DNA from: Nitrospirota bacterium
GTDB taxonomy: Bacteria; Nitrospirota; Thermodesulfovibrionia; Thermodesulfovibrionales; Dissulfurispiraceae
Direction of reading: 5' to 3'
DNA: 63,164 nucleotides
NCBI GenBank assembly: GCA_023476565.1
Contig: JAMCVZ010000027.1
Span: 1 to 63,164 of the forward strand
The position numbers and the translations under genes were made by a program. The notes under the pieces were generated by a model. The model was not told the DNA's origin. It did no database searches and saw only the letters and a list, made by a program, of their open reading frames with translations. This document shows, in pieces, positions 1 through 63,164 of this stretch. Position 1 is the first letter of the stretch; every line of letters starts with the position of its first letter.

Positions 1-50
1 TAATCAGCCTTTCACTTCAAACCCGTCGTTAATGTGCATTACCGTTATTT

Positions 51-125
51 GCGGGCGTAACTCAGCGGTAGAGTGTCAGCTTCCCAAGCTGAAGGTCGCG
101 GGTTCGAATCCCGTCGCCCGCTCCA
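51..125 (+). tRNA. tRNA-Gly (anticodon CCC)
   Basis: Cloverleaf read by eye. The acceptor stem GCGGGCG (51-57) pairs with CGCCCGC (115-121), followed by discriminator T and an encoded CCA (123-125). The anticodon stem TCAGC/GCTGA encloses loop TTCCCAA, giving anticodon CCC (glycine, GGG codon). The T arm GCGGGTTCGAATCCCGT is canonical. The gene is the integration target of the island that follows: its 3' half is repeated at 8429-8475, so the tRNA stays intact after integration. Confidence 0.96.
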
Positions 126-127
126 TT
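81..127. repeat. attL: 47-bp direct repeat in the tRNA-Gly 3' end
   Basis: The segment from the anticodon loop (TTCCCAAGCTG) through CGCCCGCTCCATT is identical to 8429-8475. The two copies diverge at once on both sides (CAGTA here, ACTGC at the other end). This is the usual core footprint of tyrosine recombinases that integrate into tRNA genes. Confidence 0.93.
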
Positions 128-254
128 CAGTATCCCCTTGAAAACAATCAAATAACCGCTAAAATCAATAAGATAATTGCCTCCAGGAACCCCCTTTTGG
201 CGTGGTCGAGAAGCACAGAAAAGGCATGAGAAAGGGTTAAAAAGGGGTAAAACG

Positions 255-303
255 ATGGTAATAAAATGGTAGTGATGGTAATTTTATGGTAGTTTTTATG
301 GTG
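255..303. promoter_or_regulatory. Candidate integrase arm-type sites, five ATGGT(A/G) repeats
   Basis: ATGGTA/ATGGTG hexamers start at 255, 266, 275, 286 and 298, spaced 9-12 bp, close to one helical turn. The same word occurs twice, 11 bp apart, at 8351 and 8362, just inside the other attachment site. Phased short direct repeats flanking both cores resemble the arm-binding sites of lambda-type integrases. Binding is inferred. Confidence 0.5.
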
Positions 304-325
304 ATAAAACCCGTCAAATTTCCCC

Positions 326-1489
326 CTAAAGGAGGGGCAGGATGTCCTTCATTTTCTCCTCGGAAATGTGGGTGTAGCGCATGGTCGTCTCGATGTTGCT
401 GTGGCCGGCCAGGCGCATGACCCTGGGCAGCGGGTCCCCGCACTCGATCCTCCAGGTGATGAAGGTGTGGCGCAGACAGTGGAGGGTGAGGTCGGTCTTC
501 CTGAAGAGCCTGTCGTTATAGGCCGAATCAAATGTAAGCATATTCATTGATGGCTTGCTAACAGAAAACAAGTATCTACTTTTTTTCGGCATTTTCCTGA
601 GTTTTTGTATTATTTTCTCCTGCCAGATGTCATCATCAATATAGATAACCCTGGCTGAATTGGTTTTGGGAATCCACAAATTGTTTTTCAATTTCTCTTC
701 TGTCTCATCAGTAAGTATCTCCTTGGGCTGTATCTTTACCCGGTCGTTCAGTACATCATCGTGGGTAAGATATTTTAATTCCGTCAGGCGAAGTCCACAA
801 AATAGAAAAGTGATTGTAATCTCATAGAAAAGGCCGAATAAGCCGGTCCTCTTCTTTGCCTCTTCCAAAAGGGACTTTACCTCATCGTAGCTGAGAGTCC
901 TGGGGAACCTTACTACCACATCGGGGTATTTTTCGATCAGGGCCACCGGGTTCTGATCGAAGGGGAACTTTTTTTCTTTGATTGCGATGTCGATGATTTG
1001 CCTGATAAGGGAGAGGTATTTATTCTTTGTCCGGTTAGCATGGCCTTTTTCTGCGGCGACCCTTTCCACATAGTCTTTTATTAAATTTTTATATTCCTCG
1101 ATACCGGTGATTGCGACATCCCCGATATCCCTCAGAATCCGCCGGATGGTGGTGATATAGGTCTGGTAGGTAGTATTATTCCAGTGTTTTTTTGCATAAT
1201 TGTCGAACAGGGGGAATAGTTTATTTAAGGTGGGATAAGAGAGGATCGTTTTTTTCAGAAGTCTCTGGGCCTCTTCTCCTACGATTACGCCAGATTTGAG
1301 AGCCCGCAATACGTCCTCATCCTTATGGGACCCCTGCGCGGCCAGTGTTTCAAGCCTTGCCGCTTCCCGGTACAGGTGATGGGCGTTTTCTTTCGTTTTC
1401 CTATATTTCTCTTTCTCAATGGTCTTGTCCGGGAGATACACCTTGTATTTGACGCGCCATCCGCTCGCATGAGCCCCTTCATATGCCAT
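326..1489 (-). CDS. Tyrosine recombinase (island integrase)
   Basis: A 387-residue site-specific recombinase expected to integrate and excise the island at tRNA-Gly. The complete catalytic set is visible: Arg234 (CGLRLTEL), Lys275 (IPKTNSAR), His337 and Arg340 (HCLRHTFIT), His363 (LAGHSNIE) and the nucleophile Tyr372 (MRYTH). The N-terminal ~60 residues look like an arm-binding domain and ~85-180 like the SAM-like core-binding domain. The ATG at 1489 has a GGAG box 7 bases upstream. The gene reads toward the tRNA, the usual layout, and is divergent from the Xis-like gene, with a shared 80-bp promoter region. It appears intact. Confidence 0.95.
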   Translation of the reverse strand: MAYEGAHASGWRVKYKVYLPDKTIEKEKYRKTKENAHHLYREAARLETLAAQGSHKDEDVLRALKSGVIVGEEAQRLLKKTILSYPTLNKLFPLFDNYAKKHWNNTTYQTYITTIRRILRDIGDVAITGIEEYKNLIKDYVERVAAEKGHANRTKNKYLSLIRQIIDIAIKEKKFPFDQNPVALIEKYPDVVVRFPRTLSYDEVKSLLEEAKKRTGLFGLFYEITITFLFCGLRLTELKYLTHDDVLNDRVKIQPKEILTDETEEKLKNNLWIPKTNSARVIYIDDDIWQEKIIQKLRKMPKKSRYLFSVSKPSMNMLTFDSAYNDRLFRKTDLTLHCLRHTFITWRIECGDPLPRVMRLAGHSNIETTMRYTHISEEKMKDILPLL

Positions 1490-1569
1490 GTCATATCTCC
1501 GTAAAAGTGTAGTGTGGGCCGAAATATAATATCTGCAGAATATTAGGAGCAGACAGCGAGGAGGGCGCT

Positions 1570-1797
1570 ATGAGAGTGAGGAGAACGTATACGACCGAAG
1601 AAGTGCACAGGATGACCGGGATGTCGATCTATACCATACGGGTACAGGTAAGGAAAAATGAGTTCCCGGTCATGCCTATCAGCGGGGGAGGGAAGGGGAA
1701 GGATTTTCTCTTCCCCAAGAAAAAGGTCGATGACTGGCTCGACGGAAGGAAAATATATAATCCATATCCTTCTGGTTCAGGACCCAGACATTCCTAA
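1570..1797 (+). CDS. Xis-like helix-turn-helix DNA-binding protein
   Basis: A 75-residue protein with an N-terminal MerR/excisionase-type HTH: RTYTTEEVHRMTGMSIYTIR, then a basic wing ending in FLFPKKKVDDWLDGRK. This is the usual pattern of recombination directionality factors or Alp-like regulators beside tyrosine recombinases. It has a strong GAGGAGGG ribosome site and starts ATG 1570. Divergence from the integrase suggests it controls excision or represses int. The role is inferred from fold and position; a simple transcriptional regulator is the alternative. Confidence 0.75.
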   Translation: MRVRRTYTTEEVHRMTGMSIYTIRVQVRKNEFPVMPISGGGKGKDFLFPKKKVDDWLDGRKIYNPYPSGSGPRHS

Positions 1798-2120
1798 TGC
1801 TATGGAATGACAGCCGAGTAAGGATAATATATACGGGAAGTTGGTAACTGTCACAAATTGGAGCGGCATACGAACGGCTTGAGGTGCACGACTGGAAATC
1901 GTGTGCGGGATAGATATACACGAGGCATATGATCAAAAAACGACTCCAATGATGGCTAGCAGAGTTCCTTATTTTAAAAAGTACTGGATTATTTCAGATA
2001 TTTTTCGATAATATCTATATTGACCGTCTTATAAAGGTAATATTCTGTGAGGGGACGTGGACATTATTATATGGATTAGAATGATAAAAGCTCGATGAAG
2101 CATTCGAAACTCTATTCATA
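1798..2120. other. 323-bp gap between Xis and the methyltransferase operon
   Basis: AT-rich, with no ORF I can support. It holds the tRNA-Ser fragment (1871-1925) and presumably the promoter of the four-gene operon. I see no convincing -35/-10 pair, and the methyltransferase ATG at 2121 has no clear Shine-Dalgarno sequence. Confidence 0.6.
1871..1925 (+). pseudogene. tRNA-Ser(GGA) fragment lacking acceptor and T arms
   Basis: CGAACGGCTTGAGGTGCACG is followed by the anticodon stem CACGA (1887-1891), loop CTGGAAA (anticodon GGA, 1894-1896), TCGTG (1899-1903) and a long variable arm. That is the D-arm-to-variable-loop portion of a class II tRNA-Ser. After CGAGG, where GTTCGAATCCC should follow, the sequence becomes unrelated, and the acceptor stem is missing on both sides. 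It is probably the scar of an earlier integration or recombination at a tRNA-Ser gene. A tRNA-mimicking RNA used by the neighbouring system is a less likely alternative. Confidence 0.7.
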
Positions 2121-3320
2121 ATGCGAAACGGAACATTGAAATTTGCGAGCCTTTTTTCTGGATGTGGAGGGTTTGACCTTGGTTTTATCGCTAGTGGGTT
2201 CAGTTCTTGTGGCGCTTATGACTGTGAGCCTGAGGCGGTTGAGACCTTCTCTGCCAATATTAAAAGTCCTGTTTACAATGTAGATCTCACGGATGGTATC
2301 CCCAACGAGAGATCGCTCTATGGCATTGATGCTCTCATTTCTGGACCGCCCTGCCAAGGGTTCTCAACCGCTGGTAAAAGATTGATTGATGACAAGCGGA
2401 ACGACTTACTCCCACTGACTGGCCAGCTCGCCCGTAGAATTTATCCGAAAGTGCTGGTTGTCGAGAACGTAGCTGGCGCACTGTCCGGTGCGCATGCACG
2501 CTACTGGAACGAGCTGGATACAATGATGCGGCTTGCTGGCTATCGAACACATACCATTCGTTGTCAGGCAACCGATCTCGGAATGGCCCAGCTGAGAAGG
2601 CGGGTCCTGTTCTTTGCGTGGCGAACTTCACGGGATACTGATTTCACATTCCCACATTATCCTGCGGGAAGCCTGCGTACAGTTCTTGCCGGTGTCAGCA
2701 GGCAAAAGAACCATCATCCGAAGCGACTTGATCCAGGCAGCCGAGAATGGCAAATTGCGACACGAATCAAGCCCGGACAGAAGCTTTCCAATGTTCGCGG
2801 AGGCGAAAATGCAGTGGCAACCTGGGATATCCCTGAAGTGTTCGGCGCAATCACCGAAGACGAACGCACTGTCCTTGAACTCTTACGTCGCCTTCGCAGA
2901 CAGGAACGCCAGCGCGACTACGGGGATGCAGACCCCGTCTCTATTCCTCGACTCAAGGCTGCCCTCGGCAACTGCTTTCATCGCCACGTTGAAGTACTCG
3001 TGACGAAAGGCTATCTCAGACGAGTGGAAGGTGGGATTGATCTTGCTGAGACCTTCAATGGAAAGTTCCGGCGACTCTCTTGGCATAAACCAAGCTGCAC
3101 AGTTGATACACGCTTTGGCTCCCCGCGATACTTTCTTCACCCATCGCAACAGAGGGGATTTACGGTTCGTGAGGCGGCTCGAATACAAGGGTTCAGCGAC
3201 AACTATATTTTTCATGGCAACGAAAAAAGCCAATATCGATTGATCGGTAATGCAGTGCCGCCGCCCCTTGCTGCACTAGCCGCTGATTTTGTGAAACGTC
3301 TGCTCGGGAGGGTCTTATGA
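2121..3320 (+). CDS. DNA (cytosine-5) methyltransferase
   Basis: A 399-residue Dcm-type enzyme that transfers methyl from SAM to C5 of cytosine. Ordered motifs are all present: I (LFSGCGGFDLG, ~11-21), IV with catalytic Cys78 (GPPCQGFS), VI (VENVAG, ~114), VIII (QLRRRV, ~157) and X (GNAVP, ~376). The target-recognition region, roughly 185-310, does not reveal the recognised sequence. Its stop overlaps the next start by 4 bp (ATGA at 3317), making it the first gene of a coupled operon. A Vsr gene lies downstream, which fits repair of deaminated methylcytosine. No cognate restriction endonuclease is adjacent, so either it is an orphan or the three coupled genes take the effector role. Confidence 0.96.
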   Translation: MRNGTLKFASLFSGCGGFDLGFIASGFSSCGAYDCEPEAVETFSANIKSPVYNVDLTDGIPNERSLYGIDALISGPPCQGFSTAGKRLIDDKRNDLLPLTGQLARRIYPKVLVVENVAGALSGAHARYWNELDTMMRLAGYRTHTIRCQATDLGMAQLRRRVLFFAWRTSRDTDFTFPHYPAGSLRTVLAGVSRQKNHHPKRLDPGSREWQIATRIKPGQKLSNVRGGENAVATWDIPEVFGAITEDERTVLELLRRLRRQERQRDYGDADPVSIPRLKAALGNCFHRHVEVLVTKGYLRRVEGGIDLAETFNGKFRRLSWHKPSCTVDTRFGSPRYFLHPSQQRGFTVREAARIQGFSDNYIFHGNEKSQYRLIGNAVPPPLAALAADFVKRLLGRVL

Positions 3321-4375
3321 CACTGGACGAACTACGCGACAAAGTTCGGAAATGGGATTTCCAAAGCACCGGGTCGGCGGATTATACAGCACATTATAGT
3401 ACCATTCTTGATCAACTCGACTATCACGCAGTGAGAGACTGGCGTGTTTATTTGCCTGCTGAACACCCTGACTTTCATTCTAACTACATGGAGCGTCTGG
3501 CAGCATGGATCGGCAATCTTACCGATGAGGCCGAGCAGAAGCTCTTTCTAGAATACGCTCTATATATCAGCTTCTTCTCTCATGATGATTTTGTTGCACT
3601 CTACCGTACAGCACTCGACCGGGAAATTAAACGATGGGTGGCCATACAAGTCGGGGCGCGCCTGGAATCTCACGGTGGGCAAGCGTTGCATGAGTTGGTT
3701 CACCGAGAAATACATAACCACACCTGGTTTTGTCCTGTCACCGATAGCATGGATATTAACGAATTTCATAAAGTTAACCATCTCGCAGGCGTTGCCCATC
3801 GCCCTTGTTTTGCATCTGTTCAGATGGAGGCGGAGCACCCAATAAACCCGAATTCTCAGATAGCTGATGATTGGACTCGCTACATGACAAATCCAAGTTC
3901 CCAGCCACTTCATTATGCGTCGCCCTCGCTGAAGCGACTGGTTCTTCTTGAGGATATTGTCGGGTCAGGCACCCAGTGTTTGAACGCTATCCGATGGGCA
4001 GTGGCAAACCTGGATAAGCCTGTCCTGTTTGTTCCGCTCATCCTTTGTCCAAATGGTGTAGAGGCCCTTCGTGCTGAGGAACGGCGATGGAGTGGACGAC
4101 TCAGCGTTCGTCCTGTAATTGAGCTTCGTCGCAACGATCTGCTCGGCCCCGAACGGCAAGGACAGCAAGGTTGGCCAATAGCCGACAAAGTGGAAGACCT
4201 GGCGCAACGTTGCGCATCTCGATCATCTGTCAACATGGATACGTTTGGCTACAAAAACACAGGTTGTTCGTTGGCGACCTTCTCGAATACTCCAGATAAT
4301 ACACTTCCAATTATTCACAACAAACCGAGCGGTGGGGGCTGGGAGCCCCTTTTCCCGAGGGTGTATCGAGACTGA
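3317..4375 (+). CDS. Phosphoribosyltransferase-like (PRTase-CE type) protein
   Basis: A 352-residue protein. Residues 208-220 (LVLLEDIVGSGTQ) match the PRPP-binding loop of type I phosphoribosyltransferases: a hydrophobic strand, an acidic pair, then GSGT. Residues 141-146 (VTDSMD) and a C-terminal PDNTLPII...GWEPLFPR segment resemble, from memory, the PRTase-like domain found in bacterial conflict systems. I recognise no helical partner domain in the N-terminal ~120 residues. Start ATG 3317 overlaps the methyltransferase stop by 4 bp, and the ATPase starts 2 bases after its stop. The likely role is an effector or regulator that binds or consumes a nucleotide or PRPP-like ligand; the activity is inferred. 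A non-catalytic nucleotide sensor is an alternative. Confidence 0.72.
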   Translation: MTLDELRDKVRKWDFQSTGSADYTAHYSTILDQLDYHAVRDWRVYLPAEHPDFHSNYMERLAAWIGNLTDEAEQKLFLEYALYISFFSHDDFVALYRTALDREIKRWVAIQVGARLESHGGQALHELVHREIHNHTWFCPVTDSMDINEFHKVNHLAGVAHRPCFASVQMEAEHPINPNSQIADDWTRYMTNPSSQPLHYASPSLKRLVLLEDIVGSGTQCLNAIRWAVANLDKPVLFVPLILCPNGVEALRAEERRWSGRLSVRPVIELRRNDLLGPERQGQQGWPIADKVEDLAQRCASRSSVNMDTFGYKNTGCSLATFSNTPDNTLPIIHNKPSGGGWEPLFPRVYRD

Positions 4376-4376
4376 C

Positions 4377-6479
4377 ATGAATATTTCAATCAATCCATTT
4401 CAGCAGCTCTACTTTTCTGATGACACACAGACGGAGACTACCTTTGTGGAACTGTTTAGTGCCGAAGTTCTACAGGCGGCTATCCACCCAGTGTTTCAGG
4501 GAGGCAATGTTGTCCTCAGCGGAGCACAGGGTTGTGGGAAGACGATGATCCTGAGCCTTCTCCGGCCTGAGACTCGCATTGCATATTGGCGTCATGGAAG
4601 AGAGTTTCCCGTGAACAAACAAATGCGCAACTTTATCTCCGCGGGAGTGAACCTGACTCGCAGCCGAATTACAGATATAGTTCAAGTTACTTTATATCGA
4701 GGCGATGAGGCCGATGAACGCGAGATGCCGTTCTACTTTGCGGATTTCTTCAACTATTGGGTCGTAGAGGATCTTATTAAGTCGGTTGAAACGATCGGGA
4801 AGAATCCGGAGATATTCGATTCAATCGTGGATCTTAACCGCATTAATATATTCGTAACATATGTTGCAAAGCAGGATTGTTGGTTTGGAGCGCTTGAGGG
4901 GGTTACAAACATCGAGCAGCTGAAGGAGCGCATTGTTAAGCGGGTGGACTTCTATAGACGCTGGGTGAACGGCAATCTTTCCGAGGAGCAGCCTGCCGAT
5001 GAAATTTCCCAAAGCAAGACGAATATTGGTGAGCCAATCGCGAGAACTGCGGAGTGCCTTCGTCAGAGCGGAATGATAAAAGATGATGTGCCTGTTCTGA
5101 TTCGCGTCGATCAGATCGAGGAGATGCACCGTGCCTTCACTGAACGGCAGCGTCGCCTTCTCCTGGCTTTTCGAAAGATGCTCAATCGCGCATTTGCAGC
5201 GAGGGACGCAAGGGTTCATTACAGGGCAGGAACTCGGCGCTATGGATGGAACAACCCGGATTTCCTAGGGATATGGGGCAGTGAGGCGCGTTTGGAGAAA
5301 CGACGTGACTACCATTTGATTGATATGGATGAAGAGCTTTTTGCGTTGGGAGAGGTCAAAAATTCAATTTTCCATAGGTTTTCCATTGATGCATTTCAAA
5401 AACGGGTGGAGTATTATTTCCGCGGTGAAGTCACAAAACTAAAGCCGAAACTCGCCAAATCCATATTTGGCAAACATCCGATTGCGGAAGAAAGACTTGT
5501 GCAGTTAAATCTCAATCCGGATGACAATCAGATTGACCGGGCTCTGGGACTCGATTCAGCAGCTGATGGAGGCACGTGGACGGACGAATGGCGCACATTT
5601 TTTAGGAAGCTATATCGATCTGGGCGCGCAGGCATGCTGGATGCAGTCTTGGCCGCCGCTTGGGGTCGCCAAACCGGAGGGGCGCGATCAAAGCGCCAGC
5701 ATCGGGAATCACCGCCGCCAGCTAATGCCCCATGGAGAGAGCGTAAATGGTGGCGAAAGGAGCACCTTGATCAGGCGGTCCTGCAGCTGATGACCCGCTG
5801 CCAGCAACGATTCATGTGGTGGGGCTACAACGACATCCGGTCACTCAGTGGTGGTAATATCACGGTATTCCTCCATATCTGTCATAGGATCTGGGATAGC
5901 TTTCTCAAGAACGAGTCCAGCCTGGAGCCAAGCAAGCGCACCGATCTTCTGAATGGCGGAACCATAGACTACAACATCCAAGCTGCGGGGATATTGTTCG
6001 CCAGTAATGAATGGTTCAACAAGCTTCCCGAGGAACCCGGTGGCAATGCTAGAAAAAGTTTTGTCGAGAAACTTGGGATGCGGCTAAATGACGATATGAT
6101 GCGTGATTTGAGAATGTCTTATCCCGGTGGTAACGGCATCTCCATTGCATTGACTGAGTTCAACTCTGAAGCGGACGATGTTACGGACCTCCGGAACTCC
6201 ATGCGCGAAGCTGTGGGTTATGGAGTTCTCTTCGCGACTGAACATTCATCGAAGACAAAGTCAGGAGGGCGTAGAATAAAATTCTATTTGAATCCAATTC
6301 TCTGCCCGCGGTTTCAACTTCCGGAAGCGAGGACCAAGGAGCCCTATTATTGGAAGATAGACGAGCTATTTGAACTAATGGATCAGGCGCGGGTAACTCT
6401 GTCCAGGGCACGCAGTCCACGTCAAAAGCCTGCCGAAAACCTTCCACTTTTTCCGGACAGTGATGAGAGGAAATCATGA
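4377..6479 (+). CDS. P-loop ATPase of the island operon (AAA/ORC-like)
   Basis: About 700 residues. Walker A is GAQGCGKT (49-56) and a Walker B-like strand ends in VDQIEE (~244-249), followed by a candidate sensor segment (HYRAGTRRYGW, ~281). The ~400-residue C-terminal part is unassigned, with basic and aromatic stretches such as WRERKWWRKEHLDQ. Most similar in pattern to the ORC/CDC6- or STAND-like ATPases that partner effectors in defence loci. I chose ATG 4377, two bases after the PRTase stop, rather than the in-frame upstream GTG that would overlap it by 130 bp. It overlaps the next gene by 4 bp. The likely role is sensing and switching; there is no nuclease motif I can see. Confidence 0.75.
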   Translation: MNISINPFQQLYFSDDTQTETTFVELFSAEVLQAAIHPVFQGGNVVLSGAQGCGKTMILSLLRPETRIAYWRHGREFPVNKQMRNFISAGVNLTRSRITDIVQVTLYRGDEADEREMPFYFADFFNYWVVEDLIKSVETIGKNPEIFDSIVDLNRINIFVTYVAKQDCWFGALEGVTNIEQLKERIVKRVDFYRRWVNGNLSEEQPADEISQSKTNIGEPIARTAECLRQSGMIKDDVPVLIRVDQIEEMHRAFTERQRRLLLAFRKMLNRAFAARDARVHYRAGTRRYGWNNPDFLGIWGSEARLEKRRDYHLIDMDEELFALGEVKNSIFHRFSIDAFQKRVEYYFRGEVTKLKPKLAKSIFGKHPIAEERLVQLNLNPDDNQIDRALGLDSAADGGTWTDEWRTFFRKLYRSGRAGMLDAVLAAAWGRQTGGARSKRQHRESPPPANAPWRERKWWRKEHLDQAVLQLMTRCQQRFMWWGYNDIRSLSGGNITVFLHICHRIWDSFLKNESSLEPSKRTDLLNGGTIDYNIQAAGILFASNEWFNKLPEEPGGNARKSFVEKLGMRLNDDMMRDLRMSYPGGNGISIALTEFNSEADDVTDLRNSMREAVGYGVLFATEHSSKTKSGGRRIKFYLNPILCPRFQLPEARTKEPYYWKIDELFELMDQARVTLSRARSPRQKPAENLPLFPDSDERKS

Positions 6480-7462
6480 AATACCGTCCTTGGGGACCGG
6501 TTGACTGGGTTCTATCGCTAAGCAGTCCGAAACAGTGGTATTTCTTCGGCACCATTGGAACCGAAGTGCGTTCGCTCTGTAGTTGGACTCAGCTGCGACA
6601 GCGAGGAGTACTCACTGGCGAGTCGTTTGTTCAGATTCAGGATGTTGATTCCATGAAATACAGAGATCGAACACGGCTCGCCCTGAATGATCGTCGGGAA
6701 GAGTATGCCCGGACTGGCGGCGATTTAGCAAAGGTACGCGATATCGAGCTTATGGTAGAAGGCTTTCAGATTGTAGCGCTTGCACGAGAAATTGAAGCAG
6801 CAGGTTCATCCATAGTTTTGGATATAACCTCTTTACCCAAAAGGTTTTTTTTCCCAATCCTCCGAGCCTTGGTGATCAGTGGAACTGTGCAAAATCTTAT
6901 TTTAACTTACACCTCTCCGGATACTTATGCTGATGATGCCCCTCTCTACGAGGATATCGAACCTTGGAAGACATTGCCGGGGTTCGGTGGAGCTAGGACT
7001 AAACCGGAGATGTGGGTCGTTAGTGTTGGTTTTCTTGTCGAAAGTCTGAAGCAGTATGCCGGGGGTAATCCGCATGAGAAAATGAAAATACTGATTCCAT
7101 TCCCTGCACCGCTTGCGGTCCTTCAACGGACATGGCAGTCAGTTGCACGCCTAGAGCAGGGGAACCCTGATGATCGTTTCGAAAAGTATCGGGTCGACAC
7201 GCTCGATATGTCAGCAGCATTCGACCGTATTCTCTCGATTGCCGGCAATCCGCCGAAAACCTTGGCATTTGCACCTTTTGGACCAAAACCAACATCGGCA
7301 GCGATGTGTTTGTATGCACTCCAGAGGGATTCCTCTGTTCACTATCCTCAACCAACTGTTTATCATCCCGAGTACTCGATGGGAATTCGGGGAAATGATC
7401 CTTCTAATGCGGTGAGCGCCTATTGGGTCAAGTACGAAGGTGAGTTCCTTTACAGCGTGTGA
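6476..7462 (+). CDS. Unknown protein, last gene of the coupled operon
   Basis: A 328-residue protein starting at ATG 6476 inside the ATPase stop (4-bp overlap), so translational coupling is likely. I do not recognise a named family. Residues 111-126 (SSIVLDITSLPKRFFF) form a strand-loop-helix resembling the D/N-x-T/S-x(2)-K/R loops of Rossmann-like CARF folds. It is followed by alternating predicted strands (LILTYTSPDTY; MKILIPFPAP) and helices, then a C-terminal region with FGPKPTSAAMCLYAL. It may be a ligand-sensing Rossmannoid subunit. That is inference only; there are no nuclease or membrane signatures. Confidence 0.6.
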   Translation: MKYRPWGPVDWVLSLSSPKQWYFFGTIGTEVRSLCSWTQLRQRGVLTGESFVQIQDVDSMKYRDRTRLALNDRREEYARTGGDLAKVRDIELMVEGFQIVALAREIEAAGSSIVLDITSLPKRFFFPILRALVISGTVQNLILTYTSPDTYADDAPLYEDIEPWKTLPGFGGARTKPEMWVVSVGFLVESLKQYAGGNPHEKMKILIPFPAPLAVLQRTWQSVARLEQGNPDDRFEKYRVDTLDMSAAFDRILSIAGNPPKTLAFAPFGPKPTSAAMCLYALQRDSSVHYPQPTVYHPEYSMGIRGNDPSNAVSAYWVKYEGEFLYSV

Positions 7463-7625
7463 TATATTGACAAAGAGACCGCAGTAAAGACCACCTTCTC
7501 AGGAGTTCACAGTAATCCATACGCAAAGAGGTCTTTTTACATTTATAACTATCGACCATTTTTTGCATTGCGGAGAGAGGGTCAATGCTCATGAAAGGCC
7601 TTTATCTTATTCATTATAATAAAGT

Positions 7626-8087
7626 ATGGAAAGAATACTAAAAGATAAGCTTCCAAACGGACATTTCCAAGATGTACTCCCTGAGCATAAGCGCATTATG
7701 CAAAGTGTGCGAGGGACGGGGAACAAGACGACTGAGGTCCGACTGCGCGGTGCACTAATTAGAGCTGGCATCAGTGGTTGGAAAGTTAATTATTCCTCCG
7801 TAGAGGGGAAGCCTGATATCTTTTTCCCTGGAGAAAAGATAGCCATTTTTGTTGATGGATGTTTCTGGCATGGCTGTCCCAAATGTGGGCATATCCCTAA
7901 AAAAAATACACCATTCTGGAAGACTAAAATAGAACGAAATCGACAGCGCGATAAGAAAGTTACATCTTTGCTGAGGAAGCAAGGAGTATTGGTAATTAGA
8001 TTTTGGGAACATATGTTGGCTCATTCCCTTTCAGGTTGTATCCTGAAATTAGTTGAGCTTATTGAGACCCGCAGGACCACATTATAG
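7626..8087 (+). CDS. vsr: Very-short-patch-repair (Vsr) endonuclease
   Basis: A 153-residue protein that nicks DNA 5' of a T:G mismatch produced by deamination of 5-methylcytosine. Family landmarks are in order: DVLPEHKRIMQSVRGTGNKT plus the following TE near the N-terminus, KPDIFF with the catalytic Asp, FVDGCFWHGCPKCGH with zinc-ligand Cys/His, and NTPFWKTKIERNRQRD. It lies 163 bp after the coupled operon with its own TATAAT box (7615-7620), so it may be transcribed separately. The start could be the ATG at 7626, which has a weak ribosome site; conserved sequence begins by about residue 16. It pairs functionally with the methyltransferase at 2121. Confidence 0.93.
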   Translation: MERILKDKLPNGHFQDVLPEHKRIMQSVRGTGNKTTEVRLRGALIRAGISGWKVNYSSVEGKPDIFFPGEKIAIFVDGCFWHGCPKCGHIPKKNTPFWKTKIERNRQRDKKVTSLLRKQGVLVIRFWEHMLAHSLSGCILKLVELIETRRTTL

Positions 8088-8088
8088 C

Positions 8089-8237
8089 AAACGACAAAAG
8101 TAAGGTTACAGAGAATATTGCGATTGTTTTTTCCTGTCATTCCGGCTTGTCCGGAATCTTTTCCTGCTTTAAGAAGGATTCCCGCCAAGCGGGAATGACA
8201 AGTGCAAAAGCGTTATGTCACTTTACTTTTGTCGTTT
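8089..8237. repeat. Palindromic repeat with perfect 15-bp terminal inverted repeats
   Basis: AAACGACAAAAGTAA (8089-8103) is the exact reverse complement of 8223-8237. Nested inside is a second imperfect palindrome, TGTCATTCCGGCTTGTCCGG near 8135 against CCCGCCAAGCGGGAATGACA ending 8200. The core is of the widespread TCATTCCCGC...GCGGGAATGA intergenic type. It sits right after the vsr stop. No transposase is present, so a MITE/REP-like non-autonomous element or a bidirectional terminator are the options. Confidence 0.7.
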
Positions 8238-8350
8238 TCTATAGATAGGTCCGAGCCTGTGTGTGTGACCAGGAATGGACGTGACACCCACCGGTAGATA
8301 TAATAATGGGCAATAATAAGTGAGAAAAGGGATAATAAGAGCATAATAAT

Positions 8351-8367
8351 ATGGTACTATAATGGTA
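8351..8367. promoter_or_regulatory. Candidate arm-type sites near attR (two ATGGTA)
   Basis: ATGGTAC occurs at 8351 and 8362, 11 bp apart, matching the five-copy ATGGTA cluster at the attL side. Inferred binding sites for the integrase arm-binding domain. Confidence 0.4.
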
Positions 8368-8428
8368 CTGAAGAAACAGCGGGCAAAAAACCTTTGAAAA
8401 TTAGTGCTAATGGGCCTAGCTAACGGGT

Positions 8429-8475
8429 TTCCCAAGCTGAAGGTCGCGGGTTCGAATCCCGTCGCCCGCTCCATT
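8429..8475. repeat. attR: 47-bp direct repeat of the tRNA-Gly 3' end
   Basis: A perfect copy of 81-127. It is preceded by TAACGGG instead of the D-arm sequence, so it is not a tRNA gene by itself. It marks the chromosomal right boundary of the island. Confidence 0.93.
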
Positions 8476-8592
8476 ACTGCTCAGCAGGATCCGAACGAAT
8501 ACAATAACCGGGAGCACAGGATAAGTCTTTTATGATAAAATGGCATACAAAAATTGCCGGGCCTGGCAAGGGCCCCGCAGGGATTTTTATAC

Positions 8593-10014
8593 ATGAGCCA
8601 TCTGATTAACTCTCATTTGCCTATACTCCTCATAGATGATGAGCCGAATATTCTGCTCAGCCACAGCAGGATGCTGCGCATGGAAGGCATGGAGGACATT
8701 CTGACCATCGATGACAGCAGGCAGGTCATGCCCCTCCTTGCAAAACAGGATGTGGCGGTGATTACGATGGATCTCAAGATGCCGTATATCACAGGGGATG
8801 CGCTGCTCGTTGAGATCAACCACTACTACCCGCATATCCCCGTTATTATCATGACGGCAGTGGACGAGATAGAAACTGCGGTAAAATGCATGAAGGCCGG
8901 GGCTTTCGATTATCTGGTAAAGCCGGCAGATGAGAATTTATTCATAGCGAGCATTAAAAAAGCGCTGGAATTCTATACGCTGCGGAGCGAAGTATCCTCT
9001 TTGAAGCAGCACCTGCTTACGGACAGGCTGGAGCATGCGCCCGCTTTCTCGTCGATCATTACGCAGAGCAAGAAAATGCATGCCGTCTTCAAGTATGTCG
9101 AAGTCATTGCACCCTCCCATCAGCCTGTTTTGATTACCGGCGAAACAGGAGTGGGAAAGGAATTGATCGCACGGTCGATACATTCCCTGAGCAGGCGCAC
9201 AGGGGTGTTTGTAGCGGTAAATATAGCGGGATTGGATGACACTATGTTTTCAGATACCCTGTTCGGCCACAAGAAGGGTTCATTTACCGGAGCCGAACAG
9301 TCGCGGGAGGGGTTGATAGCCCAGGCGTCGGGCGGGACTTTGTTCCTTGATGAGATCGGCGATCTGAACGAGGCGTCACAGGCTAAACTGCTGCGTCTTC
9401 TCCAGGAGCGTGAATATTATCCCCTTGGGGCGGATGTGCCCAAGACAAGCGATGCGCGCATCATCGTAGCCACCAATCAGGATCTCCAGAAATCAATAGC
9501 GTCCGGCAGGTTCCGTAAAGACCTCTATTATCGTCTCCGTGCACATCAGATCCATATCCCTTCGCTCAGGGAGAGGCTTGAGGATATTCCCCTGCTGGTC
9601 GATTGCTTTCTCGGGGAGGAGGCGCTGTCTCTGAACAAGAAAAAGCCCACTCCACCGCATGAGCTTATCACGTTCCTGTCGACTTCAGATTTCCCGGGTA
9701 ATGTACGTGAACTGCAGGCCATGGTTTTCGACGCCGTGGCCCGGCACAGGTCAGGTGTATTATCGATGGACAGTTTCAGGGAAATTATAGCGCAGGAGCG
9801 CTTATCTTTGCGCAATGATTCCCCTCCGGTACAAGGAGGACAGGCGCTTTACGGCAATTCCGGACGACTCCCGACATTGAAAGAGGCCGAAAGCTCCTTG
9901 ATAGCGGAGGCGCTGAAGCGCTCTAACGGAAACCAGGGGATAGCAGCCTCCCTCCTGGGGATTACCCGACAGGCCCTTAATAAGCGGCTGCTGAGAACAA
10001 GAGACGGGAAATGA
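8593..10014 (+). CDS. Sigma54-dependent response regulator (NtrC family)
   Basis: 473 residues: receiver (Asp15/Asp16, phosphoacceptor Asp60 in VITMDLKMP, Lys110 in VKPA), AAA+ domain (Walker A GETGVGKE, Walker B GGTLFLDEIGD) and a Fis-type C-terminal HTH (IAASLLGITRQALNKR). The sigma54-contacting loop reads GSFTGA, not the consensus GAFTGA, a conservative change. I start at ATG 8593; an in-frame TTG at 8554 would add 13 residues with no homology. It is the first chromosomal gene after the island. Its cognate kinase is not adjacent, and a role in motility is inferred from neighbours. Confidence 0.92.
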   Translation: MSHLINSHLPILLIDDEPNILLSHSRMLRMEGMEDILTIDDSRQVMPLLAKQDVAVITMDLKMPYITGDALLVEINHYYPHIPVIIMTAVDEIETAVKCMKAGAFDYLVKPADENLFIASIKKALEFYTLRSEVSSLKQHLLTDRLEHAPAFSSIITQSKKMHAVFKYVEVIAPSHQPVLITGETGVGKELIARSIHSLSRRTGVFVAVNIAGLDDTMFSDTLFGHKKGSFTGAEQSREGLIAQASGGTLFLDEIGDLNEASQAKLLRLLQEREYYPLGADVPKTSDARIIVATNQDLQKSIASGRFRKDLYYRLRAHQIHIPSLRERLEDIPLLVDCFLGEEALSLNKKKPTPPHELITFLSTSDFPGNVRELQAMVFDAVARHRSGVLSMDSFREIIAQERLSLRNDSPPVQGGQALYGNSGRLPTLKEAESSLIAEALKRSNGNQGIAASLLGITRQALNKRLLRTRDGK

Positions 10015-10365
10015 GAGCTTTTTACAATAAGCGCATCTTTTCATCTTATAACATAACCACCTGCTCATCCTTTCCCAAAAGCTTGAGACTTTTTTTGCAT
10101 ATGCAATAATTCTCTCATCGCGCCATCACTTTCACTATAAAGGTCTTTTTGCTCTATCCTTTCCCCCTTGCCTGATAAAGGTCTCAAGCCTTTGCTTCTT
10201 CAGGCGCCCTTTAAAAGCAGCAGGTATTATTGAAAATACTACTGAAAAAAAATATTAACGGGAGTGGCATTATTCATGCTCTGTTAAGGTCATGAGAGCT
10301 GAAAGGCACGTTGCACAAAGGGGAACCGGCAAGGTCCTTTATCAAGAGGAGAGGAGGGAAAAACA
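10015..10365. other. 351-bp intergenic region with a sigma54 promoter
   Basis: AT-rich, no ORF. It contains the -24/-12 element at 10265-10280 serving the receiver gene at 10366. I see no clear terminator for the upstream gene. Confidence 0.6.
10265..10280 (+). promoter_or_regulatory. Sigma54 (-24/-12) promoter before the receiver gene
   Basis: TGGCATTATTCATGCT has the invariant GG and GC ten bases apart and matches TGGCA / TGCT. It lies 85 bp upstream of the 10366 start. Confidence 0.7.
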
Positions 10366-10761
10366 ATGGCAAAGCATATTCTGGTAATAGATGCAGTCCC
10401 CCATTCGCGTTTTGCTGTTGTGAGCGCCTTGAGAAAGGCTGGTTATGAAGTAAGCGAGTCAGGGGACCAGGTGGAGGCGCTCTCTATGATTCTGAATACA
10501 CAGGAGAAGGGTATGCCCTTTGATCTGCTCTGTGCAGACATCCGGATGCCGGGGATGACAGGGCTTGAGCTGATCTGCGAGTTGGAGAGAAGAAGGGTTT
10601 CAATACCGATCATAGCTATCAGTAATTACGTGAACAGAGATTTGGTGACGGAACTGGTACGCAATTGCTGCTCCGATTTGCTGGTCAGGCCGTTCGAGCC
10701 GCAGGAGTTGCTGCAGCGGGCCGGTGAAGTTCTGGAAAGATATGAGAAAGGCTTTTTTTAG
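10366..10761 (+). CDS. Degenerate single-domain response regulator
   Basis: A 131-residue CheY-like receiver. Phosphoacceptor Asp58 (CADIRMPGMTG) and Ser86 are kept, but the acidic pair is reduced to Asp9-Ala10 and the conserved Lys is replaced by Arg108 (LLVRPFEP). Phosphorylation chemistry should therefore be altered or lost; it may act as a pseudo-receiver. It has a strong AGGAGAGGAGGG ribosome site and sits behind a sigma54 promoter, in a row of motility regulators. Confidence 0.85.
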   Translation: MAKHILVIDAVPHSRFAVVSALRKAGYEVSESGDQVEALSMILNTQEKGMPFDLLCADIRMPGMTGLELICELERRRVSIPIIAISNYVNRDLVTELVRNCCSDLLVRPFEPQELLQRAGEVLERYEKGFF

Positions 10762-11015
10762 CGTGCCACGAAGGAAGAATAGCGTGAAATGCTAATGCAC
10801 ATATCAACGCAACTTCTGAATACCCGGATAGCTTAATCGAATCGGCAGCGCATGTTTTGGAATAGTGAGAAAAGAGTGCCGTATCAGAACTGGGGCAAGC
10901 AGCTTATCTTATAAGTTCATGGCATTTTTTTACTTTGTCATGGAGGTTCCCTATACCGGCCAAGAATCCAAAATAATTATTGACCTTTTAATTTATCGTA
11001 TGTCATATTTATGAC

Positions 11016-12008
11016 GTGGAAAATGGGATAGGGAATAATGGATCACCACAGATTATAGGTAATTCTCAGGCAATCAGGCATATATACGAGCTTACTGCAA
11101 GGGTTTCGAATTGTTACAGCACAGTACTTATCCTGGGCGAAAGCGGGACAGGTAAGGAACTCGTAGCAAAAAACATCCATTTTAACAGCAAGAGGGCTGA
11201 CAAGCCGTTTGTCCCCGTCAATTGCGGCGCAATCCCGACAGAGCTTCTGGAATCGGAATTGTTCGGCCACGAGAAAGGCGCCTTTACCGGGGCTATAGCA
11301 ACCAGGATAGGCAGATTCGAGATGGCCGACGGTGGGACAATATTTCTCGATGAAATAGGCGAGATGCCGTCCATTCTTCAGGTCAAGCTTTTAAGGGTGC
11401 TGCAGGAAAGGTCTTTTGAAAGGATCGGGGGGACCAAGACGGTAAACGTCGATGTCAGAATTATTGCCGCCACTAATCAGAATCTAGAACATGCAGTCAA
11501 AGAGGGAAGGTTCAGGGAGGACCTCTTTCACAGGCTGAACGTAATACCGATTGAGTTGCCGCCATTAAGGAAGAGGGTTGAGGATATCCCCATCCTCTGT
11601 AATTTTTTCATAGAAAAGCATGCCGGGAGATTCGGAAGAAACCCGGTGACCATTACCGATGAAGCGTTAAAGGTATTTACCGGATATGCGTGGCCGGGTA
11701 ATGTCAGGGAGCTTGAAAACGCGATAGAGAGACTTCTCGTCCTCAAAGATAGTGACGTTATAAACGCATATGATCTTCCCGACAAGATGACGGGCAAGAG
11801 GATTCCCGAATTGCCGAACATAGAGCTTGACGACGATGTGAATCCCTTCGTCGGCGGTATAGATTTAAATGCAGCGCTTGAGGAGTACGAAAAGCGGCTC
11901 ATTCTCCATGCCCTTGAACTCCACAACGGAGTAAAAAGCCAGGCTGCAAAATACCTTAACATTAACAGAACGACATTAATTGAAAAAATGAAAAGACTGC
12001 GGTTATAA
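11016..12008 (+). CDS. FlrA/FleQ-like sigma54 activator without receiver
   Basis: A 330-residue AAA+ enhancer-binding protein: Walker A GESGTGKE (41-48), GAFTGA loop (88-93), Walker B GGTIFLDEIGE (~106), and a C-terminal Fis-type HTH (AAKYLNINRTTLIEKMKRL). It lacks a receiver, so it resembles a short FlrA/FleQ or PspF type and would be regulated by another protein, perhaps FlhG or the degenerate receiver upstream. The start is GTG 11016 with little ribosome site. A possible TTGACC/CATATT promoter (10980-11009) ends so close that a very short leader is implied. It is the likely top activator of the sigma54 flagellar promoters in this window. Confidence 0.88.
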   Translation: MENGIGNNGSPQIIGNSQAIRHIYELTARVSNCYSTVLILGESGTGKELVAKNIHFNSKRADKPFVPVNCGAIPTELLESELFGHEKGAFTGAIATRIGRFEMADGGTIFLDEIGEMPSILQVKLLRVLQERSFERIGGTKTVNVDVRIIAATNQNLEHAVKEGRFREDLFHRLNVIPIELPPLRKRVEDIPILCNFFIEKHAGRFGRNPVTITDEALKVFTGYAWPGNVRELENAIERLLVLKDSDVINAYDLPDKMTGKRIPELPNIELDDDVNPFVGGIDLNAALEEYEKRLILHALELHNGVKSQAAKYLNINRTTLIEKMKRLRL

Positions 12009-12145
12009 ATCCTCAATTCGAAGCACTAAATTCCAAACAGTATCACAAATCTTAATTTCTAATTTTCATATGCACCCCATGTCATAAAAATAACGCGCCC
12101 GATCACACTTTTTAATTCTTTTCGTCAGATAATTGACTCGACAAG

Positions 12146-12250
12146 ACAGTAACGAGTTATCAGTAACGAGTAATACACGGTCCGGAAATGGTAGCTGATA
12201 GAGCATTCAAGAAAAAACGTGCTGCTCTTTATTCTTTACTTGTTACTGTT
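12146..12250. repeat. Word-repeat hairpin (AGTAACGAGT type)
   Basis: Left arm ACAGTAACGAG...CAGTAACGAGTAAT (12146-12173) pairs imperfectly with ATTCTTTACTTGTTACTGTT (12231-12250), with a ~57-bp loop. Intergenic, before the TPR gene. Confidence 0.65.
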
Positions 12251-12320
12251 TTTTGTAGCTGGCATATTTCTTTCATAATAAAATATGGATAATTGTGCAA
12301 TCAGGAGTTTTGGAGAAATT

Positions 12321-14030
12321 ATGGCCAGGAGAGCATATCCTTTGATCCGCCGTTTTTCAGTTACAGCCTGCTGCTGTTTAATTGTCGTGCTTTGCCTTGT
12401 CCATCCCGTTTCGGCCTCTCCTGCGGCAGGGGGGCAGGGGGCGGGCAGCGCGGCCGCTGACAAGGAATTTGAAGATAAGCTGAAAAGTGCTGACGGCTAT
12501 CTCAAAACAAAAGATTTCATTAAGGCCGAAGAACTTTACAGGGAGGTTTTCCTCTCCGTAAAAAAGGGCCCGTTATCCGAGAGGGCGCTCTTCAATATCG
12601 GCAAGGCGGGTTTCTATTTAAAGCGTTATAACGATGCCCGGCTCAAGATAGAGCGTTTTATCTCGCTCTATCCCCGGTCCGTATACCTCAACGAGGCCTA
12701 TCTTTTGCTCGGTTATATTGCACTGAATCTACAAAAGCCAGCAGCCGCGCAGCAGTACTTTGAGAAGGTCGGCGGCCCCCTGGAAGACCGGGCCGATATA
12801 GGGAAAGCGGAAGTGGCCCTGAGGGCCGGCAATATTTCTAATGCCGAATCGTTAATCCAGAGGCTTAATAAAAGGGTGCTGGAAGTCAATCCCCGTGCCC
12901 TCTATGTAAAGGCGATGATATACAGCAAAAAAGGAATGCATAAAGAAGCGGTGAGCACGATAAACAAAGTATCGGATCCGACTTTGAAAGAAGAGGATCT
13001 CAGATTCGGCAAGGCATTGATTTTATACAACGCATCCAGATTTGCCGATGCTGAAAAGGTGTGCCTTGGCATAACGAAGGAGCCCTCATCGAATTTTGAG
13101 AGGACCAGTGCGAAGAAAATGCTGGTGACTATCTACGATGCCCAGGGGAAAATAGATGATGCGTTAAAACTGGGCCTTGAAATCATGCCGGGTGAAACCG
13201 ATGATAATTTTAAGATGAAGCTCGTCAGGCTCTTCGAAAAAAAGGGAGATGTGACCAATGCCCTGAGATACCTTAACTTTTTGCAGGATAAGTCTTTGAA
13301 GTCCGCAGAAATTGAAAAGAGGCTCAAGGGCATTATCGAATCGAAGGGCGCGAAAAGTATGGAATACGTTTTGAAATTCTCACCTTACCTTGACCAGGAC
13401 AGCCGGTATGCCGTGGATATCGCACGGTATCTGATTACAAACGGCAGGAAGTTTGAGGGCATGGCGCTTCTCAGGAGAACGTTGAGGGGCTCTGCAAAGG
13501 GAGATGCCTCCCTGTACATGGCGGAATTGCTCATAAATGAAAAGAAATACGCCGAGGCCGGGAGATTTATTGCGCCCGTAATGCTCGACGGCAGATATTT
13601 TTCCAGGGCATCATATCTTATGGCAATAATTTTCAAGCAGGAAGGCGACTACCGGCAGGCGATACAATCCCTGCTGAAGACCATCAAGTTTTCCAGGGAT
13701 TACAGGAACAGCGCCCTGCTTGCCGATCTGTACTGGGAGGCCGGAGACAGGTCAAGCGCCTTGAAATATTACAGCGCGGCTTCCAATGCAGGTGACGGCA
13801 TATCCTCTGTAAAGGCAGGAGACCTCTATTATCTGTCGGGTAACAGGGCCAAATCCCTCGCCTTTTATAAAAAGGCGCTCGATCAGGGCATTAATGATCC
13901 TGAGAGCGCCCAGTGGGCGTACTACCAATACGGGAAGCTGTCAAAAGATAAAGAGTATCTGAAGAAAGCGGCCGGCAGCGGTGGTATAATCGGGGAGGCC
14001 GCAAAAATCATTATAGCAGGTAAGGAATAA
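12321..14030 (+). CDS. Exported tetratricopeptide-repeat protein
   Basis: About 569 residues. An N-terminal signal peptide (RRAYPLIRRF, then the hydrophobic run CCCLIVVLCLV, cleavage near VSASPA) is followed by many helix-turn-helix TPR-like repeats to the end (for example ALFNIGKAGFYLKRYNDARL, SLAFYKKALDQGINDPESAQ). It is probably a periplasmic scaffold. ATG 12321 is preceded by GGAGA; an in-frame ATG at 12285 has no ribosome site. It is directly followed (5 bp) by the FlrB-like kinase, suggesting it serves motility or sensing. No enzymatic motif. Confidence 0.85.
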   Translation: MARRAYPLIRRFSVTACCCLIVVLCLVHPVSASPAAGGQGAGSAAADKEFEDKLKSADGYLKTKDFIKAEELYREVFLSVKKGPLSERALFNIGKAGFYLKRYNDARLKIERFISLYPRSVYLNEAYLLLGYIALNLQKPAAAQQYFEKVGGPLEDRADIGKAEVALRAGNISNAESLIQRLNKRVLEVNPRALYVKAMIYSKKGMHKEAVSTINKVSDPTLKEEDLRFGKALILYNASRFADAEKVCLGITKEPSSNFERTSAKKMLVTIYDAQGKIDDALKLGLEIMPGETDDNFKMKLVRLFEKKGDVTNALRYLNFLQDKSLKSAEIEKRLKGIIESKGAKSMEYVLKFSPYLDQDSRYAVDIARYLITNGRKFEGMALLRRTLRGSAKGDASLYMAELLINEKKYAEAGRFIAPVMLDGRYFSRASYLMAIIFKQEGDYRQAIQSLLKTIKFSRDYRNSALLADLYWEAGDRSSALKYYSAASNAGDGISSVKAGDLYYLSGNRAKSLAFYKKALDQGINDPESAQWAYYQYGKLSKDKEYLKKAAGSGGIIGEAAKIIIAGKE

Positions 14031-14035
14031 CCGTT

Positions 14036-15145
14036 ATGGCTGATATCGAGCTCTTGAGCAAAGCGTTGGAGAGTTTCAATGCCGCCTCCGCGACTCTCGC
14101 CCAGTATTACAAGACGCTTGAGGATAAAGTCGGGCTGCTGACAAAGGAGGTAGAGCACAAGAAGCAACTGCTTGACAGCATTCTCGACAGCATCGATGTC
14201 GGCGTGGTCTTTTTCGACAAGGATGGTATTATAAGGCTCGTGAACAGCGCTGCTGAATCCCTGCTGAATATCAAAGCCGGCGAAGTGGCCGGGGGGACTT
14301 CATTGCATGCGGTCATCCACGATGAAATGATCGAGCCTGAAAGCGGCAAGCCGTTTCATGCCCTTGTATCGCGTTCGGACGTAGAGGACAAGGAGGGTAG
14401 CATCATCGGGTATGTCCTGATCTTTAAAGATATAACAAGACTTAAACAGCTTGAGTTAGAGAACGAGAGGAACGGCCGTTTGAGCGCCATGGGAGAGCTT
14501 GTCCTCAAGATCGCGCATGAAATCAGGAACCCCCTCGGAAGCATAGAGCTGTTCGCGAGCCTCCTTTCGGGCGATCTGAGAGGAACCGAGCATGGTGATT
14601 ATGCACAGAGGATATCGAATTCGGTAAGGTCGCTTGTCAATACCCTCGATAACATGCTCAGGTTCTCAAGGGGCATAATCCCCACAATGGAATTCTGCTG
14701 CCTGAACGATATAATTGCCGAGATCTGCGGAGAGTTCGGGGAACTGTTGGCGGGCAACAAGGTCAGTTTCAATTTTATCGAAAACGACGAGTGCCGGCTG
14801 CCCCTGGACAGGGTGCTTATCAGGCAGGCGGTTATCAATATCCTGTTGAATTCGTTCCAGGCAATAAAGGGCAGGGGGAGCATTGAGATCAAAGTTGCGT
14901 ATCAGAACGACCGCCGGTCGGCTGCACTTACCATCAAAGACAGTGGTGTCGGTATGGATGAGGAGACGCAGTCGAGGATATTCGAGCCCTTTTTCTCTAC
15001 GAAAGACAGGGGGACCGGACTCGGCATGTCGATAACCGCAGGGGTGATAGAGGCACATAAGGGAAGCATCGATGTTAGAAGCGAGATCGGGAAAGGGACG
15101 GAGTTTGTTATTACCTTGCCTGTTCATAAACAGGCCGGGGATTAG
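14036..15145 (+). CDS. PAS-domain sensor histidine kinase, FlrB/FleS-like
   Basis: A 369-residue soluble kinase: N-terminal coiled coil (~15-50), PAS domain (~45-130; SIDVGVVFFDKDGIIRLVN), HisKA with His161 (KIAHEIRNPLGSIELFASLL), and HATPase with N box (NILLNSFQAI), DSGVGMD and GTGLGMSI. The H-box is typical of FlrB/FleS flagellar kinases. There are no membrane segments, so it senses a cytoplasmic cue, in known systems the export apparatus or switch assembly state. It would phosphorylate the FlrC-like regulator downstream, which is broken here. Confidence 0.9.
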   Translation: MADIELLSKALESFNAASATLAQYYKTLEDKVGLLTKEVEHKKQLLDSILDSIDVGVVFFDKDGIIRLVNSAAESLLNIKAGEVAGGTSLHAVIHDEMIEPESGKPFHALVSRSDVEDKEGSIIGYVLIFKDITRLKQLELENERNGRLSAMGELVLKIAHEIRNPLGSIELFASLLSGDLRGTEHGDYAQRISNSVRSLVNTLDNMLRFSRGIIPTMEFCCLNDIIAEICGEFGELLAGNKVSFNFIENDECRLPLDRVLIRQAVINILLNSFQAIKGRGSIEIKVAYQNDRRSAALTIKDSGVGMDEETQSRIFEPFFSTKDRGTGLGMSITAGVIEAHKGSIDVRSEIGKGTEFVITLPVHKQAGD

Positions 15146-15219
15146 GATTGCAGATTGTAAAGAAGAGATTTTAAAATGCTGGAAAAGATGCATTGAAATT
15201 TTGCAATTTCCAATTTGCA
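15144..15219. repeat. Weak word-repeat hairpin (GATTGCAGATTG type)
   Basis: AGGATTGCAGATTG on the left and TTGCAATTTCCAATTTGC on the right are loosely complementary. Pairing is poorer than in the other elements listed. Confidence 0.35.
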
Positions 15220-15234
15220 CCGGAGCGGGGCGAT

Positions 15235-16696
15235 ATGAAAAAAGTATTGGTCATAGATGATGAAGCGGATATGGCGGCGGCGCTGAAAGAATCCTTGAAG
15301 AGGTTCGGATTTGATCCTATGGTATATCACGATGCCGCAGATGCGTTATCGGAACTGAATCTCAACGACTTCTCCCTTATTGTCACCGATATGAAGATGC
15401 CCAAGATGAGCGGACTGGAGTTTCTAAAAGAGGTGCGGGACCGGAACATCTTTGTCCCTGTCATCGTTGTCACCGGTTATGGAACCGTGGAAAACGCCGT
15501 GGATGCCATGAAGCTGGGGGCAACCGATTACATCATCAAACCGTTTTCCTTCGAGGTGCTCAGGAAGGTTATCGAGCGCCTGCTCCCGTCAGGCGACAGC
15601 GATATCGTCGCTGAATCCGCTGCCATGAAGAATATCATGTCCGTAATGAAAGAGGGAAAACGCCGTGGATGCCATGAAGCTGGGGGCAACCGATTACATC
15701 ATCAAACCGTTTTCCTTCGAGGTGCTCAGGAAGGTTATCGAGCGCCTGCTCCCGTCAGGCGACAGCGATATCGTCGCTGAATCCGCTGCCATGAAGAATA
15801 TCATGTCCGTAATGAAAGAGGTTGCAAAGAGCGATATAACGGTTCTCCTGTCCGGGGAGAGCGGTACGGGCAAAGAGGTTGTCGCCAGGTTCATCCATAT
15901 GAACAGCCTCAGGGCGGATAGGCCTTTTGTAGCCATTAATTGCGCCGCGATCTCCGAGAACCTTCTTGAATCCGAGCTGTTCGGACATGAGAAAGGCGCA
16001 TTTACCGGCGCCCTTGAAAGGAGAGCGGGCAAATTCGAGCTTGCCGGCAGGGGGACTTTGCTTCTCGATGAGATAAGCGAAATGGCCTACCCGCTTCAGG
16101 CGAAGCTGCTCCGCGCGATACAGGAGAGAGAGATAGACAGAATCGGGGGACGCTCTCCCATCCCGGTGGATGTCAGAATAATCGCCACTACAAATAAAGA
16201 CCTGCTTTCAGAGGTTAAAAAAGGCCGTTTCAGGGAGGACCTTTATTACCGTCTGAATGTTTTTCCGATAAAACTTCCGCCACTCAGAGAGCGGCGTGAG
16301 GACATACTTCCGCTGACCGTATTTTTTTTGAATAAACTATCGAACAAGATGAGCAGGCTTTTTAAACTCTCCGATGAACTCAAAGCATATTTGATGAAAC
16401 ACAACTGGGAGGGCAATACCAGGGAGCTTGAGAATTTTATCTATAGAATAGCGGTAATATCGAGGGCCGAGGTCCTGCTGCCTCCGGCTGGTGAACAGCC
16501 GGGGGGGACGGCGGTTTCCGTAAACGCCACCAGGACAGGAAGAATAAAAGACATGGAAAGGGAATTGATTGTGGAGACCCTGAAAAAGATGGGGGGCAAC
16601 AAGACACGGGCGGCCGAACTGCTCGGTAAAACGGTAAGGACCATAAGGAACAAAATAAAGGAATATAATATTTCAAATGAGGAGATCAGCGGCTAA
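15235..16696 (+). pseudogene. FlrC/FleR-like response regulator, frameshifted by a tandem duplication
   Basis: Receiver with Asp8/Asp9, Asp52 and Lys102, AAA+ domain (GESGTGKE, GAFTGA, LLLDEISE) and Fis-type HTH (AAELLGKTVRTIRNKIK). A perfect 166-bp tandem duplication (15489-15654 / 15655-15820) shifts the frame. The first reading frame stops at 15780 after the receiver, about 182 codons. The ATPase and HTH lie in another frame, open to 16696, with no ribosome site of their own. Removing one copy leaves 1296 bp, an intact 431-residue protein, so the break is a single event. As it stands the class III flagellar regulator is off. Recent mutation, reversible switch and assembly artefact are the options. 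Confidence 0.9.
15489..15820. repeat. Perfect 166-bp tandem duplication inside flrC-like gene
   Basis: Copy 1 is 15489-15654 and copy 2 is 15655-15820, with no differences seen. The unit begins GGAAAACGCCGTGG and ends GTAATGAAAGAG. 166 is not a multiple of 3, hence the frameshift. No longer flanking repeat explains it; microhomology at the junction is only one base. Confidence 0.95.
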
Positions 16697-16721
16697 GCAC
16701 GGCATTTTTCGGCGTTGGAAC

Positions 16722-16737
16722 AGGAATAGAAATTGCA
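16722..16737 (+). promoter_or_regulatory. Candidate sigma54 promoter before flgB
   Basis: AGGAATAGAAATTGCA has GG and GC at the required spacing of ten bases and a perfect TTGCA, but a weak -24 half. It lies 34 bp upstream of flgB, where the basal-body operon should start. Confidence 0.45.
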
Positions 16738-16770
16738 TGACGTTGATTAACTCAACACAAAGGGGGTACT

Positions 16771-17109
16771 ATGCAGGATAAAGGTATGGCAATTCTCGAG
16801 CGTATGCTCGATGTCACAGCGTTCAGGCAGAAGCTGCTTGCATCGAATATAGCCAACGCCGATACGCCGGGGTATAAGGCCAAAGACGTATCTTTTCAGA
16901 AAGAGCTGGACAAGGTTATGGATGGAGGGCAACCAGGTTACGATGTATACGAGCCTGTAACGACTATGCCGAACAGGGATGGGAATACCGTGAATCTTGA
17001 TATAGAGATGGCAAAGGTTGCCGAAAATACATTAATATACAACGCAGCAACCCAGTTGATGATGATGAAGATGAGAATGAATAAAGACGTGATTAGGGGA
17101 GGCAGGTAA
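16771..17109 (+). CDS. flgB: Flagellar proximal rod protein FlgB
   Basis: A 112-residue proximal rod subunit exported by the flagellar type III system. It has the rod-family N-terminal pattern LLASNIANADTPGYKAKDV and a C-terminal amphipathic helix ending MMMKMRMNKDVIRG. The ribosome site is AAGGGGGT. It is first in the flgBC-fliE set, and its TAA overlaps the flgC ATG by 1-2 bases. Confidence 0.96.
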   Translation: MQDKGMAILERMLDVTAFRQKLLASNIANADTPGYKAKDVSFQKELDKVMDGGQPGYDVYEPVTTMPNRDGNTVNLDIEMAKVAENTLIYNAATQLMMMKMRMNKDVIRGGR

Positions 17110-17516
17110 TGAAAGACATGTTCATGCCGCTGAAAGTAAGCGCAACAGCCCTTGAGGCCCAGAAGATAAGAATGAACACTATCGCCTCCAATATCGCGAA
17201 TGTGAATTCTACAAAGACCCCCGGCGGAGGGCCGTACAGGAGAAAGGACGTTGTTTTCGAATCATTCCTGTTCGATGAGAGTTCCATCGGTGTCGATATC
17301 CCGAAAATCGTTGAGGACCAGAGGGCATTCAAGACCGTTTACGAGCCCGGGCACCCCGATGCGGACAAAGACGGTTACGTCAGCTATCCCAATATCAATA
17401 CGATAGAGGAAATGGTCAATCTGATGGCTGCCGCCCGCGCCTATGAGGCCAATTTGACGCTTATGGGTTCATATAAAGATATGTTCATGAAGACGCTTGA
17501 CCTTATGAAGACATAG
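17109..17516 (+). CDS. flgC: Flagellar proximal rod protein FlgC
   Basis: A 135-residue rod protein with the N-terminal motif TIASNIANVNSTKTPGG and the C-terminal heptad helix EEMVNLMAAARAYEANLTLM typical of FlgC. It assembles with FlgB and FlgF on FliE. ATG 17109 overlaps the flgB stop. Confidence 0.96.
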   Translation: MKDMFMPLKVSATALEAQKIRMNTIASNIANVNSTKTPGGGPYRRKDVVFESFLFDESSIGVDIPKIVEDQRAFKTVYEPGHPDADKDGYVSYPNINTIEEMVNLMAAARAYEANLTLMGSYKDMFMKTLDLMKT

Positions 17517-17530
17517 TAGAGGAGGGATTT

Positions 17531-17824
17531 ATGAACGAGATTAAAGGAATCGGAGATATAACCCGGGGCGCTTCCGAGCCCCAGAAAACAACTCATAAGA
17601 GCGGGACGTCGTTTGAGGCCGCTATACAAGATGCCCTGAAAGAGGTCTCGGATATCCAAAGCGATGCTGAAAAGGCTATTGAAGACTTCTCAAAAGGAGA
17701 GGTAAAGGACATCCATACGGTTGTGGTTGCCATGGAAAAGGCCGATATGTCTCTGCAAACAATGCTTCAGGTAAGAAACAAGCTTCTGACCGCATATGAT
17801 GACATAATGAGGATGCAGGTATAA
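17531..17824 (+). CDS. fliE: Hook-basal body adaptor FliE
   Basis: 97 residues, normal for FliE, which joins the MS ring to the rod. The C-terminal signature is DIHTVVVAMEKADMSLQTMLQVRNKLLTAYDDIMRMQV, written here as two contiguous helices. GAGGAGGG ribosome site before ATG 17531. Confidence 0.95.
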   Translation: MNEIKGIGDITRGASEPQKTTHKSGTSFEAAIQDALKEVSDIQSDAEKAIEDFSKGEVKDIHTVVVAMEKADMSLQTMLQVRNKLLTAYDDIMRMQV

Positions 17825-17826
17825 TT

Positions 17827-17913
17827 GCGTTATAGCGTAAAGTGTTATGGAGTGACAGCGTTTATTGTAAATCTTATACGCTATAGCGCGCAACGCGATA
17901 AACGCTATAACGG
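17827..17913. repeat. Word-repeat hairpin (CGTTATAGCG type) before fliF
   Basis: GCGTTATAGCGTAAAG on the left pairs with CGCTATAACG (17903-17912) on the right. Just after the right arm comes TTTACGAGG, which is the ribosome-binding site of fliF. Confidence 0.75.
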
Positions 17914-17928
17914 GTTTACGAGGTAGAA

Positions 17929-19446
17929 ATGGCGTTGATTGATGTTATCAATCTGATTAAGTCCTGGCCTTTGAAAAAGAAGATCGCCCTTGTCTCAATC
18001 ATGGCTTTGAGCATAGCCCTGATGGCGGGGATAATGCTCTGGAGCAACAGGGTTGATTATCAGGTGCTCTACAGCAATCTTACCCAGGAAGATGCAGGCC
18101 AGGTTATCACCAAATTGAAGGAATTGAAAGTCCCCTATAATGTAGAGGGGAATACTATCTATGTGCCCGGCAGCAAGGTTTATGAGCTCAGACTTGAATT
18201 GGCCGCCCAGGGCATCCCCCAGGGGGGCGGTGTCGGCTTCGAGATATTCGACAAGACCCAGATCGGCGTCACCGAATTTGTCCAGAGGCTGAATTACATA
18301 AGGGCGCTCCAGGGAGAGTTGGCGAGGACCATACGGCAGTTGTCGGAGGTGGACCAGGCCAGGGTTCATATTGCGATTCCGGAACGCACCATATTCACCG
18401 AGAAGGAAGAGAAGCCTACCGCATCCGTTGTCCTGAAATTAAAGCCCGGAAGGGTGTTAAACCAGGGGCAGATCGGCGGGATCGTGCACCTGGTATCAAG
18501 CAGTGTGGAAGGGCTGCCCCCCCAGAATGTCGCCATAATAGACAACATGGGCAACCTGCTTTCAAAGCCGTCTGCCGGAGATATGATCGCTGACGCCAAA
18601 CAGCTTGAATATCAGAAGTCCGTTGATAAAGACTACGAGAGCAAGCTCCAGAGTATGCTCGAGGGCATCGTCGGGAGAGGAAAGGCGCTTGTCAGGGTTG
18701 CCACAAAGATCGATTTCACCCAGGTCGAGAGGACAGAGGAAAAGTTCGACCCTGATACGACGGCCGTCAGGAGCGAGCAGCGCACCCAGGAAAAGTCGGC
18801 AGGGTCGGTCAGCGGCGGTATCCCGGGCGTCCTGTCAAACCAGCCGGGGCAGCAACCCGCCGCAGCAAGCGGCTCTCCGTCATCCTCGCAGAAGCAATCG
18901 GAAAACATAAATTATGAGGTCAGCAGAAGTGTCAGCAAGATATTACAGCCGAGGGGGGAGGTAAAGAATATATCCGTTGCAGTCCTTGTAGACGGTACGT
19001 ATAAAAAAGCTAAAGACAAAAAAGTATACAGTCCGCGGAGCGAGGAGGAACTGAAAAAATACGAGGAAATAGTCAAGGCCTCTGTCGGGTTTAACAAGGA
19101 GAGAGGGGACCAGGTAATAGTGCAGAATATGCCGTTTGAGACCGCTGTTGAAGACATCCCGGAAAAGACGGATTATCTCAAGATCATAACCTCTCTCCTT
19201 AAATATATTGTGCCCATTATTGCTGTGGTATTGCTTATCTTGTTCGTAATCAAACCGGTCATAGAGGCGCTTAAGGCCCCGGTCGAAATTTCCCCTCGGC
19301 CGGCTGCCGAGCTCCTCAGGACCGCTCATGAGCTCCCCGAGCAGGAAACGACGCCTGAAGAGATTATGAAGGATCAGATGATGGATGTCGTGAAAAAGGA
19401 CCCGCGCAGGGCTGCGACAATATTAAGGGAGTGGCTGTCAGAATAG
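17929..19446 (+). CDS. fliF: Flagellar MS-ring protein FliF
   Basis: 505 residues. N-terminal membrane segment (IALVSIMALSIALMAGIMLW), ring-building motifs in the periplasmic part (for example VDYQVLYSNL and LEGIVGRGKALVRV), second membrane segment near the C-terminus (IVPIIAVVLLILFVI), and a cytoplasmic tail ending ARRAATILREWLSE-like (RRAATILREWLSE), which binds FliG. ACGAGG ribosome site from the upstream hairpin. fliG follows after 1 bp. Confidence 0.96.
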   Translation: MALIDVINLIKSWPLKKKIALVSIMALSIALMAGIMLWSNRVDYQVLYSNLTQEDAGQVITKLKELKVPYNVEGNTIYVPGSKVYELRLELAAQGIPQGGGVGFEIFDKTQIGVTEFVQRLNYIRALQGELARTIRQLSEVDQARVHIAIPERTIFTEKEEKPTASVVLKLKPGRVLNQGQIGGIVHLVSSSVEGLPPQNVAIIDNMGNLLSKPSAGDMIADAKQLEYQKSVDKDYESKLQSMLEGIVGRGKALVRVATKIDFTQVERTEEKFDPDTTAVRSEQRTQEKSAGSVSGGIPGVLSNQPGQQPAAASGSPSSSQKQSENINYEVSRSVSKILQPRGEVKNISVAVLVDGTYKKAKDKKVYSPRSEEELKKYEEIVKASVGFNKERGDQVIVQNMPFETAVEDIPEKTDYLKIITSLLKYIVPIIAVVLLILFVIKPVIEALKAPVEISPRPAAELLRTAHELPEQETTPEEIMKDQMMDVVKKDPRRAATILREWLSE

Positions 19447-19447
19447 G

Positions 19448-20428
19448 ATGAAAAAGCTTTCCGGCGTTGAAAAGGTCGCGGCCTTCCTTTCTGTAATCGG
19501 CGAGGAGGCGGCTACCCAGGTTTTCAAGCATCTTGACCCGCTGGAGCTTGCCAGAATAGTCCCCATGATGGCACGGGTAAAGCTCTCCCCCGAACTGGCT
19601 GGGAACTTAATAAGGGATTTCTCCGATAAGCTCGGGACAGCCCTGCTTGCCGTAGACGAGGATTATATTAAAAAGATACTGGTGAAGGCGTTCGGGGAAG
19701 AGCACGCGAAGAAATTAATGGATAAGATCGAAAGCGGGGCCAGCGCGTTCGATATCCTTAAATGGCTCGATGCGAACGCCATAGCGAACATGCTCTCACG
19801 GGAGCACCCGCAGACTATCGCGATAATAATCGCCTATCTCGAATCCACGCAGGCCGCCGAGGTTATGGCAAAGCTCCCCGAGCACATAAAGATAGACGTT
19901 GCAATGAGGATTGCGAGCCTTGACCAGATATCCCCGTCGATTCTCGGTGAGCTGGAAGATGTCCTGCAGTCACAGCTGCAGAGCTATACACGCGGCAGAA
20001 AGATAGGCGGGATACGGACGGTGGCCGAGATCCTGAACCAACTGGACAGGGCGACGGAAGACCTTATCCTCAAGAACATCGAGGAGAAAGACCAGATACT
20101 GGCAGATGAGATAAAGAAACTCATGTTCACGTTTGACGACCTCATCAACATTGATGATAAAGGCATTCAGATGGTACTAAAGGAAATAACCACCGATGAT
20201 CTTGCACTTGCCTTAAAGATGGCATCCGAGGAATTGAAAGCTAAGATATTCAAGAACATGTCGCAGAGAGCCGTTCAGATCCTCAAGGAAGAGATGGAAT
20301 CCAAGGGGGCAGTCAGGGTTTCCGATGTCGAGAAGGCGCAGGTGAACATAGTGAGGGTCGCTCGAAGGCTTGAAGAGGAAGGCAAGATTGTAATTGGAGG
20401 CAAAGGTGGAGAAGAAGTTATTATTTAG
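19448..20428 (+). CDS. fliG: Flagellar motor switch protein FliG
   Basis: A 326-residue rotor protein linking the MS ring to FliM and carrying the torque helix. Domains: FliG-N (LSGVEKVAAFLSVIGEEAAT), middle (EHPQTIAIIIAYLESTQAAE), C-terminal with the charged torque helix (DDLINIDDKGIQMVLKEITT...EELKAKIFKNMSQRA, in separate segments). Full length, in the canonical place after fliF. Overlaps the fliH start. Confidence 0.97.
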   Translation: MKKLSGVEKVAAFLSVIGEEAATQVFKHLDPLELARIVPMMARVKLSPELAGNLIRDFSDKLGTALLAVDEDYIKKILVKAFGEEHAKKLMDKIESGASAFDILKWLDANAIANMLSREHPQTIAIIIAYLESTQAAEVMAKLPEHIKIDVAMRIASLDQISPSILGELEDVLQSQLQSYTRGRKIGGIRTVAEILNQLDRATEDLILKNIEEKDQILADEIKKLMFTFDDLINIDDKGIQMVLKEITTDDLALALKMASEELKAKIFKNMSQRAVQILKEEMESKGAVRVSDVEKAQVNIVRVARRLEEEGKIVIGGKGGEEVII

Positions 20429-21068
20429 CGGGGGGCATCACCTCGTCCAGCCGTATACGCTCACAAATTTTGAAGACGATATACAAAAAAAAGCAGGGTC
20501 CATCCCGGAACAGGAAAGACCGGAAGTGAATGAAGAGGATATTCAGTCAAAAATAAAAGAGCTGGAGCTCCAGGGTTACGAAAAAGGCCGCGCCGCGGGT
20601 TACGCCAAAGGCATCGCGGACGGCGGGAAGGAGGCCGCCGCCAAACTGGAAAGAATCGGGCACATAATCAGCGGGCTCGAAAATTACAAAGAGAAGAAGA
20701 CAAGCGAGCTGCTGCCTGCCATCATAGAATTGTCATTGGATATTGCAAAAAAAATTGTCCATAAGGAAATCGAGCTGGACAAGAACATCATAATGTTTAT
20801 CGCAAAAGACGCCGTAAAGAAGGTGAGTGAGAAAGAGGAAAGCATCACCATAAAAGTGAACCCGCTTGATTATGAAGTCATGATTTCCAATACCGGCCTG
20901 CTGAAAGAGCAGTCGGGCATGAAAAATATTTCTATTGAGCCCATGGCGACAATATCTCCGGGAGGGTGCTATATCGAGACCCGGACCGGGGAGGTTGATG
21001 CGCGGATCGAGGAACAATTAAAGGAAATTCAGGATGCAATCAGCACTACAACTGATAGAGAAATGTAA
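20406..21068 (+). CDS. fliH: Flagellar export ATPase regulator FliH
   Basis: About 220 residues. Long charged coiled coil (GYEKGRAAGYAKGIADGGKE shows the GxxxG-like repeats of FliH), then a V/A-ATPase E-subunit-like C-terminus (PAIIELSLDIAKKIVHKEIE). It inhibits and tethers FliI at the export gate. I choose GTG 20406, five bases after GGAGG. A TTG at 20394 also opens the frame but overlaps the ribosome site. It overlaps fliG and fliI. Confidence 0.92.
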   Translation: MEKKLLFSGGHHLVQPYTLTNFEDDIQKKAGSIPEQERPEVNEEDIQSKIKELELQGYEKGRAAGYAKGIADGGKEAAAKLERIGHIISGLENYKEKKTSELLPAIIELSLDIAKKIVHKEIELDKNIIMFIAKDAVKKVSEKEESITIKVNPLDYEVMISNTGLLKEQSGMKNISIEPMATISPGGCYIETRTGEVDARIEEQLKEIQDAISTTTDREM

Positions 21069-22392
21069 AGAGCTTGTAAGGGATTCAGACCTTATCAAGG
21101 TTTACGGCAGGGTCGACAAGGGAGTCGGAATTGTCATTGAGGGCCTGGGACCGAACGCAAACATCGGTGATGTATGCCAGATCCAGTCGAACGGCACATT
21201 CCGTAATCAGGAGAACGGCCTGACCGAAAAACAGGTTATAGAAGCCGAGGTCATAGGTTTTAAAGAGGACAAAATCCTCCTCATGCCCCTTGGGGAAATG
21301 ATGGGGATCGGACCCGGCGCGAAAATAATAGCGAAGGGGAGACAGCGGTATATCAGGGTCGGAGAAGGACTCCTGGGCAGAATACTCGACGGCCTCGGAA
21401 ATCCCATGGACGGCATGGGGCATATACCGGGACAACTTTATCCCGTTTATAACGAGCCGCTTAATCCTTTGTACAGAAGGCGCATTTCAAAACCGCTCGA
21501 CCTTGGGGTCCGGTCTATTAACGCCATGCTCACCTGCGGAAAAGGCCAGAGGATCGGCATAATGGCCGGGAGCGGCGTCGGGAAGAGCGTCCTGCTCGGC
21601 ATGATGGCACGGCATACCTCCGCCGATGTCAATGTCATAGCCTTGATCGGCGAGCGCGGCAGGGAGGTGCGGGAATTCATTGAAAAGGACCTGGGACCGG
21701 AAGGGCTCGCACGGTCCGTTATTATCGTGGCCACATCCGACAGCTCGCCGCTGATAAGAATACGGGGAGCTTTCGTGGCAACCGCTATTGCTGAATATTT
21801 CAGATCAAGAGGAAGGAATGTCCTGTTTATGATGGATTCCTTGACTCGGTTTGCAATGGCGCAGAGGGAAATAGGACTTGCTGCGGGAGAGCCGCCGACG
21901 ACAAAAGGCTACCCGCCTTCGGTGTTCAATCTTCTGCCCAAGCTGCTCGAGCGGGCCGGGACCTGTGAGGAAGAAGGGGCGATAACCGGGCTTTACACGG
22001 TACTGGTAGAAGGTGATGATATGAATGAGCCTATTGCGGACGCCGCCAGATCCATCCTTGACGGCCATATAGTCCTGTCGAGGGAACTGGCCAATCACAA
22101 CCATTACCCCGCTATTGACGTTCTCCAGAGCATAAGCAGGCTGATGAAGGATATTATAAACGACAGCCATAAGCTGCACGCCGAGAAGGTGCTTGAGATA
22201 ATGGCCCTCTATAAAAGATATGAGGATGTCATCACCATCGGGGCGTACAAGGAGGGGACAAACCCGAAGCTTGATTATGCCGTACGGATGATGGACAGGA
22301 TAAGAATGTTTTTGCGGCAGGATATAGCCGAAAAGGTCAACTTTGAACAGGGCCTGCAAGAGCTCGGCAGGTTGTTTGAGGGCGCCGCATGA
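21034..22392 (+). CDS. fliI: Flagellar export ATPase FliI
   Basis: A 452-residue F1-like ATPase energising type III export. Walker A GSGVGKS (~180-186), Walker B with LFMMDSLTRFAMAQREI, and the family segment GEPPTTKGYPPSVFNLLPKL. It starts at ATG 21034 inside fliH and overlaps the fliJ start (ATGA). Confidence 0.97.
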   Translation: MQSALQLIEKCKELVRDSDLIKVYGRVDKGVGIVIEGLGPNANIGDVCQIQSNGTFRNQENGLTEKQVIEAEVIGFKEDKILLMPLGEMMGIGPGAKIIAKGRQRYIRVGEGLLGRILDGLGNPMDGMGHIPGQLYPVYNEPLNPLYRRRISKPLDLGVRSINAMLTCGKGQRIGIMAGSGVGKSVLLGMMARHTSADVNVIALIGERGREVREFIEKDLGPEGLARSVIIVATSDSSPLIRIRGAFVATAIAEYFRSRGRNVLFMMDSLTRFAMAQREIGLAAGEPPTTKGYPPSVFNLLPKLLERAGTCEEEGAITGLYTVLVEGDDMNEPIADAARSILDGHIVLSRELANHNHYPAIDVLQSISRLMKDIINDSHKLHAEKVLEIMALYKRYEDVITIGAYKEGTNPKLDYAVRMMDRIRMFLRQDIAEKVNFEQGLQELGRLFEGAA

Positions 22393-22832
22393 GCGGCGCG
22401 ATCAAGAGTCTTTTAAGTATCAAGAAGTGGAAAGAGGACGAGGCGAAGAACATGTTTGCCGTTTTCATCAAGGAGCTTGATACTGAAGAGAAGCGCCTGT
22501 TGAGCCTGGAAGAGCAATTCCAGGCTACAAGGCAGAGGCTTGAGTGCAGCATCAATGAACTGATAAACATAAACGAGCTGAAAAGGCTGAATGAATACCT
22601 GGATCATGTCCTCGCAAAAATAGAGCGCCAAAAGAAAGAAGTCGTAGAAAAGGAGAAACAGGTCGAGGAGGCGAGAAACGTGCTTGTCGATGCGACAAAA
22701 GACAGGAAGATATTCGAAAAGCTCGACGAAAAGCAGAGAGATGCCCTGGAAAAGGAAAATAAGAGAAAGGAACAGATAGGAACAGACGAGCATGCCGCTT
22801 CGGGACACAGAAGAAAGGGTGATGGGCGATAG
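22389..22832 (+). CDS. fliJ: Flagellar export chaperone FliJ
   Basis: A 147-residue, highly charged antiparallel coiled coil throughout, as expected of FliJ, the stalk-like subunit of the FliI ring. It begins with the typical KSLLSIKKWKEDEAKNMFA. Assignment rests on position between fliI and ylxF/motE plus composition. 4-bp overlap with fliI. Confidence 0.85.
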   Translation: MSGAIKSLLSIKKWKEDEAKNMFAVFIKELDTEEKRLLSLEEQFQATRQRLECSINELININELKRLNEYLDHVLAKIERQKKEVVEKEKQVEEARNVLVDATKDRKIFEKLDEKQRDALEKENKRKEQIGTDEHAASGHRRKGDGR

Positions 22833-22835
22833 GCA

Positions 22836-23345
22836 ATGGGGAAAAATGAAGGTTATAGGTCATGGGTTATGGGTTATGGGACAAGGATATTCTTCGTTTT
22901 TTTGTTTTCTATAACCTATAACCTGTTACCTGTTACCTATTACCTGTCTTCTACTTGCGCCCAGGAGCCGGCTCAGCAGAAGCAGCAGCCGGTAAAGCGG
23001 TCGATGGAGGAGGAACGGTTGAATATTCTGAAGACCGATATCCGGAAAGAGATAGAGCAGTATAAAAAATTGAAGAAGGATATTGACGATGCACAGAAGT
23101 CCCTTGAGGAAAAGAACCGGGAAAAACTTGCAAGGGTTGTGAAGATATTTGAAGCAATGCCCCCGGAAGAGGCCGCCGGAAGAATGGAGAAACTGGATGA
23201 GGACGTCGCCGTGAGCATACTGGCTTCCCTGAAGCCGAAGTCGGCCGGTAAAATACTCGCCCAGATGGAAAGCGAAAAGGCGGCGGTCCTCGCGGAAAAA
23301 ATCCTCGCCAGAGGGAAAGTTTCACAGGAAAAAAATTCCCAATAG
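22836..23345 (+). CDS. YlxF/MotE-like MgtE-N domain protein
   Basis: A 169-residue exported protein: signal peptide/anchor (IFFVFLFSITYNLLPVTYYL), coiled coil (~60-105), then an MgtE-N-like helical domain (FEAMPPEEAAGRMEKLDEDV...SILASLKPKSAGKIL). This matches YlxF of Bacillus (same place between fliJ and fliK) and MotE, a periplasmic motility chaperone. The signal-peptide hydrophobic core is encoded by the right arm of a word-repeat hairpin (22851-22946), so the exact start among several ATGs is uncertain. Confidence 0.8.
   Translation: MGKNEGYRSWVMGYGTRIFFVFLFSITYNLLPVTYYLSSTCAQEPAQQKQQPVKRSMEEERLNILKTDIRKEIEQYKKLKKDIDDAQKSLEEKNREKLARVVKIFEAMPPEEAAGRMEKLDEDVAVSILASLKPKSAGKILAQMESEKAAVLAEKILARGKVSQEKNSQ
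22851..22946. repeat. Word-repeat hairpin (GGTTATAGG/GGTTATGGG type) within ylxF/motE
   Basis: GGTTATAGGTCATGGGTTAT on the left pairs with CTATAACCTATAACCTGTTACC on the right, split here as CTATAACCTATAACC then TGTTACC. It lies wholly inside the coding region and encodes the signal-peptide core. Confidence 0.75.
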
Positions 23346-23363
23346 GAAAAAACTTCCCACCTT

Positions 23364-23493
23364 AAAATTCAAATTCTAAATCCGAAGCACTAAATCCTAA
23401 ACAAACACAAATGCTCAAGATACGAAATTCAAGATAGTCTCCATAGCTGGGGTTTGAATTTGTTTAGTATTTGGATATTAGGATTTAGGATTT
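23364..23493. repeat. Word-repeat hairpin (AAATCCTAAATTC type) before fliK
   Basis: AAATTCTAAATCC and TAAATCCTAAACAAAC (23364-23406) pair with GTTTAGTATTTGG and ATTAGGATTTAGGATTT (23451-23493). It ends 10 bp upstream of the fliK sigma54 promoter. Confidence 0.7.
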
Positions 23494-23502
23494 TTATTTT
23501 TT

Positions 23503-23518
23503 TGGCATGTCTATTGCT
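23503..23518 (+). promoter_or_regulatory. Sigma54 promoter of fliK
   Basis: TGGCATGTCTATTGCT is near-consensus (TGGCAYG-N4-TTGCW), 36 bp upstream of the fliK start. fliK would start a middle/late operon with flgD and flgE. Confidence 0.85.
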
Positions 23519-23553
23519 TTATTCATTGTCACAGAAGAATTCCGGAGGTATAA

Positions 23554-24954
23554 GTGCCCGCTGATATGATGATCCAGACAATGCAAATGAACATGAGCGG
23601 AGTTAGACTTGACGGTAAATCCGGCATTATTCTCGGCCAGGGTAATCAGGATGGACAGCCTGCCGGCATTTTCAACGACATCCTGAAAGCCGTTCTCTCC
23701 GGGCTTGAGAAAGGTTTGGGAAATCTGAAACAGGGGTTGACGGTTAATGCGGACGGCAAGACCGTTACGCTTGACGAACTCCTGCAGAAATTATTTGCAG
23801 AAGGGGACAATAAGACAGATAAAGAAGGGTCCGCACTTGATATGCTTCAGCAGGTGATGGCGCAGCTTCAGATGGCGGGAGTGCAGCCCGCCGTTATACT
23901 CACTCAGGACAACCATAGTCTTGCTGATGGAACAGGTAACGAGAATTTAATCCCCCCCTTCCCCCCTTTAGTAAAGAGGGGTGAGGAGGGATTATCGGAC
24001 AGCGGAACGCAGAAGATCGATATTCGCACCGGTGGAGACTCTTTTGCGCAGGTTAGGCTCATGGCGAAAGCGGATGGGCAGCAACCTGGGCAGCAGCAGC
24101 CGGTTAATGAAAAAGAGAATGATGACGGAGTAGTTGTTATAAGTGACGCCGTCCCGGTAAAAAAAGATGTGCTATTTGCTGTAAATGCTGAATCCAGGGA
24201 AGCGCAGCACGTGATGCCCCCGGTAAAAGACGGGATAACGGTTGACAACAGCACCTCCTCTCCTGTAAAAAGTGATATGTCAACAGGTCAAAGCAAAGGG
24301 CCGTTCATAAATATTTCAAATGAGCGCTTCATGGCAAATGAGGATTTAAGCGGGCCCCGGAATGTATCACAAGGACAGGAGGAAACCGCGGCATCCTGCG
24401 TTAAAACGGCTCTGAATATAGAAAGCATTAAGATATCCCCTGTCGTCGATACCCCGGCGGATAACGAGCCCGGTAATAACGGCAATAAGACCTCATCAAA
24501 GGAACTCGCCGATACTCTTCCTCCAACGGTACAGGTTCATCAGACCCCCTACAGCAAGGACGGGTTTGCTGTAAAGGAGACGGTGCATGTAAGCAGGCTT
24601 AATGAGCTGAGCGAGCCTATTATGAAAACACTCGGGGCCGGGGACAGGCACATGATTATAAAGCTTGAGCCTCCGGACCTCGGAAGCATCCAGATAAGAC
24701 TGAGGATGGATAACGGCGTGCTCAGGGCGGATTTCAGGGTCGATTCCCCTGCCGTCAAGGATATGTTTTCAATGGCTATGCCTCAAATAAGGGAATCCCT
24801 TGAGAATTCCGGCATAAGAGCTGGAGAGTTCTTTGTTGATGTAAAGGACGAGTTTTATTCGGACGGGAGAGAGCAGCGGGAGAACGCCCAGCAGCAGCAA
24901 CAACAGAGACGGGATAAAGAACCGGAACACAAATTTTTTGATTTCTTCGCATGA
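23554..24954 (+). CDS. fliK: Hook-length control protein FliK
   Basis: 466 residues, low-complexity and Gln/Asp-rich until the conserved C-terminal Flg_hook domain (~360-435): MIIKLEPPDLGSIQIRLRMD, then SIRESLENSGI-like IRESLENSGIRAGEFFVDV. It measures hook length and switches export specificity. GTG start 23554 behind GGAGGT. Residues ~132-149 (NLIPPFPPLVKRGEEGLS) come from an inserted palindromic repeat (23948-23994), in a region where length and sequence are free to vary. Confidence 0.93.
   Translation: MPADMMIQTMQMNMSGVRLDGKSGIILGQGNQDGQPAGIFNDILKAVLSGLEKGLGNLKQGLTVNADGKTVTLDELLQKLFAEGDNKTDKEGSALDMLQQVMAQLQMAGVQPAVILTQDNHSLADGTGNENLIPPFPPLVKRGEEGLSDSGTQKIDIRTGGDSFAQVRLMAKADGQQPGQQQPVNEKENDDGVVVISDAVPVKKDVLFAVNAESREAQHVMPPVKDGITVDNSTSSPVKSDMSTGQSKGPFINISNERFMANEDLSGPRNVSQGQEETAASCVKTALNIESIKISPVVDTPADNEPGNNGNKTSSKELADTLPPTVQVHQTPYSKDGFAVKETVHVSRLNELSEPIMKTLGAGDRHMIIKLEPPDLGSIQIRLRMDNGVLRADFRVDSPAVKDMFSMAMPQIRESLENSGIRAGEFFVDVKDEFYSDGREQRENAQQQQQQRRDKEPEHKFFDFFA
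23948..23994. repeat. Palindromic repeat inserted in frame in fliK
   Basis: TAATCCCCCCCTTCCCCCC pairs with GGGGTGAGGAGGGATTA across TTTAGTAAAGA. This C-rich/G-rich palindrome is of a type seen between genes in many bacterial genomes; here it is translated as IPPFPPLVKRGEEG. Confidence 0.8.
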
Positions 24955-24966
24955 TCATGATAAAGA

Positions 24967-25030
24967 AAAGCAGCCAGAGGCTGGAGACCGGTCTTCGGGA
25001 TAAAGCAATCCGACCGGCTACCGGCTGCTA
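24967..25030. repeat. Word-repeat hairpin (AGCCGGTAGCC type) before flgD
   Basis: AAAGCAGCCAGAGGCTGGAG on the left pairs imperfectly with GACCGGCTACCGGCTGCT on the right, with a smaller GACCGGTC/GACCGG pairing inside. Lies between fliK and flgD. Confidence 0.65.
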
Positions 25031-25047
25031 AAAAGAGGAGGTAATAA

Positions 25048-25479
25048 ATGGCAACAGCACCGGTTGCACCGATTTACAGCAACTCAACATACGTTCAAGC
25101 ACAAGATAATCCTGTTAAAAGTAAAAAGCCCGATATGGGAAAGGATGATTTCCTGAAACTGATCATCGCGCAGTTGAAGAACCAGGATCCCCTCAATCCC
25201 GTGAAGGACACGGAATTCATTGCCCAGCTTGCATCCTTCAGCGGACTCGAACAGTCGCGCAATACCGCGAAAAGCGTTGAGGAGGCGTCTGCTGTAGGCC
25301 TGATAGGGAAATCTGTGACGGATATCCATGAAAATGTGGGAATTGTGAGCAAAGTAAGCGTGGACGCACAAGGAACGCATCTTACCGTAGACACGGCAGT
25401 GAAAGATAAAGACGGAAGCACGAAGATCGTTCCTACGGTCGTTGATTATTCGGAAATTAAAGAAATCACGAATCCGTAG
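25048..25479 (+). CDS. flgD: Hook assembly scaffold FlgD
   Basis: A 143-residue hook cap. The N-terminal signature is MGKDDFLKLIIAQLKNQDPL, then TEFIAQLASFSGLEQ. It is short compared with enterobacterial FlgD (~230 residues), lacking most of the C-terminal Tudor/FnIII part, like the short forms of Gram-positives. AAGAGGAGGT ribosome site. Confidence 0.94.
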   Translation: MATAPVAPIYSNSTYVQAQDNPVKSKKPDMGKDDFLKLIIAQLKNQDPLNPVKDTEFIAQLASFSGLEQSRNTAKSVEEASAVGLIGKSVTDIHENVGIVSKVSVDAQGTHLTVDTAVKDKDGSTKIVPTVVDYSEIKEITNP

Positions 25480-25546
25480 CCAGTGAACAGTGGCACAGTA
25501 GCCGGTAACCGGCAGCCCTGTTGTCTTACTGGCTGCCGTTTACTAA
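25478..25546. repeat. Word-repeat hairpin (AGCCGGTAACC type) before flgE
   Basis: AGCCAGTGAACAGTGGC and AGTAGCCGGTAACCGGCAGCC pair loosely with CTTACTGGCTGCCGTTTACT. The latter ends next to the AAAGGAGGT ribosome site of flgE. The flgD stop overlaps the left end. Confidence 0.6.
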
Positions 25547-25564
25547 AAGAAAAGGAGGTTTATT

Positions 25565-27235
25565 ATGGGTTTATCAACAGCACTGTATACGGGCGTAAGC
25601 GGATTGAACGCCAACGGAACCGACCTGTCGGTTATCGGTAATGATCTCGCCAACACGAACACCGTCGGCTATAAAGGGGGGCGTGCGTCTTTCGCCGATA
25701 TCCTGAGTTCGTCGGCAGGAGGAGGCTCTACCATGTCGGTGGGCAGAGGTGTCAACCTCCAGGCTGTGACAACGCAGTTCACGCAGGGTACGCTTCAGAC
25801 CACCAGCAACGCCCTTGACCTCGCCATCGAAGGCGACGGGTTTTTCATTGTGAGGGAGACTACAGGCGCCCAGTATTACACAAGGGCGGGCCAGTACAAG
25901 CTCGACAAGAGCGGCGATATCGTGAACCCTGAGGGGTTGAACCTGCAGGGATACCTGACCCAGCAGGGAGGGGTGCTCGGCACCATCAACGTATCCTCGC
26001 TGAACAGCCCCCCGTTAAAGACGGCCAATGTTACCGTATCCGCCAACCTGAATTCCGCAACAGCGGTGAATGATCCGACTACAGCGACTACTTTTACTCT
26101 TAATAGCGCAAACAATCAGGTAGTGATAAATGGAACAACGTACACGTTGGGGGCGGGTACTTATTCGGGATCCGGTCTGGCTGCCGCCTTCAACGCAGTC
26201 GTCCCCGCAGGCGTAGCAACGATGTCATATACTGGTAACGATGCCGCCCCTAGCGCTGCTAATGAGTATAAATTTAAAATAACTAATACCAGCGGTGCCG
26301 GTCTTCCTGTAAATTTATCAAGCGTAAATTTCACTGCGGCATCAATGCTCGGCTTTCCCGGTGTTGATTATACTATTCCGGCTGCGGGCACCTACTCAAG
26401 TCTTTTCCGGCAATCCGGATTTGATCCCCTCAATGCAACGAACACCTCGGATTTCTCCACATCCATAACAGTGTATGACTCCCTTGGCAACAGTCACCTG
26501 ATCAACGTCTATTTCAGAAAGGTTGAACAGGGCGGCCTCCTGATTAATCCTTCAGGAGCAAGCACCACCGGAAACAGGTGGCTGTACTGGGCAGTGGTGC
26601 CACAGACAGACAGTACTGTGCCTGCTCCTCCCAATAACCGGTTGCAGGTAGGAGGGGCGGGATATCTCGAGTTCGATACGGCAGGCAAGCTGGTGTTCGA
26701 TAGCAACGGAACCTCCGAATATACGAGCTTTAATTTCCTCGGCGGTGTAACGCAGGCGCAAAGTATCGCCTTTAACTTCGGACAGAGTTTACTGGCGGGC
26801 GGCAGCGGATTGAGCGGCACCACCCAGTTCGGCAATCCCAACTCCGTTTTGTTTCAGAACCAGGACGGATATACGGCAGGAAGCCTCCAGAGCCTTCTTG
26901 TCGACCAGAACGGCGCCATGACCGGCGTGTTCACCAACGGGCAGACCTCGAAGGTTGCCGATGTTGCCCTTGCGCGTTTCATTGCGCCTACCGAGCTGAC
27001 GAAATCGGGGAGAAACCTCTATAACGAGTCATCCAAATCAGGGAGCGCTATCATCGGAACGGCAAGCACATCGGGAAGGGGAAGGATCTTCGCCAACAGC
27101 CTTGAGGCAAGCAACGTCGATATTGCAGAAGCATTCGTAAAAATGATTGCAGCCCAGAGAGGCTTCCAGGCAAACACCAAAGTCATCTCCGCAACCGACG
27201 AACTGTTGCAGGAACTGGAGAATATAAAGAGATAA
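25565..27235 (+). CDS. flgE: Flagellar hook protein FlgE
   Basis: 556 residues. N-terminal rod/hook signature (GLNANGTDLSVIGNDLANTN, then TVGYKGGRASF) and C-terminal LEASNVDIAEAFVKMIAAQR. FlgE is the universal-joint subunit. A central insert (~175-285) includes SANNQVVINGTTYTLGAGTY and GLAAAF, resembling domains in FlgK and FlgL of this window. Perfect ribosome site. A strong terminator follows 118 bp downstream. Confidence 0.95.
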   Translation: MGLSTALYTGVSGLNANGTDLSVIGNDLANTNTVGYKGGRASFADILSSSAGGGSTMSVGRGVNLQAVTTQFTQGTLQTTSNALDLAIEGDGFFIVRETTGAQYYTRAGQYKLDKSGDIVNPEGLNLQGYLTQQGGVLGTINVSSLNSPPLKTANVTVSANLNSATAVNDPTTATTFTLNSANNQVVINGTTYTLGAGTYSGSGLAAAFNAVVPAGVATMSYTGNDAAPSAANEYKFKITNTSGAGLPVNLSSVNFTAASMLGFPGVDYTIPAAGTYSSLFRQSGFDPLNATNTSDFSTSITVYDSLGNSHLINVYFRKVEQGGLLINPSGASTTGNRWLYWAVVPQTDSTVPAPPNNRLQVGGAGYLEFDTAGKLVFDSNGTSEYTSFNFLGGVTQAQSIAFNFGQSLLAGGSGLSGTTQFGNPNSVLFQNQDGYTAGSLQSLLVDQNGAMTGVFTNGQTSKVADVALARFIAPTELTKSGRNLYNESSKSGSAIIGTASTSGRGRIFANSLEASNVDIAEAFVKMIAAQRGFQANTKVISATDELLQELENIKR

Positions 27236-27352
27236 TTTAGCTCATGGCTCATAGCATAGAAAGAGAGGGGATATGAAAAAGTCGTCCGCCTTCTTAAAAA
27301 TATAAGAAAATCCGGCTGCTGTTACCCGTCAACCATTGCCTGCCCTGTATTT

Positions 27353-27394
27353 TGACGGTTAAATTGGGGATTTTTCAATTTAACCGTCATTTTA
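27353..27394 (+). terminator. Rho-independent terminator after flgE
   Basis: TGACGGTTAAATTG (27353-27366) pairs perfectly with CAATTTAACCGTCA (27376-27389) over a 9-base loop, followed by TTTTATTG. Confidence 0.85.
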
Positions 27395-27439
27395 TTGACC
27401 AGCCATTTTAAAACCAATTTAAAAACAAGCACTTATATT

Positions 27440-27455
27440 TGGCACGTTCTATGCT
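27440..27455 (+). promoter_or_regulatory. Sigma54 promoter of the fliL operon
   Basis: TGGCACGTTCTATGCT: perfect TGGCACG, correct GG-N10-GC spacing. It drives fliL-fliM-fliN-fliOP and beyond. The transcript would begin inside the adjoining hairpin, giving a structured 5' leader. Confidence 0.88.
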
Positions 27456-27540
27456 ATAACGCGTGGAGCGTTATAGCGCCGCGGGTTTGTAGCGTTATTC
27501 AATTTAATTTTATCTTCTTTTTTTACGCTATAACGTGTAA
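27453..27540. repeat. Word-repeat hairpin (CGTTATAGCG type) in the fliL leader
   Basis: GCTATAACGCGTGGAGCG followed by TTATAGC is itself palindromic. A second GTAGCGTTAT pairs with TTACGCTATAACG (27523-27535). Confidence 0.7.
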
Positions 27541-27569
27541 CCCTATACCACGATAATGGAGGAGACTGT

Positions 27570-28067
27570 ATGGCTGAAGAAAGGGATGAAAAACTCGGGG
27601 GCGAGGAGGAACTGCAAGAGCCGAAAAAGAAGAGATCCAAAAATATGCTTCTGATAATAATCATCGCCGCCGCCGTTGTCGTAGGCGGCGCCGGTGCATT
27701 TTACTTCCTCACAAAATCAGGCGGCGATAAATCCCATAAAGCCAAAGGGGAAGCTAAAAAAGAGGATGGAGTTATGTTCGCCCTCGATCCCTTTGTTGTC
27801 AACCTGAGTGATCAAAGCGGGAACAGGTTTTTAAAAGTATCCCTGCAGCTCGAGCTCGCCGGTCCCGCCGTTATGGAGGGCGCAAAGGCAAAGACTCCCC
27901 AGATAAGGGATTCTATTATCACACTGCTTACAAGCAAGACGTCGGATGCCCTTATTTCCCCTGAAGGCAAACTGCAGTTGAAAGATGAAATAAATATTAC
28001 CGCCAACCAGATCCTGGGGAATAATTCAGTAAAAAATGTTTATCTTACCGAATTCGTAATGCAATGA
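27570..28067 (+). CDS. fliL: Flagellar stator-associated protein FliL
   Basis: A 165-residue single-pass inner-membrane protein: charged N-terminus (KKKRSK), membrane segment (MLLIIIIAAAVVVGGAGAFY, ~31-50), then a periplasmic domain with the FliL signature FALDPFVVNLSDQSGNRFLK and a C-terminal NSVKNVYLTEFVMQ. It stabilises stators. GGAGGAGA ribosome site. Confidence 0.95.
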   Translation: MAEERDEKLGGEEELQEPKKKRSKNMLLIIIIAAAVVVGGAGAFYFLTKSGGDKSHKAKGEAKKEDGVMFALDPFVVNLSDQSGNRFLKVSLQLELAGPAVMEGAKAKTPQIRDSIITLLTSKTSDALISPEGKLQLKDEINITANQILGNNSVKNVYLTEFVMQ

Positions 28068-28257
28068 ATCGTGATGCGTAATGTGTAATGAGTAATGGGT
28101 GAAAATGAAAACGCATAAAGATTTAGACGTTTGGAAAAAAGCAATGGAGCTTGCAGAAAGCATATATAGCGTAACTGCAGAATTTCCTAAAGAAGAGCAA
28201 TTTGGACTTACAGCACAAATCAGGCGTGCTGCTGTTTCATTACGCATTACGAGGTAA
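28067..28257. mobile_element. IVS-like hairpin element carrying a truncated four-helix-bundle gene
   Basis: The left arm has GTGATGCGTAATGTG and TAATGAGTAATGGGTG (28070-28101). The right arm has TTCATTACGCATTACGAG (28236-28253). Between them sits the 5' part of an S23-type ORF. The arms are the same words as the hairpins at 31071 and 32971. S23 ORFs are the genes of 23S rRNA intervening sequences, which are themselves hairpin-bounded. The right end GAGG is the fliM ribosome site. Confidence 0.7.
28105..28257 (+). pseudogene. Truncated S23-type four-helix-bundle protein
   Basis: A 50-residue frame beginning MKTHKDLDVWKKAMELAESI and reaching FGLTAQIRRAAVS. This is the conserved N-terminal signature of four-helix-bundle (23S rRNA-intervening-sequence) proteins, normally about 115-130 residues. 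At the point where IPSNIAEG normally follows, the sequence passes into the right hairpin arm (LRITR, stop). The ORF is thus deleted for its last two-thirds and is probably non-functional. It lies between fliL and fliM on the same strand. Confidence 0.8.
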
Positions 28258-28259
28258 TT

Positions 28260-29222
28260 ATGGAAGATATCCTTTCGCAAGATGAAGTCGATGCTCTATT
28301 AAAGGGAATTGCAGAAGGCGAAATAGAAACCGAGAAGCTGGAAGAAGCGTCCGGCGTCAAGGTCTACGATTTTACAGGGCAGGAGAAAATAGTCAGGGGC
28401 AGGATGCCTTCCCTTGATATCGCCAATGAAAGACTCGCCAGAAATTTCCGCCTTTCCCTGTCCGCCGCCATAAGGCATATGGTGGATGTGACCAATGTAA
28501 ACGTCAATATCACAAAGTTTTATGATTTCATGAGGGGGATCCCCTTCCCGTCGAGCATCAACGTATTTAAGATGGAACCACTCAGGGGATTCGGTCTTCT
28601 GGTGTTCGACGCCCCGATGATATTCAGCCTCATCGAGTACTTTTTCGGCGGGACCGGGAAGGGATATTACAAGCCTGAGGGAAGGGAATTTACGCCCATT
28701 GAGCAAAAGATAATCCATAAGGTTGTATTGATGTTCTTCAACGATATGGAAGAGGCGTGGAAGCCGGTCTACCCGATAAAGCCCATCTATGTCCGCTCGG
28801 AGATGAATCCCCAGTTTGTGACAATCGTTACCCCGGTGGATGTCGTCATAAAAGTTGAATTCATTCTTGAAATCGAGGGGAAGCAGTGTAAGGCCTTTCT
28901 CTGCATTCCCTACGGCTCTGTCGAGCCGATTAAAGAAAAGCTGTACAGCGCGTTTTCGGCGGACAGGGATGAACTGGATATCAAATGGCTCGAAAGGCTG
29001 AAAGATTCGCTTAGGGAGACATGGGTGGTCATGCAGGGATTGCTGGGTACGACGAGCCTTACCGTGCAGGAAGTGCTGGAATTGCAGACGGGAGATATCC
29101 TCATCCTCGATAAAAGGGCGGAAGAGGATATTAGTGTTGTCGTCGAGGGCGTACCGAAATTCAAAGGGAAATTCGGCAGTTACAGAGGCGGGCAGGCCCT
29201 GAAAATAACAAAGGTATTATGA
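28260..29222 (+). CDS. fliM: Flagellar motor switch protein FliM
   Basis: 320 residues. N-terminal CheY-P-binding peptide ILSQDEVDALL, CheC-like middle domain (~45-230) and a C-terminal SpoA domain matching FliN (TVQEVLELQTGDILILDK). It receives the CheY signal and controls rotation direction. ATG 28260 behind ACGAGG supplied by the hairpin arm. Confidence 0.97.
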   Translation: MEDILSQDEVDALLKGIAEGEIETEKLEEASGVKVYDFTGQEKIVRGRMPSLDIANERLARNFRLSLSAAIRHMVDVTNVNVNITKFYDFMRGIPFPSSINVFKMEPLRGFGLLVFDAPMIFSLIEYFFGGTGKGYYKPEGREFTPIEQKIIHKVVLMFFNDMEEAWKPVYPIKPIYVRSEMNPQFVTIVTPVDVVIKVEFILEIEGKQCKAFLCIPYGSVEPIKEKLYSAFSADRDELDIKWLERLKDSLRETWVVMQGLLGTTSLTVQEVLELQTGDILILDKRAEEDISVVVEGVPKFKGKFGSYRGGQALKITKVL

Positions 29223-29295
29223 AAAGACATGATGCGCAAAGTTGACAGGCTATGAGCGAGCGGCCTGCGATCCGAAGCCTGAAGGGAGATGGAAT

Positions 29296-29625
29296 ATGGC
29301 AGACGAAGTGAAAAATCTTGATGTGCAGGAATTTAAAAGTGAGGCTCAACCGTCCCAGGCGGTTCAGAGGGACATAAATTTCATCCTTGATGTTCCCCTG
29401 GAAATGACCGTGGTCATCGGCAGTACGAAAATCCTTATCCAGGAGCTCCTGCAGCTTGGACAGGGATCCGTTATCGCCCTCGATAAACTGGCAGGGGAGC
29501 CGATGGAAGTATATGTGAATCATAAACTCATCGGCAGGGGAGAGGTTGTTGTGGTGAATGAGAAGTTCGGGATCAGGCTGACTGATATTATCAGCCCGAC
29601 AGAGCGGGTGAAACAGCTAAAGTGA
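29296..29625 (+). CDS. fliN: Flagellar motor switch protein FliN
   Basis: About 109 residues from ATG 29296, which has GGGAG 8 bases upstream. A longer frame from 29242 has no such site. SpoA domain: ILDVPLEMTVVIGSTKILIQ, then ELLQLGQGSVIALDKLAGEP and IGRGEVVVVNEKFGIRLTDI. FliN forms the base of the C ring with FliM and helps dock FliH. Confidence 0.96.
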   Translation: MADEVKNLDVQEFKSEAQPSQAVQRDINFILDVPLEMTVVIGSTKILIQELLQLGQGSVIALDKLAGEPMEVYVNHKLIGRGEVVVVNEKFGIRLTDIISPTERVKQLK

Positions 29626-29709
29626 TAAGCAGCAGGCAGTCGGTAGCAAAGGGGGTTTAAAAATAAATTATTTCTTCTGCCCTTACTGCTTGCTGCTTAT
29701 TACCGGCCG
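29625..29709. repeat. Word-repeat hairpin (AAGCAGCAGGCAG type) between fliN and fliO
   Basis: ATAAGCAGCAGGCAGTCGGT on the left pairs with TACTGCTTGCTGCTTAT on the right, with CCGGCC beyond. It ends 9 bp upstream of the fliO ribosome site CCGGAGG. Confidence 0.75.
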
Positions 29710-29731
29710 CTAAAGAACCGGAGGTTTTAGT

Positions 29732-30802
29732 TTGGGTATTGAACTGTTAAAGGTCACAATCGGCCTGCTGATCGTCCTCGGCGGAATATACTTGTTGCTC
29801 AGGTTTCTGAAGCAGAAGGTTCTACCGCAGAGGTGGATGATAGAGCTGATCCATTACCAGCCACTCGGCACAAAAAGGGGTGTTGCAATAATCAAAGTCC
29901 TGAAAGAGTACCTTGTAGTGGGCGTTGCCGATGAAAACATATCGCTTCTGAGCAAGCTGAATTCATCGGACGTGGAAGACGCGTTGAAACAACAGGGACC
30001 AACAGCCGGCAGCCGGGCGCCGGGAATAAAAATAAAAGATTTTATGAAAGGTAAATTCTTTTCTCTGTTTCCCTGGCTGCTGGCTACCGGTTGCTGGCTA
30101 CTTTTCTTTTTGCTGCGTGCTGCTGATTCTTTTGCCGCCCCGGCATCACCTGCTGCGGCCGGCGGGGGCTTTTTGGGCCTTTCAACTCCGCTCGAATTGC
30201 TTTTATTTTTTACCTTATTGTCTATTCTGCCGGCAATCCTTGTCATGACCACCTCTTTCACGAGAATAGTTGTGGTGCTTTCTTTTTTGCGGCAGGCGCT
30301 GGGAACGCCTCAGGTCCCCCCTACGCAGGTAATAATCGGGCTGTCACTCTTTATCACTCTTTTTGTCATGTCTCCGGTCATTGATAAAATTTATACGGAT
30401 GCGTATCAACCCTATACAAAAAAGCAGATCAATGCAGAGGACGCCCTCGACAGGGCGGGGGTGCCCCTGAAGGAATTTATGCTGAGACAGACGAGGGAAA
30501 AGGACCTCCTCCTTTTTTTAAAAATGTCGAAATTGGAAAGACCCGCAAAACCCATGGACCTCCCCATGAGGGTCGTTGTGCCTGCATTCTCCATCGGCGA
30601 GCTTAAGAAGGCCTTCGAAATCGGCTTTCTTATCTTTTTGCCCTTCCTGGTAATCGACATGGTTGTCGCAAGCGTCCTCCTTTCCATGGGCATGATGATG
30701 CTTCCGCCCGTTATGATTTCCATGCCTTTTAAATTGCTGTTGTTTGTTCTCGTGGACGGCTGGGGTCTCCTGATAGGGTCGCTTATAGGCGGTTTCAGGT
30801 GA
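29732..30802 (+). CDS. fliP: FliO-FliP fused flagellar export gate protein
   Basis: One 356-residue frame. Residues 1-~90 are FliO-like (LLIVLGGIYLLLRFLKQKVL membrane segment, then WMIELIHYQPLGTKRGVAII). Residues ~105-356 are a complete FliP with its own signal peptide (MKGKFFSLFPWLLATGC...AADSFAAPA), FLRQALGTPQVPPTQVIIGL and the C-terminal GWGLLIGSLIGGF. Normally two genes. The join is encoded by a word-repeat hairpin (29990-30126). FliP may also start separately at ATG 30044, though no good ribosome site is seen. TTG start 29732 follows GGAGG. Overlaps fliQ by 4 bp. Confidence 0.9.
   Translation: MGIELLKVTIGLLIVLGGIYLLLRFLKQKVLPQRWMIELIHYQPLGTKRGVAIIKVLKEYLVVGVADENISLLSKLNSSDVEDALKQQGPTAGSRAPGIKIKDFMKGKFFSLFPWLLATGCWLLFFLLRAADSFAAPASPAAAGGGFLGLSTPLELLLFFTLLSILPAILVMTTSFTRIVVVLSFLRQALGTPQVPPTQVIIGLSLFITLFVMSPVIDKIYTDAYQPYTKKQINAEDALDRAGVPLKEFMLRQTREKDLLLFLKMSKLERPAKPMDLPMRVVVPAFSIGELKKAFEIGFLIFLPFLVIDMVVASVLLSMGMMMLPPVMISMPFKLLLFVLVDGWGLLIGSLIGGFR
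29990..30126. repeat. Word-repeat hairpin (AGCCGGCAGCC type) at the fliO-fliP join
   Basis: ACAGGGACCAACAGCCGGCA and GCCGGGCGCCGG on the left pair with CCCTGGCTGCTGGCTACCGG and TTGCTGGCTAC on the right. It is entirely within the open frame and encodes the FliO tail and FliP signal-peptide core. Confidence 0.7.
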
Positions 30803-31068
30803 CGGTCGAACTATTGAACCAGTTGTCAAGGCAGACCTTTGAGACCATTTTGCTGGTAGGCGGTCCTGTGCTGCTGGTAAGTCTTGTTGTCGGGATACTG
30901 ATCAGCCTCTTCCAGGCTGTAACGCAGCTCCAGGAAATGACCATGACGTTTATACCCAAAATTATTGCCGTCTTCTTTACGCTCCTTGTGGCGCTGCCGT
31001 GGATGGTCAAGATCCTGGTAGGCTTTACGCGAAGCATTTTTGAAAACATTCCACAGTATGTCAAATAA
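30799..31068 (+). CDS. fliQ: Flagellar export gate protein FliQ
   Basis: An 89-residue, two-helix membrane protein: TFETILLVGGPVLLVSLVVG and TMTFIPKIIAVFFTLLVALP, with the signature SLFQAVTQLQEMTMTF. Four FliQ wrap the FliP5R1 gate. GTG start in a 4-bp overlap with fliP. Confidence 0.96.
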   Translation: MTVELLNQLSRQTFETILLVGGPVLLVSLVVGILISLFQAVTQLQEMTMTFIPKIIAVFFTLLVALPWMVKILVGFTRSIFENIPQYVK

Positions 31069-31070
31069 AA

Positions 31071-31170
31071 ACAGTAATGGGTAATGTGTGATGGGTGATG
31101 AGATAAAGAAATACAAAAGTAGAGTTTTGACTCATTACTCATCACGGATTACGCATTACGCATCACGGAT
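31071..31170. repeat. Word-repeat hairpin (GTAATGGGTGATGAG type) between fliQ and fliR
   Basis: AGTAATGGGTAATGTGTGAT and GGGTGATGAG (31073-31102) pair with CTCATTACTCATCACGG and ATTACGCATTACGCATCACG (31131-31167). One of the clearest examples. Confidence 0.85.
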
Positions 31171-31178
31171 TTTAAGCT

Positions 31179-31916
31179 ATGGAGCTCTATAATCTGATAA
31201 ATACATACGCTGAGAAGTTCATCCCCATATTCATAAGGGTTTCGGTTATGCTTGCCTTTATACCTTTCATAGGAGCGAAGACGACGCCGGTAATGGTCAG
31301 GCTCGGTCTTTCCGTTGCCCTGACATTGCTGCTTTTACCTGTCGTAGAAGTGAAGATGGACAGCCCTGTAAAGGCGATTTATGAGGCTTTCTTCATCGGT
31401 ACTGCCATAGGCCTGGCGGCCCGTATAATACTCGGCGCCATAGAGATGGCCGCCCAGTGGATGAGCATAGAGATGGGCCTGGGGGTAGCGGCGATTTTCA
31501 ATCCCCAGTTCGGGGAGGTTTTGGGGCCATTGAGCCTTTTTTACAGCCTGGCATCCATGGGCATATTCTTTATTTTCGATATTCATCATTATTTTATAGA
31601 GGCCCTTGTGCGCAGTTTTGATATGACCTCCATTCACTATAACGGCATATTCGATTCTATAATCAAGCTGAACTCCCTGCTGTTTCCGCTGGCCTTTAAA
31701 ATAGCGGCTCCGGTTATGCTGGTCCAGGTTCTGGTCAACCTGGGAATGGGCTTTCTTTCAAGGGCGATCCCCCAGGCGAATATATTCATCATAAGTTTCC
31801 CTTTACTCATTTTTTTAGGGGTTTTCTTCCTGGTAGTATCGATGCCGTTTATGATAGCGGTTATGGCGAAGGCCTTTATACATTTAAAAGATGCGATCAT
31901 GGTGTTTACGAGGTAG
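31179..31916 (+). CDS. fliR: Flagellar export gate protein FliR
   Basis: A 245-residue polytopic membrane protein, single copy in the gate. N-terminal FIRVSVMLAFIPFIGAKTTP and C-terminal FIISFPLLIFLGVFFLVVSM are typical. Its last codons (VFTR) contain TTTACGAGG, which doubles as the flhB ribosome site. Confidence 0.96.
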   Translation: MELYNLINTYAEKFIPIFIRVSVMLAFIPFIGAKTTPVMVRLGLSVALTLLLLPVVEVKMDSPVKAIYEAFFIGTAIGLAARIILGAIEMAAQWMSIEMGLGVAAIFNPQFGEVLGPLSLFYSLASMGIFFIFDIHHYFIEALVRSFDMTSIHYNGIFDSIIKLNSLLFPLAFKIAAPVMLVQVLVNLGMGFLSRAIPQANIFIISFPLLIFLGVFFLVVSMPFMIAVMAKAFIHLKDAIMVFTR

Positions 31917-31919
31917 CAT

Positions 31920-32990
31920 ATGGCCGAAGAGTTTGATGAGCGAACGGAACAGGCGACGCCCCGAAGGCGACAGAAGGCCAGGGAAAAGGGTGATGTCCCG
32001 AGGAGTAGAGACCTCACCGGACTTATGCCCTTGTGGGTTGTTACCCTCTATCTCTCTTTCGGGGGCTTTATGCTTACAACTCTGCTCTCTTATTTGAGGG
32101 CGGCGTTGAGAAGGGGCTTCGAGGCGCCTTTGAGTGATACGTCTTTCATTGAGATCTTCAGGGCCGATACCTTTCAGATCGGGATGATGATGGCCCCTCT
32201 TTTTTTATTGATGCTGTTCCTGATCGCCGCTGTCCATTTCCTTCAGACGGGTTTTTTAATTTCTCCTGCTCCGTTGAGCCCGGACATTTCAAAAATAAAC
32301 CCGCTTGAGGGGATCAAGAAATTTATAAGCATCAATACGCTTTTCGAAACGGTAAAGGGTTTCTTTAAAGTTATCGTGCTCGGGCTGATACTTTACTTTA
32401 TTTTGAAAAACGAAGTATTGAAATTGCCCCTTCTCGTGGATATGGACATACAATCCATCATGGGATTTTCTTTCGGCCAGATAAAAAAGCTCCTGATTAT
32501 TTCAGCCACTGTGCTGAGTGTTTTTGCTGTTGCGGATTTTGCATACCAGAGGTGGCAGTTTGAGCGCAACCTGAGGATGACCAAGCAGGAAGTGAAAGAG
32601 GAATACAAAGAGATGGAGGGTGATCCGCGCGTTAAGGCACGGATAAAGAGCTTGCAGAGAGATATGGCCAGGAAGAGAATGATGCAGGAGGTGCCGAAGG
32701 CCGACGTGGTCATAACGAACCCCACGCATTTTGCCGTCGCCCTGAAATATGACTCTGCAAAAATGGGGGCGCCGACCCTGGTCGCAAAGGGAGCAAATCT
32801 TATTGCCGGGAAAATAAAAGAGGTCGCCCGGAAGAGCGGGGTGCCGGTGTTTGAGGATAAACCGCTGGCGCGGACGCTTTATAAGATGGAAATAGGGCAG
32901 GAGATACCGGAACCGCTATACAAGGCCTTGGCGACCATACTCGCCAATGTTTATAAGCTGAAAAAAAAGACCGTGATGCGTAATGGGTAA
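31920..32990 (+). CDS. flhB: Flagellar export switch protein FlhB
   Basis: 356 residues. N-terminal EFDERTEQATPRRRQKAREK, four membrane helices (~30-210), and a cytoplasmic domain with the autocleavage site NPTH (~267-270; VITNPTHFAVALKY). It switches export from hook to filament substrates together with FliK. The last residues (TVMRNG) and stop codon are encoded by the left arm of a word-repeat hairpin. Confidence 0.97.
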   Translation: MAEEFDERTEQATPRRRQKAREKGDVPRSRDLTGLMPLWVVTLYLSFGGFMLTTLLSYLRAALRRGFEAPLSDTSFIEIFRADTFQIGMMMAPLFLLMLFLIAAVHFLQTGFLISPAPLSPDISKINPLEGIKKFISINTLFETVKGFFKVIVLGLILYFILKNEVLKLPLLVDMDIQSIMGFSFGQIKKLLIISATVLSVFAVADFAYQRWQFERNLRMTKQEVKEEYKEMEGDPRVKARIKSLQRDMARKRMMQEVPKADVVITNPTHFAVALKYDSAKMGAPTLVAKGANLIAGKIKEVARKSGVPVFEDKPLARTLYKMEIGQEIPEPLYKALATILANVYKLKKKTVMRNG

Positions 32991-33086
32991 TGAGTAATGG
33001 GTAACAGCAAAAAACATAAGAACTTCTCATGTCTTACGGTCTTATCTTTTGTCCTTTACTCATCACTCATCACTCATTACCCTTTA
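32971..33086. repeat. Word-repeat hairpin (GTAATGAGTAATGGGT type), flhB/flhA junction
   Basis: GTGATGCGTAATGGGTAATG and AGTAATGGGTAAC (32973-33005) pair with TTTACTCATCACTCATCACT and CATTACC (33055-33083). It supplies the flhB stop codon, and TTTACGAGG at its right end is the flhA ribosome site. Confidence 0.85.
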
Positions 33087-33096
33087 CGAGGTTTTC

Positions 33097-35142
33097 ATGC
33101 TTGACAGGCTGTTAAGACAAAGCGACATAATACTTGCGGCGGGGATTGTATTAATTCTCGGTCTGATGATAATACCCGTGCCGTCCCTGTTGCTCGATCT
33201 GCTCCTGTCGTTCAGCATCACGCTGTCCATCATCGTGCTCCTCGTTGCAGCATATATTTATAAGCCCCTTGATTTCTCGGTTTTCCCGTCTGTTCTTCTC
33301 GTGTCGACGCTCCTGAGGCTCTCGCTGAACATAGCGTCTACACGCCTTATTCTGATGAAAGGTGACGAGGGCATCGAGGCCGCGGGAAAGGTTATAAAGT
33401 CTTTTGGAGAGTTTGTCGTTGGCGGTAATTTTGTGGTCGGGTTTATAGTATTTTTTATCCTGATAATCATCAACTTCGTGGTCATAACGAAGGGCGCAGG
33501 GAGAGTAGCGGAAGTCTCTGCGCGCTTTACCCTCGATGCAATGCCCGGCAAACAGATGAGCATCGATGCCGACCTGAACGCAGGTCTTATTGACGAGTCC
33601 GATGCGAGACGGCGGAGGCAGGAGATCAGCAAGGAGGCTGATTTCTACGGCGCCATGGACGGTGCAAGTAAATTCGTCAGGGGAGACGCCATAGCGGCAG
33701 TCATTATAATGGTCATAAATATAATAGGCGGCTTTTTTATCGGGGTGCTCCAAAAGGGCATGCCCATGGCAGAGGCCGCGAAAACATATACCATACTGAC
33801 AATCGGCGAGGGGCTCGTCGCCCAGATACCGGCCCTCATCACATCAACGGCAGCCGGTCTTGTCGTGACGCGTGCGGCTTCGGAAACGAACCTGGGCACT
33901 GATATGGTCAAACAATTACTCGGGAACCCGAAGGCCCTGGGAACAGCAGCGGGCATCCTCGCGTTTTTCGGTATGATTCCGGGACTGCCCCATATGCCCT
34001 TTCTAATGCTTTCGACAATCGCCGGTACCGGCGCTTACTTTTTAAGCAAAACGGCTAAAAGTGAGGAGAGGTCCGCTCCGGCAGCCGTCGAAGAAGCAAA
34101 GCAGCCCGAAAGCCTTGAATCCCTCCTTCCCGTCGACCCCCTCTCCCTGGAAATCGGCTATGGATTGATATCCCTCGTGGAAGAGGGCGGAAGCCTCCTG
34201 ACCAGGATAAAGGCGATCAGGAAACAGATGGTAACCGATATGGGATTTATCGTTCCCCCGGTGCATATCAAGGATAATTTATCTTTAAAGCCGACCGGGT
34301 ATTCCATCCTGATAAAAGGGGTTGAGGTTTCGTCGGCAGAGGTGATGCTCAACAAGTATCTTGCGATTTCGCCGGGAACCGAGAGTGAGAGGATAGAAGG
34401 GATCCCGACGAAAGACCCGGCTTTCGGACTTCAGGCCGTGTGGATAGATGAAAGGGATATGGAGAGGGCGCAGCTTGCCGGCTATACGGTCGTTGATGTC
34501 TCCTCTGTTATTACCACGCATCTGACCGAAGTAATCAAGAACTATGCCCATGAAATGCTCGGCAAACAGGATGTGCAGAAACTGCTCGATAACCTTTCAA
34601 AGACACACCCCAAAGTGGTCGAGGACCTGATCCCCGGACTCCTGAATTTGAGCTCTGTCCAGAAAGTGCTCCAGAACCTGATCAGAGAAAGGGTTTCCAT
34701 CCGTGACCTTCAGACTATACTTGAAGCATTGTCGGATTCCGCCGGCGCAACAAAAGATCCGGAAGTGCTCACCGAGTATGTAAGGCAGGCGATGTCGCGG
34801 AGCATCACAAAGCAGATCCAGAACTCCGACGGCTCCATATCCGTCATGGTAATAGACCCGCGCGTGGAAAGGCTGATTATCGAGTCTGTCCAGAGCACGC
34901 CGCACGGCTCGTACCTGTCACTTGAGCCCGAGGCAAGCGACAGGATTTCAGAAAACATAAAAAAGAACTTTGAAGAAGGCATTTTAAAAGGATACCAGCC
35001 CGTACTCCTGTGTTCACCCGCAATAAGAAGGTTCGTGAAGAAATTGGCAGAGAGGATTTCCAGCAGCATCATGGTCGTATCTCACGGAGAGATTGCGCCG
35101 AACACAAAGGCTTATTCGGTCGGAACTGTGAAAATAGATTGA
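33097..35142 (+). CDS. flhA: Flagellar export gate protein FlhA
   Basis: About 681 residues. Eight N-terminal membrane helices, the FHIPEP signature region (DFSVFPSVLLVSTLLRLSLN, then ASTRLIL; FTLDAMPGKQMSIDADLNAG), and a large cytoplasmic domain that docks chaperones and substrates. I use ATG 33097 behind ACGAGG. The 16 extra codons of the longer frame are pure hairpin sequence. Confidence 0.97.
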   Translation: MLDRLLRQSDIILAAGIVLILGLMIIPVPSLLLDLLLSFSITLSIIVLLVAAYIYKPLDFSVFPSVLLVSTLLRLSLNIASTRLILMKGDEGIEAAGKVIKSFGEFVVGGNFVVGFIVFFILIIINFVVITKGAGRVAEVSARFTLDAMPGKQMSIDADLNAGLIDESDARRRRQEISKEADFYGAMDGASKFVRGDAIAAVIIMVINIIGGFFIGVLQKGMPMAEAAKTYTILTIGEGLVAQIPALITSTAAGLVVTRAASETNLGTDMVKQLLGNPKALGTAAGILAFFGMIPGLPHMPFLMLSTIAGTGAYFLSKTAKSEERSAPAAVEEAKQPESLESLLPVDPLSLEIGYGLISLVEEGGSLLTRIKAIRKQMVTDMGFIVPPVHIKDNLSLKPTGYSILIKGVEVSSAEVMLNKYLAISPGTESERIEGIPTKDPAFGLQAVWIDERDMERAQLAGYTVVDVSSVITTHLTEVIKNYAHEMLGKQDVQKLLDNLSKTHPKVVEDLIPGLLNLSSVQKVLQNLIRERVSIRDLQTILEALSDSAGATKDPEVLTEYVRQAMSRSITKQIQNSDGSISVMVIDPRVERLIIESVQSTPHGSYLSLEPEASDRISENIKKNFEEGILKGYQPVLLCSPAIRRFVKKLAERISSSIMVVSHGEIAPNTKAYSVGTVKID

Positions 35143-35173
35143 AGGCTTGCTTTAAATATGCGGAGGGTAATTC

Positions 35174-36202
35174 ATGAAAATCAAGAAATTTGTCGGTAAA
35201 AGCTTTAAAGATGCCCTGGATATAGTAAAAAAGGAGCTCGGGTCCGATGCCATAATACTTTCCAGCAAATCCATAAAGACAGGGCCCTTCGGTATTCTGA
35301 GCAAAGATGCAGTCGAGGTTACCGCCGCAATAGATGAGACCGACACCATTCCTGCCGCAAAAGTAGTATCTTCCGAAATGGAGGAGGTACTGAAAGAGAT
35401 AAGGGGGCTCAGGGAAGAAGTATGTTTTCTTAAGGAAACATTAAGGCCGATAGTGCCCACCCTCAGGATCGGGAAGGACAAAAAAGGACTTTTCAATCTG
35501 CTCGTCAGGCAGGGGGTCGATACGCAGTTCGCGATAATTCTGCTGGAGAGGTCACAGGAATCATTGGACAGCCTCAAAGGGGTAATACAGAGGGACTTGA
35601 AAATACAGGGGATTACGCCCGCTGAAGAGAGGGGGTTCATATTTATCGGTCCACCCGGTGTCGGAAAAACCACAACTGTCTCGAAAGTTGCGCATTTGCT
35701 TGCTTCAAAGAGAAAAAATGTCAACCTTATCTCGCTTGATGCCGGCAGAATAGGCTCCATCGCTTATATGAAAGAGCTGTCGAAACAGCTCAGGTGTCCT
35801 TTAAAGATCGTCAGGAAAATAAGCGATTTGCCGAAAATTGTTTATAAAGAGATACAGAAAGGACCGCTTCTTATAGATACGCCGGGCTATGATTATAACG
35901 GGATACTGGATGACATAAAGGACATATTCACCACGGGGTTCCCCGTAAAAAAATGCTTTCTCATCGATGCCTCCATGAGCGTTCAATCAGTGCTCAAGGC
36001 GTGGCAGAATTGCAGTGTTGACATGATAGATTCCATCGGATTTACGAAACTCGATATGGCGACGCACTACGGGAGCATCTATAATATTTCCCTGCTGACA
36101 AGCCGTCCGCTCTCTTTTGTAACTACCGGACCAGGGGTGCCGGATGATATTAGGATTCCTACCTCAGAGTTTCTTGCCGGTCTGATTATTGGAGGTGTCT
36201 AA
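35174..36202 (+). CDS. flhF: SRP-like GTPase FlhF
   Basis: 342 residues. N-terminal basic region (MKIKKFVGKSFKDALDIVKK), then an NG GTPase: P-loop GPPGVGKTTT (~158-167), LISLDAGRIGSIAYM and IDTPGYDYN. FlhF sets the polar site and number of flagella. Good ribosome site GGAGG. Overlaps the flhG start. Confidence 0.94.
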   Translation: MKIKKFVGKSFKDALDIVKKELGSDAIILSSKSIKTGPFGILSKDAVEVTAAIDETDTIPAAKVVSSEMEEVLKEIRGLREEVCFLKETLRPIVPTLRIGKDKKGLFNLLVRQGVDTQFAIILLERSQESLDSLKGVIQRDLKIQGITPAEERGFIFIGPPGVGKTTTVSKVAHLLASKRKNVNLISLDAGRIGSIAYMKELSKQLRCPLKIVRKISDLPKIVYKEIQKGPLLIDTPGYDYNGILDDIKDIFTTGFPVKKCFLIDASMSVQSVLKAWQNCSVDMIDSIGFTKLDMATHYGSIYNISLLTSRPLSFVTTGPGVPDDIRIPTSEFLAGLIIGGV

Positions 36203-37011
36203 TGGGCATGACAGATTCTCGTATAGTGGCAGTTTCCAGTGGAAAGGGCGGGGTAGGGAAAACGAACTGCGTGGCCAATCTCGCTTTGTTTTACGCCAGC
36301 CTCAATAAAAAAGTGCTTATTCTTGACGCGGACCTGGGGTTAAGCAATATTGACGTTCTGTTCGGCATAGCCCCGAAATATAATCTCAAACATGTGCTCT
36401 TCGGAGAAAAAAGGATAAGGGATATCATTGTTACGGGTCCGTTGGGAATAATGATTTTCCCTGCGAGCTCCGGGGTCAGGGAATTAACGGAGCTGAACGA
36501 AAGGCAGAGGTTAAGGTTGCTTGCGGAACTGGATAATTTCGATCTGCCGTTCGATATATTTTTAATCGATACCGGGGCAGGCATATCCGATAATGTCCTG
36601 TTTTTCTGCAGCGCCGCACAGGAAACGGTAGTGGTGGTTACCCCGGAGCCGACATCCATAGCAGACGCATACGCGTTGGTCAAGGTGCTTTCGAGGGATT
36701 TCGGGGAAAAACACTTCAGGATACTCGTCAACACCGCACGTTCTGAAAAAGAGGCCTTTGACACGTTCAGAAAACTGGCAATTGTGGCGGATAAATTTCT
36801 CAATCTCTCCATAGATTACCTTGGCTATCTGCCGTACGACCAGCATGTAAAAGACGCGATCATCGCCCAAAAAGGTTTTATCGCCATGTATCCGAACAGC
36901 ACTTTCTCGAAAAGACTGGCAAGCGTGGGGAAAAAATTGCTTGACAATCCCCTCAATGACGTCAAAGGAAATATTCAATTTTTCCTGAAGAAAGCATTGA
37001 AAATCAGATAA
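36202..37011 (+). CDS. flhG: MinD-like ATPase FlhG/FleN
   Basis: 269 residues. Deviant Walker A with signature lysine (SSGKGGVGKTN, ~13-23), DADLGLSNIDVLFG, and IDTGAGISDNV. It restrains flagellar number with FlhF and, in known systems, inhibits FlrA/FleQ. It could therefore control the receiver-less activator at 11016. Confidence 0.95.
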   Translation: MGMTDSRIVAVSSGKGGVGKTNCVANLALFYASLNKKVLILDADLGLSNIDVLFGIAPKYNLKHVLFGEKRIRDIIVTGPLGIMIFPASSGVRELTELNERQRLRLLAELDNFDLPFDIFLIDTGAGISDNVLFFCSAAQETVVVVTPEPTSIADAYALVKVLSRDFGEKHFRILVNTARSEKEAFDTFRKLAIVADKFLNLSIDYLGYLPYDQHVKDAIIAQKGFIAMYPNSTFSKRLASVGKKLLDNPLNDVKGNIQFFLKKALKIR

Positions 37012-37056
37012 TATACCGGCAAACAGAATCGACGCAAGGAAATAAAGGAGATGAAT

Positions 37057-37187
37057 GAATCCGAAATTCTAAATTCGAAATCCTAAACAATCTCAAAATT
37101 CTGAATTCAAATATTCCAAGCCGGCTTGAATTTAGATATTTGAGTTTTGGATTTGTTTAGAGTTTAGAAATTGGGATTTAGGATTTT
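37057..37187. repeat. Word-repeat hairpin (AAATTCTAAATTCGAAATCC type) before fliA
   Basis: ATCCGAAATTCTAAATTCG, then AAATCCTAAACAATC on the left pair with GATTTGTTTAGAGTTTAG and AAATTGGGATTTAGGATTTT on the right. The fliA ATG follows 2 bp after it, so its AGGAT is the only ribosome site available. Confidence 0.75.
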
Positions 37188-37189
37188 AT

Positions 37190-37909
37190 ATGGGAAAGAC
37201 ATCCGAAAAGAAAAGAGAGCAGATAGTCGAGCAATTTTTACCCAGGGTAAAATACTATGCCTGTAAATATGCTTTCTACCTTCCTCCCGAGTTAAGTATG
37301 GAAGATCTGGTATCAGCGGGAATCGTGGGCCTCCTGGAAGCAGTGGAAAGGTATGATCCCTCCCTGAATACCAGCCTCAGCACTTTTGCCGATTTCAGGA
37401 TCAGGGGTGCCATTATTGACGAGATCCGTTCCATGCAGTGGGCGTCCAAGGACGCGAGAAAGAAGCTGGAAGAGGTAAGGAATATCTACACCGCGCTGGA
37501 AAAGGAACTGAACAGGAGCGCTACCGATGAAGAGGCTGCCGAAAGGCTGAATATCACGCTTGATGAGCTCTACAAGGTGCTCTCAATAGCGAATACGATG
37601 AACATGGTAAATCTGGAGGATCTGGGGATAAACCAGGAGGGGGAGACTCTCGACATCCTTGAATGCATATCCGGGGACAACGATAAGGATATACTGGACG
37701 AATTAAACCTTAAGGAGCTTGGGGTTACTCTCGGTAAAGCGATCGATGAGCTCCCCGATAAGGAGAGAATGGTTGTAACGCTCTATTATTACGAGGAACT
37801 TACGATGAAAGAGATAGGCAAGGTGTTGGATATCAGCGAATCAAGGGTCTGCCAGTTGCACGGCAAGGCCCTTATCAGGTTAAAAGGCAAGGTCAAACAT
37901 TTTACGTAA
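37190..37909 (+). CDS. fliA: Flagellar sigma factor sigma28 (FliA)
   Basis: 239 residues. Region 2 (LSMEDLVSAGIVGLLEAVER, FADFRIRGAIIDEIRSMQW), region 3, and region 4 (LTMKEIGKVLDISESRVCQL). It directs late class genes and is held by the anti-sigma FlgM encoded at 56584. Confidence 0.97.
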   Translation: MGKTSEKKREQIVEQFLPRVKYYACKYAFYLPPELSMEDLVSAGIVGLLEAVERYDPSLNTSLSTFADFRIRGAIIDEIRSMQWASKDARKKLEEVRNIYTALEKELNRSATDEEAAERLNITLDELYKVLSIANTMNMVNLEDLGINQEGETLDILECISGDNDKDILDELNLKELGVTLGKAIDELPDKERMVVTLYYYEELTMKEIGKVLDISESRVCQLHGKALIRLKGKVKHFT

Positions 37910-37988
37910 TCCCTATAAATGTCCTTGAATACTCTATCCTGTATTATTTATTCTATACCGGAAGCGGACAGAAACGGAGGTTTCCCGA

Positions 37989-39836
37989 GTGGCTAAAAGC
38001 ATTGTCAAACTTATACAAAAACTCACCGATGAAGATCCCTCCATCCGAAGGATATCCGCAGAGGAACTGGCGGAGGGCGATGAAAGGGCCATATACCCTC
38101 TCATTAAGGCATTAAGCGATGAAAATGGCGGCGTCCAAGACGCGTCGATGAGGTCCCTTATCTCCATCGGCGGTGAAGTCACTGCATATATGCTATTGCC
38201 CCTGTTGAGGGAGGGCTCTTATCTCAGGAACACCGCGTTGATTATTCTGAAGGAACTGGGGCAGGCCGCCATCCCGTTCCTTTATCCCCTCCTCAAGGAC
38301 AGGGATGACGATATCAGGAAGTTTGCCGTCGACCTTCTCGGGGAGATAAGGCAAGGGGTCGACCCCTCCAGGATTCTCCCGTATCTCAGGGATGGAAATG
38401 CAAACGTAAGGGCCGCTGCAGCAAAGGCCCTGAGTGAGTTGGGCTATAAAGAGGCCATTCCGGATCTGGTAAATGCCCTGAAAGATGAAGAGTGGGTATG
38501 TTTTTCCATTCTCGAGGCGCTCGGGGAACTGAACGCCGAAGATGCTGTAGAACAGATATCTTTATTACTGTCCCACCCGTCCGAAGCGATTCGTTTTGCC
38601 GTCATCGAGACCATGGGAAAACTCGGCTCGGACAAAGCTACGGCGGTGCTGAGGGCATACTTGCCGAGGACAACGGGAGATGAGAAAAACGCGGTTGTAA
38701 AGAGCCTGATACAGATAGGTATCACGCCTGAGATGGCCGACCTGTCCGGGCACCTTGTCACGATGCTCAAGGAAGGTGACTGGGAGGAAAAGGAAATAGC
38801 GATGAAAGGGATAGCGGCGCTCAATTGCAGGGAGGCCGTCCCTATTATTGTGGATATCGCCGGTTCCCTGGATCCCTCGCTGCCGGAAAGCGAGGAGAGG
38901 CTCTCCCTGTTGAGAGATTCGGTAAGCGCTGTGGATTCGGAAGAAGAACTGCTCAAATTGCTGGACTCCTCCGATATCAAGTACCGGGGCAAATCCTTTG
39001 CTATTGAGGTATTGGGACAAACAAAAAGCAGGAAAGCGATCTCCCGCTTTATCGAATACCTGAACGATATGCGCAGGGACTTGAGAAGGGCGTCTACACA
39101 GGCGCTCGGATCTATAGGAGCTTCGGAATCCGTCGAACCCCTCCTCGAGGCATCCCAGAGGGATGTCGATGCCCATGTGAGGCGTTCCGCCATCGAGGCG
39201 CTCGGCGCTATACAATCAAAAGATGCTTACAAGCCGCTCATGAAACTGCTGGAAGTGGAAAAATATAATGATGTCATCGAAAAGATCGTTGTCGCGCTTA
39301 TAAAAATCGATGCCGATACGTTCCTCTCGGATATTTCGCAGTATAAAGACAGCATCCGTGAAATAACTGCAAGGACGGTAACGGATACCGGTATGCTCCT
39401 CAGGCTTGCCGGCGACGCGAACAAGAAGGTAAGGATAGCGGCGCTGTACGGGCTCGGTCGTGCCGGGACCGAGAAGGCGGTGTCGATGCTGGCCTGTTTC
39501 CTGAAAGACGATGACCCCGATATCAGGAAGGCCGCGGTTATAGGCCTGGGCGAGGCGCGCTATTGCCATTCCGAATTGATAAACGCCCTGAGAGACAGCG
39601 ATCCGTGGGTCAGGTTTTACGCGATCAAGGCGGTAGCCTTTTCCTGCGAGAGAGAGAAGGCTGTTGAAATTATCGGCGCTATGCTGGACGACACGTTCAT
39701 ACCTGCTGTTATGGCCGCCATAGACTCCATCAAGGAAGTCGGCGGCAGAGAGGCTTACGAGGCACTGGCTGCACATGGGGGCCATGAGAATGGTGCTGTT
39801 CGAGAGAAGATAAAGGAGGCCTTAAGCTCTTTATGA
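37989..39836 (+). CDS. HEAT-repeat protein of the chemotaxis operon
   Basis: A 615-residue protein, soluble, built of roughly 30-residue HEAT/PBS-lyase-type repeats from end to end (for example DDDIRKFAVDLLGEIRQG; AHVRRSAIEALGAIQSKDAY; DDPDIRKAAVIGLGEAR). No enzymatic motif. It starts at GTG 37989 after CGGAGG and overlaps cheR by 4 bp, so it is cotranslated with the methyltransferase. It is probably a scaffold or adaptor for chemosensory proteins; that role is inferred. Confidence 0.88.
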   Translation: MAKSIVKLIQKLTDEDPSIRRISAEELAEGDERAIYPLIKALSDENGGVQDASMRSLISIGGEVTAYMLLPLLREGSYLRNTALIILKELGQAAIPFLYPLLKDRDDDIRKFAVDLLGEIRQGVDPSRILPYLRDGNANVRAAAAKALSELGYKEAIPDLVNALKDEEWVCFSILEALGELNAEDAVEQISLLLSHPSEAIRFAVIETMGKLGSDKATAVLRAYLPRTTGDEKNAVVKSLIQIGITPEMADLSGHLVTMLKEGDWEEKEIAMKGIAALNCREAVPIIVDIAGSLDPSLPESEERLSLLRDSVSAVDSEEELLKLLDSSDIKYRGKSFAIEVLGQTKSRKAISRFIEYLNDMRRDLRRASTQALGSIGASESVEPLLEASQRDVDAHVRRSAIEALGAIQSKDAYKPLMKLLEVEKYNDVIEKIVVALIKIDADTFLSDISQYKDSIREITARTVTDTGMLLRLAGDANKKVRIAALYGLGRAGTEKAVSMLACFLKDDDPDIRKAAVIGLGEARYCHSELINALRDSDPWVRFYAIKAVAFSCEREKAVEIIGAMLDDTFIPAVMAAIDSIKEVGGREAYEALAAHGGHENGAVREKIKEALSSL

Positions 39837-40663
39837 CCCTGCCGATTACCGATGAAGTATTCAAACAGTTCAGGGATTTTATATACGAAAAGAGCGGAAT
39901 TTTCATTCCGGACAATAAAAAATATTTTCTGGAAAACAGGCTCGGAAGGAGAATCCAGGAAAAGAATTTTAAAGGCTACGAGGATTATTTATACAATCTC
40001 AAATATGATGCCGGCAAAAACGAGCTTGCCAAGCTCTATGATCTGATAACAACCAACGAGACGTTTTTTTTCAGGGAGCCCCAGCATTTCGATGTATTGA
40101 AAGGGGAGCTGCTGAACCGCGTTATCTCCGAAAATACAAAAGCCGGACGCCGTGATATAAAAATATGGTCCGCAGCCAGCTCCACCGGAGAGGAGCCGTG
40201 TACCATAGCGATGGTATTACTTGAAAGGCCGGAGTTAAACATGTTCAGAAAAGAGATTTATGCATCCGATATAAGCGAATCCGTACTTGAGTCCGCAAAA
40301 ACGGGCATTTACGGATCATACTCGATACGTAATGTTCCTGACGAATACTTAAAGAGGTACTTTGCAAATACAAACCAGCAGTACACCTTGTCGAACAACG
40401 TAAAATCCATGGTCAAGTATATGAAAATCAACCTTATGGAAGACAGGGATATAAAAGCCCTGCGAGGGCTTGATGTAATATTCTGCAGGAATGTGCTCAT
40501 TTATTTCGACGATAAGGCAAAACAGAAGGCCGTTTCGCAGCTCTACGACGCCTTGAGGCCGAATGGGTATTTGTTTATAGGGACATCCGAAAGCCTGCAC
40601 AATGTGACAAGGGCCTTCAGACCGGTGGTTATAAACAAAGTGATTATTTATCAGAAAATATGA
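39833..40663 (+). CDS. cheR: Chemoreceptor methyltransferase CheR
   Basis: 276 residues. N-terminal helical domain, then a SAM-dependent Rossmann domain (IWSAASSTGEEPCTIAMVL) with the CheR signatures TTNETFFFREPQHF and FCRNVLIYFD. It methylates receptor glutamates. It opens inside the HEAT gene stop. Confidence 0.97.
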   Translation: MTLPITDEVFKQFRDFIYEKSGIFIPDNKKYFLENRLGRRIQEKNFKGYEDYLYNLKYDAGKNELAKLYDLITTNETFFFREPQHFDVLKGELLNRVISENTKAGRRDIKIWSAASSTGEEPCTIAMVLLERPELNMFRKEIYASDISESVLESAKTGIYGSYSIRNVPDEYLKRYFANTNQQYTLSNNVKSMVKYMKINLMEDRDIKALRGLDVIFCRNVLIYFDDKAKQKAVSQLYDALRPNGYLFIGTSESLHNVTRAFRPVVINKVIIYQKI

Positions 40664-40712
40664 GCGTTATAGCGCAGAAAAATAGATCATGGACAACGTA
40701 ACGCTATGACGT
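40663..40712. repeat. Word-repeat hairpin (GCGTTATAGCG type) between cheR and the receiver
   Basis: AGCGTTATAGCG on the left pairs with AACGCTATGACG-type sequence (CGTAACGCTATGACG) on the right. Confidence 0.6.
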
Positions 40713-40726
40713 TTTGGGAGGAATAG

Positions 40727-41116
40727 ATGAAAATATTGATTGTCGACGATGACAAGACCACACGGAAACTGCTCGGCCTTTACTTGAAGGGGAAAGGATA
40801 CGGGACAGTGACAGCTGAAAACGGTCTTGACGCGATGGAAAAGCTGAGCGCAGGGGATATCAACCTTATTGTCACCGATATGAACATGCCCTATATGGAC
40901 GGGATTGAATTGACCAGAACATTGAGGTCTGATGCCGCATCAAAAAATATCCCGATTATCATGGTCACAACCGAGGCGGACGATGACGAACGGAAGAAGG
41001 CCCTTGAAGCCGGTGTCGATGACTACCTGGTAAAACCCACCAATGCAGATCAGATAAGCGACAGTATAAAGGCTATTCTTAAAAAGTTTTTTAGCGGAGG
41101 TGACGGCAATGTTTAA
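40727..41116 (+). CDS. CheY-like response regulator
   Basis: A 129-residue receiver with all catalytic positions (IVDDD, phosphoacceptor in [19 protein letters not shown]). It precedes a second, more CheY-like receiver in the same operon. Possibly an alternative signal or a phosphate sink for CheA; its role cannot be decided from sequence. Confidence 0.9.
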
Positions 41117-41513
41117 TTTCAACATTAAAGTGCTTGTGGTCGATGATTTCCCCACGATGAGGAGAATTGTGAAGAACCTTCTTAAACAGATCGGATTTGA
41201 GCATATAGATGAGGCCGAAGACGGGGTGCAGGCATTGGGCAAGCTCAAGGGCGGAAATTACGGACTCGTCGTCTCTGACTGGAACATGCCGAATATGGAG
41301 GGAATCGAGCTTCTCAGAAAGGTCAGGACCGAAGCGGGCATTAACGAAATCCCGTTCCTTATGGTTACAGCGGAAGCCGAGAAGGAAAAGGTGATCGAGG
41401 CGATAAAGGCCGGTGTCGATAATTATATTGTAAAACCGTTTACAGCCGAAATCTTGAAAGAAAAGCTTGAGAAGATAGCCGATAAGAGGAAATCTTTAAA
41501 GGCAGGGGGGTAG
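41109..41513 (+). CDS. cheY: Chemotaxis response regulator CheY
   Basis: 134 residues: [49 protein letters not shown]. All match canonical CheY, which binds FliM when phosphorylated. Start ATG 41109, eight bases after GGAGG; it overlaps the preceding receiver gene. Confidence 0.95.
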
Positions 41514-41515
41514 AC

Positions 41516-43309
41516 ATGGCTGATGAGATGGATGAAATAATAACCGAGTTCGTTACAGAGGCTGAGGAGACCCTTGAAAAAATAGATCCCAGGTTTGTGG
41601 AGCTCGAGACCAAAGGATACGATAAAGATATTCTTAACGAGATCTTTCGCGGAATGCATACTCTCAAAGGAGCTGCCGGATTCCTTGGATTTCAACCGAT
41701 AGTTGATATCGCCCACAGGGCGGAAAGTATCATGAAGCGGGTCCGTGACGCCGAGATCGGACTTTCACGGGACTTGATCGATGTAATTCTCAAAAGTGTC
41801 GATAATCTGAGACTCCTTATCTTTCATATAAAGCTCAAGGACGGCATCGAAGAGGATACCTTACCGCTTTTGAAAGAACTGGATGCGGCAATGGGATTGG
41901 CGTCGGCGCCGGGGACCCGGGAAAAGACAAATGAAAAAGAAGAGGCCGGGGCCGGGATCGCATCTGAAGAAGAGGAAGAACCCGAGCTCGGGATCGGGAA
42001 AGCGGTTGCCCCTCAACCCGAGCCGGAGCCTCAACCTAAATCCAAACCTGATCCCCACCCCCCATCCGCAATTGAAGAGCAGGTCCAGCAGATATCAAAA
42101 GAAAAAGAGGTCGTCTCAAATCTCAGGGTCGATGTAACAAGGATCGATAAGGTGATGGACCTTGCCGGAGAGATCGTCCTGGCCAGGAACAGGATCATTA
42201 ACCTTGCGGCAAAGCTCGATATGAGCTACTCGGACGACCCCCACGTGGAAAGCCTCCTTGAGACAACGGGCTTTCTCGACAGGGTTACCTCCGACTTGCA
42301 GCTTGCCGTGATGAAGATGAGGATGCAGCCCATACAGAAGGTTTTCGGTAAATTCCCCAGAATGGTCAGGGATATGGCCAGAAATCTGGGTAAGGATATA
42401 GATCTGGAGATGTTCGGCGAGGATACCGAAGTCGATAAGACCGTCATAGAAAATATCGGAGACCCCCTGGTCCATATAATCAGGAATTCGATAGACCATG
42501 CAATAGAGTTTTCCGAAGAGAGGGAAAAGAAAGGAAAACCCGGAAAGGGCAGGATAATTCTCAGCGCCTATCAGAAGGGTACGCAGATCGTCATAGAGGT
42601 TTCAGATGACGGCAAAGGCATTGACGTGGATGCCGTCAAGAGGAAGGCGATCTCGAAAGGGCTTATAACCGAAGAGGAAGCATTAAAAATGTCAGATGAT
42701 TCCGCTATAAACCTTATATTTTTACCGGGGTTCTCTACAAAGGACGTTTCAACGGAGCTCAGCGGCCGCGGCGTAGGTATGGATGTGGTAAAAACGAATG
42801 TCGGGAAACTGAACGGATATGTTGAAGTAATCACCAAAAGGGATACCGGAAGCACCTTCAAGATAAGCCTGCCCCTGACCCTTGCAATCCTGAACGCAAT
42901 GATGGTGAGGGTCGGCAAAGAGGTTTACGCCCTCCCGCAGACGATGATAGAGGAGACCCTCAGGGTTAAAAGGAATGATATAAAAGATGTAACGGGCCAG
43001 AAGGTGCTGACCATTCGCGGCAGGATCATCCCGATGTTCGAAATGGCGGAGGTCCTGTCTGTCGCCAGGAAATCGGATCTGCGGGTTGATTACAGTTATG
43101 TGCTCGTTGCATTGGTCGGGGACCGGAGGTTCTGCATAGCCGTTGACGAATTGCTCGGACAGGAAGAGATCGTAATAAAAACTATCAACGGTATCGAATC
43201 GGAAGAATGCGGCATTCTGGGCGCCACTATTACGGGTGACGGAAGGGTTGTCCTGATAATCGATCTTGCGGTATTGGCAAGAAATATTTTTGCTGTAAGC
43301 AATAAATAA
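41516..43309 (+). CDS. cheA: Chemotaxis histidine kinase CheA
   Basis: 597 residues. HPt domain with His48 (MHTLKGAAGFLGF), a Pro/Glu-rich linker (~135-190) in place of a recognisable P2 domain, dimerisation P3, HATPase P4 (IRNSIDHAIE, VSDDGKGID, GRGVGMDVVK), and a C-terminal CheW-like P5. Missing P2 suggests CheY docks less strongly, as in some other lineages. Confidence 0.96.
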   Translation: MADEMDEIITEFVTEAEETLEKIDPRFVELETKGYDKDILNEIFRGMHTLKGAAGFLGFQPIVDIAHRAESIMKRVRDAEIGLSRDLIDVILKSVDNLRLLIFHIKLKDGIEEDTLPLLKELDAAMGLASAPGTREKTNEKEEAGAGIASEEEEEPELGIGKAVAPQPEPEPQPKSKPDPHPPSAIEEQVQQISKEKEVVSNLRVDVTRIDKVMDLAGEIVLARNRIINLAAKLDMSYSDDPHVESLLETTGFLDRVTSDLQLAVMKMRMQPIQKVFGKFPRMVRDMARNLGKDIDLEMFGEDTEVDKTVIENIGDPLVHIIRNSIDHAIEFSEEREKKGKPGKGRIILSAYQKGTQIVIEVSDDGKGIDVDAVKRKAISKGLITEEEALKMSDDSAINLIFLPGFSTKDVSTELSGRGVGMDVVKTNVGKLNGYVEVITKRDTGSTFKISLPLTLAILNAMMVRVGKEVYALPQTMIEETLRVKRNDIKDVTGQKVLTIRGRIIPMFEMAEVLSVARKSDLRVDYSYVLVALVGDRRFCIAVDELLGQEEIVIKTINGIESEECGILGATITGDGRVVLIIDLAVLARNIFAVSNK

Positions 43310-43311
43310 AA

Positions 43312-43355
43312 AACGTTATAGCGTTAAAGGATATAAAGCTGTACGCTATAACGCA
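43312..43355. repeat. Word-repeat hairpin (CGTTATAGCGTT type) before cheW-cheZ
   Basis: AACGTTATAGCGT pairs with ACGCTATAACG across a ~20-bp loop. Confidence 0.75.
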
Positions 43356-43369
43356 CAAGAGGAGGACTC

Positions 43370-44548
43370 ATGCAGTATATAGGCTTCACCATGAATAGCA
43401 ATGAATATACCATCCCGATACTGAAGGTTCAGGAGATCGTCAACGTGCCGCAACTGACAAAATTGCCTCAGGCCCCCCCTTATATAGAGGGCATCACCAA
43501 TCTGAGGGGCAGGATAATCCCGATAGTCAACCTGAAGAAGATGGTCGGTCTGCAGGGGGAAGCGGTAGGGGAGAAAGTCATTGTCATCACAAGCGGGCGC
43601 ATTATTTTCGGTGTCCTCGTCGACGGTATAACGGGGGTAGTCAGCATAAAGGAATCTGAAATAGAGCCGCCGACCGATTTCAATACCTCTGATATAGTTT
43701 CGGGCGTTGCAAAAGTTGACGACAAACTGGTTGTGCTCCTCGATACAAAGAGGCTTATCCCTACCGAGGACATGAGTCTTTTCGAGGATGAAATATTTGA
43801 AGTGAAAGATGAAGGCGATAAAGTAGAGGTCGTAAAGAGAGTGGAAGGCATCGGGGGAGAGCTGCTCGTGAAAGAGGTGATGGACGCAAAAGACTTTTTC
43901 GAGAGAAAAGGAATGGATTCGAAAGACCCGAGGTACGCCCTGTTCGACGAGATGGTCGGCTTTATGAATGCGATTGCAAACCAGGACTATGATAAGGCGG
44001 ATGAGGCTATCCAGAGCATTATGAAAAAGGGGCAGAATGACCTGTTCAAGGAGGTCGGCAAGGTCACGAGAAAGCTCCACGATGCAATCAGGAGCTTTAA
44101 AGAGGCCCTTGACCCCAAGCTCAGGGATATGGCGATAACCGACATGCCCAATGCAGTCGATAAGCTCCGGTTTGTTATTGACAAGACCGAAGAGGCCGCC
44201 AATAAGACAATGGGGATAGTGGAAAAATATACGTTGAGCATGGACGACCTTGCCTCCCACATAAGAAATATCAAGGAGCCCGAGGAATCGGTGAATTACT
44301 TGAAGAGCTTCAAGAACAGCCTTGAGGATGACCTGACGGAGATATTGACGACACAGTCGTTTCAGGATCTTACGGGGCAGACCATAAAAAAGGTTATCAA
44401 GCTTGTGGGGGATATCGAAGAGGAGCTTGTGAGGCTCATCGCCACCTTCGGCGTAAAGATCGAGCAAGGGGTGAAAGCGGATGTGCCGGCTCCCGAGCAG
44501 GTGTCGCAGTCGGGAGTCGACGATCTGCTGAAAGATTTTGGATTCTGA
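43370..44548 (+). CDS. CheW-CheZ fusion protein
   Basis: 392 residues. Residues 1-~150 are a CheW adaptor (FTMNSNEYTIPILKVQEIVN; YIEGITNLRGRIIPIVNLKK). After a charged linker, ~185-392 is CheZ-like: VTRKLHDAIRSFKEALDPKL, MPNAVDKLRFVIDKTEEAAN, the phosphatase segment TTQSFQDLTGQTIKKVIKLV, and a C-terminal CheY-binding peptide VDDLLKDFGF. This should bring CheY-P dephosphorylation to the receptor-CheA array. In enterobacteria the two are separate proteins. Ribosome site GAGGAGG. Confidence 0.9.
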   Translation: MQYIGFTMNSNEYTIPILKVQEIVNVPQLTKLPQAPPYIEGITNLRGRIIPIVNLKKMVGLQGEAVGEKVIVITSGRIIFGVLVDGITGVVSIKESEIEPPTDFNTSDIVSGVAKVDDKLVVLLDTKRLIPTEDMSLFEDEIFEVKDEGDKVEVVKRVEGIGGELLVKEVMDAKDFFERKGMDSKDPRYALFDEMVGFMNAIANQDYDKADEAIQSIMKKGQNDLFKEVGKVTRKLHDAIRSFKEALDPKLRDMAITDMPNAVDKLRFVIDKTEEAANKTMGIVEKYTLSMDDLASHIRNIKEPEESVNYLKSFKNSLEDDLTEILTTQSFQDLTGQTIKKVIKLVGDIEEELVRLIATFGVKIEQGVKADVPAPEQVSQSGVDDLLKDFGF

Positions 44549-44584
44549 TAACAAATAAGGGCATGCATTTAAGGGGAGGTCATT

Positions 44585-45340
44585 ATGAAGAAGTTTGTCG
44601 TTATTTTGTTGACCGGTTTGGTTTTGTCCTTGGGGACGAGCGGTGCTTTTGCCGATGAAATAAAAATCGGCGCCGGAGCAGCGCCTTCAAACGGTATCTT
44701 CAAACCGATAAAGGAACATTTTGAAAAGGCAACGGGAGTTAAAATGACTCTTTTGGAACAAGGGCCGAAAATGGCTTTAGAGGAATTAATGAGAGGCGCT
44801 ATAGATGCTGCAAGTGCAGGACTTACTGTGGATGAGTGGATTGCCATGATGAAAAAGGAGGGCATCGAAGTCAACAAGGCGGAAATACAAGGGGTTGTTA
44901 TCGGAAAGAGCAGGGCGGTAGTGATGATCAACAAGTCCAATCCTGTTTCAAAGCTCACCAAAGAGCAGTTGAAGGGGATATTTACCGGAAAGATAACAAA
45001 CTGGAAGGATGTCGGCGGAAAGGATATGCCGATAATTGTCGTGTGGGGAAAACTCACCCCGGGAATGAACTCTTTATTCATAAATAAGGCGCTTGACGGG
45101 ATAACCCCTGTAAAAGACGTCCTTGATGCAACCACAGGTCCGGATCTAAGACAGAATGTGGCATCCAATCAGGAGGCCATAGGGATTTCCGCTTCAAGCG
45201 TTGCTGACAACACCGTCAAGGTTCCCGAGCAGCCGGAAGCATTAAGTGAAATACCCATAGTCACGAAGGGCAAACCGTCTGCCAATGTACAGAAACTTAT
45301 CGATTTTATTAAAGGGGAAGGACAGAAGTATATAAAATAA
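44585..45340 (+). CDS. PstS-like periplasmic substrate-binding protein
   Basis: 251 residues. Signal peptide (KKFVVILLTGLVLSLGTSGAFA) then a type II periplasmic-binding fold of the phosphate-binding type: AGAAPSNGIFKPIKEHF, LTKEQLKGIFTGKITNWKDV, VVWGKLTPGMNSLF. No ABC permease genes nearby, so it may feed a chemoreceptor rather than a transporter. Placed between cheW-cheZ and the rhodanese/MCP pair; ligand unknown. Confidence 0.88.
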   Translation: MKKFVVILLTGLVLSLGTSGAFADEIKIGAGAAPSNGIFKPIKEHFEKATGVKMTLLEQGPKMALEELMRGAIDAASAGLTVDEWIAMMKKEGIEVNKAEIQGVVIGKSRAVVMINKSNPVSKLTKEQLKGIFTGKITNWKDVGGKDMPIIVVWGKLTPGMNSLFINKALDGITPVKDVLDATTGPDLRQNVASNQEAIGISASSVADNTVKVPEQPEALSEIPIVTKGKPSANVQKLIDFIKGEGQKYIK

Positions 45341-45417
45341 AACAATAAGAGAGGTCGAAGCGGCAAGGGCCGGCCACCTTTGGTGGCATGTATCCTGATT
45401 TTAAGATGGAGGTTGTG

Positions 45418-45897
45418 ATGAGAAGAAGTCTCTGGCGCGTGGGAGTATTTGCAGTAGTAATGCTGGTGGCGGCGGGTTTCGCTTTCGCATCACCTTATCC
45501 GGACGCGGTGATGAAGAAGATCGCGGATATTCAGGAGCTTGAAAAGAACAAAAAAGAAATGCCCGAAACACTTCCGGGCATACCGGTAATCAAAGGCGAT
45601 GAAGTCTCCAGGATGAAGGCAAAGGGGACAAAGGTTATCGATAACCGCCTAAAGACACAATATGACACGGAACGTATCGCAGGCGCCCGGTTGCTTACCG
45701 TGGACGAGTTGTTGAAAAATCCTTCTCTTGCAGGCAAATACAATAAGGACGAAGACTTGATACTTTATTGTAACGGGGTCAGATGCTGGCGCTCTCCTGC
45801 CGCAGCATTAATCCTTCAACATCTCGGGTTTAAAAAAATACACTGGTACAGAGAGGGGCTTCCGGACTGGAAGAAGAGAGGTTACCCCACAGAGTGA
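45418..45897 (+). CDS. Exported rhodanese-domain protein
   Basis: About 159 residues. Signal peptide (RRSLWRVGVFAVVMLVAAGF), then one rhodanese domain with the active loop LYCNGVRCWRSPAA, carrying two cysteines. It could act in periplasmic sulfur transfer or redox sensing. Start ATG 45418 with GGAGG just upstream. It lies between a binding protein and an MCP and is followed by a terminator. Confidence 0.88.
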   Translation: MRRSLWRVGVFAVVMLVAAGFAFASPYPDAVMKKIADIQELEKNKKEMPETLPGIPVIKGDEVSRMKAKGTKVIDNRLKTQYDTERIAGARLLTVDELLKNPSLAGKYNKDEDLILYCNGVRCWRSPAAALILQHLGFKKIHWYREGLPDWKKRGYPTE

Positions 45898-45910
45898 ACA
45901 GTTAGTATGA

Positions 45911-45951
45911 GGTTGAGGTTAAGGGGCGCAGAGACTTGACCTCAACCTTTT
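45911..45951 (+). terminator. Rho-independent terminator after the rhodanese gene
   Basis: GGTTGAGGTTAAG (45911-45923) pairs with CTTGACCTCAACC (45935-45947) with one G-U, 11-base loop, then TTTT. Confidence 0.8.
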
Positions 45952-46021
45952 AAAGGGCGCTGAGGTCTTGTCCGGGAAGAATGATCCATAAATAGAGGTT
46001 ATTTGAAAGAGCGGTGGAAAT

Positions 46022-48475
46022 ATGACAATAAAGACTAAACTGACACTGAATGTTGTAATTGTCCTTGTGATTATCGGCGCCGTTGCCGCCACGAGCATCA
46101 TAGGGATGGGGTTTGTCAAGAGCAAGTTATTTTACCTGACGGAGCGAAGCACACCCTTTCAAATGAGGACCGTCGAATTTCAGAGGGCCATACAGGGGGC
46201 CACCGCCGACCTTGTCAAGATCAATACCTCAAAGGGCATGGAAGAGTATAGGAACTATCGTGTGGAAGCCGAAAAAGCGCTGTCCGAAGTAAAGAATGCG
46301 CAGGGCGCCCTGGAGTCCCTTTCAGGCGGCTCTAAGCTTGAGACCCATGAGGAACTGCACAAAATAGCAACCGAGCTCTTCGATGTTGCGCAGGGCAGAT
46401 TGCAGGCCGAAGAGGCTGCGGGAGCAGCGGACAGGACTATTATGCAGCGGCTAAAGGAGAACTCCGGCAAGCTTCAGGAGCTGGACACAAAAATCAAAGG
46501 CCTTCAGCTCAACCGCTCAGCGGCTTTTGTGACGTCCCTGGAGGATACGGAGAGCATATCTTCAAGGCTCAGGAATATCGAGTTGCTGAAAATCACGTTG
46601 AAAGACCTCCAACTGGCTGTTTTCGAGATCCAGAAGGCCCAGGATAAAAAGACTATGATCATAGGCCGGGGAAAGGCAAGGTCTGCAATCAACAAAGCGC
46701 TTCAAAACGAATATCTCAAGGAATCGAAGAATCTAACCGCGGACATAAAGGCTCTTGGCGAAAGGATAGAGGAGCTTGTAAAAATCAAGTCATCTCCCAG
46801 GGACGCGCGGACCGCGGCTGATGAGGGCAGGGAGGAGGCCATAAACAAGGACGTAGGTGAGAAATTATCATCGATCCTGCTCACTATTGACCAGGAAGTG
46901 GTTTCCGCAGAAGAAAAATACGGTATCGAGACCAAAAGACAGGGTGAAGTCTTTACCCAGGCGAATATCGCGACCAACGTTTTAACAGGCAACTCCGAGC
47001 TCGTGGCTCTTGGATTGTCAATAGAGGGGTTGTCAACGAAGCTCTTTACCCTTGCCTCTGTGAAGGATGTAACCGGCGTAGAGAATGAGCTCAAGAAGGT
47101 GTTCGGAAGGATAGAGAACGCCGAAAAAAATCTCGAAAAGGCACTTGCAAAAATCAATGCAAAGGAAGAGATGAAGATATTGCGCACTGTCGAGGCATCC
47201 CTGGCTTCCATCAGGGGACTGCTGTTTGCGCGTGAAGGTGTTATTGCGAAGATCGACAACCATCTCTCCATGCAAGAAAAGGCGGTCAAGGCTGCCGGGA
47301 GGCTTAGGGAAATTGTTTTGCAGCAGGCGGAAAAAGGCAAAAAGACCGTTACAATCGCTCAGGGCGAACAGGAGAAGGCTATCGGGACGGTGAACAAAAT
47401 GGTCAGTTTCAGCATGGCGCTCATCGGCGCGATAAGCCTCGGCGCCGTTGTGTTCGGGGTCGCCTTCGGCGTCTGGGTCTACCGGTCCATTGCCAGGCCT
47501 TTGAATCAGCTCATGCGGGTGTCCGATGAGGTTGCCGGCGGAGACCTTAAGAGTGAAATATCCGTCAATGCCCATGATGAAGTCGGTATAGTCCAATCGT
47601 CGATGGCAAAGATGGTGAACAACCTGAGGGGAATCGTGGGCAGGATAAGGAATGCTACGGAAAGCCTCGCAAGCAGCTCGGAGGAATTGTCAGCCACTGC
47701 AACCGCGCTCGAAAAAGGCTCGCAGGAGCAGACCGCGCAGACAGACCAATCGGCAACGGCTATGACAGAGATGTCACAAACTACGCTGGATGTTGCAAAA
47801 AATGCTTCAGATACATCCGAAGCGGCGCAGAAGATGAAAAAGACGGCAATGCAGGGCAAAGCTGCTATGGATATTACCGTAAATGAATTGGTGAAATTTG
47901 CGGATACCGTCAAGGAGTCCGCTGTGAAGGTCGAGTCGCTGGGCCATAAATCCGAAGAGATAAATGACATAATAACCCTGATCAAGGACATAGCCGACCA
48001 GACCAACCTGCTTGCCCTGAATGCGGCTATAGAGGCGGCGAGGGCAGGGGAGCAGGGCAGGGGGTTCGCGGTTGTTGCAGACAGCGTAAGGCAATTGGCC
48101 GAAAGGACCGCCAATGCCACAGACGATATCGCCAAGACTGTGAGGACCATGCAAACCGAGGTGGGCGAATCAGTAGAATTCATGAAAGAGGAGAGGGAAT
48201 CGGTTGAGAAGGTAATAGTGCATGTGAAGAATACCTTGAAAGCGATAGACGAGATAGTCGTATATGTCGGACAAGTCGCTGATATGGTCCAGAGGATTGC
48301 TGCGGCCACGGAAGAACAGTCGTCCGCCTCGGAAGAGGTCTCGCACAACATGGAAAATATCGCTTCAATAACCAAACAACTGGGCAACTCGATTACCGAG
48401 ATAAAGCGCACTTCTGAAGAGCTTTCGAAGTTTGCCGTCGAATTGAATTCGATGGCCGGGTGGTTCAAGGTGTAA
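46022..48475 (+). CDS. Methyl-accepting chemotaxis protein
   Basis: 817 residues. First membrane helix ~9-29, a very large helical periplasmic domain (~30-460), second helix ~462-483 ([20 protein letters not shown]), HAMP (~484-537), and a cytoplasmic signalling hairpin whose tip [20 protein letters not shown] lies near residue 655. No C-terminal CheR-binding pentapeptide (ends AGWFKV). The sensing domain is all-helical and about three times the size of a four-helix bundle. Its ligand is unknown, but the adjacent exported PstS-like and rhodanese proteins are possible partners. Confidence 0.95.
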
Positions 48476-48528
48476 GATACACAAAGGACGCGGATTTTAA
48501 AATAAACCCAGGTTAAGGAATTAAACGA

Positions 48529-49581
48529 ATGGTAAAGGTGCTTATTGTCGATGATTCGGCGTTCATGAGGAATGCGCTCGCCAACATGCTCTCCTCGGAT
48601 CCCGAGATTAAAATTGTAGGGACTGCGAGGGACGGGCTGGAGGCGATCGAGAAGGTCGATACCCTGAACCCCGATATTGTGACTATGGATGTCGAGATGC
48701 CGCGCATGGACGGCATTACCGCTTTAAAGCATATTATGGAGAGGAACCCTGTCCCCGTGATCATGGTCAGTTCAATTGCTACGGAAGGGGCGAAAGTCAC
48801 TCTGGAAGCCCTTGATCTGGGCGCAGTCGATTTTATACCGAAAAACCTCTCCGAATTATCGGTGAACATAATCAAAATCAAGGAAATTCTAATAGATAAG
48901 ATAAAGCAGATCGCGAAAAAGGGGATTGTCAGGAGACACATCAGACCTTCTGCTGCCCCCAAAACGATCGAGATCCTCAAGGCTATGCCTGTCAGAACTA
49001 CCGGCGAACGGAGGATTAGTGTAATATCGATTGGGACATCCACAGGGGGACCGAAAGCCCTCCAGGAAATAATACCGAGATTGCCGAAAGATTTTCCTGC
49101 CCCGATTGTAATAGCCCAACATATGCCCCCCAACTTCACCGGCCCCTTTGCCGAAAGGCTTAATCAGTTGAGCCAGATCACCGTTAAGGAAGCCGAAGAG
49201 GGCGAGTCCTTAAGGCCCGGAGTTGCCCTTGTGGCGCCCGGCGGCGGACATATGCGGGTAACAAGGAAAAGGGGCATAGATACGGTGATCAGTATTTCAG
49301 AGAGCAAGGAGGATTTCATCTACCGCCCGTCCGTTGATGCCCTGATGCTCTCGATTGCTGAATTCTTTCCGGGCAGGGCGCTGGGAGTAATTCTGACCGG
49401 AATGGGGCATGACGGGCTCAATGGCATGATAGCCCTTAAAAAAACAGGCGGGAGGATATTTGCACAGAATGAGGAGACCTGTGTGGTCTACGGCATGCCG
49501 AAGGCGGTCGTTGACGCGGGCATTGCCGATAAAGTACTGCCCCTGGAAGAAATGGCAGGCGAAATAATCAATTCGGTGTAG
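48529..49581 (+). CDS. cheB: Chemoreceptor methylesterase CheB
   Basis: 350 residues. Receiver (VDDSAFMRN, TMDVEMPRMDG) linked to the methylesterase/deamidase domain with the Ser-His-Asp triad in SIGTSTGGPKAL (~165-176), AQHMPPNFTG (~198-207) and GMGHDGLNGM (~291-300). Opposes CheR. Confidence 0.97.
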   Translation: MVKVLIVDDSAFMRNALANMLSSDPEIKIVGTARDGLEAIEKVDTLNPDIVTMDVEMPRMDGITALKHIMERNPVPVIMVSSIATEGAKVTLEALDLGAVDFIPKNLSELSVNIIKIKEILIDKIKQIAKKGIVRRHIRPSAAPKTIEILKAMPVRTTGERRISVISIGTSTGGPKALQEIIPRLPKDFPAPIVIAQHMPPNFTGPFAERLNQLSQITVKEAEEGESLRPGVALVAPGGGHMRVTRKRGIDTVISISESKEDFIYRPSVDALMLSIAEFFPGRALGVILTGMGHDGLNGMIALKKTGGRIFAQNEETCVVYGMPKAVVDAGIADKVLPLEEMAGEIINSV

Positions 49582-49814
49582 GGACAGTTGCTCCACGGGG
49601 ACGGGATAATATCTAGTTTAAACAAACTGGAATCCGAGGCATAGGAGAAACGGTTCGGTCATTGAGAGCAGCCGTAAGGCTGCCCGGTTTCAGGTTTTAT
49701 GTATTGCAGCTTTATGATTGACAGCATGAATTGCAGTAACGCAGGGGAAGCCGTATAACAGCGGTTCAAGCGGATTATCTGTTATAATCACCCTGAACAA
49801 GGCGTTGGGACAAA
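49582..49814. other. Intergenic 233 bp with a short perfect palindrome
   Basis: Contains GCAGCCGTAAGGCTGC (~49669-49684), a 6-bp stem with a GTAA tetraloop, without a clear T run. TATAAT at 49783-49788 could be a -10 box for the receiver at 49815, with no good -35. I found no match to a known riboswitch. Confidence 0.4.
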
Positions 49815-50180
49815 ATGAAAAAAGTACTTGTAGTTGACGATGATACTGATGTGGCTAATTTGATGATGCTGTTCCTCAGCGGCCTCGGCTATGATACCGA
49901 TATATTTCTGTCGTGTGAGGAGGCCGTTGCAGCGCTGGAAGAAAACTCATACTGGGCGGTATTCTGCGATTACATGATGCCGAAGCTTGCCGGGGACAAG
50001 CTGTACGGAATAGTAAAAAACAGGGACGCGGGGCTTGCGAAGAGATTTATTGTCATTACCGGTGCGGTGCTGGACGAACGGCTTGACGACTTCCTGAAAA
50101 GTGAACAGGTGAAAGTCATAAACAAGCCGTTTAAACTGGATGAAATAAAAAGCATACTTATTGAATTCGAGGAATTATGA
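49815..50180 (+). CDS. Single-domain response regulator coupled to an HDOD protein
   Basis: A 121-residue receiver with all catalytic residues (VVDDDTD, CDYMMPKLAGD, ITGA, NKPF). Its stop overlaps the HDOD gene start by 4 bp, so the two probably act as a regulator/output pair. Confidence 0.9.
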   Translation: MKKVLVVDDDTDVANLMMLFLSGLGYDTDIFLSCEEAVAALEENSYWAVFCDYMMPKLAGDKLYGIVKNRDAGLAKRFIVITGAVLDERLDDFLKSEQVKVINKPFKLDEIKSILIEFEEL

Positions 50181-51019
50181 AAGAGGATACGCTTGAAAAA
50201 ATCATTATGGACACGGTTGATGTGCCGAGCCTTCCTCCGATCGCATCAAAGGTCTTGCAGCTTATCAACGATGATTATTCATCGGTAAATGAGCTTGAGA
50301 GAATTATTTCAAAAGACCAGGCGTTTTCAGCAAGACTCCTGAGGATCGCCAATTCCCCGTATTACGGGAGGGGCAGGAGCATAGACACCGTCTCGACTGC
50401 GATCATCCTGATCGGTTTCAACACCATGAAGTCCCTTGTGACGGCCGCCTCAATGAAGGATCTCCACCGGCAATTCGGCCTCTTTGAACAGAAATTGTGG
50501 GAACACAGCCTCGGGGTATCTCTCGCGGCGTCGCTCCTTGCGGCGGAAACACAGATGATCGAGGCCGAGGAGGCGCTTATCGGCGGATTGATTCACGATA
50601 TGGGGAAGATTATTCTCAACAACAGCCTCCCGGAATCTTATTGCGTCATTATAGAAAGGGTCTATGAGGAAGGCTTGCCTTTTCTGGAGGTAGAGGACGA
50701 AATGCTCGGGTTTAACCACTGCAATGTCGGGGGCCTTATCGCGAGGAAATGGAAGCTGCCCAAAAGCCTTGAGGCGGTGATAGAATATCATCACGCCGAG
50801 AGCTTTCCGTCGTTTGAGGACAATAACCACGAAACCCTCTGCCAGATAGTCCGCATAGCGGATGCCATGTGCCTGAACCTGGGTATCGGGCTGAGGGTCC
50901 CCATTAATTTATCAAAAGCGGGGTTTGAGCAGGTAGGGCTTACCGAAGAAAAGTTCAATGAATTGCAGGAAAAGCTGAAAAAGATTTATATCGAGCAGAA
51001 AGCCCAATTGCTGGAGTGA
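50177..51019 (+). CDS. HDOD-domain signalling protein
   Basis: 280 residues. HDOD signature PSLPPIASKVLQLINDDYSS, SKDQAFSARLLRIANSPYYG, then LIGGLIHDMGKIILN. HDOD proteins are usually catalytically inactive relatives of HD phosphohydrolases that work in signalling and motility. Coupled to the upstream receiver. Confidence 0.92.
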   Translation: MKEDTLEKIIMDTVDVPSLPPIASKVLQLINDDYSSVNELERIISKDQAFSARLLRIANSPYYGRGRSIDTVSTAIILIGFNTMKSLVTAASMKDLHRQFGLFEQKLWEHSLGVSLAASLLAAETQMIEAEEALIGGLIHDMGKIILNNSLPESYCVIIERVYEEGLPFLEVEDEMLGFNHCNVGGLIARKWKLPKSLEAVIEYHHAESFPSFEDNNHETLCQIVRIADAMCLNLGIGLRVPINLSKAGFEQVGLTEEKFNELQEKLKKIYIEQKAQLLE

Positions 51020-51057
51020 ATCAAGAAGTTCGGATATTTCACGATACATAAATCAAG

Positions 51058-51255
51058 ATGGCCAATGATGAAGGCATAGGGGGATCATACAGGATTTCCG
51101 GCGTTCGGAATGTAGGGCCTGCTCATGTATTCCCGAAGAGCCGTGTTGTCAGGAAAACGGACAAGGAATATAGAGAGAGCACTAAAAAACCAAAAGAAAA
51201 GAGATCTCCCGAAACCCCGGAGGAAAAGGAAGAGGGGATAGACATCACGGTATAA
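51058..51255 (+). CDS. Small hypothetical protein upstream of flgF
   Basis: 65 residues, N-terminal Gly-rich part (GIGGSYRISGVRNVGPAHVF) then a strongly charged Lys/Glu/Pro tail. Probably soluble and unstructured at its end. Not recognised. It fits between the HDOD gene and flgF on the same strand, but has a poor ribosome site, so its reality is moderate. Confidence 0.5.
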   Translation: MANDEGIGGSYRISGVRNVGPAHVFPKSRVVRKTDKEYRESTKKPKEKRSPETPEEKEEGIDITV

Positions 51256-51284
51256 TTTTCCCGCCCCGGAAAAAATTTCCCACC

Positions 51285-51370
51285 AAGAGCGTTATAGCGT
51301 AAAGCGTTATAGCGCTCTTTTATTAATACTGCACGCTGAAACGCCACAAACGCTGCAATGCCATAACGTT
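51285..51370. repeat. Word-repeat hairpin (AGCGTTATAGCG type) before flgF
   Basis: AAGAGCGTTATAGCGTAAAG and CGTTATAGCGCTCTTTT form a local hairpin that could terminate transcription. Further right, AACGCTGCAATGCCATAACG pairs with the left copies. It ends next to the flgF sigma54 promoter. Confidence 0.65.
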
Positions 51371-51377
51371 TTTCCCC

Positions 51378-51393
51378 TGGCATTAATATTGCT
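51378..51393 (+). promoter_or_regulatory. Sigma54 promoter of flgF
   Basis: TGGCATTAATATTGCT, near consensus with correct GG-N10-GC spacing, 36 bp upstream of flgF; the same distance as at fliK. Confidence 0.85.
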
Positions 51394-51428
51394 TTTACTA
51401 TGGCAATATCGCAAGGAGAGGTCATTAA

Positions 51429-52148
51429 ATGTATAAGGGGACATATGTGGCAATGAGCGGGGCTGTGCTGAGGAGTCAAGAACTGGACAATGTTGCCAAT
51501 AATTTGGCAAATGCGAGCACAGCGGGTTACAAGAGGACCATATTTTCCTCGCAGCTATACCCGCTCATGGCGGGCAATCCCCAAAAGCAGGATTCCCTAT
51601 ACCCCGATGCCAGGGCAATGTCTTATATCGGTGCATATCATATAGACGCCTCTGAGGGGGACATGAAGATGACAGGCAATCCTCTTGACCTGGCGATCAG
51701 GGGCGATGGATTTTTCGCGGTCGAAGGCAAAGGCAAAACCCTTTACACAAGGAACGGCAGCTTCAGCAGGGACAAGGATGGATTCCTGGTCACCGCTGGA
51801 GGATTAAAGGTTCTGGATACGGCGAACAGTCCGGTTAGAGCTGCTGGTGAAACGGTAAACATCTCTCCTGATGGAAATATTTATGTAAATGGAACTCCGG
51901 CGGGAAAACTTAAGTTCGTCAACATCAATGCCATTATGCATGTGGGAGACTCTTTGTTCTCGGGCGCAGAAGCGGGCTTGGCCAAGGGCGAGATTCTGCA
52001 AGGGAATATAGAGATGTCGAATGTAAATCCCGTAAGGGAGATGGTCGGGATAATAAGCGCATTGAGGGAATATGAGGCGGCCCAGAAGGTTATTCAGAAT
52101 TTTAATGACCTGGCGCAGAGGACCGTTTCGGAAATTGCAAAAGTATAA
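51429..52148 (+). CDS. flgF: Flagellar rod protein FlgF
   Basis: 239 residues. N-terminal LDNVANNLANASTAGYKRTI, middle DLAIRGDGFFAVEGKGKTLY, and C-terminal IEMSNVNPVREMVGIISALR. It joins the proximal rod to FlgG. AAGGAGAGG ribosome site, sigma54 promoter just upstream. Confidence 0.95.
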   Translation: MYKGTYVAMSGAVLRSQELDNVANNLANASTAGYKRTIFSSQLYPLMAGNPQKQDSLYPDARAMSYIGAYHIDASEGDMKMTGNPLDLAIRGDGFFAVEGKGKTLYTRNGSFSRDKDGFLVTAGGLKVLDTANSPVRAAGETVNISPDGNIYVNGTPAGKLKFVNINAIMHVGDSLFSGAEAGLAKGEILQGNIEMSNVNPVREMVGIISALREYEAAQKVIQNFNDLAQRTVSEIAKV

Positions 52149-52156
52149 ATAACACG

Positions 52157-52252
52157 AGTTATGTGAGTAAGGGGACAGTCCCTATTCTACGACTTCGCTT
52201 CGCTTCGTCCGTAAATAGGGACAGTCCCCTTACTCCAGTGCACATAACGCTC
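52157..52252. repeat. Long palindrome with GGGGACAGTCCC arms between flgF and flgG
   Basis: GTAAGGGGACAGTCCCTATT (52167-52186) pairs with AATAGGGACAGTCCCCTTAC (52214-52233); outer TTATGTG/CACATAA extends it. The loop carries CTTCGCTTCGCTTCG. A REP-like sequence of a type mobilised by RAYT/IS200-like transposases in other genomes; no such transposase is in the window. Confidence 0.85.
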
Positions 52253-52270
52253 TATAAGGAGGCCTTTTAG

Positions 52271-53059
52271 ATGATCAGATCGCTTTTTACTGCGGCAACC
52301 GGGATGCAGGCTCAGCAACTCAATGTTGATGTCATATCCAATAATATTGCAAACGTAAATACAGTCGGCTTCAAGAGAAGCAGGGCTGATTTTCAGGACC
52401 TCCTCTACCAGACGTTACGGGCCCCGGGTGTTACCTCCGGGGACGGCATACAGGTGCCGGCTGGTATCCAGGTGGGACTCGGCGTCAAGCCTGTAGCGGT
52501 TCAGAAGCTTTTTACCCAGGGAGACTTTGTGGCTACCAATAATGACCTCGATCTCGTTATCGAGGGAGACGGTTTTTTCCAGATAACAATGCCGGACGGC
52601 ACCATGGCATACACAAGGGCGGGAGCATTCAAGCTCGACAAGGATGGGAGAATCGTGACTTCGGACGGATACCCGATTGAGCCTGCAATAACGATCCCGT
52701 CTGATGCGACAAAGGTCAGCATTACCTATGACGGCAGCGTCAGCGTCATGCAGCCGGGCAGTGTCGCGCCTTCGCAAATCGGATCGATCGAGATAGCCCG
52801 GTTTATCAATCCCGCAGGGCTTCAGGCCCAGGGGAAAAACCTGTTCACCGAGACGGACTCCTCCGGTGCGCCCGTAACCGGTGTGCCCGGAACGGAAGGA
52901 CGCGGAACGATCAATCAGGGCTTCATTGAAATGTCGAACGTCAATGTGGTGGAAGAACTCGCCAATCTCATAATTGCGCAGAGGGCTTTTGATCTGAATT
53001 CGAAAGCCGTGCAGGCATCAGACGAGATGCTGCAGACCTCGAGCAACTTGAAGAGGTAA
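52271..53059 (+). CDS. flgG: Flagellar distal rod protein FlgG
   Basis: 262 residues, the standard length. N-terminal [41 protein letters not shown]-terminal [20 protein letters not shown]. Forms the driveshaft. AAGGAGG ribosome site. Confidence 0.97.
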
Positions 53060-53065
53060 AAAGAC

Positions 53066-53164
53066 GGTGATGAGTGAAAGCTGCGAGTTAAAAGGTAAAG
53101 GAGGAAGATAATATGAAAAAAGGGATATTCAAGTATGCCTGTTACTTGTTACTCGTCATTTGTT
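53066..53164. repeat. Word-repeat hairpin running into the flgA signal peptide
   Basis: GGTGATGAGTGAAAG and GCGAGTTAAAAGG on the left are complementary to CTGTTACTTGTTACTCGTCA on the right (53139-53158). The right arm is coding and gives CYLLLV of the flgA signal peptide. Confidence 0.6.
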
Positions 53165-53838
53165 GCTGCCTCTTCCTTCCCTTTGTATCGTATTCCGGCA
53201 ATAATGAAGGACTCATGGAAAGTATCCGCCGGGCAGTGCTGAAAGAACTGATGAATTCCGTTTCCGATCAGGTAGAGCTGAACGAGATCAGGATAGTGAA
53301 GGGAGCGGACATTATGAAATACGGGGGCGACTACGCGATCAAAGGCCTGAACATGAGCGGTTATAACGGCAGAAACAAGGCGCTTTTCGCGGTGTCGCTC
53401 ACGGACAAAAATGCAGCGACGCGGGAGGTGATCGTTGAGACATCATACGATGTCATGACAAACGCTTTTGTTGCGTCGAGGCCGCTTTCCGTCGGTACGG
53501 TGCTGACAGAGGGAGATTTCTACGAAATAACGCAGAAAAGTGCGAAATTGCCTCCGGGCGCCATAACCGAGAGAAAGGACATTGAAGGAAAGATTTTAAA
53601 AACCAACATCGGACAGGGTATCCTTTTCAAGTCAGGCTATCTGAGCACGACGGCGACCATCAAGAGAGGACAGAAGGTTAACCTTGTGATCGAAGGAGGC
53701 AATGTGGTCATATCGACCAGGGGCCAGCTCAGGAGCGATGCCGTTGTGGGCGGCGAAGCAAGGGTCCTTTGCGATATGTCCAAAAAAGAGGTAAGCGGAA
53801 TATTGGTAGCGCCGAATACGGTGAAGGTGAAAATATGA
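53113..53838 (+). CDS. flgA: P-ring assembly chaperone FlgA
   Basis: 241 residues. Signal peptide (KYACYLLLVICCCLFLPFVS), then a SAF domain and C-terminal beta domain (ASRPLSVGTVLTEGDFYEIT; GQGILFKSGYL; GQKVNLVIEGGNVVISTRGQ). It folds FlgI in the periplasm. AAAGGAGG ribosome site. The stop overlaps the flgH start. Confidence 0.93.
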   Translation: MKKGIFKYACYLLLVICCCLFLPFVSYSGNNEGLMESIRRAVLKELMNSVSDQVELNEIRIVKGADIMKYGGDYAIKGLNMSGYNGRNKALFAVSLTDKNAATREVIVETSYDVMTNAFVASRPLSVGTVLTEGDFYEITQKSAKLPPGAITERKDIEGKILKTNIGQGILFKSGYLSTTATIKRGQKVNLVIEGGNVVISTRGQLRSDAVVGGEARVLCDMSKKEVSGILVAPNTVKVKI

Positions 53839-54596
53839 AGAACAGTAACGAGTTGATAGTAACGAGTGACGAGCTAAAGAATAAAGAGGAAACCGGAAAC
53901 CTGTTGCGCATTTTTTTACTTTTTACTTTTTACTTTTTACTCGTTGCTGTCTTTACGGGTTGTACCGGTCTGAAAGAGGCCAGAGAAATAAAGACGGCGC
54001 CCATGCCGCCCAAATACTTCGAGACGAAGGAAAAGGAGAGGTACGCTTCGGAAGGCTCCCTCTGGATGGAAAGGGCATCGCTTTACGAAGATCGAAAGGC
54101 CCGGAGGGTAAACGACCTCCTGACTATCCTGATAACCGAGAGATCGACGGCATCAAAAAAGGCTTCCACGAATACCGACCGTGATTCATCGGGCAATTAC
54201 ACGGTGGCGAACGCCCTGGGCATGCAGGTCGACAACTTCCCCATGCTCAACGACCTGAACAAGGGATTCAAGGGAAGCGGGACCTCGAAGTTCAAGGGAA
54301 ACGGAGATACTACGCGGGAAGGGAAGCTGACCGCGACGATAACAGCTAAGGTGATGGAGGTCCTCCCCAATTCCAATCTGGTGATCGAATCGAGGAAAGA
54401 GGTCATCGTGAACAACGAAAAGGAGATCATCGTGTTGAGAGGGATCGTGAGGCCGGATGATATCCTGCCGAACAACACCATCCTCTCCCAGAACGTGGCG
54501 GACGCCCAGATATACCTTGTAGGTGACGGCGTCCTGGATGACAAGCAATCGCAGGGATGGCTTGTAAGACTCCTGGATAAGGTATGGCCGTTCTAA
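53835..54596 (+). CDS. flgH: Flagellar L-ring lipoprotein FlgH
   Basis: About 253 residues. Long N-terminal extension before a lipoprotein signal (IFLLFTFYFLLVAVFTGC, lipobox Cys near residue 45), then the L-ring signature SLYEDRKARRVNDLLTILIT and a C-terminal YLVGDGVLDDKQSQGWLVRL. Its extension and signal are encoded by a word-repeat hairpin (53841-53951). Presence means an outer membrane. ATGA overlap with flgA. Confidence 0.93.
   Translation: MKNSNELIVTSDELKNKEETGNLLRIFLLFTFYFLLVAVFTGCTGLKEAREIKTAPMPPKYFETKEKERYASEGSLWMERASLYEDRKARRVNDLLTILITERSTASKKASTNTDRDSSGNYTVANALGMQVDNFPMLNDLNKGFKGSGTSKFKGNGDTTREGKLTATITAKVMEVLPNSNLVIESRKEVIVNNEKEIIVLRGIVRPDDILPNNTILSQNVADAQIYLVGDGVLDDKQSQGWLVRLLDKVWPF
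53841..53951. repeat. Word-repeat hairpin (AGTAACGAGTGACGAG type) in the flgH 5' end
   Basis: AACAGTAACGAGTTGATAGT and AACGAGTGACGAGC on the left pair with TTTTTACTCGTTGCTGTC on the right (53934-53951). It is all within coding sequence. Confidence 0.7.
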
Positions 54597-54736
54597 TTAC
54601 CGTAATGCGTGATGAGTAAAGGGTATAGAAGATTAAAACAGGAGAAAATAATGAGAGATAAAGTGCAAACTGTAACCACCGTCTTTCTGACCGTTATTTT
54701 CTCACTTGTAACTCTTCACGCATCACGCATCACGGC
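54597..54736. repeat. Word-repeat hairpin running into the flgI signal peptide
   Basis: TTACCGTAATGCGTGATGAG on the left pairs with CTCTTCACGCATCACGCATC on the right (54711-54730). The right arm encodes residues of the flgI signal region (TLHASRITA). Confidence 0.75.
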
Positions 54737-55787
54737 CTCTGCCGAGCGTATAAAAGATATCGCCAGCTTCGCCGGCATCAGGGAAAATGAAATTATCGGG
54801 TACGGGATTGTTGTCGGGCTGAACGGGACCGGTGATAAAACGGGAACCTTCCTGTTTCAGCCCTTTGCCAATATGCTCACCAGAATGGGCATAACGATAA
54901 ACCCCTATGATACCGATGTAAAGAAGAAGACAAAGAATATAGCAGCCGTCATAGTTACCGCAAAGCTCCCCACCATGGTGAAGCCGGGCTCGAAGATAGA
55001 TGTGCAGGTATCATCCATTGGCGACGCAAAGAGCCTGCAGGGCGGGGTACTCCTCATGACTCCCCTGAAGGGACCTGATAACAACGTATATGCTGTTGCG
55101 CAGGGCCCCCTCTCCATAGGAGGTTTTATCGCGGGAGGGGGAGGGGCACAGATCATCAAGAACCATCCGAACGTAGGGACCATACCGAACGGGGCCATCG
55201 TGGAACGGGAAGTTCCTATTCAACTGAACAGCAAGAACAGGCTTGATATCCTCCTGGTAACGCAGGACGTTACAACCGCAAAGAGGATTGCGGATAAGAT
55301 AAACGATCGTCTTGGCGGCATCTTTGCAAAAGCGGAAGGTCCATCGACTATTTCCATTTTGATCCCGGACGCGTTCACGGATAAAGTGATTGACCTCATG
55401 TCAGCGGTTGAACAGATATCCGTTGATGTCGATGTGCCTGCGCGGGTCGTTGTCAACGAGAGGACAGGAACGGTCGTTATCGGCGAGAATGTCGCCATCA
55501 GCCCTGTTGCGCTTGCCCACGGAGGTTTGACCATCGAGATCAAGACAGAGCTCCAGGTTTCACAGCCCTTGCCGTTTGCCCCCGAAGGGGCGGCAACGGT
55601 AGTCGTTCCTAAACAGGAAACAAAGGTTGAAGAGAAGAAGGCGGCATTGATGGAGGTAAAGGGGACGACAATAGGTGAACTGGTCAAGGCGCTTAACGCG
55701 CTCGGCGTTACCCCGAGAGACCTTGTCGCCATATTGCAGGCTATCAAGGCTGCGGGAAGCCTTAAGGCCGATCTGGTGCTCATGTGA
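54651..55787 (+). CDS. flgI: Flagellar P-ring protein FlgI
   Basis: About 378 residues. Signal peptide (VTTVFLTVIFSLVTLHASRI), then RIKDIASFAGIRENEIIGYG, VVGLNGTGDKTG, GGAQIIKNHPNVGTIPNGAI and C-terminal LGVTPRDLVAILQAIKAAGS. ATG 54651 is chosen over 54609 because AGGAGA lies upstream. It overlaps the next gene. Confidence 0.96.
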   Translation: MRDKVQTVTTVFLTVIFSLVTLHASRITASAERIKDIASFAGIRENEIIGYGIVVGLNGTGDKTGTFLFQPFANMLTRMGITINPYDTDVKKKTKNIAAVIVTAKLPTMVKPGSKIDVQVSSIGDAKSLQGGVLLMTPLKGPDNNVYAVAQGPLSIGGFIAGGGGAQIIKNHPNVGTIPNGAIVEREVPIQLNSKNRLDILLVTQDVTTAKRIADKINDRLGGIFAKAEGPSTISILIPDAFTDKVIDLMSAVEQISVDVDVPARVVVNERTGTVVIGENVAISPVALAHGGLTIEIKTELQVSQPLPFAPEGAATVVVPKQETKVEEKKAALMEVKGTTIGELVKALNALGVTPRDLVAILQAIKAAGSLKADLVLM

Positions 55788-56518
55788 AACCGCCGACCAA
55801 CATAATAAGGCCCGAATCGGGGAATATCCAGATACAGGAGAAGGTGAAGGGAAAGTCTGATGCGAAAGTCATGGCAAAGGAAATCGAGACGGTTTTTCTC
55901 AATGAATTCATGAAAATCATGATGGAGCAGACATCTTTCGGCAAAGATAAGACTGTATCGACATTTATGCCCCTTATAACCTCGGAGATATCCAGGTCTC
56001 TTGCCGAGAGGGGTATTGGAATAGGCGATTTTCTAACTAAAAATAGTAACAAGATGGAAGTAACGAGTAACATGAAAGACAGTAACGAGTTAAAGGATGA
56101 AGAGGGCTCGTCACGCGTTACTCGGCACTCATCATTGTCTTTAAGCCCTCCGGTTGAGGGGAGGATATCTTCCGGGTACGGAACGCGGCATGATCCTATG
56201 GACGGAAAGCTGCACCACCATAACGGGATAGACATTGCCGTGCCTGAAGGCACCCCTATTACGCCGGCGGCGCCGGGCAGGGTTGTTTTCAGCGGACAAT
56301 CAGGGGGCTATGGCAATTGCGTGGTTATAGAACATGGAAACGGCATGACAAGTATCTATGCGCACAACTCTGTAAACTATGTAAGAACAGGTGACCTTGT
56401 AGACCAGGACAAAATTATTGCCCTGTCAGGTTCTACTGGAAAATCGACAGGTTCTCATGTGCATTTTGAAGTAAGAAAACAGGGGTCGCCAGTGGACCCC
56501 ATGGGCTTTTTCGGTTAA
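55784..56518 (+). CDS. flgJ: FlgJ rod-binding domain fused to an M23 peptidase
   Basis: 244 residues. Residues ~28-90 are the FlgJ rod-cap domain (AKEIETVFLNEFMKIMMEQT). After a hairpin-encoded linker, ~125-244 is an M23/LytM endopeptidase with zinc ligands in HHHNGIDIAV (His and Asp) and GSHVHFEV (HxH). In gammaproteobacterial FlgJ the second domain is a glucosaminidase; here a peptide cross-link cleaver would open the wall for the rod. GTG start overlaps the flgI stop. No signal peptide, as expected for type III export. Confidence 0.9.
   Translation: MKPPTNIIRPESGNIQIQEKVKGKSDAKVMAKEIETVFLNEFMKIMMEQTSFGKDKTVSTFMPLITSEISRSLAERGIGIGDFLTKNSNKMEVTSNMKDSNELKDEEGSSRVTRHSSLSLSPPVEGRISSGYGTRHDPMDGKLHHHNGIDIAVPEGTPITPAAPGRVVFSGQSGGYGNCVVIEHGNGMTSIYAHNSVNYVRTGDLVDQDKIIALSGSTGKSTGSHVHFEVRKQGSPVDPMGFFG
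56045..56134. repeat. Word-repeat hairpin (AGTAACGAGTAAC type) in the FlgJ linker
   Basis: AGTAACAAGATGGAAGTAAC, GAGTAACATG and GACAGTAACGAGT on the left pair with CGTCACGCGTTACTCGGCAC and TCATC on the right. It encodes the linker between the two domains of flgJ. Confidence 0.65.
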
Positions 56519-56541
56519 CTTTTATGGAAATTCTCCGATAT
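56516..56541 (+). promoter_or_regulatory. Candidate sigma28 promoter of flgM
   Basis: TAACTTTT (56516-56523), 10 bases, TCCGATAT (56534-56541) resembles TAAAGTTT-N11-GCCGATAA. flgM commonly has such a promoter, as part of feedback with FliA. Confidence 0.45.
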
Positions 56542-56565
56542 AATATTAATTAAGTAATATTATAT
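56538..56565 (+). promoter_or_regulatory. Perfect AT-only hairpin in the flgM leader
   Basis: ATATAATATTA (56538-56548) pairs perfectly with TAATATTATAT (56555-56565) over loop ATTAAG, ending three bases before the AAGGAGGAG ribosome site. It could be an operator or a weak RNA structure controlling flgM translation. Confidence 0.5.
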
Positions 56566-56583
56566 GCAAGGAGGAGTAAAGAG

Positions 56584-56877
56584 ATGAGAATAACCGACAG
56601 GATCGACATTTCGGGGTCAAATTTACAGAAACCCGACAAGGTTAAGGAAAAATCAGGGGAAAAATCAGAAGAAATCCTGACAAAGGACCAGGTAACCGTA
56701 TCTGAAAAGGCAAAGGAGATAGGAAGACTCCAGGCAGAGGTCAGCAAGGTTCCCGAAGTAAGGACTGACCGCGTGGACGAAGTGAAAAACGCCATTAATG
56801 CCGGCACTTACAATGTAAGGGGCGAGGCCGTAGCGGGTAAACTAGTAAAGGAGGCGATAATTGACTCACTTATATGA
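56584..56877 (+). CDS. flgM: Anti-sigma28 factor FlgM
   Basis: 97 residues. N-terminal MRITDRIDISG, VTVSEKAKEIGRL, and the conserved C-terminal FliA-binding part RVDEVKNAINAGTYNVRGEA. It holds FliA until hook completion, then is exported. Overlaps flgN. Confidence 0.95.
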   Translation: MRITDRIDISGSNLQKPDKVKEKSGEKSEEILTKDQVTVSEKAKEIGRLQAEVSKVPEVRTDRVDEVKNAINAGTYNVRGEAVAGKLVKEAIIDSLI

Positions 56878-57298
56878 AGAATTGGTCAATATTTTGGAAA
56901 AGGAGTTCTCCCTGTGCACCAGGATGGTTGAGCTTCTGCAACAGGAAAAGGACGTAATAATCAGCCTTGATCCAAAAGCCCTGGAGCAATTACTAAACGA
57001 CAAAGAGGCAATTACAAGCAGTATCAGGGGATGTGACGAGGAACGTGAAAAAATACTCGCGGCCCTCGGCTTCAAAAACAAAACGATATCTGAAGTTGCA
57101 GAGCTGGCAGGAGCAGATTACGAGGATAAGCTCACAGGCATCGCTTCAAAGTTTACTTCAATCATCCACAGCATAACGGAATTGAACAGATTCAACAGTA
57201 GATTGATCGAAAAATCTCTCTACTATATAAAAACCTCATACAATTTCCTGAGCACCTTTGATGTAAGCGCCCAGCATAAGATCTCGGTGGAGGTATAA
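56861..57298 (+). CDS. flgN: Flagellar chaperone FlgN
   Basis: 145-residue helical protein, typical FlgN length and N-terminus (LYEELVNILEKEFSLCTRMV, LLQQEKDVIISLDPKALEQL). Chaperone for FlgK and FlgL, which follow directly. TTG start 56861, six bases after AAAGGAGG, overlapping flgM. Confidence 0.92.
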   Translation: MTHLYEELVNILEKEFSLCTRMVELLQQEKDVIISLDPKALEQLLNDKEAITSSIRGCDEEREKILAALGFKNKTISEVAELAGADYEDKLTGIASKFTSIIHSITELNRFNSRLIEKSLYYIKTSYNFLSTFDVSAQHKISVEV

Positions 57299-59740
57299 AT
57301 GTCCGTTCTCGGTGTGTTTGACATTGCTCTGACATCGATGTTCGCTACAAAGAAGGCATTGGATACGACGGCGCATAACGTCTCCAACTCAGCGACGCCG
57401 GGCTACACAAGGCAGGACGTCGTCCTCGAAAGCATCCCGACAGGTATAATCACCAGCGCAGGGGATAGCGGACGGGGAGTCAGAATGTCGGGAGTGAAGA
57501 GATTGTATGATTCATTCGTAACCCTCCAGTTGAATACGGAGAAGTCCAATTTTTCCTATTGGGATGATTATCAAAAGGGTATTGTGAAGATAGAGAATAT
57601 CTTTAATGATGCGTCCGGTAACGGTATGAGCACGGTTTTCAACGATTTTTTCAATGCGTGGCAGGATGTCGCTCAGAATCCGGAAGGGTACGCGCAGAGG
57701 ACACTGCTCGTTAAAAAGGCCGATGATCTGAGCTCCCGTTTAAACAGGGCATATACGACACTTGATACCGAGCGTGCAGATATAGTTACAGGAAGCCAAT
57801 CTCTTGTAAATGAAATAAATACTATCAGCTCCAAGATTTCGGATCTGAATACGAAGATCGCCGGTTCCCCCGGGGCGCTGGACTTGATTGATCAGAGGGA
57901 CGGCCTTCTCCAGCGCTTAAACGAGATAGTAAGGGTTACCAGCTATGAAAACAGCGCCGGTGTTACCTCGGTTCTTATCGGAGGCACGCCCCTTGTCGAC
58001 GGTGGAAGAGTATTCAACATGTCCGTTTCCACCGACACGGCAAACAATATGCATTTTAATGTGAACATTACCAATGGAGTCGGCGCTATTATCGAGACAA
58101 GGGATATCACCAGTATCATATCGGGCGGCCCGGCAACAGGCGGTGAGCTCAAGGCAAACCTTGATTTAAGGGAGACGAAACTCCCCGGCTTTATGAACAA
58201 ATTGAACTATCTTGCTGTCGATCTTGCGGACATTACCAATTATTATCACAAACAGGGATACGGTCTGGACAGCCTGCCCGGAGGTAATTTTTTCAAACCG
58301 CTTACCCTGCTTGCCAAATACACCTCTGTGGGGTTCGCAACAGATCCTTCAACAACGACTTTTACTGCCAATGGCGGTACGTTAACCGTAAAACTGGGAG
58401 ATAATGATACAACACCTGCAACTGTTACCATAGCTGCAAACTCAACACTTAATGCGGTAGCGAGCGCTATAAATGCACAGGCCGGCTCGAAAGTATCTGC
58501 AGCAGTGGTGGATTTGGGCACCTCAACCGCGCATGATTACAGGATCAGTATCAAATCAAATCCCGACGGCAGATTGGGAGATGTAAGGATTTCAGCCGCA
58601 ACGACTGATGCGCTTGGCGCCGGTCTCAATTTGCTTTCGACCAGCGCGGTCATCTCATCGATGAGCGTAACCGATACGACCAGCGCCAATCCGCAGGCGC
58701 AATATAAGGTAGACTATAATACCACCGGAGGGGCCGGATATCAGCAAGAGGACACTACCGGAAGATATTGGCGTGTGCAGAAATCGACGGACGGGAGCAC
58801 CTGGACGACCATTACTCCGAACCCCGGCTATATTCCGTCGAATCCTTCGACACTTAACCAGACCCAGGTCAATTTAACCACGGATACCACCGGCTCATTC
58901 TGGAGGACTTTGGAGTTCGAAGGGGTTAAAGTGAGGATAGACGGCAACTGGGGGACAAATCCTAACGGGGAGACGTTCGATGTCCAGCTCGACCCGAATG
59001 CCGCAAAAAATATAGCAACGACATTTACCGACCCCAAAAGAATAGCCTCTTCCATTGATACCTTTTCTATCGACAGTTCGAATAACGGTATTGTGTTTAA
59101 CGTAGGCGGTGCAAATATAACAACGACAATTCCACCCGGTTCCTACGCTCCGGGCGACCTCGCAGCGGCGCTGACAACCGCACTGCAATCTGCATCAGGG
59201 GTTTCCGATACCTACACGGTTGCCTATAACCCGAATGTCAAGCAGTTCAAGATCATAAAGGCGAGCGGCGCCAACCCCCTCAATATACTGTGGACCAACG
59301 CCGGCTCGACAGGCAAGCAGGTTTTCGGTTTCAGCGCTGATGCCGGCATTGCTGCCGGTGCAGGCAGTTATGCGGTAAGCGATAACCCCGCTTCTGTCTT
59401 GTCTACTGCAATAAAAGCGATCCCCGGAGACAACAGGAATGCAAACACCATTGCCGACCAGTCAAACCAGACAGTCTTTGCGGGTATGAAGCCCCTTGAT
59501 TTTTATCGCGGTCTGGTCTCTGATGTGGGCGTAGAAGCGCTGTCGGCAAAGGAGAGTGTGAAATTTGAGAATACCATCGTGGAAGAGCTTAACAAGAGGA
59601 GGGATGAGCTTTCAGGTGTGAGCCTGGATGAAGAAGCTGCCAACCTTATCAAATATCAAAAATCCTTTGAGGCAGCCGCAAAGATGATTAGTATGGCCAA
59701 TGACTTGCTTGACACCATCATGAGAATGACAGGGAGATAG
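57299..59740 (+). CDS. flgK: Hook-filament junction protein FlgK (HAP1)
   Basis: 813 residues, well above the usual ~550. N-terminal SMFATKKALDTTAHNVSNSA and C-terminal VSLDEEAANLIKYQKSFEAA are canonical. Extra surface domains in the middle: a flagellin IN-like segment (GGTLTVKLGDNDTT...SAINAQAGSKVSAAV, ~360-400) and a beta-rich module (SIDSSNNGIVFNVGG...IPPGSYAPGDLAAALTTAL, ~595-690) that also occurs in FlgL. Starts on the flgN stop. Confidence 0.95.
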   Translation: MSVLGVFDIALTSMFATKKALDTTAHNVSNSATPGYTRQDVVLESIPTGIITSAGDSGRGVRMSGVKRLYDSFVTLQLNTEKSNFSYWDDYQKGIVKIENIFNDASGNGMSTVFNDFFNAWQDVAQNPEGYAQRTLLVKKADDLSSRLNRAYTTLDTERADIVTGSQSLVNEINTISSKISDLNTKIAGSPGALDLIDQRDGLLQRLNEIVRVTSYENSAGVTSVLIGGTPLVDGGRVFNMSVSTDTANNMHFNVNITNGVGAIIETRDITSIISGGPATGGELKANLDLRETKLPGFMNKLNYLAVDLADITNYYHKQGYGLDSLPGGNFFKPLTLLAKYTSVGFATDPSTTTFTANGGTLTVKLGDNDTTPATVTIAANSTLNAVASAINAQAGSKVSAAVVDLGTSTAHDYRISIKSNPDGRLGDVRISAATTDALGAGLNLLSTSAVISSMSVTDTTSANPQAQYKVDYNTTGGAGYQQEDTTGRYWRVQKSTDGSTWTTITPNPGYIPSNPSTLNQTQVNLTTDTTGSFWRTLEFEGVKVRIDGNWGTNPNGETFDVQLDPNAAKNIATTFTDPKRIASSIDTFSIDSSNNGIVFNVGGANITTTIPPGSYAPGDLAAALTTALQSASGVSDTYTVAYNPNVKQFKIIKASGANPLNILWTNAGSTGKQVFGFSADAGIAAGAGSYAVSDNPASVLSTAIKAIPGDNRNANTIADQSNQTVFAGMKPLDFYRGLVSDVGVEALSAKESVKFENTIVEELNKRRDELSGVSLDEEAANLIKYQKSFEAAAKMISMANDLLDTIMRMTGR

Positions 59741-59742
59741 CC

Positions 59743-61785
59743 GTGAAAATTACGACCCAGATGTTTTTTGATAGATTCCTTTCCGGTATTCAGAGGAACA
59801 TGGAAGCGGTAATCAGCGATAACGAGCAGATCTCCACGGGAAAGAAGATCAACCGGCCCTCGGATGATCCCTCAACGCTGGTAAGGATTATTAATTATAA
59901 AACTCAATTAGCCTCCCTGGGCGAGTATAAAAGGACTATTGACGCAGCAAAAGGCCCGCTCCAGGCGTTCGATTCAGCCTTTGGGAATCTAAGCGATATT
60001 CTCCAGAGGGCAAGCGAACTGGCAATAGGCGGGGCATCATCGACAACGGATGCGAACTCAAAGCTCATGATCTCAAAAGAAGTAGACATGTTGTACCAGC
60101 GGGCCGTTGGTATTGCCAATACGAAAATTGGCGACAGGTATATTTTTTCCGGCTTCCAGTCGAATGTTGCTCCTGTTGATGCCAACTCCGGTGAGTTTGT
60201 CGGAGACAGTAACACGCTTCAGTTAAATGTCGGCGTGGGTATAAACATTTCTGCGAACGTTTCTGCAGGCGGCTTGTTCAGTTTCAAACGTGCGTACACG
60301 ACGGACTCCTCAAATGCCATACTGCCTTCTTATAACTGGAACAATAACGGCTCCATTACCATTCCCGATGCAGACCCTGTTTCTGCATTGTACACATCTT
60401 CCGGGAGCTTTGTTAATTCCTCGGATGTTTTTACTGCCAACGGGGGGGCGTTGTCTATCAAGGTTGGTGACAGCAGTCAGACATCAGCCGGTGGATTTAT
60501 GATCAATGCCGCAAACAATATTATCAATATTGACGGCGCGAATCGAACCATACCGGGCGGTATTTATACCGGAGCAGGTCTTGCCGCCGCTCTTTCAGGA
60601 TTGGTTGCAGGAGTGGCTTTCAATTATGATTCTTCCAGCCATTCATTTTCCATTAACGGTGCAGGACATACCATTGATCTTTCCGCCTCAAACAGCAGGA
60701 GCATACTTGGTTTTAATTCCGCGCCTGTACAAACCCTGAGCAGTACAGGGATTAAAAGTGATTTTTCTGTCGGTGATGTCAACCTTGCTGCTAACGCAAC
60801 TCTTAATGATGTTCGTAATACTATAAACACCGCCGTCGCAGGGGTAAAGGCGGAGGTGGTGAATTTCGGAACGCTCACGGGCCAGGATTACCGGCTTGTC
60901 GTTGCCTCGAATCCCGTCGGAAGCTCCGATAAGATAAAAGTCACTGTCTCCACCACTGATGCGGCAGGTACGGGGCTTAACCGGCTTTCCTATGATAAAA
61001 GTACCACTGTCAATATGACGCTCGGGACGGATATCAAAAATTATAATTACTTCAGCGATCTGTCAACAGCCAATGACAGTATTGCAATAGACAGTTCGAA
61101 TAATGCTATTAATATTAAAGAGGGAGCGCTTTCCGGAACGGCGACCATCACTCCCGGGACGTATTCGGCAACGCAATTAGCTGCAGCAATCAAAACTGCA
61201 TTGGAAGCTGCAACCGCTTCCGCAAACACCTATGCGGTTGCTTATGATCCAAATGCCAGGAAATTTACCATTACGAGTAATGGGGGCAATCTGGATACCC
61301 TTACTTTGTACTGGTCGAATACGGCATCAACAGCGCGTCAACTGTTAGGATACAATGCAGCAGACGTAAATGTTGCACCGGGCAGCTCTGATGTGAGCAA
61401 CAATGCGGTTTTAGCGAATTACTATAGTTTTAATAATAATTACCTCAATCAAGATAACATACTTCGCGCTTTGAACTTCCTGAAAGTATCTCTTGAATCG
61501 AATGATGCCGGCAGGATCGGGAAGGCTATCGGTTACGTTAATACGGTATCGGAAAAAGTTTATCAAACCGCGGCGGATATCGGTTCACGGCTGAACAAGA
61601 TCGACGCGGAGGAAAAGTATCAGGGTGATGTGGAGCTTAATGTCAATACTTATTTGTCGAATGATCAGGATACCGATTTCGGGAAAGTGGTCTCCGATAT
61701 CGCACAAAGGCAGAATGCGCTGCAGGGGCTCAGAACCATTTCAACGGACTTTCTGAAAACAAGTCTCTTCGATTTTCTCAAATGA
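59743..61785 (+). CDS. flgL: Hook-filament junction protein FlgL (HAP3)
   Basis: 680 residues, about twice the common length. Flagellin-like N-terminus (GIQRNMEAVISDNEQISTGK, KINRPSDDPSTLVRIINYKT) and C-terminus (NKIDAEEKYQGDVELNVNTY, DIAQRQNALQGLRTI). The middle is filled with IN-like and LAAAL modules (GGIYTGAGLAAALSGL; TPGTYSATQLAAAIKTALEA) matching those in FlgK. GTG start 59743. Confidence 0.94.
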   Translation: MKITTQMFFDRFLSGIQRNMEAVISDNEQISTGKKINRPSDDPSTLVRIINYKTQLASLGEYKRTIDAAKGPLQAFDSAFGNLSDILQRASELAIGGASSTTDANSKLMISKEVDMLYQRAVGIANTKIGDRYIFSGFQSNVAPVDANSGEFVGDSNTLQLNVGVGINISANVSAGGLFSFKRAYTTDSSNAILPSYNWNNNGSITIPDADPVSALYTSSGSFVNSSDVFTANGGALSIKVGDSSQTSAGGFMINAANNIINIDGANRTIPGGIYTGAGLAAALSGLVAGVAFNYDSSSHSFSINGAGHTIDLSASNSRSILGFNSAPVQTLSSTGIKSDFSVGDVNLAANATLNDVRNTINTAVAGVKAEVVNFGTLTGQDYRLVVASNPVGSSDKIKVTVSTTDAAGTGLNRLSYDKSTTVNMTLGTDIKNYNYFSDLSTANDSIAIDSSNNAINIKEGALSGTATITPGTYSATQLAAAIKTALEAATASANTYAVAYDPNARKFTITSNGGNLDTLTLYWSNTASTARQLLGYNAADVNVAPGSSDVSNNAVLANYYSFNNNYLNQDNILRALNFLKVSLESNDAGRIGKAIGYVNTVSEKVYQTAADIGSRLNKIDAEEKYQGDVELNVNTYLSNDQDTDFGKVVSDIAQRQNALQGLRTISTDFLKTSLFDFLK

Positions 61786-61792
61786 GGCCGGA

Positions 61793-62023
61793 ATGCTCGT
61801 TTTAACACGCAAGGCTGATCAGACTATCAATATCGGCGATGATATACGGATAAAGATTCTGGAAATCGGCAACGGTTATGTTAAACTCGGCATCGAGGCG
61901 CCGAAGGAAATGCCGATATACAGGGAGGAGCTTTACGAGAAACTGAAACAACTGAATGTGGAAGCGGCACGCATAGATATTGACAAGCTCAGGAATTTTC
62001 TGGGCGTGAAAGACAAAGCGTAG
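61793..62023 (+). CDS. csrA: Carbon storage/flagellin translation regulator CsrA
   Basis: 76 residues: MLVLTRKADQTINIGDDIRI, GIEAPKEMPIYREELYEKL. An RNA-binding repressor that blocks flagellin mRNA until FliW sequesters it. It sits next to fliW, the classical partner arrangement. No flagellin gene is in the window. Confidence 0.97.
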   Translation: MLVLTRKADQTINIGDDIRIKILEIGNGYVKLGIEAPKEMPIYREELYEKLKQLNVEAARIDIDKLRNFLGVKDKA

Positions 62024-62069
62024 GTACTAATGATGAATATGGGCGATGCTTTAGCGGGGTGGAACTAAT

Positions 62070-62501
62070 ATGAAATTCAATACGACCAGGTTTGGAGAGA
62101 TCGATATAGATGAGGGGAAAATCATTACGTTTCCTCTGGGAATTCCCGGTTTTACTGAATTGAAGAGGTATGTTCTCCTTGATTATAAGGAGCCTATAAG
62201 ATGGTTGCATGCGGTAGATGATCCTGATGTGGCCTTTATAGTAACCGACCCCTTTACACTCTTCCCGGACTATAACCTCAAACTGGATGATGAGGAGGAG
62301 AATTTTCTGGGAATCAAAGATCCGGCATATGTCGTAGTGCTTGTAATCCTCACCGCGTCCGAAAGCAATTTGACTGCAAATCTAAAGGCGCCTATAGTTT
62401 TTAATGCCTCCAATTTAAAGGCCGCCCAGATATTGATAGATGATGAGCGCTATTCTTTCAAGGCGCCCCTTCCGGTAATGCCCAAAGAAAGCAGCAAATA
62501 G
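62070..62501 (+). CDS. fliW: Flagellar assembly factor FliW
   Basis: 143 residues: GEIDIDEGKIITFPLGIPGF, LLDYKEPIRWLHAVDDPDVA, VFNASNLKAAQILIDDERYS. Binds CsrA or flagellin in the partner-switch that matches flagellin synthesis to export. Confidence 0.96.
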   Translation: MKFNTTRFGEIDIDEGKIITFPLGIPGFTELKRYVLLDYKEPIRWLHAVDDPDVAFIVTDPFTLFPDYNLKLDDEEENFLGIKDPAYVVVLVILTASESNLTANLKAPIVFNASNLKAAQILIDDERYSFKAPLPVMPKESSK

Positions 62502-62535
62502 AGAGACCTTCACTTAAAGTCGCCTTTGTACAACT

Positions 62536-62564
62536 TTGAAAAAATAGTGCCGAAATGTTATTTT
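62536..62564 (+). promoter_or_regulatory. Candidate sigma70 promoter of greA
   Basis: TTGAAA (62536-62541), 17-bp spacer, TATTTT (62559-62564), 54 bp before the greA start. It suggests greA is not part of the flagellar transcription unit. Confidence 0.4.
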
Positions 62565-62617
62565 ATATTTTACAGTTTTAGTGGATCGCCGGTTAACGGG
62601 CAGCAGGAGGTAATATC

Positions 62618-63097
62618 TTGGCAATGAAACGCGTACCGCTGACACCTGATGGTTACCAGAAGCTTAAAGAAGAGCTTGAAAGGCTCTTGAAGTTCGACAG
62701 GCCCCGGAATATAAAGGACATAGCCGAGGCAAGGGCTCATGGGGACCTTTCTGAAAATGCTGAATACCATGCTGCAAAGGAGCGGCAGTCGTTCCTGGAA
62801 GGACGTATACAGGAGCTTCAGGCGAAACTGGCGCTTGCCGATGTGATAGACCCATCAAAAATCAATCAGTCAAAAATAGCCTTCGGGGCAACGGTTAAAG
62901 TTGTCGACCTCGGGGCTGATGAGGAATACGAGTTTATCCTTGTAGGTCCGGACGAGGCAAATGTAAAAACAGGGAAGATCTCCATAACTTCACCTGTAGG
63001 AAAGGCCCTGATCGGCAAGGAAGTCGGCGACATCGCAGTAGTGAAGGCGCCTGCGAGGACTATAGAATACGAGATACAAGAGATTGACTTTGTGTAG
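62618..63097 (+). CDS. greA: Transcription elongation factor GreA
   Basis: 159 residues. N-terminal coiled coil with KRVPLTPDGYQKLKEELERL, the tip region IAEARAHGDLSENAEYHAAK (acidic residues that stimulate RNA polymerase transcript cleavage), and a C-terminal FKBP-like domain (GKALIGKEVGDIAVVKAP). I use TTG 62618, seven bases after AGGAGG; ATG 62624 is possible. Confidence 0.97.
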   Translation: MAMKRVPLTPDGYQKLKEELERLLKFDRPRNIKDIAEARAHGDLSENAEYHAAKERQSFLEGRIQELQAKLALADVIDPSKINQSKIAFGATVKVVDLGADEEYEFILVGPDEANVKTGKISITSPVGKALIGKEVGDIAVVKAPARTIEYEIQEIDFV

Positions 63098-63164
63098 ATA
63101 CTTCAAGGCACAGATAACCGGCAATAGTTTCTTAAACAGTCACTTCAAATTATTAAGCATTACC

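Follow-up and report, generated by a model that had tools for sequence, protein, structure and literature searches.

An internally deleted S23 element between fliL and fliM of a Nitrospirota bacterium and the word arms of its relatives

Judging from alignment with a congeneric genome, the gap between fliL and fliM in the 63,164-nt stretch of DNA analysed here (the window) is occupied by an internally deleted S23 element, which is intact at the same site in the congener. We consider it probable that the locus represents a decayed minimal mobile element, composed of one S23 (four-helix bundle) gene and two convergent arrays of short words, in which the S23 protein would bind its own words following the logic of REP/RAYT systems.

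The fliL–fliM locus and its intact allele

The gap between fliL and fliM measures 192 nt in the window, and both host genes are intact: fliL upstream (27570–28067, + strand; PF03748, E 4e-27) and fliM downstream (28260–29222, + strand; PF02154, E 5e-60). A 5' arm of about four GTRATGN words occupies positions 28069–28099 of the + strand; its letters, GTGATGC-GTAATGT-GTAATGA-GTAATG (28071–28097, + strand), end right before the S23 start codon. The arm was identified from the sequence and by pattern scan, and the same arm is found in the congener (G001; the window genome is G000). It is followed by the 5' part of the S23 gene (134 nt, 28105–28238, + strand), recognized by PF05635 and by comparison with G001. 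The fragment matches positions 1–41 of the 106 positions of the PF05635 profile (23S_rRNA_IVP) with 59 bits, the cut-off being 33.8 (E 6e-16). The S23 frame keeps its first 45 codons and breaks at 28238, the start of the right arm. This 3' arm (28238–28251, − strand; sequence, pattern scan and comparison with G001), CATTACGCATTACG, corresponds to the two outermost right-arm words in G001. The residual ORF of 50 aa (28105–28257, + strand) begins MKTHKDLDVWKKAMELAESIYSVTAEFPKEEQFGLTAQIRRAAVS and its stop codon lies 2 nt 5' of the fliM ATG. In the window as a whole, GTAATGNGTAATG has 30 matches with at most two mismatches, versus 3.6 expected (maximum of 10 in 100 shuffles).

In G001, the fliL–fliM gap of about 437 nt contains a complete S23 gene of 118 aa (TIGR02436, 119 bits, cut-off 24), with the left arm seen in the window and a right arm that is longer. 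Both the window fragment and the congener's gene thus score above the curated cut-offs of the family profiles (PF05635, TIGR02436; structure 2gsc), and the window gene is a member of the S23 family. The window copy equals the G001 allele minus 244 nt, which are lost from codon 45 of S23 into the inner right arm; the deletion junction is at 28236–28240, with a 2-nt overlap (TC) at the ends. The remaining 134 nt of the gene differ from G001 at five positions, four of them synonymous. The preliminary description of this DNA had noticed, from its letters alone, that arms enclose the start of an S23 gene between fliL and fliM and that the gene is truncated exactly at the right arm; the profile match and the congener's allele bear out both observations.

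The fliL–fliM gap was readable in 14 other relatives belonging to 12 genera, where it measures 9–116 nt and holds neither S23 nor GTAATG arms; hairpins built of other words are present in this gap in G003, G013 and G017. Two species, those of G000 and G001, stand for the genus in this comparison, and the genomes of the order are drafts. Since the allele is intact in G001 and both S23 and GTAATG arms are missing from the 14 relatives, the S23 element most likely entered fliL–fliM in the lineage of the genus and then decayed in the window species. No match above the gathering score was found in Rfam near the fliL–fliM site, and a PADLOC search gave no match.

Word arms of S23 genes

Our order-level sample comprised 78 S23 loci. 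Arms were called with a simple local-alignment score by comparing the 130 nt 5' of the gene with the 200 nt 3' of it, and p ≤ 0.01 was counted as inverted arms. Shuffles, displaced windows and ordinary genes served as controls; flanks of different loci were unsuitable because they have words in common. Inverted arms of tandem 6–9-nt words were detected (p ≤ 0.01) at 64 of the 74 S23 genes of the order scoring at least 50 bits, versus one of 70 windows displaced 600 nt outward and two of 185 ordinary genes of 90–180 aa. Across phyla, arms were present at 56 of the 80 S23 loci among the matches listed in GTDB genomes, which were picked by protein motif alone and are biased to one conserved peptide; none of 68 controls had arms. 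These loci cover Bacteroidota, Proteobacteria, Acidobacteria, Planctomycetes, cyanobacteria, Firmicutes, Patescibacteria and others. Arms were likewise seen at 30 of 36 S23 loci in IMG/VR contigs and at five of eight in cyanobacterial plasmids; S23 was not found in phage records. The expectation, formulated before this analysis, that S23 genes elsewhere would be flanked by arms is thus borne out in the order and among the listed matches from other phyla, and S23 genes consistently lacking arms were not encountered.

The period of the words among 127 S23 loci is 7 nt in 97, 8 nt in 22, 6 nt in five and 9 nt in three; the median arm has 4.6 words, and the 5' arms are poor in C (12% vs 23%). The sampled S23 genes sit between protein genes, mostly along operons, and point in the direction of their neighbours in 88 of the 93 loci with parallel neighbours (88:5). 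The dN/dS of S23 lies between 0.05 and 0.25 in the pairs for which it could be estimated, and one further pair shows no amino-acid change; by this measure the gene is under purifying selection.

Arm words were more alike between S23 genes of at least 65% aa identity at unrelated sites (0.193) than in permuted pairs (0.065; maximum of 500 permutations, 0.123). Word sharing among S23 copies of one genome is 0.075, versus 0.065 between different genomes. As far as these comparisons indicate, the arm word goes with the S23 lineage and not with the genome. Some S23 pairs of about 70–75% identity carry different words, so that word turnover seems faster than that of the protein. Since the S23 copies within one genome are mostly unrelated, there is no sign that the S23 form itself has been amplified. 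In G005, two S23 copies have genes that are 99% identical and arms that are clearly different. Some S23 elements (L039 and L085 in G005, L057 in G017) lie beside or between CRISPR-like repeats.

The best PDB match of S23 is 2gsc, which has five chains (E 8e-27), and S23 also distantly matches Avd, a protein of diversity-generating retroelements (DGRs). The only other PF05635 match in the window genome, on contig C9, adjoins a reverse transcriptase; considered as an arm-less S23 gene, it was rejected as being the Avd of a DGR, and it therefore has no bearing on the arm rule, for or against. The region concerned (G000 C9:41294–44596, L002) contains Avd, the reverse transcriptase and near-identical repeats resembling the template and variable repeats of a DGR.

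Filled sites, empty sites and dispersed hairpins

Orthologous sites with and without the element were found not only at fliL–fliM (G001 versus the 14 relatives) but also among cyanobacterial plasmids. On a Calothrix brevissima plasmid, the space from an integrase gene to the following ATG is filled by an S23 element whose arms consist of GGGTGTA words; Nostoc carneum, Tolypothrix and Aulosira have 3 nt at this place, between flanks that are 90–92% identical. About 12 nt were replaced on insertion at this ‘int’ site, which was examined for target duplication and showed none. The second site lies behind a traM-like gene, where Nostoc C052 and N. edaphicum have an S23 element flanked by GGGAACA words and Nostoc C057 (94%) lacks one. 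At the traM-like site of Nostoc ATCC 53789 there is a hairpin of words that lacks S23 and whose left junction matches that of the filled copies; it is likely a second deletion form. The third filled/empty plasmid site lies between nrdB and nrdA. The flanks of these filled/empty plasmid pairs are 90–95% identical and the arms are missing wherever S23 is missing; on this evidence, arms and S23 gene arrive together at the plasmid sites.

An element with GTAACGA arms stands upstream of a pilQ-like gene in G001 and is absent from G000, where other sequence replaces it; the event at this site was therefore not a clean insertion. The right arm of this intact S23 element (L033:1720–1900, G001 C104) appears to encode the pilQ-like signal peptide (MKLVARRWFLVTCYLLLVTCYF...), and the signal peptide of the pilQ-like gene of G000 is unrelated to that of G001. 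Between fliN and fliO, G000 has an S23-less hairpin and G001 has none. The location of S23 genes along operons and their presence or absence at orthologous sites speak for the proposal in the preliminary description that they form a mobile family able to enter operons.

The window genome contains 22 GTAATGN hairpins, all with GTAATG first and CATTAC last; they are short, dispersed and have inverted-repeat ends, as MITEs do, and S23 sequence is present only in the fliL–fliM one. S23-less hairpins in the window include one before fliR (31074–31166), which is shared with G001, one at the flhB–flhA junction (32973–33087) and one between flgH and flgI (54600–54735), whose right arm encodes part of the FlgI leader. 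In G001, the loop of the pre-fliR GTAATG hairpin contains another word hairpin (L153:9860–9990). Signal peptides or leaders are encoded by word hairpins in FlgH (53769–53960), FlgI (54600–54735) and the ORF after fliJ (22836–22948); the C/T-rich right arm of such hairpins translates as a hydrophobic stretch, and G000 and G001 have different words and lengths in their FlgH and FlgI leaders. Other words (GTAACGA, GTGATAAGCAGCAGGCAGT, AAATCCTAAA) make up inverted repeats in the window at 12143–12252, 29622–29703 and 23364–23500, which indicates several word families in one chromosome. The window also holds, at 51–8087, a tRNA-Gly followed by integrase-like, cytosine methyltransferase-like and Vsr-like endonuclease ORFs, probably an integrated element with restriction–modification cargo.

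The preliminary description regarded the word hairpins of this chromosome as relatives or deleted forms of S23 elements. For the fliL–fliM copy this is supported by the G001 allele; the other hairpins contain no S23 remnant, and searches for dispersed words succeeded cleanly for one word, were mixed for another and failed in part for the third. The word GGTGAAGN is abundant (5–58 hits) in four genomes, precisely those with this word in their S23 arms, and has 0–3 hits elsewhere; the dispersal of GCTATCA compared with matching S23 gave a mixed result; and AGAGCAGN had no hits in two of its four carriers and 13–116 hits in seven genomes that have no S23 to match. The idea that dispersed words prove a cognate S23 was consequently dropped. 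Hairpin density showed no difference between sampled genomes with and without S23, in a small sample and with a strict detector that recovers three of at least six known hairpins.

Mechanism, alternatives and significance

In REP/RAYT systems, one gene is flanked by inverted short repeats that are also dispersed as gene-less hairpins. The same arrangement is seen with S23: a short repeat flanks it in inverted orientation and recurs, without the gene, in dispersed hairpins. The two differ in that S23 is a helical bundle without a known catalytic domain and not a Y1 transposase, and in that its repeat is an array of 6–9-nt words varying by S23 lineage; an S23 gene takes the place of the Y1 transposase that is linked to the repeat in REP/RAYT systems. 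The likeness is one of logic, with S23 replacing the transposase, and not of membership. The S23 protein, homologous to a pentamer and to Avd, which handles nucleic acids, may bind the words repeated in its own arms, perhaps with each subunit taking roughly one word, a ratio guessed from 2gsc and the length of the arms. Word binding would pair both ends of the element, and host repair, replication or some nuclease might then copy or move it; copies consisting of arms only would be non-autonomous or decayed forms. The fact that S23 has no known catalytic domain or nuclease counts against this explanation.

The S23 (four-helix bundle) family was named after the intervening sequences (IVSs) of 23S rRNA in which it was found, known from Coxiella, Leptospira and Salmonella. 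A study of the Coxiella IVS views S23 as an element of rRNA, with mobility as a hypothesis only, and the sporadic distribution of IVSs suggests horizontal transfer (PMC4990558). The fliL–fliM element could thus be imagined as an IVS-like RNA element, the arms of which form a stem cut by RNase III so that the S23 segment is excised from the operon mRNA as it is from 23S rRNA; such excision would explain why the element is tolerated in operons. The Coxiella IVS is indeed an S23 ORF with complementary ends that is excised by RNase III (PMC4990558), complementary terminal sequences surround the S23 ORF here too, and S23 lies along the transcript (88:5). However, the window element is located between fliL and fliM and not within a 23S rRNA gene, and a scan of the surroundings of S23 genes for 23S rRNA motifs yielded nothing convincing, with one lone 13-mer in L033. 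Arms of the window type are, moreover, tandem words in which conservation of a stem is not seen. In the 22 hairpins of the window genome, the word varies at positions 3 and 7, and these positions pair between the arms about at chance (position 3, 0.31 vs 0.45 expected; position 7, 0.45 vs 0.38); over the 127 S23 loci, G.U (249) is not commoner than A.C (269), so there is no wobble excess. Selection for a stem was set aside given this lack of covariation and of wobble excess. The RNA fold of the whole fliL–fliM segment is unexceptional (z = −1.5), and ‘convergent word arrays’ therefore describes the locus better than ‘hairpin’. Chance-level pairing together with the lack of G.U excess makes the arms resemble a single binding site present in two convergent copies; what seems to be kept is the word and not the stem. 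The stress that the preliminary description laid on the hairpin was accordingly probably wrong, as the arms bear no sign of upkeep for base pairing, and we consider the IVS-like reading unlikely.

Telomerase adds short G-rich repeats to 3' ends. By analogy, S23 might assist a reverse transcriptase as Avd does, with the arms copied from an RNA template; addition from a template at both 3' ends of a break would yield convergent arrays. Such a retroelement is suggested by the distant relationship of S23 to Avd, by the nature of the arrays (short tandem words, C-poor on the inward strand and always convergent) and by near-identical copies that differ in word number at one site. However, the S23 element has neither template and variable repeats nor a reverse transcriptase, in which it differs from DGRs, and reverse transcriptase (PF00078) is absent from 21 of the 33 S23-carrying genomes, including G043, which is 99% complete and has six S23 loci. 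Nor do the variable word positions fit adenine mutagenesis: DGR-like adenine-directed mutagenesis of the arms was hinted at by the two G005 copies and contradicted by the word columns. We regard this scenario as very improbable.

The same holds for ordinary MITEs or REPs moved by Y1 (RAYT/IS200) transposases with S23 as a passenger. In its favour are the dispersal of the hairpins and the frequency of Y1 genes, which 38 of 60 genomes possess (nine genes in the window genome), but Y1 is missing from eight of the 33 S23 carriers, five of which also lack reverse transcriptase, so that neither enzyme can be an obligatory partner of S23. Words that vary by locus and track the S23 lineage, purifying selection on S23 and the lack of target duplication at the plasmid ‘int’ site also argue against a passenger.

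Short tandem repeats comparable to the S23 arms have been reported as degenerate intergenic 7-nt words: TAACTGA in Beggiatoaceae (MacGregor 2015, PMC4679880) and GGGAATC in Xanthomonas, with 70–75 convergent pairs per genome (Rehm 2015, PMC4692102). The S23 arms are also degenerate tandem 7-nt words in convergent pairs; the published repeats were described as regulatory or G-quadruplex repeats. Although these heptamers are on record without a mobile gene, it is hardly credible that the arrays are simple repeats made by slippage, or a host regulatory code, with S23 there by chance, because arms accompany 64 of 74 S23 genes versus two of 185 control genes, show one polarity throughout and arrive together with the gene. 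The terms S23 and ‘four helix’ are absent from both papers (PMC4679880, PMC4692102), and a literature search outside subscription journals and preprints found no publication joining S23 with word repeats. The sampled S23 genes, located between protein genes, carry word arms that the literature found on the family does not describe.

S23 genes are small, widespread and without known function. The reading that we prefer, a mobile element whose S23 protein binds its own words, can be extended, tentatively and with less confidence than we place in the window locus itself. S23 and its word arrays might form a class of their own, a transposase-free one-gene mobile element spread over many phyla, in which an oligomer reads the words and protein and word co-diverge; the 6–9-nt repeats of Beggiatoa, Xanthomonas, cyanobacteria and others might then be its dispersed or decayed ends. 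The elements supply signal peptides and stop codons to adjoining genes. The fliL–fliM alleles of G000 and G001, together with the named plasmid pairs, provide material for experiments. The data give a gene and a candidate binding site to short tandem repeats that were reported without a mechanism, and tie a puzzling gene family to the 7-letter repeats scattered in many bacterial genomes.
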